A stretch of 64,000 nucleotides of DNA from NCBI RefSeq assembly GCF_000003605.2, contig NW_003119425.1, forward strand, positions 1,048,040-1,112,039, written 5' to 3'. The position numbers and the translations under genes are program-made. The notes under the pieces are model-generated. The model was not told where the DNA came from, did no database searches, and worked only from the letters and a program-made list of their open reading frames with translations. Origin of the DNA: Saccoglossus kowalevskii (lineage: Eukaryota; Hemichordata; Enteropneusta; Harrimaniidae). How positions within the stretch are numbered: the first letter of the stretch is position 1; each line of letters opens with the position of its first letter. Of this stretch, positions 1 to 64,000 are shown piece by piece.

Positions 1-515
1 CTATGATTGCCCCTAAAGATTTTTTTTTTATTTTATGACATAATTATTCATTCATATCAAGATAGAATATAAAGCAAATTTATTTTAAAATACACAAAGT
101 AATCAATATTGTCTTTTTAATTAATTTAATAGTAATTTAATTAATATCTAAAGCTACAAGATTGAAATGAACAATGTATACCCGTAATGCCTGTATGACA
201 TAAGCGATGAAATGTACATAGAATATATCAATCATTCACCGATGATGCGTACCAGATGTAAAAGATGAACGGCAAACAAGATGACGGAGAAAGAGAAAAA
301 AACACACACAGAAATGAAACACATAGAACAATATACATGTAGGTGATATATACACAGTGTAATTCATGTCTCGTTACAATGTTAAGTATGTGTGCGAGTG
401 CGTACATGTATCTGTGAAATAAATGAGTGACAATTTAAATGATGTAATTGAATTCAAAGTATGTATTCATTTATCTTAAAAACGATTTACAGCGCAATTT
501 TATAACAGCTCGAAA

Positions 516-823
516 ATTAATCATACCAGCTGACAGATAAAGGTCAGATATGTGTAACTGACCATAATATTAAGTGGTTAATTATGATTACACATTTCCG
601 TTCCTAGCTGTTCAACATAAATCTAGAATTTTTCAATAGATATTCTAGTTGGACATCGGGTGAAGAGCATTAATCATACCAGCTGACAGATAAAGGTCAG
701 ATATGTGTAACTGACCATAATATTAAGTGGTTAATTATGATTACACATTTCCGTTCCTAGCTGTTCAACATAAATCTAGAATTTTTCAATAGATATTCTA
801 GTTGGACATCGGGTGAAGAGCAT
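516..823. repeat. 153-bp tandem duplication
   Basis: Two head-to-tail copies of a 153-bp unit. Both begin ATTAATCATACCAGCTGAC and end GGTGAAGAGCAT, and I see no difference between them by eye. The identity suggests a very recent duplication or an assembly duplicate. Each copy contains a small palindromic patch around TCTAGAATT and ATATTCTAG. Confidence 0.85.
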
Positions 824-926
824 CAACTATCTATTTGATTTCCAGATTAGGATTTAATTACTTGGCCTTTAAACGATTATGGTTTTTACATCGTGAATGA
901 TGGAAACAGATTCTATAAAACTGATA

Positions 927-1138
927 TACTGTAAAATACTTTATTTTAGCTGGAAATAATTTTCGCTGAAAAGTCTTTTTAGGTGTTTTGCATGGAATTA
1001 ATTTTCACTGATTTTTGACAAGTGGAATGTAAAATATAGGAAAAAAGGTATATTCGCTGGATTTTATTTTCACTGAATCTTTCCTTCAGCAAAAATAGCA
1101 AAAATTAATTCCAAGCAAAAATAAAGTATTTTATAGTA
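927..1138. mobile_element. Palindromic MITE, TACTGTAAAATAC family, copy A
   Basis: The ends are inverted repeats: TACTGTAAAATACTTTATTT on the left and AATAAAGTATTTTATAGTA on the right. Inner parts (TTTTCGCTG, TTCACTGA and their complements) are also inverted, so the whole 212 bp can fold back on itself. Related copies lie at 18,000, 39,223, 44,137 and 47,889, with fragments at 54,975. A TA at each end would fit a Tc1/mariner-type target site, but no transposase for the family is present. Confidence 0.75.
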
Positions 1139-1230
1139 CATTGCGCATCAACATATATGCTGTGCAACTGCCGTATAAATCACGTTCTCTATCAACATAA
1201 CTATACATAATTACACAGTAAAGAAGACAA

Positions 1231-1238
1231 GTTTTATT
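1231..1238 (-). terminator. AATAAA overlapping the stop codon
   Basis: On the minus strand the last codons read GAA TAA AAC, so the hexamer AATAAA includes the stop codon. It matches the animal polyadenylation signal, but many other AATAAA motifs occur in this AT-rich DNA and it may not be used. Confidence 0.3.
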
Positions 1239-4200
1239 CACTCTGGTTCATTGTTAATCGGCCTAAAAATGAACTTGACATAGTGATATTGTGATTCACA
1301 TCAATGTATTTCTCACTCACCTCCGCTACTTTCATATCTAATAACTCTTCTTGTTTTTGTACTTTGGTATTAAGCGCCATCACCCTGGCATCCAAATCTG
1401 CTAAACCACGAAGTCCACTCTGGTTCTGGTCATCTAACAGAGACTTCATTTTGTCTTGTGCCTGACAACATGCAAGAAGGGACAGCAGATTCAGTAATGA
1501 CTGAATTCCTCAGTTTCAATGCACAAAATATATACCATATATACTCGTCTGATTTAGTGCCCAGGGTACTCAAAAATAGCTTAGGTGATCACCCTCCCCT
1601 TTTTAAAATTATCCAAATGACAATTTTTGCTCACCATGTGCTAGATTAGAAAGAATATTAAGTCTTTTAGGGGAAAATAAAATGCAAAATGAGTTGCCTT
1701 GTCATTGATTACCACAACACTTTCACAATGAAAAAAACAGGAACTCCCAATACTACCGTAAGCAATTTTCCGACATGATATTTTTATGTACAATTTTACC
1801 TGCAACAACGCTTTCTGACCTGACAGGTCAAGTCTGTTATTAACCAATCAAAATGATGTGTTGTACTGACGCAATGTTCTGAGCATTTCTGAATATCGAT
1901 GATGGCATTTTTCACCATGCAATGCGAAACTGAATTGTTGATGTTAAAATACGATCTAAAAAAGCTAAAAAATCAAAAAGCCATTCACTCACCGAATACG
2001 ACACCTCATTCACCTGTTCATTTATCCCACCAATTGCTTGCTGTAAAGTTGCTATGGCGACACCAAGTTTTTCTTGTACATCTTCTATTTTGTCTTCTAT
2101 GTGTCTGTCTTGTAATTGTCTTTAAGACAAACAAATATTGATCAATTTAGATTAAATTTAAAAAAACACGATAAAACATTGGTTCTGAGGAAATGAAAGT
2201 CTTGTTCATTTTGGCACTATCCACAATATAAGTGAAGCTTGTGTAATAAAATCATCTCTGCCTCTCAAATAAACAGAAATAAAAGAGAATGAAGAAAAAA
2301 CAAAATTGACACCATTACCTTGATTTGATTTCTGCTTTCATTACTTGTTCAAGTTGCTTTTTCGTCTCAGATTGTTGTTTTTCTAACATTTCAATAGCGT
2401 CATTTACCTTAATGAGTCCGTCCGTCTGTTTGTGGCTTGTCAACTGTGGAGAAAAAATGAGCGAAACCAAACTAAATAGATTGTCAGCAAATTAAATTAT
2501 GCATATGACAGAATCTTTTTTTTTTACTAAAGTCAACTTTTACAAAATAAATATTTTTTTCAAATAATTTGATCATTACCTGTAGCCATTATGAAATTAA
2601 GTCCATTTGGTCCAAAATACATAAAAATACGCAAAATATTGCACCAAAATGAAATACAAAATGTTGGTGTTCAAAGATTAACACATTGCCTACTGAAAGC
2701 CTCGACAGCCTCTATTTGAATAGTAAATAACAGTGTCGGCAGATGATGCAATACTTGAGAAATTTTCATCAATTCATTGTCCAGTCAAATTGCTCATTAT
2801 TACTGCATCACAGGCAAAATTGTACAGCAGAAGTTTTCTTCCAAGCCAGAGATTGAGCTGATATTTTACTATCTGAAGTAATTGAGGCAAGATGTTTCTG
2901 AATTATAAAATATTTTGTTTTATTGGTGAAACAATGGCTTCATAAAAGCTAGGGGCTTCAAAGCAGCATGGTAGATTTTGATGGTATAGGACGTACCAAT
3001 ACATGATATGAAACACTGGCAATAAAACAAATACCAGTGTCTCATTATCGTTTACTCATTTCCACAGTATTTAGTCGTAATTAGTTTCAGTTGCAAAATC
3101 TTTTGAATTTATCTGTTGTTTTACTTATCTGATCCAATCAAATGTATGTATTATTACCTTGTGACCTTCCCGTACATTAAGGACTTCATCTTCTGTTAAT
3201 TTTTGCAACGCAGACCATCGCTTCTCATTTTCTTCCCTCATAGCCTGCTCGTGGGTGATTCTGGCAGACTGCTCAGCGTGTAGCATCTGAATATGAAAGT
3301 TATGTCAAACAATAATTTTCAGATATATCAGTAAATTTTTCAGCTAAAAGGGAATAATGACAACTGTCTAAACATGTTACCAACTGAATTCATTCAGACA
3401 ATAGATACGCCACTCCCATTCTAACCAGCTTGTGCAATGTGTAATTTATGTATGTGCACCACAGCAGTATCAGAACTAGTTTGGGAAAATACAATTCTAG
3501 CTAACAATTTGGATAGATATGATACCTTTTCTACATTGGCAAATTTTTGTTGCGCTTCTTCTCGAAGCTTTATTTCTTTCTGTAAAATTTTCTTGCTGAC
3601 TTCTTCCGCGATTTCCGCAATTTTTCCTTGCATTTTAACTCGTTCGTTGTCTGTCGCATGTTCTCTTTCTCGCTGGATTTGATCCAGTGCGTGCATGGCC
3701 TCATCTCGTTTCCGTGCCTGTTCGTGCACCTGGGCTTGCATGTCATTCATCCTGTTGAAAGAAGGAATATATGGTCACGGTTTAGATGGACCAACTGCTT
3801 TTCAGAGATGGTATAGCACCCTCAAGAGTGGTATGTGGAAAGTTTACTTTACCTACAGGGGGCGCTCTACAGATAAGACCATTATAGTTAGGTAGGGCTC
3901 ATAGGAATACAATTTTTGTTTTATTCAATTCAGGACACATTTCAGCAATTGTAGATGAAATGCAAGACGTGGCTCTGAATTCGCCCATTGATGATGATCA
4001 ACTTTCTTACCTCATATGGATTTGATTCTCGTTTTGCCTCCGCTCAGCTTCTTCTGATGTCATTCTATTCCGAACATCTAGTAAAGCATCTCGAACTTCT
4101 CCTAACCTAGAATACAGATGAACCAGACAGATATATGTAAATACTACCTACACTTGTTTATATACAACACACGTAAATAAAATTGTAAATAAAAATGTCC

Positions 4201-7200
4201 TTTTGTGTGACCCTTTCCTTTTAATTATTATCACTGACGTAATTTTAATCTTTGATGTGCGATATTAAATACTCAATTCGCAAAATAATGACCAGCCCAT
4301 GAAATTAGACAAGTTTAATATTTTTGCTGGGTATCCAAACTGACATCAATAACATGAGAAATTACAAAATCAAATCTACGTCACACAGCTACCGAAACAA
4401 AGTAAACATGCTTTAATAAAAGCAGAGGATCTAGGATGCTTGTAAGTTGACCAATCATGAATCTTGTCTCATCTGTCATTGAAACACTCTTGTTTTGATG
4501 GCGTAGAAGTGAGGAGAAAGTTGTACTGCAGTGTTTTACCACCAAGGACACCAGGAATCAGTTATTTTTTACACACATTTGTATTTCTACTGAGTGGGCA
4601 TACAAGCTTAAAAGTCACCAAGTCAGTGAATATTGCAGTTTTGTGTGTTTTTGATATGTATAATGTGTTGCACCCTACTGAAAGTACGGTGTACTGTCAG
4701 TACATCATTTCCATCATGGACTAGTACAATACATGAACAATCTTATTTTTGTTGTTACAACTAATCTATCAGTAGTAGTGAAAGGTAATCATGCACTATT
4801 TCAGTGTATTTCAATTGAATATGCAGTTTTGCTAAGAACAAAAAAGAAACACTTGAACTCATTCAACGAACAATATTTTCAACTGAAAAATAATTATAAG
4901 TCAACTCGGTCACTTTCTAAAAAAATACAACCAACAAAATTTTCCCCAAATCTTAGAAGAAACTTTGATCAATACCTGCAGCCAATGAAAAATTGGTTCC
5001 AAATTTGTTCCAAAATAAACAAAGAAATTTTAGAAAAATACAGAAAAATGTGCAAAATGAACCAATTTTGGCGGGAAAGATGGTAGCATCCAAAGTGTTA
5101 AGCATTTTATCTGACATGTAACTATTGTTGTTCATTACGCTTTAATACACTGGTAGCTCAAGACATTGTCTGCTGACAAATATTTTCCCATTCATTTTAG
5201 CTATCTGCGGAGCATTAAAGTGACATTCTATTTCAGTATTTGAGACATAAACGAAGAAATATGTACATTTTCACAGACAAACACAAGTCATTGCAATGTA
5301 AGAGGCAGAGGTTGTTGCCGTCATGTGTGCATACGATTACATGCATTGTACATTACCCGGTACATGAAATCTGAACACATTCAAATGTACATGATTATGT
5401 ACCTTAATAGTTTGGCATTGCTTAAAACATTCACTGAAATACTAGTATGCAGAATGATAAAATACGAAAAAAATAGCACAGATTTGAATCTATCACTAGA
5501 CTATCACTATATACCAAGACGTTTATCAAAAATTTACCAAAACTATAAGCCAATCGACTACAGGGATATTAGTTACACTATATTATACAGCATTGTCACA
5601 TTACGCTACCTGGCATCAATTTGTGTTCGTATCATGTTAGTAGATTGCTCAGTAGTTGACTGATTCTCGTGGTGTTTGCGTTGATAGTCCAGCTACATCA
5701 GAATTAGTGCGAACAGGAAGTAAGCATGCATGCATGGGAGAAAGACGATGTGATGATTGTATGTACATGCATGACAGTGGTTGCATGCAGCTGGTTGTCG
5801 GGATCACTTTCTAGTAGATCTCGCACAAGGCACTACAATCTTTTGAAAAGATTTCACTTTAAAGTATGTACTAAATTGTCAAGTTCAGGCACCATCCACA
5901 AAATAGATCCATTTATAATTTGCTTTTTTCCTATTATGGTCAATTTTTTTTAAAAAAGTTTGAAGTAATTTTGTCTGTTTCATTCAAAATTATGACTGAA
6001 TTCTGTGAAAATTACAGAAACTGTGAACAAAATTTACCCAAATTTGTGTGGAAAAGAAATTGGCGCTCAAGGGATTAATGCATGACCATGATGAAATTTA
6101 AAATATTACCAGAATGTCTGAACGAACGACAGGATTGAGATACATCTAGAAAGTGAACACAGATCACAATTTGCTGACAGATGGAAGCTCTACTGAACAC
6201 AACATATGTCAGCACAGTTTCTATGGTTAACTACAATGTATGGCATCCATAGGACAACACATTCTATAGGTTTCTATGGATTCCACACTATACATTCTAT
6301 AGGAATCTATGGTGCCCACGTAACTATTCTATAGTTATCCATGGATTCCATAAGAATACATGCTATAGTATTCTATGACATCCATGTGACAACATATTCT
6401 ATAGTTATCCATGGATTCCATAAGAATACATGCTATAGTATTCTATGACATCCATGTGACAACATATTCTATAGTTATCCATGGATTCCATAAGAATACA
6501 TGCTGTAGTATTCTATGACATCCATGTGACAACATATTCTATAGTTATCCATGGATTCCATAAGAATACATGCTATAGTATTCTATGACATCCATGTGAC
6601 AACATATTCTATAGTTATCTATGTATCCATGCGACAAAGCATTCCATAGTTATGTATTTCCCACCAATACCTTACCTACTACTCATAAGAAGTCGGAGTT
6701 GCGAGACTTCCTGCTCAGTGAAGTTGCGATCATCAACATGTTTTCTAGCCTCTACAATCTGTTGTTTATAAAAACAGTTACCACGGACACCAACATGAAA
6801 GCGAGAACACAAACATATAAAATACAAACATTACATGATAAACGACCAGAAAAACACAAAACATAAAATTATGTGCACTGTGCCAGTCATTGTTTTTTTT
6901 TTTGACCGATAAAATGTTGTAGTGTTTTCTACGAATATCAAACTAAGAGAGTTGATACAGTTTTACAGAAATGTCGACCATAAGATTTTTATTTCAATTC
7001 AGTATTTTTTATCAAATACACATACTGTTAAAGTTGTCCTCTTAAAAAAATTATTGGTGCTATTATGTAAAATATTTGATGGACTGCAGGAAAAAAAATT
7101 GTCAGGATTTTGATGTGTTTTGAATTATTATTAATACGACCCTGAGTAATTAGGAACAAAAGTGTTTTTTTGATGAAATCTACTAGTATATGCAAAGAAA

Positions 7201-10200
7201 ATTCAAACACACAAATGGGAATCCAAAATGATCACCAGCATTATTATGTATTTCCCACAATTCATGCAAATTCAATTATAACATTTCACATGATTCAAAT
7301 AAAAAGTTGTGATTCGCTATCAAGATGTCTTTTTTTGCAGCATCCTCTATGCGCGAAGTTACATCCAATCACAGTCCAGTCATTTGCGTAATGGTGACAT
7401 CTATTTGTACTTGCTGCAATTAGCCATTTTGAGTTTAAATGTGTTTTTTTTTATATTAAATTAACCGTAAACCACATTGATGGGTTAGCCTAAAACAATA
7501 GAAGGATATGATGTTATATATATATATATTATAATTAAAACCTGGTCAATATTAGCTGGTTAAGATATTGCGCATTGTGCCCTTCCTTAATGGCCTCTGT
7601 GCGGTCAGCCGGTACATTTATTAAATTAATCCATTATGGTCGACAAAACTGTAGCAAGTCAAATGAAGGTGAAATAATAATGTGCGGTAAATGTTTCTAA
7701 ACCATATTCAGTGATTTTCCACACTCAGAAAAAAGCAAACATACATATGACTGATGCACAGTGCTTCTCACCTACACACCCCTATTTCCCAGTGGTATGG
7801 TCAAATTTTTATCATTTTTTTTTTTTTTATTTCTATCTCAACTCAACACTTGGAAATAGGAGGGCGAGAAAATTAAGAATTAACAATTAGGAAGCGAGGT
7901 TGAGAGCATGATAGTACCAGAACACACGATTCAGATTCTTACCCGCTAAATATTTCCAACAATAGATTGCATTGCACAGAAATTAAACCAGGAGGTAAGA
8001 GTTGAGTTAAAAATTGCATACAATAGCGCCCTCACAGTCCACAATGTGAACTGAATAGCGCCCCCATAGTCCATGTTGCTTTGTTGCTTGTTATTTTTGG
8101 CGAATCAAATCATCATAAACTGCTTAAAGCTGAATGCTAGTAACACAATATTTTTCTAAAACAAATTTACATGACTGTCTCCATGACTATTATTTTTGCA
8201 TGAATTTTTATTTTCAACATTGCACCAAAATATCACCACCTCAATCATTTTTATGTTGGTATACAAAAGACATACGTGTAAAATAAAAGTGACGCAAAAC
8301 TTACAGCCTGCCTATTGTCTTCTTCAAGCCTTTTGGAGCGCTCTTTCAACTCGTGCATAATAGAATTAAACTCCATTTGTTGTGTATCTACTTTGCTTTT
8401 TAAAGTTCGTACTTCGTCAACCATCGTGGTCGTAGCACGTTCTAGTTGGTCGCGCATTCGGTTGGCTTCGTCTAAATCATTCCGAAGATCGGCAATTCTG
8501 TAATATAAAAGCGATTACTGAACTCAATACAATTCAAAATAGACTTCAGTTTGTTGTTTCAATTTTTTTTTCCAATATAGACTAGACCGGAAAAGTAAAA
8601 GTAAAAAAAAAATATTTTGACCTGAAAACTATTCTTTATAAAGCTTCATCTAATCAGAGGATATCAAACAATTTTGTTCAGAAATGAATAATAATACTGA
8701 ATGATGGTGATTCATGTCTTTTTATTTAATATGCAAATTGTGACCCTTTAACTCATAAGTTATGCACATTTGATGACCCCATAACTTATTAGTTATAGAA
8801 ATTCCATTGATCAAAATATACTTATAATGGCAATGAGTAGTAATACTCAGTCAATACATCAAACATTACAAAATCCATACACATAATAATTGGCCAAAAG
8901 TGCCATTCATTTACTTAATGTGTAGGATTTACGGCAAAGGTTACAATATATTTAAAGATTACACTATGTAATGTATTTTATTGTGTGTAATTTAATGAAT
9001 CGCATCAAAGGAGCATTTACTTCCACAATGTATTGAAAGCACAGTTTTATTGCACAATAACATGTTTGAGTCAATGAACTGTGAATCAACAGCTGATTCT
9101 CACGATGCAGTGGCTGTGAGTTTGCATGCCGCGAATGTGAATTACCAATCAGCTGATTTTTGTCGTGCCCTGAATGTGAATTAACAATCAGCTGATTCTT
9201 GTCGTGCCCTGAATGTGAATTAACAGTCAGCTGATTCTTGTCGTGCCCTGAATGTGAATTAACAATCAGCTGATTCTTGTCATGCCCTGAATGTGAATTA
9301 ACAATCAGCTGATTCTTGTCGTGCCCTGAATGTGAATTAACAGTCAGCTGATTCTTGTCGTGCCCTGAATGTGAATTAACAGTCAGCTGATTCTTGTCAT
9401 GCCCTGAATGTGATTTTACAATCAGTTGATTCTTATTGTGGGGAATGTGGATTAACAATCAAATTATTTTTGTTGTGCCCAAAATGTGAATTTACAATCT
9501 GCTGATTTTTGTCGTGCCCAGAATGTGGATTAACAATCAGCTAATTCTTGTTGTGCCCTGAATGTGAATTAACAATCAGCTGATTCTTATTGTGCCCTGA
9601 ATGTGAATTAACAATAAAATTATTTTTGTTGTGCCCAAAATGTGAATTTACAATCTGCTGATTTTTGTCGTGCTCAGAATGTGGATTAACAATCAGCTAA
9701 TTCCTGTTGTGCCCTGAATGTGAATTAACAATCAGCTGATTCTTATTGTGCCCTGAATGTGAATTAACAATCAAATTATTTTTGTTGTGCCCAAAATGTG
9801 AATTTACAATCTGCTGATTTTTGTCGTGCTCAGAATGTGGATTAACAATCAGCTAATTCCTGTTGTGCCCTGAATGTGGATTAACAATCAAGCTGATTCT
9901 TGTCATGCCCTGAATGTGAATTAACAATCAGCTGATTCTTATTGTGCCCTGAATGTGAATTTACAATCAGCTGATTTTTGTCATGCCCAAAATGTGAACT
10001 AGCAAATAAAACAACTTACTTTGCATACTGTTGGTCTCTCCTAGAGAGTATTTCTTGTTGACTGCCTAATACTGCTTGCTCTACTTGTTTCGTGTGATTA
10101 ACTAACGCTCCTACGGCCGCTCTCTCATCCTGCACTTTCTCCTCTGCTCGTTTAAGTCTTGCTCCCAACTGACCAATGAGGTCATTGCTGGAACGTAAAT

Positions 10201-13200
10201 TTTCGGCAAGGTGTTGTCGCGCTTGTCGTTCAGCGGCTAAAGTTTCTTCTGTTTTTCGGTGGGATTGTTTTAATTCTCCTGTTGATAGAAACAAATATCA
10301 GTGATATTGATACAAACATTTCCAAAGATTCATCAAAGTTGTACTCTTAAATCATTCCAAAAGTTGTATTTGGGTGAATATTGGATTGTCTATGTAAATT
10401 GCGGGAATTATGTATTTAATGTGCAAATTTTTAATGATTTTGAACATTTTCAAACAATTTGTTTGCCCATTCGATTGTTTGTGCAAAATTTTATTTACTA
10501 ACGTTTTTAAATAGTGTTCTGACGTGCATGGATTCAACTCCATTCTGAAATTATTGCATTCGCAGAAATTCAGAACACTGACAAATCCAGAGAGTGCTAG
10601 TATTTATTTAACACTCACATTCAGAAAAAACAAAAACAACTATAAAAAAAAAGACTTTTACCGGTGATAAAATACAAGAAATAACTACACACTTCATGAA
10701 AGTGGTGAGAAATAACTGAACAAAGCCTTGCAAGTTGCTGTAAAGTAGAATTGGCAACAGTGGATAACAGTTAGATCGCACACACACACCATCACAACTC
10801 TCCCAAAAATATTACCTTGAAAGACACTATAAAAATACACTACCGGTAAATAACGTTAATCAGTAATAATTTTGTGCCAATCATACAGTACTAATTAAAA
10901 ATTACTAATTAACAAATACCTTGTAATCTAACAACTTCTTCTAAAAGAGCTCTATTTGATCGTTCTGAAATTGACAACCTCTGCTCCAATTGATTCATTC
11001 TAGTGCCTTCGCTGTAATCCTGTATACTGGAAAGCTGCGATTTGCGACCACTGAACGGCACCAGCTGATTGTCAAAGCCGGGTGGTGCCGGACTAGATGA
11101 ACCAATATTAGGTAGTGGAGCAGCTAGTCGATTTGAAAATGGCCTGAAACATAAGTATAACAAAAAAAAATGAATTGTAAATCAAAAAAATAAAATGGTT
11201 GGAATATATTCACCTGCTTGTTAGTTGATATATGCAAACATCAACAATTATTGTTTTTATTTAACCTTTTCACCACCAGTTCCCTCTTTTCATCACAAAT
11301 TCACAAAATAGTCCTGTTTATATATAGTCTGCACGTTCCTTCAGAAGATTGGGACAAAAAACGCCAAACTGTTTGAGTAAAAACTGAAAATTGTGTCTGT
11401 TGGCTCCAAAATTAGGGTTCATTTCCAGAAATATTGGAGAATATAAGAAAAAAGTGAAGATAAATTTGGGCGAGAATGTCTGGTGGTGAAAAGGTTAACA
11501 CAAATATCATATCAGGCAATACATATGAATTAATGTTGATGAGGCTACAGTTCTCACATATCGCTTAGAAACAGACTGTCAAGTTGGAGACATGAATGCC
11601 TCTTGTTTCCATAGAAACTGAGGCTCTAGTTGTATCATATAGGTTATTGACACATGTTGAAAAAATCATTCACGTTTCAGAAATGGGTTATTGTTCTGCA
11701 AGTCATGTACATGTAGAGATAGAGCAAAGTGTGAATCTGTTCATATTCACGTACAGTAAACTGCTTTTCTTACATGACACATTTTTGTGAACGCATCAAG
11801 ATTGTAGTGAGAAATAATGATACTGTGTGATGAAACTCTGTGTTGTTGAAATCTAAATCTATAATACACATGTGAACAGTATTTCATTTTTAAATGTTCT
11901 ACAATCCCATGATGCAATGGACATATTGTTTCCAACTGAAATATTTGCAAATTATACTATGGTTAGTTACAAATACTTTTTAGAATAATTATTAACCATA
12001 CTTGAATTGTGATTCAATTACCAAAAAATAAAAATTACCTACAGGTATATTTCTAAACACACAAATTTGTTTGCTTCGGCATCATTAAACATTGGCTTTC
12101 AAAATTGAAGAAGATGTTTCCCACACTAGTACATGTATATATATATATATTATATTTTGTATCTATCAATACTACAATAATATCTGTATACTGGCATGGT
12201 TTTTTGTTTTTATTTCAAGAGTAGGAGAAATAGTATCAGAGGCATGGCAGAAAACATAAACTTCTCAATGAATTGACAATGTATATATTAACCACAGGCT
12301 GATTTAATATATGCCAGACATTCAGTCAAAATAGGCATATCATTAATAGACAAAAGATGACTTTTTTCTTTACATTATTCACTTTATAAGCGATTCAGTC
12401 CACATGAATTAAAACGTGTATATACATATTCACTGAGTCGCTTTTAATACAGCAGTCATATCAGTCACCTTGCAGGCAATTAACACACCTCCAGTTTGTT
12501 TATACATCACCATGGTTACCAAGGCTGTGTAATATTCAGCAACATGTCATATTGTTAAATTAGGAAAAAGAAAAAAATTGATGTCAAAGTCAAGTTTATT
12601 TGAATCCACAACGTCATTTTGTTTTTAACAATGCCGACATTATTTCTTATTTGAGTGTATTTGTAATTGCCTCGTTAAAATACATGTGTAGTTCATTTCT
12701 CAATTGCCTCATCACTATTCAAAGTTTTTCTGAGACTGACACCTTGAACTGAAGACGCAGTGATGGAAATTGATCATCTCCCTTTTTCATCTCTTTATAC
12801 TAATTTCCTGTCGAGAACGGTACATTCTATTGTTAGAACAAAATAAAATGGTAATTTTTAGTGAAATTCACATACTCAAACAAGAACAGCTAGGACGGAA
12901 AAAGGGGTATTTAAAGAAAAAAACACTGTGTGTGCTTACATATATGTTCGGGATTCAATGTACCTTTTTATAGAAAGCAAGATTTTTTGCTAAGTCAAAG
13001 TAACTAGTTTATAAATATCTTTATATTTGACCAGGACAACAGTACAAAATACAAGGTGCACATGTGTACATAGATGGTCTTATTTTCTGGGGAGGGGTGT
13101 TCAAGGTAATAGGAGGGGCTGCTTAAATTTATCATAAAATGAAATAATTTTTATACATTACATCGAGGTGCATAATTTGTAATTAATAGTGAGTATGATT

Positions 13201-16200
13201 ACATTTTTGTGCTCATAATAAAATTCTTTGAGAGAAAAACAAATGGAATAGTCGTGAGCCGATAAGACCACCAACAGTAGCAAAATATATGGTGTCAACT
13301 TTACTGTATGTGTACAATTACACAGAACAGTATTCGTGTCAGAGATGTAACCCGGCAACACAGGGTTGCAGAATTCTGGAAACAAATATTTTAACAATAC
13401 ATGTAATACTGTGAAACATTTTTAGCTAGCACGTTATTTTAGATAATTTAGTAAATCTGTAATTTAGCTAATTCAAGTGTATTGTCACAATGAGATTGTT
13501 GACACTTTAAAATTAAAAATTCTGTTAATTTATGAAATGAGTCAAATTCGTTAAAATTCGTTATTTTAACATGTTTTACAGTACGTACACCAATTGAATA
13601 AAAAAAAAATAGCATCTATAAAAGTAAGCTTATGATATGCTTTTAATCTACCTGCCTAAGATTTTGAGAGAAGTCAGTTACAGTTGTTCACAAGTACCGG
13701 GGTACTATTAGAAAAGATATTCAGACTTCCTTGATTTCTACACTATGGTTTTATTTTATGATAACGACGATGTTTGAACATTGAATTTAACATTAGTTTC
13801 TATGGGGAAAATATTGTTCGGTGACATATCGTGAAAATATAGTTTGTTGTTGTTATAAGATGGATAATTCTGATTCTCACGAATTGTTGGGAGATTCTGG
13901 GCAACACTATTTATTTTCCATGACTGGATTTATATAGAAATTGTTCCAAAAAAGCCTGTTTTTGGCATTATTTCATGATTTTCTCAAAAACCATGATTTG
14001 TACTGGGTAAAAACACTCAAAAGGCTATAGCATATATATGAATCTATAATTAAGTAGCACTTTTAATTAAAACAAAATATTGTGATAAAATTTGAATTCC
14101 TATTCGAGGGTATTTCAATATGTTAATAATAAATTAAAATGCCTGTGAATGACCCTAAATGCCAAACCATGCCAAATTTTGTTAAAAACTATACATAATT
14201 TGCATTTCGCATTCAACAGGCATGATATTATATTGGTTACTTTCGTATAGACATCTTGAAAAGTAGAAAAAATCAATACGTGGTCGTCTGCTAGTCAATG
14301 TGACCTTTTCACCACCAGTTCTCTCTTTTCATCACACATTCACAAAATTCCCTTTTATAGTCTGCACTTTTCTTCAGAAGATTGAGACAAAAACAGCCAA
14401 TTTGTTAGAGTAAAAAGTGAAAATTGACTGAAATTTGAAAATTAGGGTTCATATTCAGAAATATTGAAAAATATAAGAAAAAAGTGCAGAAAAATTTGGG
14501 CTAGAGAGTCTGGTGGTGAAAACGTTACAAACCATGACAGATTGTGAATTGAAATAAGACTGGCACTCAAACGTGCGGCAACAAGACTAACTTGACAAAA
14601 CATCATCAGAGTTTAGTGAAATATATTTAAATCAGTATTATTATCAGTAATATTAACTAAATGGACAATTATAAATTATTTCATTTGAGTAAATACGGTA
14701 ATATATTCCAAAATGTTTGGCGAAAACAAGCATAACAGAACTACATAGTTAGCAATGGGTAACAAAAGTTAACAATGGGTAACAGAAGTTAACAATGGGT
14801 AACCAATGGTGGTGATAGACGAGTTCTACATTCTCTGTGAACTAGTTGTTACTGGTATGGAATAATGAACTAAGGCAGACACCTGTTGGGTTTAACCATG
14901 TTACGGCAATATTGTATTTGTTCGATTCAACATCCATCTCCAATAAAACATATGAAAAAAGATTACAGTTGTTGTTTTGTAGGCCTATCAACCAAACACT
15001 GCTGTATATGTATGTCATATGCTATATTCTCGGGAGCAGACATCCGGGTATTTTCACCACCTGGCAACCATCACAGTGAAAAGAAAGGCTGAAAACTCTC
15101 GAAAAAAAAACGGTACTTTGGGATGGTTGTTGAGACTCCCCTGAATAGTGTAACAAGATTACCCCTGCGTATCCACCACATATAAATTTGTTTGCTCAGG
15201 GTTACTACAAAGTTCAGTTTGTGCCGATTCTCAACTGTAGCTATTTTCACCGGCTCTTAAACCTGTGCGCCACAGCAGTTCATGCAGACCACATAGAAAT
15301 ACAAAAAAATGTACATGGTACAGTGGTGTGCATCTTAGCAACGTAGAACATTCTGTGACGTAGCTTCGCACCCAAGAATAGACTCTTTTGACAAGGGCTG
15401 AGATATTTCAGACGTAAGAAATATATTTATTACCGTGATCACCTCTGCAACCCTTTCCCTATAAATTACAGCAAGTTTAGAATACCTGTCATGTAGTAAT
15501 ATATAAGGACTATGATGTGTCATAATATGTACTGGGATATAGTGTAACATGGCTAACATCAAAAATCAGCTGATGAAAGTTAGAAGACAACGATGACATT
15601 TAATTTTAGTGCAAGCATGGACCTGTATCCCAATATGCATAATCCTGATACAAATGATTGAAATTGGTTTGGTTCATTTCTGAGAAACAATTCTAGACGC
15701 TTGAATTATCAGAATTTAGCAAATTTGAGGACCAAAATGACCACCAGTCAGCCATATTTGATCAAATGAAATGAAAAATCAACATATCATACATATTTTC
15801 AGGTTAAGTTTGAACATAATCAGTCAAGGCATGTCAGAGATATGGTTCTGGAACAACATTTTATAACAAAATGGCAACCAGTTAGCCAATTTGAATATGA
15901 TTTGAAAAACAAAATGACATGCATCAAGGTCTCAATATGTCCAATGTATGTACTAAGTTTGAACAAAATTTAACTATACACAACCAACATCTAGTTTTTG
16001 AATGGCATACATGCTTTATTTTTAATCACAAAAATATGGTCGCTATTCGACCATCTTGAATCCAATCATGAAACGAATGAACATGCATACGTCTCCCAAG
16101 AAGTATGATGCATCTCCAAGATGAAGGTGGGAATGCAAGAAGGGACACAAGGAGGTCAATCCATAAGTTTCTGTTTCCAGAATTACCATAAAATCAATGA

Positions 16201-19200
16201 CTTTGTGATTTCCCCATAGCATTAATTATTACTTTGGCAGCTGGATTTGACAATGGGCCATTCTGTATTTTTGACTGTTCCGACTGTTGACAGCATCCTT
16301 TTCTAACACTTTCATGCAAATAATCAGTGAATTTCACAGGACGTTTATAAAGTTGTAGGCTCGACAATCACATCTAATTTATCTGTCTTTGTTTTCTAGC
16401 TACATACAACCACATAACTACACATATGCTACCGATTATCTGGTGGAGAAATTGGCTGTCAAGTAATCCCTTAGAAAAAAATTGGTACAACATATATACA
16501 CTACCGTATTCACCAACTAGTGTATCTAAGCTTTCAGATGATATATAGGTTGCTGTAGTAGCATGCTTAGTATTTTTTACAGAATGTCTGAAGCACAGCC
16601 ACATTTTAACACGTTTTACCCCTGTTGAAACATTAAATATGACAGATACAAAGTAAAGCAGTAATAATCTAAGAGATTTAAAGGGGAACCGGTACTATAA
16701 ATAGGGGCAAGATGGCCACCGCAATTAGTATGCTAATCTGAACCAAGCCGCTCACATCGTGGCGGGAGCTCCGGGAAATGTGCCATTTACGATGTTTAGA
16801 GATCAAGCTGTGATTCCAAATACATTTCTACGGGGGGCATGAATATGTACACTAGCGATTACACTCATCTGGTTGGGCTTTTGATGTATAAATGTTGTTG
16901 TTTTCGGTCATGACGCGACAAGTAAAAATCCTGATTTTAAAATGGCGGCTAATGTATGCAAAATGCCTGTCAATTAAGCGCGAGCATAATAAGCATTCAT
17001 TTACTTAGTGGACAGAGCCGGAGTTAATTACCCATGAGCACATGATGCAATCCATGGGATTGAGCAGTTCCCCTTTAAATATCAGCTATTTCAAACAGAG
17101 ACTGTTGAAACTTGAAAAAAAAACAGTTTTTNNNNNNNNNNNNNNNNNNNNNNNNNNNNNNNNNNNNNNNNNNNNNNNNNNNNNNNNNNNNNNNNNNNNN
17201 NNNNNNNNNNNNNNNNNNNNNNNNNNNNNNNNNNNNNNNNNNNNNNNNNNNNNNNNNNNNNNNNNNNNNNNNNNNNNNNNNNNNNNNNNNNNNNNNNNNN
17301 NNNNNNNNNNNNNNNNNNNNNNNNNNNNNNNNNNNNNNNNNNNNNNNNNNNNNNNNNNNNNNNNNNNNNNNNNNNNNNNNNNNNNNNNNNNNNNNNNNNN
17401 NNNNNNNNNNNNNNNNNNNNNNNNNNNNNNNNNNNNNNNNNNNNNNNNNNNNNNNNNNNNNNAGAGACTGTTGAAACTTGAAAAAAAAACAAGTTTTTCC
17501 ACTCACTTTTAACAAGGCAAAAAGTGCAGAATCTAGCCAAGTAAAAACCCAACAAAACAAGTGTGCACATATGACTCTAATGAAGTTTATTTAATTGATT
17601 AACTATAAATTAATTACACATTTATAAATGCAAGGTAACATGAAAGATACATGTATAAGTGAGAATTTTAACAGGTGTTGTATGATGAATTTATTACAAT
17701 ACTCTTGTTAATTTAAATCATAAATTTGCGATATAACTATTTAATGAGAGGGAAATTATGAGGCTTCTTACGTTACCAAGGTGACATAACAGTAATTTCT
17801 CAGACCAATTAATCCAATCAATTAAATAGGGAATGAGGTGGAAAATAATTAAATGCACCACATTTTATTACTGGTACTTTATAAATTAGAAAACCTGTAC
17901 ACAGGTCAAAATACATGCGACACATCAAAAATGTTCATTATACTTATTTGTCATTGCCGCCTATATCTGTACGAAGTGCTGCAGTTGTCACGCACAGAGT
18001 ACTGTAAAATACTTTATGTTCGCTGAAGTAATGATTCAGCGAAAATAAAATCCAGCGAATATACTATTTTTCCTATATTTTACATTCAACTCGCCAAAAA
18101 TCAGTGAAAATAAATTCAATACAAAACACCTCAAAATATTTTCAGCGAAAATTGATTCCAGCTAAAATTAAGTATTTCACAGTATTCAAATTTTCATAAA
18201 CAAACAATATATTTTACATGCAATGTATTCATCACGTGGGGGCCCTTTACCACACAGAATGTGGCATGACAATCACGGTTTTGAACAAACACCATACATA
18301 CATATAACTATAACTTCCAAAATTCAGTCCCTCAAAAAAGAACTCTGACCTCCCCATCCTTACAAATAGACTAGTCCATTTTTATTTGCAACTGTATCTA
18401 CAAGAGAAGTCCTTATTACAAAGACATAATAATCTATAGCAAACAAAAGGAACATGTCTGTTCAGATCAATATGCTGTTTACTTGCATTCATTCAGTAAG
18501 AAACTGTATATATGGCCTGAATGCCGATCGATGCCGTATAAAGACAGCGTTCTGTACCTGCCTGTTTACAATACCGTTTTGATGTTGTCCAAATACACAA
18601 ACTAATTATTATCCAGAACGGAGTTGCTGCTGAACACAAGTGACATGCATGGTGACAGACAGTTGCTATGGCAACATATACAAACTATCGTAATACTGGT
18701 ATACATACAGTAGAATTTATGGTGAAACTAAAATTGAAAAATATAATATCCGTTCTGAGCACAATTTAACCGATTTCCCGACAAAACGACTTAAGTATAC
18801 AGATACAGAGACAATGTCCTTATTGCAGGCTAGTCTTTAGAGCTGGGTGAAAAACGACAAGTTATATATATTAGTCTTTCAATATATTAACCCATTATGC
18901 AATCACGGTTAGATCATTAAGTTTTGGATGTGTCAATAGAGACGAACTTCAAGTATTAAATTACCAGAATAATATCGACATCACGCAATATAATATAGCA
19001 TATCGAGGTTATAACAACCTTGTCAGATTGGCGTGTATACAAAAGAGAAAAAATGTGAAGTAGAAAAAGAGAAAGCTGCATTACAATAACGCTTTAAGCG
19101 CTAAACTTTTGTCATGCTAGCTAAATTTGCATAATTTTGTTTCCATAATCTTCACAATGATTTTGATCAAGCACTTTATCCAATAGAAAATTATCTCCAT

Positions 19201-21118
19201 TTGTTCCAAAATTAACAAAAAATTATGTACAAATACATATAAATATGCAAATTTTTAAACTAAAATTTTGGTGGAAATAAATATGGTTCTTAAAGGGTCA
19301 AGGACAAAGAGAGGTCGTTAACTCTTACGTAGAAATGCGTTACATACATGCACTGGCGCTTGTACATATACACACACCAACCTATATGCGCAGTACTGGA
19401 TTATCCTCTATGATCCTTACAAAGCTAACATCTATGAGTTCAATTAAATATGCAAATTACATAATTACCATGCGATAATTATATTTAAATTAGCTGCTAC
19501 CAGTATTCTAAAGAGGTTAGGAACAAAAACCATCACTAGGCAGATCACATGGGCGTCAGATATCACTTATTGAATCAACTTTGAAAAATTTGAAAATGTT
19601 GTGAGCTTCTATTCAAAATTGAATACACCGACAAACTTCTGCAATTTGAAGGGCAGTGGTCATCGCAACGTATTGTGTTTGATACAAGTCCCACACAACA
19701 TATATAATAAATGAAATGTACAATTTATATTACACACAACGACTGACAACGATTGACATCTAATAACTTGCTTTTTTTATTTCAATATTGCCTCGTGACC
19801 TCACTTTAAACCTCAACGTTAAGTCCTGATAGGGTTAAGATAACTCAATTCAATCCAACCATCTTTACTAAAATCAATAATTTCCACATTTCCAATTCTC
19901 AGAATAACATTGGCACACAATTTGGTGGTGAGTGTTGATTGGGTTGCAGGGTGTTCACAACCAAGGCCTTGTAAAACTGCAACCGCCTGCCGAAATATAT
20001 CTATATATAAACATATAGATGTGGCAGCCATTACTTTAGTGTATGCGTTAAAAATACAAAAACTAAACCTATCCAACAAAGTAGAATTCAGTTATGACAA
20101 AAAACAACATACTACATGTCAGATCGATCCAATTATAGATTTGTAACGACCTAGGTGATTAAACTTGATATGATTAGAATTCTACAATCGATGTATATAA
20201 AATACATGTTCATTTTTTACCTATCAATGTTGTACATTACACCTGCCACAGCTTAATGTAGTGAAAGTACATAATTGTAGGCGCGTAAGTTGTGTCGATG
20301 AATTATGAGTTCTCGACATATAAAGTAGAGTGTTTTCATGTTACATATATTTTTGTTTACTTACCATAGATAGATTGTCTAATTAATTATGTGTTTTTAA
20401 TGCAAGGTTGATGAAAGTGACTTTAAGTATATAATTATTTAACATAGCCAAGTACTTGCAATCATCATGTACACTATCGTATTTTACAACTTGTTTTCAG
20501 TGAATAAAACATATAAATCATAATTTTTAAATAATTTTTAAAGGTTGTATACTTTACTGCCTGACACAGAATTTAAAAAAAAAAAAGTGGAATTAATCAC
20601 AAATTCAAGATTCTTTCAAAATGTTCACGAAAAGCAAATTTTTATGCTCATGTAGGTTCAAAGATAGCGAAAAATAAAAAAAAAAATATAAGACAAGAAC
20701 ATAAGAACATAGAAAACAAAGTATGCGAATCAATGATTTATAAATGTACAACTTAATAATATTTAAAGTAGATAGATAGATCATGGAGATAAAAGACAGA
20801 TGGAATGACTCTTTCTCAGAATTGTTTTGAGGGAATTTACATTGGAAAAGCTAGGATAAAAAGAATGTGAACACACACATCACAATCAAGCCAGTCTATG
20901 AATGAATAACATAAAAAGAGAAACAAGCATACTACCAGAAATGGGTTAAAGTAAACTATTGAAAAATTATAAGATTAGAAGATATCATACAAAACAAGAA
21001 GTTTCGCACCCAAAACGACATAACATCGGCTAATAAACAACAATAAATGAGGAAGAAAAAAAACTCACTCTGAGTAGTAATCTCTAAATCGAGGGTCATC
21101 GTAAAAATTCCCGTACAT
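1234..21118 (-). CDS. Coiled-coil protein, 579 residues, 12 exons (two alternative)
   Basis: Exons in order of translation: 21118-21069, 11143-10920, 10278-10020, 8497-8305, then either 6758-6676 or 5692-5610, 4106-4011, 3751-3526, 3286-3158, 2443-2319, 2119-1993, 1461-1234. All junctions have AG/GT sites on the minus strand and matching phases. With one alternative exon the CDS is 1,740 nt. The start was chosen because the small first exon (MYGNFYDDPRFRDYYS) joins in phase across a 9.9-kb intron. The first 70 residues are proline- and serine-rich; from about residue 70 (MNQLEQRLSISERSNRALLE) to the end the protein is charged, heptad-like coiled coil with no enzyme motif. No membrane segment or signal peptide is evident. 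I do not recognise the family with certainty; CCDC154-like or FAM81-like axonemal coiled-coil proteins are possibilities. A cytoskeletal or ciliary role is only an inference. Confidence 0.85.
5610..5692 (-). CDS. Alternative exon 5b of the coiled-coil gene
   Basis: This 83-nt exon codes for 27 residues starting LDYQRKHHENQSTTEQ, plus two bases. It begins in phase 0 after a TGTAG acceptor and ends before a GTAGCG donor. Its length, entry phase and exit phase equal those of the exon at 6676-6758. Both encoded segments have RKH at residues 5-7, TEQ at 14-16 and R at 22. Using both or neither would shift the downstream frame, so the pair should be mutually exclusive. Confidence 0.8.
6325..6630. 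repeat. 70-bp minisatellite between alternative exons
   Basis: About 4.3 copies of a 70-bp unit, for example TGCTATAGTATTCTATGACA at 6361, 6431, 6501 (one base changed) and 6571. The unit contains near-palindromic words such as ATCCATGGAT and TTCTATAG. Looser relatives of the unit extend left to about 6,230. It lies wholly inside the intron separating the two mutually exclusive exons. Confidence 0.85.
6676..6758 (-). CDS. Alternative exon 5a of the coiled-coil gene
   Basis: This 83-nt exon codes for 27 residues starting IVEARKHVDDRNFTEQ, plus two bases. The acceptor is AACAACAG and the donor AG/GTAAGG, a better donor than that of the sister exon at 5610-5692. It joins exon 8497-8305 in phase 0 and exon 4106-4011 through an AG+G arginine codon, exactly as its sister does. 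It is a diverged tandem duplicate, about 7 of 27 residues identical. Confidence 0.8.
9090..10005. repeat. 39-bp minisatellite with 156-bp higher-order unit
   Basis: About 23 copies of a 39-bp unit (GTGAATTAACAATCAGCTGA and TTCTTGTCGTGCCCTGAAT) fill the intron between the exons at 8305-8497 and 10020-10278. From about 9,440 to 9,880 four diverged units form a 156-bp block repeated three times; the variant AAATTATTTTTGTTGTGCCC falls at 9,461, 9,617 and 9,773. Because 39 is divisible by three, the array stays open for 164 codons on the minus strand (repeat NSHSGHDKNQLIV). I treat that open frame as a by-product. Confidence 0.9.
11265..11494. mobile_element. TTAA-flanked MITE, CCTTTTCACCACCAG family, copy 1
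   Basis: A 230-bp element with inverted ends CCTTTTCACCACCAG and CTGGTGGTGAAAAGG, flanked on both sides by TTAA. A TTAA duplication is typical of piggyBac-type transposition. The interior is AT-rich and non-coding. A second copy lies at 14,304-14,524. Confidence 0.8.
14304..14524. mobile_element. CCTTTTCACCACCAG family MITE, copy 2
   Basis: This copy matches the element at 11,265 along its length (TCATCACACATTCACAAAAT, ATTAGGGTTCATATTCAGAA) and ends CTGGTGGTGAAAACG. The flanks have drifted from TTAA (TGTGA on the left, TTAC on the right), so it is probably older. Confidence 0.75.
15024..15380. mobile_element. MITE with TATTCTCGGG ends, copy 1
   Basis: Its left end is TATTCTCGGG and its right end CCCAAGAATA, an imperfect inverted repeat. 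The reverse complement matches the element at 43,571-43,893 (AGCTACGTCACAG against AGCTACGTCACGG, then CCACTGTACC in both). It lies in intron 1 of the coiled-coil gene and codes for nothing recognisable. Confidence 0.6.
16682..17074. mobile_element. TTAA-flanked MITE, AGGGGAAC ends
   Basis: A 393-bp element with inverted ends AGGGGAAC and GTTCCCCT, each bordered by TTAA. The interior is less AT-rich than the surroundings. No second copy is seen in this window, so the boundaries rest only on the inverted ends and target site. Confidence 0.6.
17132..17462. other. Assembly gap (331 N) with duplicated edges
   Basis: The bases before the gap (AGAGACTGTTGAAACTTG followed by an A-run, ACAGTTTTT) recur directly after it with ACAAGTTTTT. 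The repeat of about 30 bases suggests two contig ends that overlap but were not merged, or a gap inside a tandem repeat. Open frames spanning the N run are artefacts. Confidence 0.9.
18000..18184. mobile_element. Palindromic MITE, TACTGTAAAATAC family, copy B
   Basis: It starts TACTGTAAAATACTTTATG and ends AAGTATTTCACAGTA, with internal TTCGCTG and CAGCGAA words in inverted order as in copy A. It lies in intron 1 of the coiled-coil gene. Confidence 0.75.
18662..18675. promoter_or_regulatory. RFX X-box-like site
   Basis: GTTGCTATGGCAAC fits the X-box pattern RYYNYYATRRNRAC bound by RFX factors, which often drive ciliary genes. It lies in the first intron of the coiled-coil gene, about 2.4 kb downstream of the first coding exon. 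A match by chance is possible in 64 kb. Confidence 0.3.
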
Positions 21119-21205
21119 GGTAATGGTCAGAAATCAAACTATTTGTCCATCATAGGAAATGAGAAAATGGAGTTACTCAGTGAACAAGTTTTATCCTTGT
21201 CACCG

Positions 21206-21214
21206 GGCGCCAAA
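21206..21214 (-). promoter_or_regulatory. E2F-like motif upstream of the coiled-coil gene
   Basis: TTTGGCGCC on the minus strand resembles the E2F consensus. It is about 90 bp upstream of the start codon of the coiled-coil gene, in the presumed promoter or 5' UTR. This rests on motif match alone. Confidence 0.2.
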
Positions 21215-21548
21215 CTGAATCGTCTTTCACCGTGCAGTGAATTTAATACGTCATGAATAATTGATTACATAGATTAATGAGAACGGATCAAGCAATTATA
21301 AGAAAGGGGTGGTGTGTGTATGAATATGGAGGGAACTTGGTTTCAATGACTTTTTTTTGTGAATATCTGCTGAAGTTGATAACTACAACTACAAGGAGGG
21401 AGAATATAGTGATGGAATGCTAAAAAAAAACATGTCATTGAAAAAGAGATTTTCTATATAAACAGCATCCATGCAACTGTGAGTAAATTAATTTGCTGCA
21501 ATACAGGGATAATCGATTATAATCAAGAACAAGCAGCCGCTCGGCTGA

Positions 21549-22853
21549 GATAGCTCTGCTGTTAGCAATGCACATTTCAATTAAAGAACTGAAGATATCA
21601 TTAGAAAATGAACAATATGTATAGTATCAAAACAATCAGACTTGCGATTTTCAACAAGAAGTGGAAAATATCACTTTTTACCAAAAATTACAAAAATATT
21701 CATCAAAATTAGAGAATTGAAGATATCATCATGAAATGAACAAATCTGAGTTAGAACCACACGTAGTACCTGTATATGTACCGGTAATATTAAAGCAATT
21801 GGACTTGCGGTTTTCAACAAGAAGTTGAAAATATCACTTTTTACCAAAAATGACAAAAATATTAACCAAAACTAGAGAATTGAAGATATCATTACAAAAT
21901 GAACAAATCTGAGAGAGGTCCACATGTAGTACCTATATATGTAATATCAAAGCAATTGGACTTGCGGTTTTCAACAAGAAGTCAAAAATATCACTTTTTA
22001 CCAAAATGACAAAAATATTCACCAAAATTAGAAAATTGAAGATATCATTACAAAATGAACAAATCTGATAGAGGTCCACATGTAGTACCTATATATGTAA
22101 TATCAAAGCAATTGGACTTGCGGTTTTCAACAAGAAGTCAAAAATATCACTTTTTACCAAAATGACAAAAATATTCACCAAAATTAGAAAATTGAAGATA
22201 TCATTACAAAATGAACAAATCTGATAGAGGTCCACATGTAGTACCTATATATGTAATACCAAAGCAATTGGACTTGCGGTTTTCAACAAGAAGTCGAAAA
22301 TATCACTTTTTACCAAAAATATTCATGAAAATTAGAGAATTAAATATATCATTACAAAATGAACAAATCTGAGAGAGGTCTACATGTAGTACTTATATAT
22401 GTAATATCAAAGCAATTGGACTTGCTTTTTTTTAACAAGAAGTTGAAAATATCACTTTTTACCAAAAATGATAAAAATATTCACCAAAATTGGAGAATTA
22501 AAGATATCATTACAAAATGCACAAATCTGAGAGAGGTCCACATGTAGTACTTATATATGTAATATCAAAGCAATTGGACTTGCGGTTTTTAACAAGAAGT
22601 TGAAAATATCACTTTTATACCAAAAATGACAAAAAGATATCATCATGAAATGAACAAATCTAAGAGAGGTCTACCCAAGGTACATATACACCAAGTATCA
22701 AAGCATTCAGGCTTGTAGTTTTCAAGAAGAAGTCGAAAAAGTAAAACATTGACACGGACGATGGACGACGACAGACGATGGACGCCGGACGACGCCGGAC
22801 AATCACTCATATGATAAGTTTCGCTTGACAAAGTCGACAGCGGAGCTAAAAAA
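21549..22853. mobile_element. Non-autonomous element with about 156-bp internal tandem repeats
   Basis: About eight copies of a unit of roughly 156 bp follow each other; the word GAAGATATCATTACAAAATG or a close variant starts near 21591, 21719, 21882, 22038, 22194, 22342, 22500 and 22634. Each unit also has CAATTGGACTTGCGGTTTTC. The array ends in a GC-rich stretch (GACGATGGACGACG) near 22,760. The outer ends look inverted: TAGCTCTGCTGT on the left and ACAGCGGAGCTA on the right. Related fragments occur at 48.9-49.3 and 58.4-58.7 kb. Confidence 0.7.
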
Positions 22854-23107
22854 GAAAATGTCACACAAGCAGCCTCACACAAGTGACAACAAAGCAGTTG
22901 GAAATGAAGTTCATTATTAAAATGTAAGTGTGCTGAAGTAAAAGAACTTAGTGCAATTTTTATTAGAGAAATACCGGTATTAGTTTACAATGTAAAACCA
23001 CTATAAAAAGATGAATTATTTAATTTTGCACAAGTACAGGTGACAGTTTTGTTACTAACAGTGTAGCAAAGTTTGTTAATAAAATTTTATATAAAATAAT
23101 AACAATA

Positions 23108-23317
23108 TACTGTAAAGGGGTTAATTATTCACTGGGTCTCAATTCAGCTTATTTCGCTGACTGGAAAATGCGCTAAATCAAAACCCAGTGAATATGTAAA
23201 ATTTAGCATAAAACACATTATCTCAAGGATAAACCGTGAATTTAAAACCCATTGAATATGTCTGAAATGGTAAATCAGCGAAATTTAAACCCAGTGAAAA
23301 TTAGTCATTTTACAGTA
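23108..23317. mobile_element. Palindromic MITE, TACTGTAAA relative
   Basis: The ends are TACTGTAAA and TTTACAGTA, with inverted internal blocks (TTCACTGGGT and ACCCAGTGAA). The outer ends resemble the TACTGTAAAATAC family but the interior differs, so it may be a sister family. Confidence 0.65.
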
Positions 23318-23575
23318 ACTGACAAACCTTATTATGTTGCGTTGAAGTTATGTTGAACATTGTACTTTTTTTACCATAAATAATGTATAGCTATCTATTT
23401 GTGTTACTTGTATAACTAAACAAAAATTGTATTATTATAACTTATATAAAACCAGAATTTTTCCCGCCAACATTTTGGTTACCAACATTTTGCACATTTT
23501 CATGAATATTTATATCATTGTTAACTTTCGGCGAAATGGCTAGAAAAAAATTATAGTTTATTAAATGAAACTTAA

Positions 23576-23733
23576 AACGGGGGGGGTCGTCACCTGCGCA
23601 TGTGTCAGGTGGTCATAGTATGTCATTGTTTACAAACAACCGTCTACCCATGATCCTTTGCGTTTTTAGCGCGTGTTGTTATCGTCGCTTGGGACTCAAT
23701 TCCTGTACGTGTGCAGGTGACAACACTCCAGCT
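23576..23733. mobile_element. TTAA-flanked MITE, GGAGGGAGTC family, copy 1
   Basis: Flanked by TTAA on both sides. It shares TCACCTGCGCA, CATTGTTTACAAACA and CCTTTGCGTTTTTAGCG with the copies at 47,008 (truncated) and 62,443 (inverted). It is non-coding and GC-richer than its surroundings. Confidence 0.7.
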
Positions 23734-24671
23734 TTAATAACTAAACAACAATTTTAATATTATAAGATATAAACCTTTGAAAACCAGAATTTTTTCCGCC
23801 ACCAATTTAGTTTATGCATGTTATTTATTCTTGATAAAAATTTTACAAAAAAATGATAGTTTATTTAATGAAAGGTCAAAATTGTTGTCTACTTGACAAT
23901 GCATGAGCACTTTTCAATCAAATCCTACGCACAGAGGTATGCAGTGAAATGGCTTTTACTGTCACATTCAATTGTTCTTATATTCGCAAAAAAAAAAAAT
24001 TAGCGGATATTTAATGACTCCCACGTAGTAAGCACCAAATAGGATTTAGAGGAAACAATGTTGATTTTGACGAGAAATGAGAGTGACAGGAAACTACACA
24101 CACATTTTTATTAAATGCAAATGAATACCTATAATTATGTTTTCTAAGCTTAACATAAAATCAAGCACGAGACGTTATTCACCGATGCAAAAATGGATGG
24201 ATATTAAAACGTAATCAGCAGAAAATTATTTCTTCACAAATAATGTTGTCTGCAATGTGATGCATGAAATCCCTTTGAATGCCATTTCCCACACAAATTC
24301 GTAATTTTAAACAAAATGGTGATAAATTTCATAAAAAAAAGAAAATTGTGAAAAGTGATGAAAATTGACTCTATGACAATATCGGGTTTTTCAAGAAAAA
24401 AAAAATACTTTAAGCTAAGAGTGAGTGGTGACTGGAGTTTCTGGTTATATTAAAGCAGCGGCTGACTGTCAGTGACATCAAACCAATGGGGTAAAAATAA
24501 TTGTTGTGACACCACGGATACGATCACAGTTGAACATGACCCTGTCAAAAATATTTTATTGTCAGAAAATTACATTTCTCAACCGATAGAAAGCCATGAA
24601 TGAATTAAAACCATGAAATTGTTTATTGACACAATCTCAGTGTAGGTACTCAATTGATGCTTTGACCTTAA

Positions 24672-25581
24672 GGTAGAGATGCAGTTTACCTGACAGGTAT
24701 TTTAATTAGTTAATTAGGAAACCAAGATGACCTCCCTTGTCCACAAAACTATATATTTTCAGAAAGCTTATTGTATGAATTTTAAAATTTTGTTAGTATT
24801 TTTTTGTTATGGACACTGTAGTTTGAAATATGCACAAAAAATGTGCATTTGTGGTCAAAAGTGATTTAAAAAAAATAGCTTCTAAACCATGCTTCCTGTC
24901 AAAGTTGGTTTACGGGTACATCTGTTTATTATGAAGAAAGTGACGTCTTGAAAACTGTCTACCAGTTGTCAATTTTGCAGGGCAGCAGCTCAAATTTCAC
25001 TACTTCAAGTTTATACATAAATTAACACCCAGGCTAGTTGTCTGTACGATTGTTGTAACACTGTTCAACCAAAAACAATGCCCTGCCCGCATTTTGAAGA
25101 TAAACACATTGTCAATCATTTGTGAAAATTTCAAAACAAAAGGTCAAGGCGTCTAGGAGCTATTTTTTTTTTTAAAGTTCTCCGATGTGCACTAAAAAGA
25201 AGCTGAGATAATTGCTAATTTGCACAACAATTCACTCAGTAAGAAGTTTGCTAATGCTCATAATTAAAATGGCTGTAACAATTCCAAATTTAAATGTATT
25301 ATCATTTTGTAAAAAGTTAAATATAGTGCATAATATGGAGATCCCGTCATTTCTTTTTTTCACCATGTTGCTTTCATATTATTTATGTACAGCCTTGCTA
25401 AATCTTGCTAAGCATTCAAAAAAAAGAATGTTTGCACCTGTTATCTATATTTTAAAATCGTCTTTTGAGTATGTTGCCCTATTCACAATTCTACAAAATT
25501 TGAACAGTCTATAGCCAAGACTGGATAAAAATAAGAAAAAAAAAAATCACTCCCAAGTGTCCACGAACCTGCATCTCTACC
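24672..25581. mobile_element. 910-bp TTAA-flanked element, GGTAGAGATGCAG ends
   Basis: Perfect inverted ends GGTAGAGATGCAG and CTGCATCTCTACC, each bordered by TTAA (24668-24671 and 25582-25585). The right half is repeated in inverted order at 63,696-64,000. TTAA target sites are typical of piggyBac-type mobility. No transposase is coded; the open frame of 100 codons inside is AT-rich and not recognisable. It is therefore probably non-autonomous. Confidence 0.8.
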
Positions 25582-28500
25582 TTAAGGGGAATTGGTGTTT
25601 TATGTAACTTTGACTAAATAATAGAACTTAAAAATCGAATACAGTGCAAGTCTAATCTTTCGGATTATATCCATTGAGACAGCCACATACAGTGAAGGTT
25701 TATACAAGTATAAACTTTGAGATATTCGAAATTTGATATTATCTTCTTTTTTATTTTCTTTGAAAACCAGACACAAACTAGAAAATGAAAGAAATGCATC
25801 TTTGAGAATAAATCATTGGAAATTGAAGTCGCTGATAAATACAATATGCAATGGAATATCCAATTTTTGAATCACATAGACACAAAAATGTTATATTGTC
25901 AATTTGGTGCAGAAATTAAATGTTGTTTTCCTATTTACGAATCAAAATCATAAACACAAATAAACAATGAACAATGAACTGAGAATATTAGGAACCAACC
26001 ATTTTATGTAGTTTGCCCTTGGCACTTTCTCCACTATTGTTAATTGTTGTAACCTTCCACAAAGTAGTGCTGTTTAAATAAATGCATAAGCTTGTTTCTG
26101 TCCAACTTTTGATCAAAATATGCAAAAAATGATGATCAAAATGAATGACAAATTTGATGATTAGTCTGAAAAGATAATTTATAAAAAAAATGTGCAAAAA
26201 AAAAAAGAGTTCATTTATGTAGTTTACCTATATAACCTCATTAATGTACATGTATTTACTATTGATTTTTCAAAACCTTATTACATTTCACCCTGGAGAA
26301 CTACTTTAACAAAGACTTGAGCAGGCCTTACGGCAAGAACACTGAAAACAAAGCATTCATTATTAGACCCCCAGAGGTAGTTTCTCAACAAAAACAATTC
26401 ATTGTAAAGTAAAACACTGCTACACATTTCTATACAGACTTTTTAACAGGCCCAGTGGCAAAAACTCAGAATACACAGTATTCAGCCTCATGCACTAGAA
26501 TACAGTTTCTCAATAACAACAACCAACGTACCGGTATTAGGTTGTTGCCACTACAGAGCAGCAAGGCACATACAATGATACACAGTTGAAACTACATCTC
26601 TATAGTTCGCTTCAACAATAGCGCTTTAAATAACACCAACAATTGACAACCACAAAGCCTTCACTTTAATCTATAGTTGAAACACCATCTTCTTGGTCAC
26701 TTTTTTAACAATAGTGATTTAGAGTAATACCAATGCACATTTGTGACTGAATACGTTGACAAGTTTCCCCTTACGAAACGAGTTATTGTAATCGGTTATG
26801 TATCGTTTACATGTATATTTACTTAACCAAAAGTTTAAAAGAAATACCTTGTCTGAAATTTAACACAGCAAAGAAACAAGCTAGTGATGAATTGCTTTAA
26901 ATCATACAAGTGGTAACAAACGATTTATAGAGCATATTTTTACAATATGAAGACATCTGTTAACATCAAATTAACATCTTTTTCAAATTAAGTTGGTAAC
27001 AAATATTAAAAGTTATGTAAGAGCAAGTTTAAAATTTAATTTAAAACTAGATGCTTGATAAAGTACAGTATGGAACAGGTATTCGTACTAGTATCATTAT
27101 TTTTGCTTCCATGTGTTTATTGCATGAGGGTGCATAGTGATTTCAATTAACGCTTTCCCGTCACTCAGTAATTCCACAAACATTTTCTCATTTAAAATGC
27201 ATTGCTAGTCATACTATATGCATAATCTACACATCACTTTCTATTCTACCCACATTTTTTGTTTTACTTGCCATCTTGGTCATCCATCTATTGTCTTATA
27301 GTCACTCTTGCATCAAATATTTGCATCACATTGAAAAACCATGACTTGAATGCAGTTATTTAAAATGTGCGATGCATGTGATAATTAAGTATATTTCTAT
27401 GAGTATGATATTAAATATGAGTAATCTTAATCAAAAGTTTTGAAAATAGTTGCAAAACAAATTATGTGGGTTTAATTTGTGAATCATGATAAAAAAATAG
27501 ATTTGTTCCAATACGAGGATAGGAAAAACAGTTGAGCAAATGTTATACAGGCTATGAATTTAAAACCCTAATTCAATTTCCAAGTCAGCGATTTTACGAT
27601 GATACTACAGGTACTGTGAAACCATTTATTTTCAATGACATTTTATTTTAACATTTTGAGAAATCTCACATGACTTCTATTGTTATTTCACATGTTCATG
27701 TGGATTTAATTTTAATAGCAGCTTTTACATATCAGCAAAATTAAAAACCAATATTTCACCGTATATAAATATACAGGTATGTCATCTTCATGCTTTCAGT
27801 AAATGAGTTTAATGCAATCACTATACCGAAAATGAAAAACAATTGGGGTCGGCGAACAATTTTTCAAGAAACACGATTCCAAAATGTCATGGATAATGGG
27901 ACATTGGTTTCTATGGTGAAAATATTTTTTCATTTCTCAAAATTTTGCTTGGAGATATGAAATGAAAAGGTCATATAGTAATAATAATTTGAATGCTAAT
28001 ATTCTTCAAACAATTCAAAAAAATTGCAAGTTATTTCAGCGAGTTTCCAGTCTGATTACAGTTTTTTTAAATATACAGTGGGAATTAAGCATTCCTCCCA
28101 TGATGCATTGCATATATACGCTCAGTAGAATAAATTTAAAATTTTGCTCAAACTACCTTAAACATGGCACAGAACGAGCGCTTTATCTTACTCTTAGGAG
28201 ACCCACTTAGCGGTGTAATCTAAACTCCAGTCAGACAAGTTGGTGATAATGTTGGCAATGATTGTGAAATAGAAATAGTGTGAATCAATGCAACAATGTA
28301 TTCTCGTTTAACACCCACTCAAATTGTGTTCAGTGACAGTGAGACAATGTCAAAATACTGATATCATGTCAAAACACAAAAGAGTATGATACGCTTTGCA
28401 TTCCTATTGCAGCTACAACGGTGTACTGGTTAGTGTTTTATCAATATCTTTCACTTTTATAATTAGCAACAAGTACGGTTGTCATGCATATTTCCCCTTT

Positions 28501-30149
28501 GCTGCCATGGTAAAATTATCTGCATTTGTAATAAAATTGCATAAGTTTCGTAATTTATTTTTATTTTGTTTTATGTCCCCATTCTATTTGCAGAATTAGT
28601 TTCTAGCAAATTTATGAGAGTGAAAATAAAATCGTAGTATAGGAAAATGCATTTAGATACAAATAATTTTGTTTCAAGTCAAGAGGGCATGATAACAAAA
28701 CAAAAGTACAGCCATTTTTGATTTTGATTAATATTTTTCTATTTATTTTAAATAGTGCCTAATGAATAAATTCTCATATATTTGCAGATTTTGTAATATA
28801 ATATACAGCAATTTCCGCAAATCACAACGAAAACACATTCTGTCAATGCAACACACATTTTCATAATAAACAATAATGTCAATTTGTTGACACTACTCGA
28901 CATCAAAGAGTGAGTACCTTGTAACACATTTTTAAAGTAATTTTTTCACCCAATGTCATCATACAAAATTTTGAAAAGTTGAGAATTTTATTTCTTGTCA
29001 TGCTTTTTCACATTCTTTTTTAAAATTGATAACATTTTGTAACTTGGGATCAGAAAATATGCATAACGAAGAGGCAATAAAAGACTTCACTTACACTTAG
29101 TTCCTCGCAGTAGATTGAGATCATGCATCACGGTCACAAACGAAACAGAAACACCTGCTCTCCTTTGAACCTGATCTTACGGTACTTCCATATTTTAAGA
29201 GAAACTGCAACCAAAAGCTGCAGTGACCTAATTCATGATATAATCATTCCACTTTCCAGTGATCTTTCTTGGTGACAAATTGACTTCCATAACGCAGTGG
29301 TCAAAACGTTCTTAGCCAATCAAACTCAGAACGCGATATTGAACACAGGTAAATTAGGAATACTTGAACACAAAGCGATAGAAACCATCAAAACATTTTT
29401 TTTTTTAACTGCTCAATCACAAAGGTTAGTGTTTAAAGAGATGCTTTAAATGGCCAACACCAATTCAAGTTACTAATGGTCCATTTTTGTAAACTGGCAA
29501 TTGATTATTTGAATAGGAAATTAAAAGATTGGATAAGGTCAAGGTTTATTTTTGGCAATCAGAAAGCGAATTCCGGAAACTTTCAAAATCAAATTATTTA
29601 AGACACCTACGAATGAAGGAATGAATATGTGATGATAGTAATGTGAATATTAAAGATATTGCTATTGTTCAGGGCAAATTTTGAAATATGTTGAAGGAAA
29701 TATCCACATGATATATTCAGCAGTGATTTTTTATTTTATACCAACTTCATGTACACAGGGCTCTAAACTAACATATTTTGGGGGCTGGGCTACGAGTTTT
29801 AAGAGCTGGTAGTCTCATAATAATATTGGGTAGTACATCAGATTTTGTGGGTTCTTATAGCCATGCTAGAAAAATGTCAACAGAAATAAATAAATAAATA
29901 TACATGTATTGCAATAAACAAATGTAATGTGGCCCATTTGTTGTGAAACCCATGTCTGTGTGCCTTGGGCTAGTGTTAATTTGGAGGCTGCCCATACACA
30001 TACCTAGTTTTATAAAAGCGATTATAATCAAACTTAGAAGTTTATTTCTGTTCTTTTTTCAACTTAGGCCACATTTTTACAGTAGACAAAATAATTAGGT
30101 TAAAGTTTTACTGATTTTGGATTATTTCATTATTCGTACGATTTACGAT

Positions 30150-30430
30150 TGATTTATAAACATTTAAATAACGTTTAGAAACTCAAAATAGCAGTTGAAA
30201 ATAAAAAAATAAAAAAATTTGACCAATCACAGTAACTTTAATTTTAACCTCAATGGTGTGGATAAATATAATTTTGAAATAATTTTAGCATTGTCCAATC
30301 AGCTATCAGTCTCAATAAAAATCAGAAGATACAAAAAGGTACAAAAAACATTTCAATAGCGTATCACAATCTGTCATTTGAATTTAAATACACCCTGTAT
30401 ATATAGTGAAAGCATCCATGGATAAATGAA
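30150..30430. repeat. Dispersed repeat, copy 1
   Basis: It shares blocks in the same order with 50,840-51,210: ACCAATCACAGTAAC, TAACCTCA, TTTTGAAAT, CCAATCAGC and ATCACAATCT. No clean termini are visible. It is intergenic here and in CYBC1 intron 1 in the other copy. Confidence 0.5.
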
Positions 30431-32285
30431 ATATAAGTGTGTATTATTACTCCTGTAACAGCTGAATTGTTTTCACTAGAAAAGTTATGATTTTATACCA
30501 TTCAATGCCAAGGTCAACTAATAAAACCTACATCGTTTTTCCCCCATATATTTTTGACAAGTTTTATTATGACCAATGGAAAATTGTGTACATCTGGTCA
30601 AAAATCAACAAAGAAATTATAGAAAAATAAGTACGTTGCACCAAAAATGTTATTAAAACGGCATTTAATTAATGAGGACAATATCCCTGACAGTCTCTGT
30701 AATTATCTGTCAAACCATGTTGAATGCCAGAGACACTTTTTTTTTAAAAACAATTTATGAAAGAAAATTTTAAAAATTTCATTAAAAATGTGAGAAAAAG
30801 TATGGTATTTTTAAGTGAAATATTCTGTACTACAGAAATATAGAAATTTATGATTTTCCAAAAGTTAGTCTCTTGTATTAAAGCAACTTACAGATTAATC
30901 TTTTTATGTCAGCAATTTTATTTGGAGTTTGTATAAGAATTTGGTAACCCAGTAAAACTTACATATATGCTTAGCAAAGCTATTTGATTGATTGCGTGGT
31001 TTCAAAAGCTGTTTCAAATTTGTAACACTGATAAAATTGTGAAAACAATACCTCATTTGTTCTACATTGTGGGAATACAGGACTGTTAAAGAGAGGTAGT
31101 TTTCGTGCAGCGCATGTTCGAATTTCACGTAAACAAACAATGCATTTTATGTGTTGTTTATGTCGATATTAGTGCCATACTGAACAAGATGTGACACCAT
31201 GATCATCAACCTTTAACGAAAACGTTGAATAAATTTGTTATTCCCAATCTAATTTAAAATCAGGCAAGTATGTATTTTAACATTTTAACACTGTGAATTG
31301 CTAAATACAACTATTTCATGTTTTAAAGAAACTTTAAGGGGAGATGGCTAATTTACAGGGAATTTACAGTTGAGCAAGGCTAACCGAGTCGTGACCTCGA
31401 TGTGGTTCGTAACCAGTCTTGTGATTGGTTGTTGACAAATGCTGAACAGGCTACGCCTCCAACTGTGCCGTGCGTTCGGGCAAACCGTTAGGAATTCCTA
31501 AATGGAGTAAATTTGTGTAGTTTTCTTGATTTATTCTGCAGATATCGGTAAAATTTAGGTAAGGCTGTGGCGAAATTTGAAGAAGCAACTAATATTCTTC
31601 AACCTGGTATTTTTTTTATATTTTATTTTTCATTCGTTTCGTTTGTTTTTTCGAGTTTAAAAAATGTGAGCTGGCTGGAGCCTTCATCCCTTGTCTATTT
31701 CTTACACTAGATACCAGCCGATACCCCCCCCCCCCCGCTCATAGAGACTGCGTATTACAGTTGATTATAGTTCCTGGGCTCCCTGTGATATACCTAAAAT
31801 TATATTTATAAGCACCTACTAAACTTTAATCTAGGAGTGGGGTGTCGGTCGTTTTCTAAACGGATTAACTGGATTATGATGCAGTTTAGAGTCATATGGT
31901 ACATAATAAATAATGGATTAACTGATACATTCCACAAAATTCAATAAATTTCAATAACTGTGAACAAAAATATTTCAAATTTATTCGAAAAAAGTTGTTT
32001 TTTCTATTTGCCATATATCAATCTTTAAAAAAAAAACAGCTGAGACTAGCCAGTCAATCAGTTCATTGAGATCGTGACCTCCTATTTTACAGGTGGCTGA
32101 GACAAGTCGCGGTTACATGAAACTGTGTCTGTGTGTAAGGTTTTGAAACACGTAGCCGACAATCGCGTAAAACAACATGGATACCCACAAAGGTTGCACT
32201 CGTGTCGTGGGGGGTGGGGTAGGAATCGGGGGACCAGAATGCCAGACAGAACACGTTTCTGTGCTTAATAACAGAAGGCCCAACC

Positions 32286-32316
32286 ATGGAGCTAAAATTA
32301 TTTTAGCTCCATGGCC
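32286..32316. repeat. 14-bp-arm palindrome
   Basis: The arms CCATGGAGCTAAAA and TTTTAGCTCCATGG are perfect inverted repeats separated by three bases. It could be a small foldback or a binding site; nothing more can be said. Confidence 0.6.
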
Positions 32317-32712
32317 CAACACAATGAATAATCAATAACTCGAATAACCAAATCAATCCAGCTGTAATAAAGACTCTCGTTATTTAATATGAAACAACAC
32401 TAGTTAACGCCCCTGATTGCTGCATTTGAAATCACCATAGGGACATAGATGACGCGATTACAATTTCAGATAGGCCATACCGCCAATATATAAAAAGTAA
32501 ATAAACTATATAGCAGCTGGACTAAGTTGACATTCCGCAGTAGCTTCGTGTGAACGTGTGTTATTATTTGTTTAGTGGACGTGTTATATACAAGACCGCG
32601 CGACGATTTCACTTATATGGCTACATTACCTCAAATAATACCTCCGGTTCCCCCCAGTGGCGTCAGTATCGCCGGGAAGGCCGAGAAGAAGTTGAAAACA
32701 GTGGGTTCTTAC

Positions 32713-32852
32713 CTGTAATCCATGTCTACTATCTTGATGTCATGGTCCATTCTGTGTATCTCGTATCGAGGTAACACACCGCGTGCTGATAGGTCAGGCG
32801 TATCACGTGCCAAGAAACGACTCTTTTCATTGGTCGGCTTATTCGCAGACAT
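32713..32852 (-). CDS. Candidate first coding exon of an unidentified gene
   Basis: A minus-strand open frame starts at an ATG and runs 46 codons plus two bases to a strong donor, CAG/GTAAGAA. The protein starts MSANKPTNEKSRFLARDTPD and continues with a dense mix of charged residues (RYEIHRMDHDIKIVDMDY), which reads like real protein rather than AT-rich noise. The frame is open upstream to another ATG at 32,897. I could not find the following exon in the next 11 kb on the minus strand, and the family is not recognised. An X-box-like palindrome 1.1 kb upstream would suit a ciliary gene, but this is speculative. Confidence 0.45.
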
Positions 32853-33954
32853 CAACGTATACTTCTTAGGTGAAAAACATATATGAACAGTGTCCACGGT
32901 AGTTGGCTACCTTTTAACATTGTGAAATTGTTTTGCTCTCTACATTATTTTGTTATTGCATGCTACTTTTCGCAGAAAACGCAATTCAGACATTTATGAA
33001 AATGGCGAGTCTAAGCATAGACCCTCCGTACTGGATTTAGTATTTCTATGTAAAAAAATCTCACCATATTTCACATTTCATTTTTTTGTTAATAGTTTGT
33101 ATTGGGGGAAAACGTAAAGTTAATGACGTGGGTTAAAATCCATAATTATGTGACACTTGAGAACCCAAAAATTTGACAAATTTGTCGCCATATTTATTAG
33201 GTCAAATTTGTCTGCATACCTTTACTCTAATTAATGACCGACACATTGAAGTTGTGTATGCGTCGATTGTTGTTTCGAATTACAAGCAGAGAACAGCGTC
33301 ACTTGAGATAAACAACAATAAATAGGCAATTTTAGATAGCTTTCGAATGAAATATATTATTATAGTAATTCACCACTGTTGATGACTTTTTCATAATACC
33401 CCGGTGCAATATTTGTATGGTTCATCTATGTAAGAATTTATTTTACTAAGTTATTCCAGCTCTTGGTCCGTAATTTGAATATTTGAAAACTCTTATTTAA
33501 TACTAATATTAATTTGGAAAGATTTATATCGAAGTAAAACTCATTATGTAACAATATCATGATGCATTTTATAATGCCAGATCTATTTTGTTTTTCAAAT
33601 AACTTTATGTGATATAATATATTAATTAATTTGTTTTGCTTTAATTTTAGTTCGTATACATAGAACAAAATAAAACAAATGCAAACTGAGCAGCTTAGAG
33701 AAATGGTCATGATCTCACCTGACACCAAAGTTACACATTACAGCATACAAATAATTGTTGGAAAATTGGCATGATCACATAACCATATTAACACAGACAC
33801 GGAGTTAGCGAGAAGTAAGTAACCAAGATAACAAAACATCAGGTATGTTTTATTTTATTGTGGCCAGGATTACCTGTTTATACGCATGCGTTATGCTTAA
33901 TCCAGACATACTTATGTAACTTGGATTACGGACAATTTTCTAATTTTAATATCT

Positions 33955-33970
33955 CGTTACTATAGTAACG
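33955..33970. promoter_or_regulatory. Perfect palindrome fitting the RFX X-box
   Basis: CGTTACTATAGTAACG is a 16-bp perfect palindrome, and its inner 14 bases fit the X-box pattern RYYNYYATRRNRAC. It is 1.1 kb upstream of the candidate minus-strand exon at 32,852 and 1.7 kb upstream of GRWD1. Function is inferred from motif alone. Confidence 0.35.
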
Positions 33971-34437
33971 GCTGTTGCTAGGGCTATTATATGACCCAAC
34001 TCCCTGCGTTTCTCTGCTGTCTCAACGAAACGACATTGTGTTTGCACAGTTACTACTCAGTGATACGTAAGAGCATTACCATGGTTACCATCATCATTGT
34101 CTGAAGGTTAGCAAAGCCACGCAATAAGTTTAAGTTGTAAAACGTAACACCGTTCAGTTGTCCATGACAACGGTTGCAGGTCTTTGTTTTATTGTATATG
34201 GCATACGGCAGGTAGAGAATATTTTCTTCATGACAATTCTAATCCTACATGAGACATTTCTACTGTAGACGTTTAGCCTTTCATTTTAGCCTGTCAACAG
34301 TTACGTTATTGCCATTTTCGACGCGGGGATGTATGTTAACATTTAGCTATGTGTCCGATTTCCTACTTTACCAATAAGTTCGTCATTTGTGAGGTTTTTT
34401 CTGCAAATTTCATCACTGTTTTCACGGTTCTTCATCT

Positions 34438-34519
34438 TCGCCAGAAGCTATGTTAAATAAAAGCTGATAAATACTATTTATACTATTTATCAGCTTTTAT
34501 TTAACATAGCTTCTGGCGA
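34438..34519. repeat. Perfect inverted repeat, 36-bp arms, 10-base loop
   Basis: The arm TCGCCAGAAGCTATGTTAAA and its continuation to position 34473 is followed by the ten-base loop CTATTTATAC and an exact reverse complement ending at 34519. Both arms match without mismatch. The size resembles a microRNA-like precursor, but a perfect stem is more typical of a recent foldback insertion or a local inverted duplication. Confidence 0.85.
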
Positions 34520-35662
34520 TTTTCATTTTTCCCCAAATTGTCTATGTATTATTATGGTACGTTTAAAAAGAATAGCGAGATTCAAAAATGCGTCTAAAAT
34601 GTAATACATATATATACATAGATTACATGTTTGGCACGTTTGAAATAATTTTTTCTGTGTCATGTTTTCAAAAATTATATACGCTTGAAAATTTACTAGT
34701 AAATTGTTGACTTTTTGACACGTGCAAAAAATGCAACCCGTACAAGCGTTATTGCGTTAAACTAGGGTTTCAAAAAGCGGTATTACGGCAAAGTCGGGTT
34801 TCAAAAAGTCTAAGTAACAGTTCAACCGCGTGCCAAAAAATACCTAAATGTGAAACTAAAAGAAAAATGTAATGTAAATATGAATAATATGTAGTTATTA
34901 AGTGAAAAATGTGTTTGTTTCAAACATATATGTTATGCTGTGTCACGTGTAGGTGTGTATCATATAAATGTAACTACTGAAAATACACTAATTTTACTGT
35001 TAATAAATGGCGGTCATTAAATAGTTAGTATTTGCAATGTTGTTGGTATTTGTATTCCGTATTGATTGCTCTTTGTTTGAAGCAATGAATACATCGATTT
35101 CCTTGACTAGTTTGTTGAAAGTTAATATAATTTATTTGTAACGTATAATAAAATACATTCTGCCTTTATTGTAACATCGTTTTCAATAACAAGATTACGA
35201 AATTTCTCTCGTTTTCTAATTGTAAAACTGATGTAATCTGTTTCTGATAACACAAGTACACAAGCACTTATCTTCATTTTTCGGTGGCCCTATAAGTAAT
35301 GAAATTCGGATTGTTCAAGACACGTCACCTAGCAAAATTTATAGATATGATAAAACAAGTTCGCCATAGATGTTTCGCAACTTTCAATAAAACTTCAGAC
35401 TCATTTCTCGAAAATATTTCTGGTGGCAATCGCGAATGCCAAAACCTAAAACAAAATGAGAGCCGATAAAAAATAACATAAAACATACGAAAGAATAATA
35501 ATTAAGTTCATATTTAAAAAGATAATGAATCTTATTTCAATCAGACTAAACCTTCAGTAGCCGGGCGGCTAAACGTCTTAAACGCATAAAAACAAAATCA
35601 ACACACGTGTTCAACTTAAGCGGGCGTACATCTTACCTACGACCTTGACCACACGTGGGAAA

Positions 35663-38600
35663 ATGGCGGAGGTAGAAAGTGGGAACTCGTCGGGAGAAGA
35701 GATGGAGGTGATAGAAGCCGATGGTGACGATGAAGGCATCGATGATAGAACACATAAGACAGGAGAGACGAATGTGTATCTTCCGGGTGGAAACATGGAT
35801 GAAGGGGAAGAACTTGTCAGGGACGAATCGGCATATGTTATGTACCATCAAGCTCAAACAGGTGATGCATGTCCGACCTTTAAATCTTCAGCAAGTTCTA
35901 ATTTGAATATTTTTCTAAATTTGTATTTATTATTTAAGCAGTCATAATAATAATAATAATACAGGTTTTCAATTCTTGTCAATTAAACCATGTAGAATCA
36001 TGTTAAGTATGTTCGATTTTCTGCTGTTATCACGGCCACAAATTCATTTTCTTGATTTTTAGTCCCCGTTCGGACGCAGTCCGAAAACGGGGACTTATGT
36101 TTTGACCTCCGTGTGTCCGTGCGTGCGTGCGTGCGTGCGTCTGTGCGTGCGTCCGGACCTGTATCTTAGAAATGCCTGGACCAATCACAATCAAACTTCA
36201 CACATACATCATACATGATATCATACATATGCACGTCAATTTGTTCCATGATCTGATTCAAGATAGCCGAATGGCGGCCATTTTTGTGCTAAAAATCATC
36301 AAAATCGAGCATTTCCCGGCTGTGTACAGATGGATTTTGTTCAAACCTTGTATATACGTTGGACATTATAGGACCTTGATGCACATCATTTTGTTTTACG
36401 ATCTGATTCAAGATGGCCGAATGGCGGCCATTTTTGTGCTAAAAAATCCTAAAAATCAAGCATTTCCCGGCTGTTTACAGATGGATTTTGTTCAAACTTG
36501 GTATATACATTAGACATTATGGGACCTTGATGCAAATAATTTTGTTTTTCAGATAACATTCAAAATGGCCGACTGGCGGCCATTTTACATTAATCAATGT
36601 GGTTCTCGTGCCATATCTCCGACTTGTTTTGACTGATTATGTTCAAATTTTAAATATTCATTATACATCATGTCATAGATAGACAGATATATTGGTTTGA
36701 CGATCCTATTCAAAATGGCCGAATGGTTGTCATTTTTGTACTAAAAAATCATCAAATATCAAGCATTTCTGGCATTTATGGATGGATTTCGTTCAAACTT
36801 GGTACATACATTAGACATTACGGGTTCCTGATGCACGTCATTTTATTTTTCAGATCAGATTCAAAATGGCTGTCTGGCGACCATTTTGTTTTAATGAATG
36901 GGTTTCCAGACCCATATGTCTGACTTGTTTTGACTGATTATGTTCAAACTGTTAATATTCATTATACATCATGTCACAGATATACGGATATATTGGTTTG
37001 ACGATCCTTTTCAAAGTGTGCTATTTTGGTGCTAAAAAATCCTCGAATATCAAGCATTTCTTGCATTTATGGATGGATTTTGTTCAAACTTATAACACAC
37101 ATTACATTACAGGTTCCTGATGCATGTCATTTTATTTTTCAGATTGCATTCAAAATGGCAGACTGGCGGCCATTTTGTTTTAATGATTGGGCTTCTAGAG
37201 CCATATCTCTTAAATGCATTGACTGATTATATTCAAATGTTATATATTCGTTGTACATCATGTTCTATATATATATATACCCGTACATATATTCAAAATG
37301 GCTGATTTTGAATGCTGTTCCAGAGCAATATCTCTCAATATGGACAAGTACTTGTTTGACGATCAGATACAAATGTCAATCATTTTAATGTTAAAAAAAT
37401 CATATTCCTGACATGGTTATATTCCAGCTATATTACTATAAACATAACTATATATCTTAAATTTGATAACTAACTGGGACTGTGCCATGCATGGCTTGTT
37501 ATAAATATTTTTTGAATTTCTGTGGTAGTTGAATCTAACCATCTAACCATCCAACCAATGAGCCAGTGTAGTGTGCTATTTGGTGTGTTATTTTATCGGC
37601 CAATATAAAATTATACATGACATTAAATGTGTAGCTCCTCCCCCCTCCCGTGCAGTTATTGCTTGCTGTACAACTTGTGAGAATATAATTAATATACCAT
37701 TGGCTGATTTAAATTGAATAAATTCAATATTTAATTAATAACAATATTTTTTTTCTTATTTTCATCTAGGCGCCCCATGTTTAAGTTTTGACATCTTGAG
37801 GGACAATCTTGGCGACTCTCGCACGCAGTTCCCTTACACCTGCTTCATCGTGGCTGGGACGCAAGCCGAAAAGGCGCACCTCAACAACGTGATTGTTATG
37901 AAGATGAGTAATTTGCATAAAACGTGTAAAGAAGATAAAGAGGAAGATGATGAAGACAGCGAGAGTAGTGATGATGAGGAGGAGGAAGAAGAGAAGCCGG
38001 AGTTGGAAACAACAACACTGCGACACATGGGAACAGTTAACAGAATTAGGGTAAGTAGTTCTGTAGTGGAATCAACTTTGAAATATGGACCTACATCTAT
38101 TTACAAAAAAAAATAAAACCTTGCAACCAAACTGTCATGTTTCTTCTAAATCAAAGTGGTCGCTGTTGCTATGTCAACAGTGGCATGATGAACTCCTAAT
38201 TGGCGCAGCAAAAACTATTTGTGTGCTGTACCAAACGTCTTCATACTGTAGAGGAGGCAAGGGGGGATAGCTGGTAGAGGTTACAGAAAATGAAAAAGGC
38301 ATTTTACGTTTTTACAGGAAATAAAATGAAAGTTCCATTTACAGTAAAAAATAGGTTTTTACACTTTACGGATAAAGTAAATTCCTAATTACATTTTTAT
38401 AATATATTTGATAATTTGTGTTTAAGAATCAAAATTGGAAATTGCACACAAATTTATTTAATGTGGAAAATGCTTTATATGCTTACAAAAAAGGGTCTTT
38501 GTACAAATTGCGGACGAATAAATAGCTGATTACATTTTAAACCTGGCCCATGTCTACGAATTTACCTTTTTGATTTATTTACGAAAATAAAAACGATTGA

Positions 38601-41600
38601 TTACAGCTTACAAAAATGCCTCTTTAATTCAAATGAAATGAAACTTTTCATATTTTACGTTCCTGAGATATTTGTCATTATTTTTCAAAATATAAATATA
38701 CTTTTTTATAAAAATATACATACATACATTGATTACATTGATTTGATTTAATTTTCTTATATATTCCATTTATTGTTTTGTGCAGAATACTGTTATTAAT
38801 GACATACCATTAGCAGCCACGTGGTCTGAAAAAGGGAGTGTCCATATCTGGGATCTAAAGCAACACGTTGATGCGTTGGAAGACAGCGCATTATTGGCTC
38901 GAATCACTAAACATGATAATACAAAACCATTGTTTACATTCAGTGGCCACCAGACTGAAGGATTCGCTGTGGACTGGTCACCGACTGTTGTTGGTAGGTG
39001 TTTATTAGATGTTGGTTCAGACCATAATCATGCGGGAACGAAATTTCAAGAATGGTTACCATGCCCTGTGTAGTTCAAATTCTTTCGATAAGCTTAATAA
39101 CAAATTGTGGCGTACCTGAAACTTGATATGCAATAATATACCCACAATGCCACAGAATTATACTGTAGGTGCATCATGGTAAAACATGTACCGGTAGGTG
39201 TTTTGTAATGCTGAGTCGCACATACTGTAATATACTTTATTTTAGCTGGCATTAATTTTGGGTGTTTTTTATGGAATTTGTTTTCACTGATTTTTTACCA
39301 GTTGAATGTGAAATAGGGTATATTCGCTGGATTTTATTTTCACTGAGTGGTTTCTTCAACGAAAATAGCGCAAATTAATTCCAAGTGAAAATTAAAGTAT
39401 TTTACAGTAATAGTGTTATCATGAAAATGACTTGAATTGATAGCCATTTTGGCAGACATGATACAATTCTTGCATGCAACTCATAGATGGTTCACAAAAT
39501 CATTTCACTGGAAATGTAATATCCATTAACATTTTCCGCTACTTATTATTAAATTCATATCACAATTTGTCATAACATGTCATACACCACAGATAAAATC
39601 ATTACAATTAACATAAATTTGTTATCTTTATTAGGTAAACTTGCCACCGGTGATTGTAAAAAGAATATCCATATATGGAACCCGACTGACGACGGAAGCT
39701 GGCATGTTGATCAACGACCATATATAGCGCATACTGACTCAGTGGAAGATATACAGTGGTCTCCCAATGAAAATACAGTAAGTATTTGTTGATTATTTTG
39801 TAGTAAATATAACTTTTGCATTGAACGTGGCTATTGTAGCTTTAATTAATTTGACATTTTTGACTCGTGTGTGTGTGTGCGTTTGATGCAAGTCATTCGT
39901 CATGTCTGTGTATTTGGATGTGTGTATCAAATCTTGAGAATCACTGGGTGGATTGGTGCATTCGTCATGTCTGTGTATTTGGATGTGTGTATCAAATCTT
40001 GAGAATCACTGGGTGGATTGGTGCATTCGTCATGTCTGTGTATTTGGATGTGTGTATCAAATCTTGAGAATCACTGGGTGGATTGGTGCATTCGTCATGT
40101 CTGTGTATTTGGATGTGTGTATCAAATCTTGAGAATCACTGGGTGGATTGGTGCATTCGTCATGTCTGTGTATTTGGATGTGTGTATCAAATCTTGAGAA
40201 TCACTGGGTGGATTGGTGTTCAATTCAATACACAGATTCTTTATGATGAAATCCAGATTCCTTTTTGGTACAAAACAATGCATATTAATTAGGTAATTTG
40301 CATACACAATTTTAGCATGTTCTTTGTATTTTTTTGCAACACTTTGCACAAATGCATTGAAACTTGAGCTCTGAGAGCATTCATGGAGCTTTAAAATCGA
40401 TGCATTGAGACTGTGATTTGTCATATTTGATATTCTGAATTTGCATACATTGCAGGCCTTGTCTTTTACAAATAGGTTCAGAATAAGAAAATAGCGCTCC
40501 AAAAAGCTCCGGGCGAGTCATGGGGGTGATTTCAATGTGTTGAGAATGAGAATGTGTAATACTACATAAAAAAATGAAGTGAATCGCTTTCCCTTGCCTT
40601 AAAAAGAAATTGTTATTGCTGGGAAAAATGGGGATTTTAAAATTGCTGTGTCACTCAGTAATTCAGCACAGAAGCGAATCCATCCACATTCAAACTCAAA
40701 AACAAATGTATTAGTGCGAAGCGAATACAAACAGTCAATCATCAAATAGACAGCTGAAATGATCACCAGCATTCAGACGCACAGAAAAACATTCTACGTT
40801 TCCTACAATTTAAACTATAAAATATCTTGCATAATAAGACAACAATAAAGCTCAGCAATTGTTCTAAGAAGGCATCTTTAGAGTCAGTGTAAGATTGTGT
40901 TTGATTGGCTACCCAAATCTGATACCCAACGTCCAATCATAAAGCAGCTTGTTTGTTGATGGGTTTATTCGTATCAAATTTTATCTTTATTTTTATTCAC
41001 AGGTGTTTGCATCTTGCTCAGTGGATAAAACTATACGTGTGTGGGACTGCCGAGCGGCACCGAATAAAGCTTGTATGCTGACAACCACAGCCCATGATAG
41101 TGATGTCAATGTCATCAGCTGGAATCGGAAAGAACCATTCATCCTGTCTGGCGGGGATGATGGCTTGATCAAAGTGTGGGACCTAAGACAATTCCAGGTT
41201 AGTATATTGATAGTAGATATAGTTATCAACATCCATAGGAGTTTTGTCAGATTGCTGCTTTTAAATTATTTTAACAGTATTTCAAACCCAAAATCCTTTG
41301 CACAACGGTCTGATTTTGTTATTCACTACTACATTGAGACTTTCATTTCTTACTTACAGAAAGGAAAACCGGTGGCCAAATTTAAACACCACACTGCACC
41401 AATCACATCTGTTGAGTGGCACCATGCAGACAGCACAGTGTTTGCAGCATCGGGAGCTGACAACCAAATGACGCTGTGGGATTTGGCAGTCGAGAAGGAC
41501 GAGGAAACCACAACATCGGGTGGAGGAAATTCCTCACAGGTGGATGTGCCACCGCAGTTATTGTTTATTCACCAGGGACAAATGGACATAAAGGAACTTC

Positions 41601-41680
41601 ACTGGCACCAACAGTTACCGGGGGTGATTATAAGTACGGCTCAGGACGGTTTTAATATATTTCGGACTATCAGTGTGTAG
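35663..41680 (+). CDS. GRWD1: Glutamate-rich WD repeat protein, histone chaperone
   Basis: Exons: 35663-35861, 37770-38050, 38786-38993, 39635-39777, 41003-41197, 41360-41680. Phases agree and the CDS is 1,347 nt, giving 448 residues; I recall the human protein as 446. The start AAAATGGCG has good context, and the first residues ([16 protein letters not shown]) are acidic as in the family. Residues 67-115 carry the conserved N-terminal CAF1C/H4-binding-type region ([20 protein letters not shown]), 120-141 form a nearly pure acidic run, and from about 150 to the end there are WD repeats (VHIWDL, IHIWNP, IRVWDC, IKVWDL, MTLWDL). The family (yeast Rrb1) binds histones and ribosomal protein L3 and works in nuclear ribosome assembly and replication licensing. 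It ends [11 protein letters not shown]. Introns carry transposon relics and a 65-bp minisatellite. Confidence 0.97.
36060..37310. mobile_element. Repeat element with GTCCCCG hairpin end and 150-bp internal repeats
   Basis: It starts with a hairpin, GTCCCCGTTCGGA and TCCGAAAACGGGGAC around CGCAG, then a GTGCGTGC run at 36,118-36,150. About six diverged copies of a 150-bp unit follow; the first two start GATCTGATTCAAGAT at 36,250 and 36,400, and each has a palindrome-like GGCGGCCATTTT. This layout resembles non-autonomous elements common in marine invertebrates. It fills most of GRWD1 intron 1. Open frames in it are by-products. Confidence 0.7.
39223..39409. mobile_element. Palindromic MITE, TACTGTAAAATAC family, copy C
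   Basis: It starts TACTGTAATATACTTTATTT and ends AAAGTATTTTACAGTA, with the same inverted interior (TTCGCTGGATTTTATTTTCA) as the other copies. It lies in GRWD1 intron 3. Confidence 0.75.
39894..40219. repeat. 65-bp minisatellite, five copies
   Basis: Five head-to-tail copies of a 65-bp unit starting CATTCGTCATGTCTGTGTAT at 39894, 39959, 40024, 40089 and 40154. They appear identical by eye. The array sits in GRWD1 intron 4 and produces open frames with repeating CVFGCVYQ-like words that I regard as spurious. Confidence 0.95.
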
Positions 41681-43045
41681 TTAAATCGATAGTTGTGAAT
41701 CGATGGTACAATCTGTGTACACTACATGGAATGAATGTCAAATATTTTATTTGTAATATAACTATATGTTGTCTAGAAATTTTGATCCGAGCCATTGTCC
41801 ACTCCAGGGACAGGTTAAAATGATTTAGTTGCCCTTAATACAAATTTAAATTGACCTCAGCACGTAAAATAACTCACTTTGAGGTTTATAATCAAAAAAT
41901 TAATTTTTTATTATTTCTGAATTTCAGATTTTTTTATTTATAAATTTATTAAATAGTATTTTGCTTTGCTTTGAGATGTAACACTGACATGATTCTAATT
42001 GCATAGTTAATACAATCATGTGATTTTTAAAATCTCCCAATTGTTGTTCTGCAATACAAAATACACTTTATATTGCTGGAGTGTAGGGAAGATAATAGAT
42101 CGTAATAAAAGTTGAGTTACTGCACTATTCTGTGTATTAGCTGATGAAATATATATATGAATTACATGCATGACAAAATATCTTGCTGTCTTAGTTCATC
42201 AATTCCCATGATGCAAGGTGTTCTAATATTGTACAAAACTATGCCATATACGATGTACAATGCATCTGCGATACCAATGAAGCATCTCTGTATAGATGGA
42301 TATTTTAAGTCAAAGTAAATAAATTTAGATAGATTGAAATGTAAGCTTGTCGCACACACTAAATACAATTTTTCGGGAAGACTTTATTATATTGATACAG
42401 AGAAGGTATATGTATTACATTCATTCTTGTACATATCTGTATACCTAGTACTAGGTATTGATAACGTAAAATGTGCGAAGTGAGATTGGTGCCAATACAT
42501 GTTTATTAAACTAATCATACCAGTGAATGGTTATGTGCACCACTACTAATGAATATCGGAAATAAATGCTGCTTGTTAGATTGTTACTTTTAGTTTGGCA
42601 TAAAAATCACCTGTGTATGCCACTCCACTATAATATAGATGCAATCCTTGAAATACCTCACAACCAACAAGTTTCTTTAGAAATTAAACTCACTGTTAAT
42701 TGGTCGGTTCAAATGTTGCATGCTGGGAATTCCTTATAATAAAGCAATCACCCGTGTTTTCATTGATGTTATTTTTATTTGATAAGATGCAACTGTAACA
42801 ATGTTCCTAGGCATTGGTGGATTGTCATAGTATAAATACATGTATCTGCTGTCTGGAGATCTCTTGAACTTGATATATACCATACTGCAGTGAGGTGGTC
42901 TCGTTAAAATGACAATAACTTTCTACGTACATATTCCAATATATTTAGCAGATGATATTTAAATTGTCAGTCTGCTGACTTAAATAGATGTAATTTTTCA
43001 GCCAATTAAATGACAAATCATGCTGCTAATTTGTCTCAATAAATA
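41681..43045. other. Convergent intergenic region between GRWD1 and CIAO3
   Basis: The two genes end towards each other here, so both 3' UTRs lie in this stretch. A plus-strand AATAAA at 42,104-42,109 suits GRWD1 and a minus-strand AATAAA at 42,774-42,779 suits CIAO3; others exist. No coding region or clear repeat is visible. Confidence 0.6.
42104..42109 (+). terminator. Candidate GRWD1 polyadenylation signal
   Basis: AATAAA about 424 bases after the GRWD1 stop codon. Use is unproven because the region is AT-rich. Confidence 0.35.
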
Positions 43046-46000
43046 TCACCATTTCAGATTCAGTGCAGATGTATCTTTTTCTATTTCATGGTATTGAGTA
43101 TGTAACATAGTCCTCATTTTATCACTGTCCATGCCTCCTAGCCAATCAGCATAAAGCGTTTCCATCGCACCGTTTTCCTGTGGTGTCCTCGTTTGCGCAG
43201 AATGGTAGATTTCTTCCACCTTGGTGAGTAGATCATTTGCACCCTGCAAGTTCTCAGCTCTGATCTGACCACCACCATTTAGACATCCTGGAAAACAAAA
43301 ATTCAGCAAATATCAATGACAAAACCATTTAGCTCCCTCCCTACCCAAAACAAATAGTGGTGGCATAAATAACGAGAGAAAACCTCAGTTTGGTGTTTGA
43401 GGGCGCTGTTTCATAAATCACTTGTTGAAAGAAATTCAACATACAATACTTTTCTATAAAATATAAAAAATGAAGTTTATTATACAGGTTTATTGCCATC
43501 AAATGAAAGAGTAATTTTATTAGTATATGTACCACCAAAACCATAGTCCTTAGAATTATATTTCTGAGGCTATCCTCGGGGTCGGAGCTACGTCACGGAC
43601 GTTCTACATTGGTAAGACGCGCACCACTGTACCACGTATTTCTATGGGCTTTGTGCGCGCTGCTGTGGAACGACGGTAGAGCCGGTGAAAACTCGAGAAA
43701 ACAACACAAACTCAACTTAAAAGTAATCCTGAACAACCAAATTCATATATGTTACACACGTAGGGCTAATCTTGTTACACTGTTCAGAGGACTCTCAACA
43801 ACCATCGCAAAGTACCGTTTTCTGCTAGTTTTTTGGTCTTTGTTTTCACCGCGAGGGTTGCCAGGCGGTAGAAAATGCCCGCCCCCGAGGATATATCAAA
43901 ATTACAACAGGGTTTAGCTCATTTAATGTAGTTTGAGATAAACTTACCTGAAGGACATGCCATGACTTCTACAAAATGGTATGGGCTTTTACCTCTCTTG
44001 ATCTTCTGTACCAAATTTTGAATATTGCGAAATCCGTTGGCGATTGCAAATTTCAATTCTACTTTTCCATTGACTTCAAGCGTTACTTCCTTAAAATCTT
44101 TATTTCTGTAATGACAAATACATGTAGTATACTATATACTGTAGAATACTTTATTTTTGCTTGGAATTTATTTTCGCTGAAGGGATGATTCCGTGAAAAT
44201 AAAATCCAGCGAATATACTTTTTTTCCTATATTTCACTAAACTCATCAAAAATCAGTGAAAATAAATTCCATACAAAACTCCCAAAAAGCCTTTTCTGCG
44301 AAAATTAATTCCATCAAAAATAAAGTATTCCACCATTTGGGGTTCGGGTGTAGCATTTACCTCATTTAAAGTTGAATCTACATATCACCTTATTAACTTA
44401 GTAAAACTGTAATTCAATCATTTTATATAAAAAATTTGGTATGGCTGGACATATTTCAAAGATACATGTATGGATGAAATTATGACTTAAAAATTCCCCA
44501 TTGGTTTAAAAAAGCAATACATACAGACAATGAAATTACATAAAAACTCAACTTAAATAAGAACACTTCAGTTCAATTTTAGATCCAACCATGAATATCT
44601 TTTTCTTACCAGGTATATTTTACAAGAATTAAAATTCCTCAAACCAAGAATGTATATGTTTACTAGTTTCTTTCAAGGTTGTGTACCCAAATACAACCAT
44701 CATCACAATTAGAACTTGATTATAAATTGTACTGATATACAGCTGACAAACCTGAGCATTTTATACTGTATACTATCTACTTGATGTCCGTAGAGTTCAA
44801 GGGCAGCATGCTTCAGTATGTACTCAAGATATCCTCCAGATCCACTGCCGCCATGGCCAATCACTTCGTTGTTTTCTGATCTGGTAAATCTAATGTATAG
44901 AAAAGAAAATTTGTATTAGGCCACTACAGTTGTGAACAGTAAGAGGGTGTTGTCATAGTTACCAATTGTATGTACCACTGAATTTCCACAAAACAGAGAT
45001 ATCAAGGGGGCCTTTTGATGGGTGTATTTTTTCAAAGCAACTTACATTGTATCTAGGTCATGTGACTCCACATCTGCCAATAGGACTCCTTCTTTTTCTA
45101 ACATAACTTCCACTTCACCTGAATCAAAATTAAAAGAAAACTTAAATAAAATGAAACACTCTTCAAAAACACTTGGTTTTATTTAGAGGAAATATGATAT
45201 GTCAAAACATGAAAAAAAAAAGAGGTTTACCTGAAGTGATGACACAATCAACATCCCTCGTTCTGTAAATGTCATTGTAAAAATCTTGCCTCGATGCTTC
45301 CAGTTTCTTGTCAAAGCATGGCATCACGGTCACATGATAAATCTGATCGGCAGTTTTGTTGTGTTTTTTAGCGAAATAATCCTTTACAAGTGAGCCCATG
45401 ATCTGTTGCGGTGACTTTGTCGTACTGATGTATGGTAGTATGTAGCTGCCATGTGTCTTCTCAGCGTAGCACACCCAGCCTGCCGGGGAAGATCAAAGTG
45501 AGAGAGAAAAGAGTGAGAGAGAAAAAAGTATGATGCTACAATGTGATTTTGTAAGTTACAAATAATTGAGGACAAAAGCCATGACGAAGATGTTTTCAAA
45601 ACTTCCCTTTCCATCCCAATGTACAGGATTTCCTGAGTATTTTCAACCAATAAAATGAAGGTTTTATGTGATTTGCATGTTATTATTTCATGTAAATTAC
45701 ATATTTTGTTGTAGCTTTACTTTATTGTAATGTAATCAAAATCCCAATGAGAATACAACATCAGTACGGATAACTGGTATTATTATGATGAATTTTAAAG
45801 TGACATATTAGATTGAAATTAAATTTTTAACAATAAGAACCATCACATCAAGGTTGAACAAATTTAATTTATTTTCAATATACCGGTATGTATAGAATAG
45901 ATGTGAGGAGTAATCTCACAATAAGAACACAAAATGTTTTTAAAATTACATAGGTATGAATATCAGGTTAGGTGGGCAAGAGTTTAAATTCAGTTTCGGC

Positions 46001-49000
46001 ATAGTTTAGGGTTTAAAACATTTTTTCAAATTATAATTATTTACCAGCAGTCTATCATTATTTTCAAAACTGCAAACATTTCTACCACCTACCAACATGC
46101 ACACGAATGGGAAATGCAATCTGAGCTAAAGTATGCTTTATGGAAATCAGGTAATTCACATAAATTCGATACAATTTTGTATCCATTTTCTGACATTTTT
46201 CAAAGCATGTATCAGCACATAATTTGATGTTTGCATTACATTTTGGTTTTTTTTTACAGAAAGACCATTTCCAGCGAGAAAGTTCTCAGTAACCTGCTAC
46301 TGTATAGAAACATTCCCGATGACTGGATGACAATCTCCCAACTATCAACACGAGTCTGATGAGTGTGCCAACCACACGAATCGAACGCACAATCTCCCCT
46401 GTGCTATATGGATTATTGACGGGTACAAATAAATGCTGAGAAGCAAATTTAAGAAGTTGAGGTTTTATTGTGAAATGACAAAAATAATATTTTACCTGGA
46501 CAGGCAGATGCTAGCATGGGAAGACTACCTTTCTGCGTGCTTTTCTTAAACCTTGTTATAAACTCCCTCCCACTCTCAATCAGACTGAAGTCTCTGGTAA
46601 ACGTTGTGTCAAACACATAGTGGACACCTGCAAGGAAATGGTAAAAATAAAAGTGGACCTCACGTATGCTATTGGCAAAGCATACTGGAAAGACATTTTT
46701 TGTAATTATATTAGAAGACACTCCATGTGTCTCACTAACTCCATGCTCCATCACCTAGATACATTTGTGGCTGCAGTACAGTCTGAGTGTAATTCAACAT
46801 TTAGCTAGATTTAAGGTAACTCAACACCCCCATATATCTGAAATGTGCACAGTAATCTGCATAAACTCATCTCATATATCAGTAACATAGACAAACATCA
46901 CAAAGAATAAATTGTATTTATTGGTGACAATGCTACTCCCTTTAAAAATTATAGGTTTCTATGAAAAAGGTAAAACCAGCTGATCGCTAGTTTGTATTAA
47001 AGTTTAAAGCGGGGGGGGGGGGGGTCATCTGCACATACGTCAGATGGCCATAGCGTGCCATTGTTTACAAACATGCCTCTACCCATGAGCCTTTGCGTTA
47101 TTAGCATACTGTAGGTTACAGGATTATTTTTTTTTTTCCTGAATGTGTTTTTTTTCTTTTGCAGAGAAATTTAATCAACCTCAAATGAGTACAGGAAAAC
47201 CAATATGTGCATTAAATTTTCTAGTTTAACTAGCCTATGATCACTGAATATGACAATACCTATATTCTTGAAGAAGCCTGTTATCTTTGCTGCTGCATCA
47301 TAGACTGAGAGACCATACTTTGCAGCCAACGATGCTCTCGACTGTGGTGAAACTGACACTATAATTACTTTTTCCTTCTCTGGAGTTCCATTCTGAAAAG
47401 TGAATGAGGAATATTCTATCAACATTAGGTCAAGGATTCAAATATTCATGTTCTGGGGCACTGTACGCCAGTTCCAAATTGCATATCACAGATTTTTAAC
47501 ATAATTCTAGAAGAAATAAATTACCGGTAACATAATTTTAGAAAAAAATAAATTCCCATGAGAAATTAAAAATAACTTATTATTAAATAATTTGTTTACA
47601 TTATACATTAGTGCTTAGCAACAATCTCATGGAAGAACTGAAAAACATGTCTTTTTAGCAAGCATGTTAAATTTAGCTAATCTGTAATTTCGTTTTACAG
47701 AAATCCCACTCATGATGAAGAGTCTAGTTGAGGTTTCCTGTAAAGTTTGCACTGATAACATCCGATGCAATCAATAAATTTAATGAAATAATTTTTTTTA
47801 TTCTTTCTTATCTCCTTATATTTTATGATCAAAGTCATTTTGGATTATGATCATTTACTGTTATAATTCAAATTAAAATAGTTTTGTATACTGTAAAATA
47901 CTTTATTTTCGCTTGGAATTAATTTTCGCTGAAGGAATTATTCAGGGAAAATAAAATCCAGCGAATATACCTTTTTTCCTAAATTTTACATTCAACTCAT
48001 CAAAAAACAGTGAAAATAAATTCCACACAAAACACCCAAAAAGTCTTTTCAGCGAAAATTACTTCCAGCAAAAATAAAGTATTTCACAGTATTTTCCTCT
48101 TAACAAATCTCTTCAACAATGCATACTTTGCAATGTATTCTGTTCTCTTCTATCGCCTTGTACAATTCTTCTTGACTTTGTTGAGTGATGAGGACACTTT
48201 CAGCTGATGTAATGCAACCACTGCAGGCAAGGCAGTCATCTAAGGTTATCTCCGCTTTTTTTAGTTTGGTTGCCTCCCCACTCTGTAAACAAACAAATTA
48301 ACGAATACATGAAGGTTTATTATTATCCAACTGCAAACAGTTACGGTATATTAAATATATGAATAGATTAAAATGGCATGATTACCGGTAATGTAAAACA
48401 CCATATTCAGGATTTATTTTATTATGAAATCAATATTATTGAAACAAACATAATATGCCCCTAGGCCTAAGAAAAAACTTCATATTTTTTATGTGTCACC
48501 ATGTAAATTAAAGAATGACATGAATGTTGAAATAGCTCTTCTGTGTATCTACATAAACATCAAATTTAACACACATTGCAAGCATGTCTACTTTGAAATA
48601 AGATAAAATTTAAATGCAGTTGGACGACCACTAAAATTCAGTTTAGGATGCCAATACACTTATAAAATCCTTTGTGAATAGTCGCCGGTGTTGCCTCTGC
48701 CATAGTTAAGCCCCTTTATGCTGGCGTACATGTTCTCATCTGTTTTCACACTATTATAACTATTACATAATGTTTATGCCCATGCTAAAACACTGTTTTC
48801 TTGTAAGTTATGTTGGAGTAAAGAGACACAAAAAACAGATGTGAACATGTTATCTATTTGAGTGTTTGTACTCCTGTGTTCAGATCTTATCTCTGATAAA
48901 GATAATAGCACCCATTCATCAAACCCAAAGTCAAATTAACCAAAAAAGACAAAAAATATTAGCTAAAATCACAGAATTGAAGATATCGTCACAAAATAAT

Positions 49001-50225
49001 AAAATCTAATGGACGTACACACAAGGTAAACAGAAACCAAGTAACTAAGTTGGAACCCATCAGAGTGGAAGTTTTCAAGAAGAATTAAAAAAAAAAAAAA
49101 TTTTTGAAAAAAAATTACGCAATATTCATTAAAAATAAACTAATGAAGATATTGTGATGAAATGAACAAATCTCATAGAGGTCCACTCAAGTAACTTACT
49201 TGCCACATAGAAAAGCAATAGTGAGTTAATGGTGTTAAAGAAGAAGTTGCTTAAAGAAAACATTGACAAGGGACGCAGGACGATAATGACAGGCATTCCT
49301 CTATACCAACAGCTCCTTCTGTCAGCTTTGATGATAGCAGAGTGCGCATGTAAAAATGGGTGTGTTACAACTTTTTACAGTTTTTGTCATAAATTTACAA
49401 TTAAATGATGAATACTATGTAAAGGATTTCTGATTGGTTGTACAGTACTATTAGTTGTAAGGGAAAATGTCTTTATGGCAGCGTCTTTTTGATAGAGGTG
49501 GTAATTTAATGATAGGATAGTAAAAAAAAATTAAAAATTATGTCGTTACATACTTCGTTAATATGGAAATAACTGCCATCATCCTCTATTTTGATTCGTC
49601 CTCTGCCACCAGCCGACTTCTCCACTTTGACAGGCTTGACACATTCCTAGTACATACAGCATTTGAAGAGAAAGTTCAGTGCAAACAAGATTGGTTTAAC
49701 ACAAGATAGACAGTGCTACAAACACGTAACAGAACTTCTGGGGTAATTAAACATGTGCTAGACAAGTGATGCCAGTGGAGGTGAAAAAAATTTCAATGTT
49801 AAAGGGCGGGAGTCGTTACGTCCAAGCTTTAATTAGGTAATTTTCAGGTGATTGGAAGGTATCGACGGAGTCGCCTGTAGTAGTCAGTGCATGTCGCGCC
49901 CAGGTCAAACCTCATACTTGTGATTTCCATTTGAAGGGCGCATTGGATTGGGGGACAATCAATGTTTATCAACACAAATGTCGCACATGCGCAGCGCGAC
50001 GATCACCGCGCTTTAATACTGACATTCTGAGCACTTTGGTCGCATTTCCATGATTGAACTCTTGGTTTTTAGTTACACAAGTCAGACACCTCACCAAATG
50101 ATCCCATAGTTTTAATAAATATCGATGTAAACCACAAATCAACAGTATAACCCCCTCACCTGTGACGGAGTAATAAAATCATCCAAATCTGTTAGCTGCA
50201 ACGCTCCGCTGAAATGAGAAGCCAT
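43046..50225 (-). CDS. CIAO3: Cytosolic iron-sulfur assembly component 3 (NARFL/Nar1)
   Basis: Exons in order of translation: 50225-50160, 49646-49554, 48282-48127, 47392-47260, 46627-46496, 45479-45231, 45118-45046, 44889-44752, 44105-43948, 43287-43046. The CDS is 1,440 nt, 479 residues. The protein starts [17 protein letters not shown], as in animal CIAO3, and is hydrogenase-like. Cys24 and Cys70, 73, 76 (DDCLACSGC) fit the N-terminal cluster. Cys192 (SACPGW), Cys248 (MPCFDKK), Cys397 and Cys401 (ACPSGCLNGGG) fit the second cluster. CIAO3 links early and late steps of cytosolic Fe-S delivery, handing clusters to the CIAO1-CIAO2B-MMS19 targeting complex. The C-terminus ends in Trp (NLKW), which fits the family's targeting-complex signal. 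The N-terminus favours CIAO3 over its vertebrate paralogue NARF. Confidence 0.97.
43571..43893. mobile_element. MITE with TATCCTCGGG ends, copy 2
   Basis: The left end is TATCCTCGGGG and the right end CCCCCGAGGATA, an inverted repeat. It matches the reverse complement of the element at 15,024-15,380. It lies in the last intron of CIAO3 and covers most of an unrelated 102-codon open frame. Confidence 0.7.
44137..44335. mobile_element. Palindromic MITE, TACTGTAAAATAC family, copy D
   Basis: It starts TACTGTAGAATACTTTATTT; the right end AATAAAGTATTCCACCA has drifted. The interior has the family words AAAATCCAGCGAATATAC and TTTTCGCTGAAGG. It lies in CIAO3 intron 8. Confidence 0.7.
47008..47110. 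mobile_element. Truncated GGAGGGAGTC-family MITE
   Basis: It follows a TTAA and begins AGC plus a run of 14 G. It then matches the copies at 23,576 and 62,443 (CATTGTTTACAAACA, CCCATGAGCCTTTGCGTT) but stops short of the far end. It lies in CIAO3 intron 4. Confidence 0.6.
47889..48091. mobile_element. Palindromic MITE, TACTGTAAAATAC family, copy E
   Basis: It starts TACTGTAAAATACTTTATTT and ends AATAAAGTATTTCACAGTA. It lies in CIAO3 intron 3, only 35 bp from the donor of the exon at 48127-48282. Confidence 0.8.
48950..49330. repeat. Fragment of the 156-bp-unit element
   Basis: It has the unit words GAATTGAAGATATCGTCACA and GGAAGTTTTCAAGAAGAA, and a remnant of the terminal stretch (AAACATTGACAAGGGACGCA) seen near 22,745. 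About two degenerate units remain in CIAO3 intron 2. Confidence 0.6.
49803..50012. mobile_element. TTAA-flanked MITE near the CIAO3 promoter
   Basis: TTAA lies on both sides (49799-49802 and 50013-50016). The ends AGGGCGGGAGTCG and CACCGCGCT resemble the GGAGGGAGTC family but the interior differs, so it is a relative or separate subfamily. It lies in CIAO3 intron 1, 150 bp from the first exon. Confidence 0.5.
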
Positions 50226-50564
50226 GTTTAGGTGTCACAACCTTTGACCCAGGTCACAAGCGTCCAATCACAATCAACACTCAACCCTCGTTGAATTTCC
50301 GGGTTTCAGATGATATTTTGTCCCCAGCACAGCAAAACCATTAAATACGTCTTACTTTGTTCCTTGTCTGTCGACTTACTTTGACTGGGATAACGCTGAT
50401 CCATGAATTATTGAAGAGATGAGTTGATCGAATCCACTAGAAAGTCAAACATCGCTGGAATTGAACTTTGGTTCCCAGTACTGTTGTGTGCTTGACTTGA
50501 AGATTTGTTAACTTCATTAATCATAAGTGTCAACTGAAATTTATTTTAATTTCATATCAGCACG
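50226..50564. promoter_or_regulatory. Shared divergent promoter of CIAO3 and CYBC1
   Basis: The two start codons are 339 bp apart on opposite strands, so this stretch must hold both 5' UTRs and a bidirectional promoter. A CCAAT box lies at 50,273-50,277. No TATA box stands out. Coupled expression is an inference from the layout. Confidence 0.75.
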
Positions 50565-53500
50565 ATGACGTACATGAAGATAGCCAAGAAATCGGACCGG
50601 ATTCTGCACCTTTCCAGAGAGCCTGGCATCCGAGCATGGAGTATGTTTGTTGGTAAGTTCGAAATATAACGACTGTCTACTTATAATCGTGTCAAAATAA
50701 TTAAGGGGTGCATTATTGGGGTTTAAAATGTATTTAAAATCTCGCGAGGCTTCTTGAAAGTATGTTGAATAATACAGAGCTTAGCAGTACTAGTTTTACA
50801 CTCTTTTCACTCTGTCCGTGGTAGTCACGTGGTTTATGGTCCATTATAAAAACAAACAACTTAAAATAACATTTAAAAACTCAAGATGATGGTTGAAAAC
50901 CATGAACCAATTACAGTAACAGTAAATGTAACCTCACTATTTTGAAATGATCTGAGTTATCCAATCAGCAATCAGTTCTGTGCATAGAGGAGGNNNNNNN
51001 NNNNNNNNNNNNNNNNNNNNNNNNNNNNNNNNNNNNNNNNNNNCATGACCAATTACAGTAACAGTAAATGTAACCTCACTATTTTGAAATGATCTGAGTT
51101 ATCCAATCAGCAATCAGTTCTGTGCATAGAGGAGGGTGGTACAAAAGTGCATTATAACAATGAATCACAATCTCTTGAATTTAGATCTACATTTATATAC
51201 TATTGTTGAATGAATAAATATTTTTTTTTATATTTACAAAAAATTAGTTAACAACATTCAGAAAGAGTTTCTTTTCTATTCACAACTCTCATGAATACAC
51301 CATGTTTCATACACTGTTTAATCCAGATTACTCGGTTGGTTTGTAATGACCTCATTGTTTAGAATTCACTTAGGGATTGGTCAGTTACTTCGGCCTAGGG
51401 GGGGTCGACAGATTCCATTTTGCCAGCTTAAAATTTCAGTTGACCCACCCCCTATCAAATAAAAAAAAATGGGTGACCCACCCCATCATTATATTTTAAA
51501 ACATACTGACACCCCCCCAAAAAAAACCAAAAAACAAACAAAACAAAAACAAAACAAAAACAAACAACTACAACAAAGAAACATTAACAGTTCGGGTTCT
51601 GACATGATTACAAAATTTATCATGGTTTGCCATAATTTTGACATTTAATAGACCTTACCATATTGTAAGATAGTTTAAAAATATGATCTTACCCTTCTCC
51701 CAGACCTAGTTGTGTGATATGTACTCCCGTGACTCTCTTCATCACTTTTAACTTCTGAATCATCACTATCACTTTCACTACTGCTGTCTTCTTGGTTGCT
51801 TGAATCAGCCTCTGAACCACTATTGCTTTCACTGTTCCTCACCTCATACCTACTTGCACGGTGCATAGCCTGTCGCCACATACCTGCCTTCCTTCCTGAT
51901 CTAGTAATAAATGTATTACTGCTATCTTCAGTCTCAGAATCAGAAATATCAGTATGTCCTATCTCATTGACAACAATGTCCTCCTCTTCAGAATCTGTCT
52001 CATCTATAGAGTCAAGTTCCTCACTTTCAGAAAAACTTTCAAGATGTTGACTTATTTGTTTTTTCTTCCTGTCATCTATTTCTGCTTTCCGTAGAACATC
52101 ACATGTAATTGCCCGCAGTTTATCTTCTTTTTTCCCATGCTTTGTCAATTTATTATAATCCAAATACTTATTTAATTCAGAGATGGTCAGTGTTTTTAAC
52201 CTTCCTTTCATGATTATATCTAACCAGTCATAATCCTTATAATCTCTCTCCTGTTTCTTCTGTTTTTGTTTTTGTCGATCTTTGCTTCTAATCTGCTTCA
52301 ATTTCTTTAAATTATCCAGGTGCTTTAAATAATTAACTACATGGATGTCTCCCACTGCAAATTCTTTTCCAAATGATGTAATCACATCAGTGTCACCCAC
52401 TGTGAGCTCACCATTTTGAAAGCGTCTAGTGATATTGACTCTTGGTTGCCAGTCGTCAGGTTGGCGAGGGTTTCCAGTATCATCACAATTTGGTGTCTGG
52501 AATACATCCATATAATGAGATGTCTTCTGTGGGTCAGGAATTGGCTGTGGTATTCTTTTAATTATAGGACCAGTGAAAGGATGTGTTTCACAATATTCAC
52601 ATAAGTTGCCATGTTCTAAACATCCAGTTTTCAAATATTCAATATACAGTTCACCAACTTTAAAATGGCTTTCTATAAAATTAAGAATCCTGCCAATGTA
52701 GGTTGACCCAGGAACAGACTGCTTAGCAGCTGCACTACTACATTTAGTGTATTCATGAATTAGGTGTCTATTGTCAAAAAAGAACATGTCCTTAACCTCT
52801 TCTGAGATATGTGCTTTGATGTAATCAGAAAGGACTGGTGCACCATCAATACGTCGAGCTACTTCGTCAACTACATCCCATGCCTTTTGTGCCATTCTCT
52901 TCTTCTTGTATTCTTCATAGTTTTCAACACTCATTTCATCAATATCATTTTGGGTCATCCCCTCAAATCTTTTATGCTTTTCCCAAATAATAGTGCTACC
53001 ATCGACAACTGCATCACCTATGGCTGAATTTGTACGCTCTGCTTCTCCCTGCCCACTATCACCCCTGGAACGATGACAACGAACTCTGTAATCCGAATTG
53101 TGAATCATGGCCAATTCTGCTTCTCTGAACCTCACTTCTAGATTTGACACACCTACACCAGGTCCAGCGTCAGTGAGATCTGCCCATCTGGGTTTGACTG
53201 AAGGAAGACACATATCATCAAATATCACAGTGGCGGAAGTGCACTCTTTCTTCAGCTCATTACATGTTGCCAGAATCTCTTCACATTGGATATCTGGTCC
53301 TGTCAACTGTGTTAGTAGTGAAGTATTGCATGTGACTATTCTCTGTATGGCTGGAACAATACGAGAGGAAAATAACTTCATTTCATCAACTCTGCAATTA
53401 CATGTCTCTAATTCTGTCAACGCAGCTTTGATTCGGCTCTGCAAGTGTTTTCTCCGTTCTAACTCATATTCCCTGTGTCTACAGTTTCTGTCCCCTGTAA

Positions 53501-56500
53501 CTTTTCCTACATCTTTATCTTCTGTCATCAGCATGTAAAGGGCAAGGTCATCTCTTATTTGTGCACACAGTCCTCTATACGGTGAGCTATACAGTGGTTC
53601 TTTCTCTTGCATTACTTCAAAAATGTCTGGATGTTTGTGTCGTAATTTGTGTGTTTCTGAAGCCCAAACTGTTCCTGATAAACCAATCAATGCCTTTGGC
53701 TTTACAAATACAAAGTGGTTATCAGTGTCGGTGACTAAATGCTCTTCACCATTTTCTATTACTGGTTTCTTAGTGAATATTCTATGTGCTGATGGTGTTA
53801 TATAAACATCCTTTTCTGGCCAATCATATTTCGGCAACTTCCTTGCCTGGTGAAAATCAGACAGTGTGGCAATCTTTTGTTTCCTGGTTTTCGCAAAACC
53901 TTCTGATGTGCCAGGACGTAGATAAGCTTTATCGTCAATACTTCTCATGAAGCAGTATTTCAATGTCTCGTTGTCACCTGAAAAAAATGTACGTTTTATG
54001 TTTTTCACATGGGCTCGTTGATAATGTGTATTTTCATTTGAAACATCTTCTGCTTTAGGTGGTTTCTTGAAACAGAATAGACCCCTTCCTCTATGCTGCC
54101 TTGCCTGGATTGAACATTTATTGCGAGGTATTGCTAGATTGTACACTGTTGTTGAAGATTTGATGAGCTTCTTGTTCTTTTGCAAAAGTCTATAATTTGC
54201 AATATTGAGAAGATCACCTTTCTTGACACGTCTGTTAGTGTACATCACAGTGTCGTGACGACGGCCATGATAGGTGCTTTTATCTTTGATACATTTTGCA
54301 ATGAAATCCTCATCATCACTATCCAGCATTGGTTTGCGACCTTGTGGTACTAAAAAGCATTTTCTCTTCAGTCTTTCTGTCTCAATGAGAAAGTCTGCTT
54401 TTCTTTTTACTGCTTTATTCTGTCTTACCTTGTCATGCTTTGTTTCTGGTTTAATACGAACTTCAGTTTCTTTTAATTGTTCACATAAAATGTCTATCTT
54501 ATTACGGACATTGTCAAGTTGAACCTCTGTTCATGTGTTCTTCTTTTTTTCCAGCAGATTTTCTAATGTTTCTATCTGTTTTGAAGTTTCAGTCTTCTTG
54601 GCTTCCAGGTGCAGTTTTATCATGTCTGTTGCAGCTATTGTAGCATTTTTCACTTCTGTAAACTCTGTCAGTATCTCTTGCAACATTGTCAGAATCAATT
54701 CCTATGTTTATTATTTCAGATCTTGACAGTGTAGAACTCAGAAGGACCCTTGCACAAATCTTATCCCATTCAGTATCCATAGTTGCAATAATGTTCTGAA
54801 TATTTGTCTTAGATATATCAAATCTGGTAGGTTTTCTTGAAACACATGACATCACTACATCCAGAAATTTAGCATAGTCAAAATACTGAGAGTTTAGCAC
54901 GACAAAACGCTTCCCTGTGGATATAGATAAACAACAGATTGTAATGAACTTATGATTTCTTTGTTTGTATATAATATTGTAAATACTTTATTTGTACTAG
55001 GATTTAATTTTTGCTATTTGCTATTTTCGCTGAAGGTATTTTTCCACTAAAACAAATTTCAGTGAAAATGCTGTTTTTCCTATACTTTACATTGAGTCCT
55101 GATACAACTCAGTGCAAATTTATAGATCCACACATAATGCCTGAATACTGTTTTATACACAGTACTGTGCTCATATATTTAAAACATGTCACAAAACCAA
55201 AACATCAATTTCATTTGGTAAATGTAAATGTCATTTTTAAATTTAAATGTCATTTTTAAATCAATAATTTATTATTAGACAACAAGTTAAAATTATTATA
55301 AAAATATAGATTATAGAATTTCCAATTTAGTTTTACCAATACAAGGTCTAGTAAAAAAACAAAATGTGATTATTACCAAGTCTATGTAAGAAAAATACTC
55401 CCAGGTGAATTGTTTTCAATGTATACAAAATTAAATTACAAATAACTCACCTATAGATTTCATTGTGACGACATTTACACATAATCCATGGGTAGGATGT
55501 AGAAGATTCACTTTAAATTGGTCTACATGTACTGTATTTGTGTGGTGCCTGCTGTACAGTTCAAACGCCTCAGTCATGGTCATATACCCCCTCATTTGAC
55601 CAGCAGGAGAATCAATTTCAGTAGACAGTCTGTCATCAAGCATTAGATGATCAAGGATATCAATAAGGCCATTTAAATTTTGAAGTGTAGATTCTAAACA
55701 TCGCTGCTGTGCCAACGTTTTCAAACTTTGTAGACGAATTTCATGAAAAGCAATTTACCAGCTGCCTCAAAATAACACCAAAAAAATATTTATATAATAA
55801 TATTTTCACAGTATTACTATTTATTTCTTTTTTATTATTATTATTACTTATGTATTTTATTGTTCCTTATATCCTTATTGTATTCTAATCTAGATCCCAG
55901 AAGGGATACGACATCAATAAAGGTTGTTATTATTACATATGATTGTCACTTGGATTGGTACAGGGTTGAAGTGATGGCGATATAGAAACCTCATTGTACT
56001 CTACCTTTGCACTTCTTACAGCTTGCCTGCTTGTACTACACACCGATCTTCCAGTGATGTCCTTTGTATCTTTTCTCATACTGATTTGTGAATCATGCTT
56101 CAAATTTCCCACTGATAAACCCTGACCCCTGACCTGATCAGGACTACCCTATTCAAGATCGGGGTGTCAGTATTATATTATAAGCTCGGCATGAAAATAA
56201 TTAAATTTTGAATACATAATTATTTGTTTGCCTGTAATTTATCTACTTTTAAAAATAATTTGCGTTTTTTGTGGCAAAAAAGTAAGAAACACAGTAATTT
56301 CCAAGTACATGACCTACTTTACCTATGCACATAATGCAGTGGCCCAGCATTGGAGAACATAAAAAACAAACAAACCCATGGCATTTCATTTCTTCTGCTA
56401 GCTAGGTGTCTGCTAGCTTTCAAGCGATAAGTACTTGTATTTCAAATGAGCCTGGTCATGGCCAGTCCAAAGCAAGATTTTGTTGGTTTATGAATGAAAT

Positions 56501-59500
56501 CGGACGTGAATATGTGGATACCTTTCTCAGCAAAGATTATTTTGACTTTATTGCTGATCTTGACGACGATGACATCAGTCACCTTGGGTTGCAGCAAATG
56601 CCTGGAGTGGTCAAAACATTGCGACTGAGAACACGGCAATTAAAAGAACGTCTTCAGAAGCAAAAAATTGTGCCAGCTCCAAAAAAATTGAGACAAACTG
56701 GTAAGTAAGTTTGCACATCTCCCCAATTTTGTGTATACTGTAACTAATCTAAATCTAACTATGTTCGTAATACAGTGTAATTTATCATACTACCAGGTAG
56801 TACCTTTGCAAATGGGCACAAGACTCTTTAATGGGGGTTATTTTCGTTCAACGTAATTGCAATATTTTTTTGTTCGTACAACGTAAATTGACAAAATAAA
56901 TTCCGTAATTGTGTAATCACAGGCTAGACGTACAACGTAATCAATCAAATATTTTTTTCGTACACTGTAAAAATGTGCAATTTTTCTCGGTACGTACAAG
57001 AATTTTCTAGGTTTTCTTTCTTAATCTTTTTTAGCCAGTACAATTCACAGATCATATTTATTTTGATAAATTTCAAATGCGTACATTTATAAAACTGCTA
57101 TATTTTAATTATTGCTTGTTTGGTAAAATTGATTGTGTAAATTTTAATTGTATTTAAAATAGTAGAATATAATATATTCTGTTCTGTTTATCCAGTAATG
57201 TAATGATTGGTCTAAAAAAAAATTGGGTAGTTATCTTTTTGCGTAAAACCAGTAATTGTAATGATAAACTAATTGTCATCTTGGTTTTATAATTTGCCTA
57301 CAGTGTTGCCTTGGGGATGTACATCAAAACCAGTACCAGATGAGGCATGGAAACAAACCAAGTGGTGGTATTCGTCACCAAAACAGGACAGAACAATGTA
57401 TTATAATTCTATACTGCCAAATATGTTTTCAGCAGCACATCCATTTTTGCAAGATAATTTTCATGATTATCTACTAAAAGAAAGAGCTGATCGCTACCAA
57501 CGTAAGCAAAAAATTGAATGTTGGGAAAAAAGCTTCACCTTTAACATGTCTGGTAATGAAGCAGCATATGGAAAGTTTCTAACCTTACCAGTGCCCCCCA
57601 AACCAGAGCACATTCCCCAGTGCGAAAAGGGATCAGTATCTTGAAGTCAATGATGACAGAAGTCAATGATGAGCGTAATACACTGAAAAAGGTCTACCAA
57701 AATATTTATGACACCAGTGGGAAAAATCTGAAGGTATGGGCAAAGGAACAGAACCAATATACTGTTGATATGCTTGACACTACAAACAAAGTCCAAGAGA
57801 AGATGCAGTCTTCATTAACAAGGCTGGAGTCAACATTGACACGCATGAAATCCATACTTGTTGGTTTAATAGGTACCAGGAGTCAGAGTAATGCAAGCAG
57901 ACGAAAGAAGGAAGGGAAGCATAAAGCAAAAAACCGACTACAGAAAAGGCTGCAGGAAGGAGGGAAATCTATGCTGCTAAAGATAGTAAATAAAAGCAAA
58001 GCTGTGGAGTACTCACTTGATAAACGCCCTTATAAGATAGGAAAAGAAGATTTGAATTTAGGAGGTTTGAACTCTTTGAAAACTAATTTTGATTTAAAAT
58101 ATCTTTCATATCTTATAGACCAGGAATGCTTTACACCCGAAGCACAATCTGTGCTGATGAAAACAAAGGAAACTTTGATTTTTGCTTAAATTTGTGTTGG
58201 ATTTTGATATTTTACAGAGCAAAATATGCCCATTTAAAAGTTAAAAAAAAAAACTATTTATTTATTTTTCATTATTTATTTTAATTTAAATATCAACATT
58301 TTCACAAATTTAATTTTTTTTGATTTGCTGAACAAAAACTGTTACAGCTCTTTTTACTAATTGCTGTGTTGTCTTTTCGTCTCCTGTTATAATTGTCTTT
58401 TTTGATGAAAAAGTGATATTTTTGACTTCTTGTTAAAAACTGCAAGTCTGATTACTTTGATACTATACATATAGAGGTAGACCTCTCTTAGATTTGTTAA
58501 ATTTGTGATGATATCTTCAATTATCTAATGTTAATGAATATTTTTGTTGAAAACTGTAAGTCTGATTGCATTGATACTATACATATTGTTCATTTTCTAA
58601 TGATATCTTCAGTTCTTTAATTGAAATGTGCATTGCTAACAGCAGAGCTATCTCAGCCGACAGGCTGCTTGTTTATCTTTTGTTCTGAAATAAATTTTTA
58701 AAAATATATGCATAAGCTTGTGTGTGAATTCTGGAAAACATGGTGACCCCCCCTATTCATGATATCAAAAACAGGGTGACCCCCCCTATCCGCAAAACAA
58801 AAACAGGATAACCCCCCTACTGATCCACCGACTCCCTCTAGATCGAAGTAACTGACCAATCCCTTAGATTCATAAATACATATTTACTTCATTGTTGATT
58901 TTTTCACTTATAGGTGTTATATCAATAGGTATTGGTGCTGTATATTTCAGTTTGGATAACATAGTATGGACATCTGTGTGCATTCTGGGTAGTTTTATAA
59001 TTGCTATGTCCTGCCTGGATGATTGGGAGGTAAGAAATAATACTGTGCAGTAGACCAGTTTTGGATTTCCTTATAGCTTAATAGTCACCATGCATGTTGA
59101 TTCACTCTTAGTCAGCAGAAATATGTTCAGGTAAACCCCTACTCATAAATTTGAATACCCAGGCTTCTATGACAGAAATATTATGCCATATTTTAAATTG
59201 TAGGCTGATGACATAAGCTGAAAAAATTATATATTGTTAATTATGTGCTACTTTTTCTTGACCTGAATTATTTTTAAAAGTGTCAAAAAGGATTTTTTTC
59301 TTTAACATTGTGTTCTGTTTAATAGTTCTAAGAATTGCATTTTTTTTTTGGAAAAAATTAGAACAAGTTTCTCAAATTACATCACTTTAACACACACAAA
59401 ATAATGCTATTTCATGGTGCCATTGGACAATAGCTCCATGATTTTAGATAATAAACCAATGAACATTGTCATGTGATTTATGACCAATGTTCTCAATACA

Positions 59501-62500
59501 TGTATTCATGAGTAGGCTTCTACCTTAAGGTATCTCTGTTCAGTCTCTGACACAAAAATAGATTTAAATAAAAAAAAATCACAAATGACTGGTTACAAAA
59601 TTGACCTTTTCTCAGTTGTGAGTGAGTACACAGTAATAAAGCTACCAGGGAACTCAAAACTTAATGATTTATGAAATAATGAAATGTGGGAAATCAATTT
59701 TTTATAATCAGATGAGAATCATAAATTCTGTATTTATAAGTTTAAATTATTGATATCGGATCATAGCGCATATCGTATATTGTGACTAAATTATAACTTC
59801 ATTATGCTTCATTGCTGAAGATGCAGTGAATAATAGCTTCAATTTTTTTTTTCTCACTCTAGGAATGTATTTTTAACAAGGGAACCAAAGAAGTAAGGAT
59901 GAAGACGTTTAACTTGATGCAAAAATTAGTTTTGCCAGCTGGGAAACAGCGACAAGGTATGGTACTACAAGGCATTGGTAAATCAATTGTCCTTATTTGG
60001 ACACGGTGTTATGTCATTTCCTTAAATATTACGAATATCACTCTATCATTCCATTGGCCCTGAATCTGCATAACATATTTACATTAAATTCTGTAATCAA
60101 TATTTGTACTGATGGTACTGAACTCCCCACAGTGTCATATTGTGAATGAGGAATCCAATAGTGTGCAGCTACTACACTTGAATTCATCCATCCAACTGAA
60201 TTTAATTTTCGTAGACAGGGGAATACAATCTATAGTAGAATACAGGTCATTACCATAGTAACCATAGCATGGTCTTTTTTAAGCGTTAAATTCAGACAAA
60301 ATGTGGATTTACAGATTTGTGTGTGGAGTCTAATATCTCTGTTAATTTTGTTCAAACTTTGTGCAAATATAAATGTCATATAAGATGCTGATGCATATCA
60401 ACTGGTAACAATAAAAACAAAAGAAACTGGTGCTTTTGTTTTTTATTTCCCAAATCTATTGAATTCAACCATGGCTCCATTCAGTGCAGCAAAGGTATCA
60501 CCTTGGAAATAGAGGTTGATTTTTTTCAAAGATCAATTTTAACATAGTAGAAACTGTTGAATCAAAAAAGACAAAATTGAAGAATAATGTATACGTCATC
60601 TTATTCATGTTTTCATTATTATTGGTTAGCATAAAAACTCAATTAATTTACTCTATTACCTTTTTTATGCATAACACTGCATGTAAATCATTGATAACAA
60701 GGGAATTAGGAATAAAATGAAGCATGTTGCTGATTTTTTACGTTCACATCATGTTTATTGACTTACGTTCTCTATTGTCTTGCCGACTACACCTCCACTG
60801 ATTACAGCCCGAGATTGCAACACATCATATCCATGTATTAAAACAATTATACTACCACAATTTTTGTTCATGGTACTGATAATACCATTAGGATGAAAAT
60901 AAAAAAAATTAGGGGTCACCATCTTGTTTTTCTAGGAGCAAGACTCAGAATAGCCTGACAAGGTCTTGTGAGTTGTGCCCTCTGTGGTGTTCCAAACCCA
61001 ACACACGCTTGACAGAACGATGTAGTTTTTCACTTCCCCCATTTTTTTTTGGTACCCAAACAAATTTCAGGAATGTCAGATAGTGACAGCCATCAAAGAG
61101 TAACCATTCACAGCAGAGTTTATTTGTTGATATACGGTAATGTGTGATAAGTTGCTGGTAAATTTCCGCCCAATGTTTATCATCTTGTTGAAAACAATCT
61201 GTGATTGTTGCCGACAATGCAAACATGGCTTTGATTGACGGTGTTACCATGACCACCAAAATGAATATTCATTGAAACTCATTGCAAGAAGGCGTGAACT
61301 TTGCGAATTCACAGTATTGATCTTGCTGACGAGACATACACTATTCTGTCAGGTGTTAGTGTGGTCTCATGACATTCAGTCGGCGAGGGCGCTACTCACC
61401 CACTCCAACATATCAGGCTGGAGTCTGAAATATCATGGAAAATAACTCACATTTTTTCTCTTGTTTCTATAGGTGAAATTATTTCTTCATATCACAGAAT
61501 TTCCTGAGTGATATTTTCCAAAATTAACATTAAATTTAGTGAGATTCCATAAAAGTTCTCTCCCCAAATGCATTGCACAGATGTGCAGTAACATTCTCAG
61601 TAGCGCAAATTTTGAATTTGACTCAAACTATATTAAATACGAATACAGAAACGATTACTATCTCAATATAAATATCTCATTTCAGTTGTAGCCAACCTGT
61701 CTGACATCATAGCTGTACGTGTACAGGAAGAAGATATCAAATACGCTGGCAAAGGACATTACGTTGTGCTAGTGTTTGGTACTGGGTTTGTCATCCCAAT
61801 TGCAGAGAGGTGTACAATAGGCGATAAAAAGTTAGTATGCCTTAGTATAATTGTTATACTCGATAATTGTTTTTGTATATTTTTTTTAAATGATTAAAAT
61901 TAACAAATAAGCATTCAAAAAATGCATAGTTTATATTATGCAAATTTGAAAAATTTTCCAACTATCATTTCAATGGGAAAAATTGACAGCGTTCAATAGG
62001 GTTGTGAATCATTGATTAATTTAGTTCACTTTGAAGATTATAATTAATCATAATGGTTTAATGTGATGATGACATTGTATGTTGTTGTCCTTCCTCAAAA
62101 TCCTTTCCCCCCTCTTTATTACATTCTATATACCGATAATTTATGATCAGGGAATATTAAGTTATGCAGCTTAGTTTTCCTTGCATATGAACACCTCATT
62201 ACATGAACAACCTAGAACACTATCCCAGAGTTATTGAAACCGAAATCATCATACTAATTCAGAAGGCAAGACAACATGGTCAATTTTTTACAAAGTTCAG
62301 TTACACCAGGCTGCCACAATCTCTGAAGGCTTTCTTGTTATTTCTATAAATGTACATTTGTCTCGCAATTCACGATCGTCATGCAATTCACACGACTTCA
62401 GATAGAATCTTTATCGCATATCACATCACATTACATGCTTAAAGCAGGAGGGGAGTCACCTGCGCACGTGTGAGAATTGAGTTCCAAGCGACGCTAACAA

Positions 62501-62829
62501 CACACGCTAAAAACGCAAAGGCTCATGGATAGACACTTGTTTGTAAACAATGACATGCTATGGCCATCTGACGCATACAAGGTGACGACGACTCCCTCGC
62601 TTTAACTTTAACTCCCATATTTAATTTGAATTTTGCATGAGACAAATAATATTTTCATTTTCACAGTGAACATGAGGCTTTGTGCAGAGAAATCAAACTA
62701 TTCTTGAATCTGAATGAGAAGATGACGACTGATGATCTTGGATATGAAGATGACATATCATCCTCCGATAGCGACTATGACACTGAAAGAAATGGCACCA
62801 TAGAACATGTTGCTGAGACAAACCACTGA
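50565..62829 (+). CDS. CYBC1: Cytochrome b-245 chaperone 1 (Eros homologue)
   Basis: Exons: 50565-50652, 58914-59029, 59863-59956, 61686-61830, 62667-62829. Phases agree; the CDS is 606 nt, 201 residues, against 187 that I recall for human. Family landmarks are SDRILHLSREPGIRAWSMFVG near the start (in two parts: LHLSREPGIRAW), then two hydrophobic segments at about residues 30-65 (GVISIGIGAVYFS, VCILGSFIIAMSC) closed by LDDWE, then IFNKGTKEVRMKTFNL and KYAGKGHYVVLVFGTGF. The tail is acidic and serine-rich. In vertebrates this ER membrane protein stabilises the NOX2-p22phox heterodimer and so supports the phagocyte oxidative burst. Intron 1 is 8.3 kb because a 7.5-kb transposon sits in it. Its role in this animal is inferred from the family. 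Confidence 0.93.
50840..51210. repeat. Dispersed repeat, copy 2, interrupted by the gap
   Basis: It shares AACCAATTACAGTAAC, GTAACCTCACTATTTTGAAA and CCAATCAGCAATCAGT with 30,150-30,430. Roughly 93 bp appear twice because of the assembly gap in the middle. Confidence 0.5.
50994..51043. other. Assembly gap (50 N) with duplicated edges
   Basis: The roughly 93 bases before the gap (from CCAATTACAGTAACAGTAAA to TGTGCATAGAGGAGG) recur right after it. This is what two overlapping contig ends left unmerged would look like, so the true intron is probably about 140 bp shorter. Confidence 0.9.
51675..54329 (-). CDS. DDE-like transposase, intact main reading frame (884 codons)
   Basis: The ORF of 884 residues holds three blocks that read like an RNase H-fold DDE core: residues 129-141 (RSIDDKAYLRPGT), 384-396 (DLTDAGPGVGVSN) and 424-440 (DSGQGEAERTNSAIGDA). 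My proposed acidic residues are D132 or D133, D387 and E429 or E431. A Cys/His cluster lies at 570-583 (C-LEHGNLCEYCETH). Residues 711-745 look like a SAP DNA-binding motif (LTISELNKYLDYNKLTKHG). The last 120 residues are acidic and serine-rich, with two TRSGR motifs. The true protein starts further upstream: the frame is open for 68 more codons before an in-frame TGA at 54531-54533. The catalytic assignment is by pattern only. Confidence 0.7.
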   Translation of the reverse strand: MLDSDDEDFIAKCIKDKSTYHGRRHDTVMYTNRRVKKGDLLNIANYRLLQKNKKLIKSSTTVYNLAIPRNKCSIQARQHRGRGLFCFKKPPKAEDVSNENTHYQRAHVKNIKRTFFSGDNETLKYCFMRSIDDKAYLRPGTSEGFAKTRKQKIATLSDFHQARKLPKYDWPEKDVYITPSAHRIFTKKPVIENGEEHLVTDTDNHFVFVKPKALIGLSGTVWASETHKLRHKHPDIFEVMQEKEPLYSSPYRGLCAQIRDDLALYMLMTEDKDVGKVTGDRNCRHREYELERRKHLQSRIKAALTELETCNCRVDEMKLFSSRIVPAIQRIVTCNTSLLTQLTGPDIQCEEILATCNELKKECTSATVIFDDMCLPSVKPRWADLTDAGPGVGVSNLEVRFREAELAMIHNSDYRVRCHRSRGDSGQGEAERTNSAIGDAVVDGSTIIWEKHKRFEGMTQNDIDEMSVENYEEYKKKRMAQKAWDVVDEVARRIDGAPVLSDYIKAHISEEVKDMFFFDNRHLIHEYTKCSSAAAKQSVPGSTYIGRILNFIESHFKVGELYIEYLKTGCLEHGNLCEYCETHPFTGPIIKRIPQPIPDPQKTSHYMDVFQTPNCDDTGNPRQPDDWQPRVNITRRFQNGELTVGDTDVITSFGKEFAVGDIHVVNYLKHLDNLKKLKQIRSKDRQKQKQKKQERDYKDYDWLDIIMKGRLKTLTISELNKYLDYNKLTKHGKKEDKLRAITCDVLRKAEIDDRKKKQISQHLESFSESEELDSIDETDSEEEDIVVNEIGHTDISDSETEDSSNTFITRSGRKAGMWRQAMHRASRYEVRNSESNSGSEADSSNQEDSSSESDSDDSEVKSDEESHGSTYHTTRSGRRVRSYF
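54330..55740 (-). pseudogene. 5' part of the transposase gene, disrupted
   Basis: Upstream of the main frame, coiled-coil coding continues through an in-frame TGA (54531-54533) up to about 54,700. It then switches frame into a segment encoding SQYFDYAKFLDVVMSCVSRK, which begins at an acceptor after 54,914. That exon joins in phase to another with donor at 55,451 (residues MTMTEAFELYSRHHTNTVH). So at least one stop and one frame change lie between the N-terminal exons and the catalytic core. The beginning of the gene beyond 55,740 is unresolved; a possible exon ends at a GTAGAG or GTAAGA donor near 56,010. The breaks suggest the copy can no longer make full-length protein. Confidence 0.6.
54975..55095. 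mobile_element. Fragment of a TACTGTAAAATAC-family MITE
   Basis: AATACTTTATTTGTACTAGG, TATTTTCGCTGAAGG and TTTTTCCTATACTTTACATT match the left half of the family. The right half is missing. It is nested in an intron of the transposase gene. Confidence 0.45.
56406..58189 (+). CDS. SAM-domain plus coiled-coil protein of the transposon
   Basis: Exon A ends at 56700 (GTAAGT donor) and exon B starts at 57304 in matching phase. The first in-frame ATG is 56490, but the frame is open back to about 56,406, and a Trp that belongs to the domain precedes the ATG, so an upstream exon or start is likely. Residues EIGREYVDTFLSKDYFDFIA, then DDDDISHLGLQQMPGVVKTL, fit a SAM domain, a protein-protein interaction fold. 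Exon B starts LPWGCTSKPVPDEAWKQTKW. At 57,624-57,644 the frame runs into a stop, while the -1 frame continues to 58,189 with a coiled-coil and Lys-rich tail. The -1 step coincides with A AAG GGA. It probably acts as a partner of the transposase, as accessory proteins do in other two-gene transposons; that is inference. Confidence 0.65.
58390..58680. repeat. Inverted fragment of the 156-bp-unit element
   Basis: In reverse orientation it matches 21,540-21,830: AAGTGATATTTTTGACTTCT, TGATATCTTCAGTTCTTTAA, and the end GCATTGCTAACAGCAGAGCT. It inserted inside the 7.5-kb transposon between the SAM gene and its right end. Confidence 0.7.
60767..61259 (-). other. Candidate antisense coding segments in CYBC1 intron 3
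   Basis: Two minus-strand open frames lie close together. One (61259-60945, 104 codons) contains HWAEIYQQLITHYRISTNK. The other starts at an ATG at 60,922 and runs 52 codons (with VLIHGYDVLQSRAVISGGVV) to a good donor, AAC/GTAAGTC, at 60,767. Their composition is less AT-biased than chance frames nearby. They are in different frames and no further exon was found. They may be parts of a nested gene, a decayed mobile element, or chance. I do not recognise either. Confidence 0.25.
62443..62601. mobile_element. TTAA-flanked MITE, GGAGGGAGTC family, copy 3
   Basis: The ends AGCAGGAGGGGAGTC and GACTCCCTCGCT are inverted, with TTAA on each side (62439-62442 and 62602-62605). The 159-bp interior is the inverted match of the copies at 23,576 and 47,008. 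It lies in CYBC1 intron 4, just before the last exon. Confidence 0.75.
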
Positions 62830-63072
62830 ATATTATAATTAGTTCCTGACAGACAAACTTTGTTTGTGGTATGAGTTTTGTCTGTCCATGAATTTCACCG
62901 TCCATGTCGTTAATGAATATAGTTCACACAATGTAGTTAAAACAACCAGAGAACAAACATAGAGTAATAACTTGTGAATACTTTCAATTTTGATGCCATT
63001 GGTCTCTTTAACATGCCATCCATATATTGGTTAAAAATGACTGACTGGCAGCCATAAAACCCAGGACCACAC

Positions 63073-63078
63073 AATAAA
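63073..63078 (+). terminator. Candidate CYBC1 polyadenylation signal
   Basis: AATAAA 244 bases after the CYBC1 stop codon; a second one follows at 63,169-63,174. Which is used cannot be told from sequence. Confidence 0.35.
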
Positions 63079-63695
63079 ACTTAGCTGGAATGTTATAAGC
63101 TGTTCAAATCTGTCTCTTTTGTATGGTTACCTTTATTTTAAACATTGATGACGTTTTTCATTGAAAAGAATAAATATTTTTAATACATGATGTCTAATGC
63201 CAAGACTTGAACAAATTGGAAACTAAACTGGCGGTGTCAACAATAACGACTTTTTTTATAGTACAGTACGTACATTTATCTAAGATGTTATTTTTATAAT
63301 TAATGGTTTTTTGTTTTGTAATTTTGTATTGCAACTTTTTTGTATTTGTCCTTTGTAGTCAAAAATTGCATGTTTTTTGTTACAGTAAGATAGTATTGTA
63401 ATTTTTGAATTTTATCTATTTACCATTATTATACATCTGGCAATGAATGGAACTTAACAATCCATGAAAAATGTATGGATACTTTTGATCAAAAGTGTTT
63501 TGTATGTTTTATGCATATCTTCCGTGTTTGGAAAATATGTGTGTTAACTTTTCTTTTTTTACTATTTATACTGGCTGTTATACTTTACTGAGCAGAAAAA
63601 GATGTATTTAATAATAGTGATATCAGGAGAATATGCATAACCACACAAACTGAATTGTTACTGAATTCTCATATTTTCCATTTATTTAGTTTTAA

Positions 63696-64000
63696 GGTAG
63701 AGATGCAGGTTTGTGGGCACTTTGGAGTCAAATTTTTTTTTTTTGCTTTTTATTATTCAAAACGTCTTGGCTATAGACTGTTGAAATTTTGTGGAATTGT
63801 GAATAGTGGAACATACTCAAAAAACAATTTTAAAATATAGATAACAGGTGCAAAATTATCTCTTTTGAATGCTTAGCAAGATTTAGCAAGGCTGTACATA
63901 AATAATAAAAAAAAAACATAGGTAAAAAGAAAGAAATGACGGGATCTCCATATTATGTACTGTATTTAACTTTTTACAAAACGATAATACATTTAAATTT
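63696..64000. mobile_element. TTAA element with GGTAGAGATGCAG end, cut by window edge
   Basis: It follows TTAA (63692-63695) and starts GGTAGAGATGCAGGTT. It is the inverted match of the right part of the element at 24,672-25,581 (CTTGGCTATAGACTGTT, AATATAGATAACAGGTGCAA). The rest lies beyond the window. Confidence 0.8.

Follow-up and report, generated by a model that had tools for sequence, protein, structure and literature searches.

Results

An element of 7491 bp occupies positions 51373 to 58863 of the window, by which we mean the whole stretch of 64,000 nucleotides of Saccoglossus kowalevskii DNA that was analysed (Table 1). The original prediction had been of a two-gene DNA transposon with 20-bp perfect inverted ends, TTA on both sides and two divergent genes; all of these features lie in the window where they had been placed, and the reading is supported by ends, duplications and genes alike. 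Between the two ends, counted from the tips inward, 32 of 39 positions pair.

Table 1. Features of the element, with positions in the window
Feature	Position	Strand	Remarks
Left target-site duplication, TTA	51370..51372	no strand	TWA duplications across copies; empty site for L045
Left terminal inverted repeat, 20 bp, GGGATTGGTCAGTTACTTCG	51373..51392	+	exact 20-mer 68 times in genome
Main open frame, putative transposase	51675..54530	-	951 codons, stop to stop
Candidate catalytic Glu, E431, GEAERTN	53037..53039	-	codon checked; putative role
Candidate second catalytic Asp, D387, LTDAGPGVG	53169..53171	-	codon checked; putative role
Candidate first catalytic Asp, D132 of P0001, SIDDKAYLRPGT	53934..53936	-	codon checked; putative role
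Coiled-coil-like upstream piece, same frame as main frame	54531..54701	-	coiled coil judged by eye
Upstream exon	54589..54914	-	frame 54589-54987, acceptor at 54914; L056, a diverged copy, has a similar piece
First recognised exon of minus gene	55451..55754	-	donor GTGAGT after 55451; weak C2717 match, E 0.065
SAM-domain exon of partner gene	56406..56700	+	donor GTAAGT at 56701; SAM seen via relative L064
Second partner exon (LPWGCTSKPVPDEAWKQ...)	57304..57644	+	relatives in C4 and C2717
Coiled-coil-like, basic C-terminal part of partner	57560..58189	+	frame differs from preceding exon
Right terminal inverted repeat, 20 bp	58844..58863	-	exact reverse complement of left end
Right target-site duplication, TTA	58864..58866	no strand	flank adjoining right end

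The 572-Mb host genome holds 68 exact copies of the 20-mer of the ends and none of its reversed control. Both ends could be read in 17 copies, namely the window copy, a set of 11 (10 duplicated) and a set of five (four duplicated, one flank pair being judged by eye from the letters); 15 of the 17 have identical 3-bp flanks, all of them TTA (nine) or TAA (six). These counts rule out a chance origin of the end repeats. A paralogous empty site was recovered for one copy, L045, a comparison among collected sequences having yielded none, so that the target duplication, which was to be fixed from copies and empty sites, is a 3-bp TWA. Together, the 20-mer count, the flanks and the empty site establish that the family spread by DNA transposition, duplicating a TWA target as PIF/Harbinger does. 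An empty site for L042 was left uncounted, as the matched repeat stops short of the left flank.

The minus-strand gene had been read as a protein of 884 residues (P0001, whose numbering is used here); the frame is real, but the ATG of that reading sits inside the 951-codon frame, and the gene seems to extend further upstream, through the three minus-strand pieces that lie beyond the main frame in Table 1. The motifs quoted as DDE-like were found letter for letter. DDKAY is also found in the diverged copy L056, the Asp of D387 is retained in L055 and L056, and E431, 43 residues after D387, is retained in L055 and L012, the frame being lost there in L056. Within a stretch of 44 residues, 35 are identical in three lineages (SN.E.RFREAE.A.IHNS.Y..RCHRSRGDS.QGEAE.TNSAIG). 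Searches of Pfam, NCBIfam and PDB returned no significant match for the large protein, which bears out the statement that it cannot be placed in a named superfamily, and PHROGs gave noise or nothing; a SAP-like region once suspected in the protein was unsupported by any library searched. By tblastn, a relative is encoded by none of the pattern stretches in viral contigs (0 of 92 and 0 of 113) or prokaryote genomes (0 of 236). Homology of the transposase to Zator or other Repbase superfamilies was likewise not indicated by any Pfam match, Pfam coverage of those superfamilies being incomplete. The DDE reading, for which the conserved acidic motifs provide the basis, is unproven: Pfam, NCBIfam, PDB and a profile-profile comparison with Harbinger sequences gave no profile evidence for a DDE enzyme.

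We read the plus-strand partner gene as encoding a SAM-domain protein, confirmed through its diverged relative L064, which matches SAM_1 at 2.8e-4 (21.6 bits, just below the curated cut-off of 23), SAM_2 at 5.6e-4 (20.4 bits, cut-off 20.5) and its best PDB SAM chain at 1.6e-6. The SAM domain originally predicted in the plus gene thus stands in the relative, but not by Pfam in the window exon, which had no Pfam match and reached a PDB SAM chain at only 0.0095. No Myb, SANT or MADF domain was found in the partner by Pfam. The last third of the C-terminal part of the partner has 77 matches, many of them in short copies.

No copy fuller than that of the window turned up. A close copy carrying both genes, C2039, aligns with internal gaps to element positions 61 to 7478 of 7491, having lost 60 bp at its left extremity and having a worn right end; a second locus with both genes therefore exists, as the original prediction demanded, but its placement between the same ends holds only in part. 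Two diverged copies keep weaker traces: C1007 has partner pieces in order upstream of the transposase on the opposite strand (E 6e-4 and 0.033 when 7 kb was searched), and C2717 has partner exon 2 (3.4e-6) facing a weak first transposase exon (E as in Table 1). On the strength of this one close and these two weak diverged copies, the only ones with partner and transposase together, we assign both divergent genes to the element. In the relic C4 the partner gene is present and a transposase was not recognisable within the 12 kb read. Ten of 11 convergent end pairs are just 0.5-1.2 kb long, and the short copies (approximately 0.5-1.5 kb) are internal-deletion derivatives.

Against the diverged copies L055 (369 codons) and L056 (581 codons), the transposase frame gives pS of 0.78-0.83 and pN of 0.33-0.36, a sign of constraint. 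Less favourable to that reading are its dN/dS of 0.49 against the close copy C2039, and of 0.69 (167 codons) and 1.52 (72 codons) against the degraded copies L003 and L004. For partner exon 2, dN/dS against C2039 was 0.24 over 99 codons. In these comparisons the codon pairs were taken from tblastn pieces with overlaps settled in favour of matching residues, which lowers pN; for the partner C-terminus, pN/pS was 0.17 between the window and the majority codon of 16 short copies, and 0.57 among those short copies themselves. Both genes of the window copy look damaged: an in-frame TGA at 54531-54533 cuts the upstream coiled-coil-like piece from the main minus frame, the minus gene changes frame near 54700, the SAM gene does so somewhere from about 57560 to 57644, and the SAM domain has no clear ATG ahead of it. 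With these apparent lesions in both genes, the window copy is probably inactive today.

One other resemblance was pursued. In the same genome, an unnamed protein family (L067, L069, L072 and L068), without a Pfam name, also has 43 residues from the D of DAG/DGG to the E of N-P-x-E-R, whereas the distance between the two aspartates is 105 in L067 and 255 in the window protein. In an ungapped comparison with a three-sequence D2-to-E block, D387-E431 ranked first of 823 offsets, 144 of 5000 column shuffles doing equally well anywhere; with all four sequences, 140 of 5000 shuffles were as good. Singly, the figures were 82 of 5000 for L072, 650 for L069, 4917 for L067 (rank 5) and 5000 for L068 (rank 54). 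When the D2-E block was aligned locally, pair by pair, with L067, L069 and L068, 138 to 1054 of 2000 shuffles did as well in six comparisons; the first-Asp region was equalled by 405 of 2000 and the whole region by 429 of 500. An upstream L067 block was equalled by 4 of 3000 shuffles, but was chosen as the best window, and a whole-protein shuffle gave 7 of 60. The first-Asp block lent no support to a link with the family, and profile-profile comparison of the large protein with it was negative. Five Harbinger sequences used as a control scored 13-25 in windows at scattered places, as high as L069 scored at the register (18); as the family had also been chosen for its looks, we keep the link as a lead only.

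Discussion

We think it likely that the element represents a family of cut-and-paste DNA transposons in which the transposase of the minus gene works with a SAM protein in place of a Myb-like one. The large minus-strand gene most likely encodes the transposase; the enzyme would bind the 20-bp ends, cut at each and join the cut ends to a TWA target, the staggered cuts leaving a 3-bp duplication. The partner, with an N-terminal SAM domain followed by a coiled-coil-like region and then a basic tail, would most likely fill the role of the Myb-like PIF/Harbinger protein (as given in the excerpt of PMC9710019), in nuclear delivery or in holding the two ends, and may do so through SAM-driven self-association and not through Myb-type reading of DNA. 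The short copies would be moved in trans.

That two host genes, or captured pieces of host genes, merely lie between chance repeats is very improbable. SAM is a common domain of host proteins, which is what such a reading has in its favour; against it are the 68 exact ends, the duplications in 15 of 17 copies and the L045 empty site, and the SAM exon matches only itself and the relic C4 at E <= 0.001 (three candidates scored). Harbinger-like ends moved by canonical Harbinger enzymes, with the two genes as passengers of other function, would agree with the TWA target, with the Harbinger transposase matches that this genome contains and with the shortness of nearly all convergent end pairs. The frames searched in the element hold no Harbinger gene, though, and constraint at the protein level on both genes, with their joint traces in diverged relics, argues against passengers, so that we consider this explanation improbable.

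Nearer to our preferred reading is the question of where a transposase partnered by a SAM protein would belong. Since TWA duplication is the signature of PIF/Harbinger, the group that was first cited as an analogy only may count this element as a drifted relative. A far-drifted PIF/Harbinger (PHIS) member, with a larger transposase past profile recognition and a Myb-like partner swapped for SAM, is a serious possibility, although short of probable. The shared 3-bp TWA duplication speaks for it, as do the short ends starting with G and the two protein genes: according to the sections of PMC4482050 consulted, A or G is the usual first letter of PIF/Harbinger ends, and two genes are found there and in sister groups. 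The 43-residue spacing from D387 to E431 is also near the 45 countable in one Harbinger sequence of this genome, L057. Against it, no Pfam family, DDE_Tnp_4 included, matched the frames of the element at E up to 10, despite 62 matches to that Harbinger profile elsewhere in the same genome as a positive control. Profile-profile comparison (hhalign) of the large protein with five Harbinger sequences scored 10.9, below the mean of 14.5 for shuffles, and the best ungapped windows were scattered, none of the five falling on the D387 register, negatives that are not strong given how thin the profiles are. The element, with its putative introns, measures about 7.5 kb, in contrast to a PIF/Harbinger average of about 4.1 kb in the same source. 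A separate, unnamed eukaryotic superfamily that came to TWA targeting independently, with a DDE enzyme of approximately 1000 residues and an obligatory SAM partner assembling the transposition complex by SAM polymerization, can be put forward tentatively and is, much like the drifted relative, a possibility short of probable.

A SAM partner would imply that a polymerizing protein-protein domain can serve to build transposition complexes. Should the enzyme be unrelated to Harbinger, the choice of a TWA target would have arisen twice; should it be related, the element would illustrate how far fold drift and partner exchange can go. Repbase, as described in part of PMC4455052, assigns non-autonomous elements chiefly on the sequence of their ends and on the duplication, so that copies of such elements that have no genes may sit under Harbinger by their ends alone.

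Internally deleted short copies, abundant here, also occur in PIF/Harbinger. Other named groups are further from the element. Kolobok DNA transposons, found in animals, use a DDD/E enzyme, and some of their lineages have accessory genes, but they duplicate a 4-bp TTAA (PMC9587614, in excerpt), whereas the duplication here is a 3-bp TWA. ISL2EU makes a 2-bp AT duplication within A|AT|T (PMC4482050), a pattern that the copy flanks do not show. The second genes of PHIS elements, in the account excerpted from PMC4482050, encode Myb/SANT or YqaJ proteins or proteins of no known motif; where PIF/Harbinger has a Myb/SANT/MADF second gene, the window element has a SAM-domain partner.

Results

The element is mobile DNA. 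As the original prediction held, it has perfect 20-bp inverted ends with TTA on both sides, its last 20 bases being the exact reverse complement of its first 20, and inward from the tips pairing occurs at 32 of 39 positions. The exact 20-mer was found 35 times forward and 33 times in reverse in the 572-Mb genome (4830 contigs), against 0 and 0 for a reversed-20-mer control. Neighbouring matches paired by eye gave 11 convergent pairs of less than 8 kb, among which only the window's own exceeds 1.3 kb. Flanks were counted in the 17 copies with both ends inside the fetched stretch and readable (the window, 11 and a further five; that on contig C376 by eye from the printed letters), and 15 had identical three-base flanks (TTA in nine, TAA in six), leaving copies L007 (TTA/TTG) and C50 (TAA/TTA) unequal. 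Alignment of empty sites, which had been proposed to fix the target duplication, was run by joining the two flanks of each of 10 copies and using the product as a query; an unoccupied relative of the L045 site at C2949:571960-572054, 89% identical, carries a single TTA with a one-base gap adjoining it, and for the other nine copies no empty site came up among the 40 scored matches (of 1179 candidates). Agreement of flanks in 15 of 17 copies and the L045 empty site thus identify the target duplication as TWA.

The left 1 kb of the element has 94 candidate places in the genome (40 scored), the transposase 34 matches from 44 candidates and the final part of the SAM gene 77 matches in 93 scored candidates. 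Outside the window, all transposase matches are fragments, the longest covering residues 352-637. The short derivatives inspected have kept the right end and the last third of the SAM gene, with no more than about 270 bp of left-end sequence. Among the short copies (for example L040-L053), several have open frames of about 96 codons; one short copy, L048, is adjoined by a few tandem units resembling GGATAAACACCTAA. Just outside the element, at window 50906-51135, a run of N is bordered on either side by an identical 88-bp stretch, probably duplicated in error where the assembly has a gap. Elsewhere in the window, positions 40943-41680 give a WD-repeat reading that we take to resemble GRWD1, in keeping with an animal host, and a minus-strand open frame at 8964-9458, made of repeats of about NSHSGHDKNQLTV, is a tandem DNA repeat.

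Features of the element and predicted parts of its two genes (window coordinates)
Feature	Position	Strand	Remark
Whole element	51373-58863		7491 bp; TTA flanking each side
Main open frame, putative transposase	51675-54530	minus	951 codons
Upstream coiled-coil-like piece, minus gene	54531-54701	minus	
Upstream exon, minus gene	reaches 54914	minus	
Upstream exon, minus gene	55451-55754	minus	
SAM-like exon, partner gene	ends at the donor site at 56701	plus	GTAAGT donor
Second exon, partner gene	from 57304	plus	
C-terminal part, partner gene	to 58189	plus	different frame

The exon models of both genes are predicted from frames and splice signals, with the upstream pieces of the minus gene linked by standard splice signals. 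The 884-residue protein of the original prediction (P0001) starts at an ATG internal to the larger 951-codon frame. A SAM domain had also been claimed for the plus gene. The window exon has no domain match in Pfam, and its best PDB match is a Caskin-1 SAM chain (0.0095); its relative in contig C4, 34% identical to it, matches SAM_1 at 2.8e-4 (21.6 bits; cut-off 23) and SAM_2 at 5.6e-4 in Pfam and, in PDB, 22 chains at E <=1, nearly all SAM domains (best 1.6e-6). On these profile matches we take the predicted domain as real.

A genome-wide search for further copies with both genes and the same ends, as originally suggested, yielded a shortened copy in contig C2039 (L054; 74-88% identity depending on piece) in which portions of both genes keep the window's arrangement, but its alignment covers element positions 61-7478, the left tip being missing and the right tip worn. 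In a diverged copy in C1007 (L056), the sequence upstream of the transposase holds, in order and on the other strand, partner-gene pieces (E 6e-4 for the third part and 0.033 for the second exon, searched within a 7-kb stretch). In C2717, partner exon 2 (3.4e-6) faces a weakly matching first exon of the transposase (0.065; background matches in the same list begin at 0.34). The pairing of the two genes is therefore clear in C2039 and suggestive in C1007 and C2717. A diverged relic at C4:107913-109300 (L064) holds pieces of all three partner parts, with no recognisable transposase beside it in 12 kb.

Codon comparisons indicate that both genes were constrained at the protein level during the active life of the family. 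With codon pairs taken from tblastn pieces and overlaps resolved towards matches, which lowers pN, the transposase gave pS 0.78-0.83 (saturated) and pN 0.33-0.36 against the diverged copies L055 (369 codons) and L056 (581 codons), and dN/dS of 0.49 against C2039 (339 codons), 0.69 against L003 (167 codons) and 1.52 against L004 (72 codons). For the partner, values against C2039 were 0.24 for exon 2 (dN/dS, 99 codons) and 0.48 for the third part (207 codons). At its C-terminus, pN/pS was 0.17 over 92 codons between the window and the majority codon of 16 short copies, and 0.57, not 1, among the short copies themselves, nine of which have a stop at one common residue.

Discussion

The element offers no candidate enzyme other than the large protein. 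The original prediction could not place it in a named superfamily, and we fared likewise: Pfam (E <=10) and NCBIfam gave no family, PDB gave matches only at 0.25 or above, and the single PHROGs match was noise. The silence of the Harbinger profile PF13359 is informative, because that profile has 62 matches in the same genome. The protein carries SIDDKAY (D132/D133), LTDAGPGVG (D387) and GEAERTN (E431), an arrangement that we take to resemble the D, D-N-G, G-x-x-E-R of integrase-type enzymes, and the acidic residues are retained in the diverged copies wherever readable (D132/D133 in L056, D387 in L055 and L056, E431 in L055 and L012). The 43-residue spacing from D387 to E431 recurs in an unnamed family of the same genome (L067, L069, L072, L068), whose relation to the large protein proved weak when tested. 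Profile comparison of the large protein was negative with this family, as it was, by the same means, with Harbinger; neither negative is strong, because the profiles on the large-protein side have three or four rows. The unnamed family itself has DNK/DGG/NPVER motifs, like a DDE enzyme, and no Pfam match in a scan of L067, L069 and L068; its member at L067 988-2169 (contig C1942) has an open 394-codon frame, with no long terminal repeats recognised around it in 9 kb.

The ends and the duplication show that the element was cut with a stagger and joined at TWA, and we propose that the conserved large protein is the enzyme. SAM domains self-associate, and the SAM protein may therefore cluster the enzyme and the ends. 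Most likely it occupies the slot of the Myb-like partner in the two-gene plan. PIF/Harbinger requires both of its proteins; in a zebrafish element the transposase is bound by the Myb-like partner and depends on it for nuclear localisation, and the partner also recognises a subterminal motif (PMC9710019). A full-text literature search outside Repbase, subscription journals and preprint servers found no SAM-domain partner of a DNA transposon among the papers listed, one set of them judged by title; the element may already be catalogued in one of these three. PIF/Harbinger is described as having a TWA target, two genes and a partner of the Myb/SANT type, and its sister groups as having other target duplications (PMC4482050). 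The element resembles PIF/Harbinger in its TWA target but, in the comparisons made, matches it in neither enzyme nor partner, and is not filed as a member.
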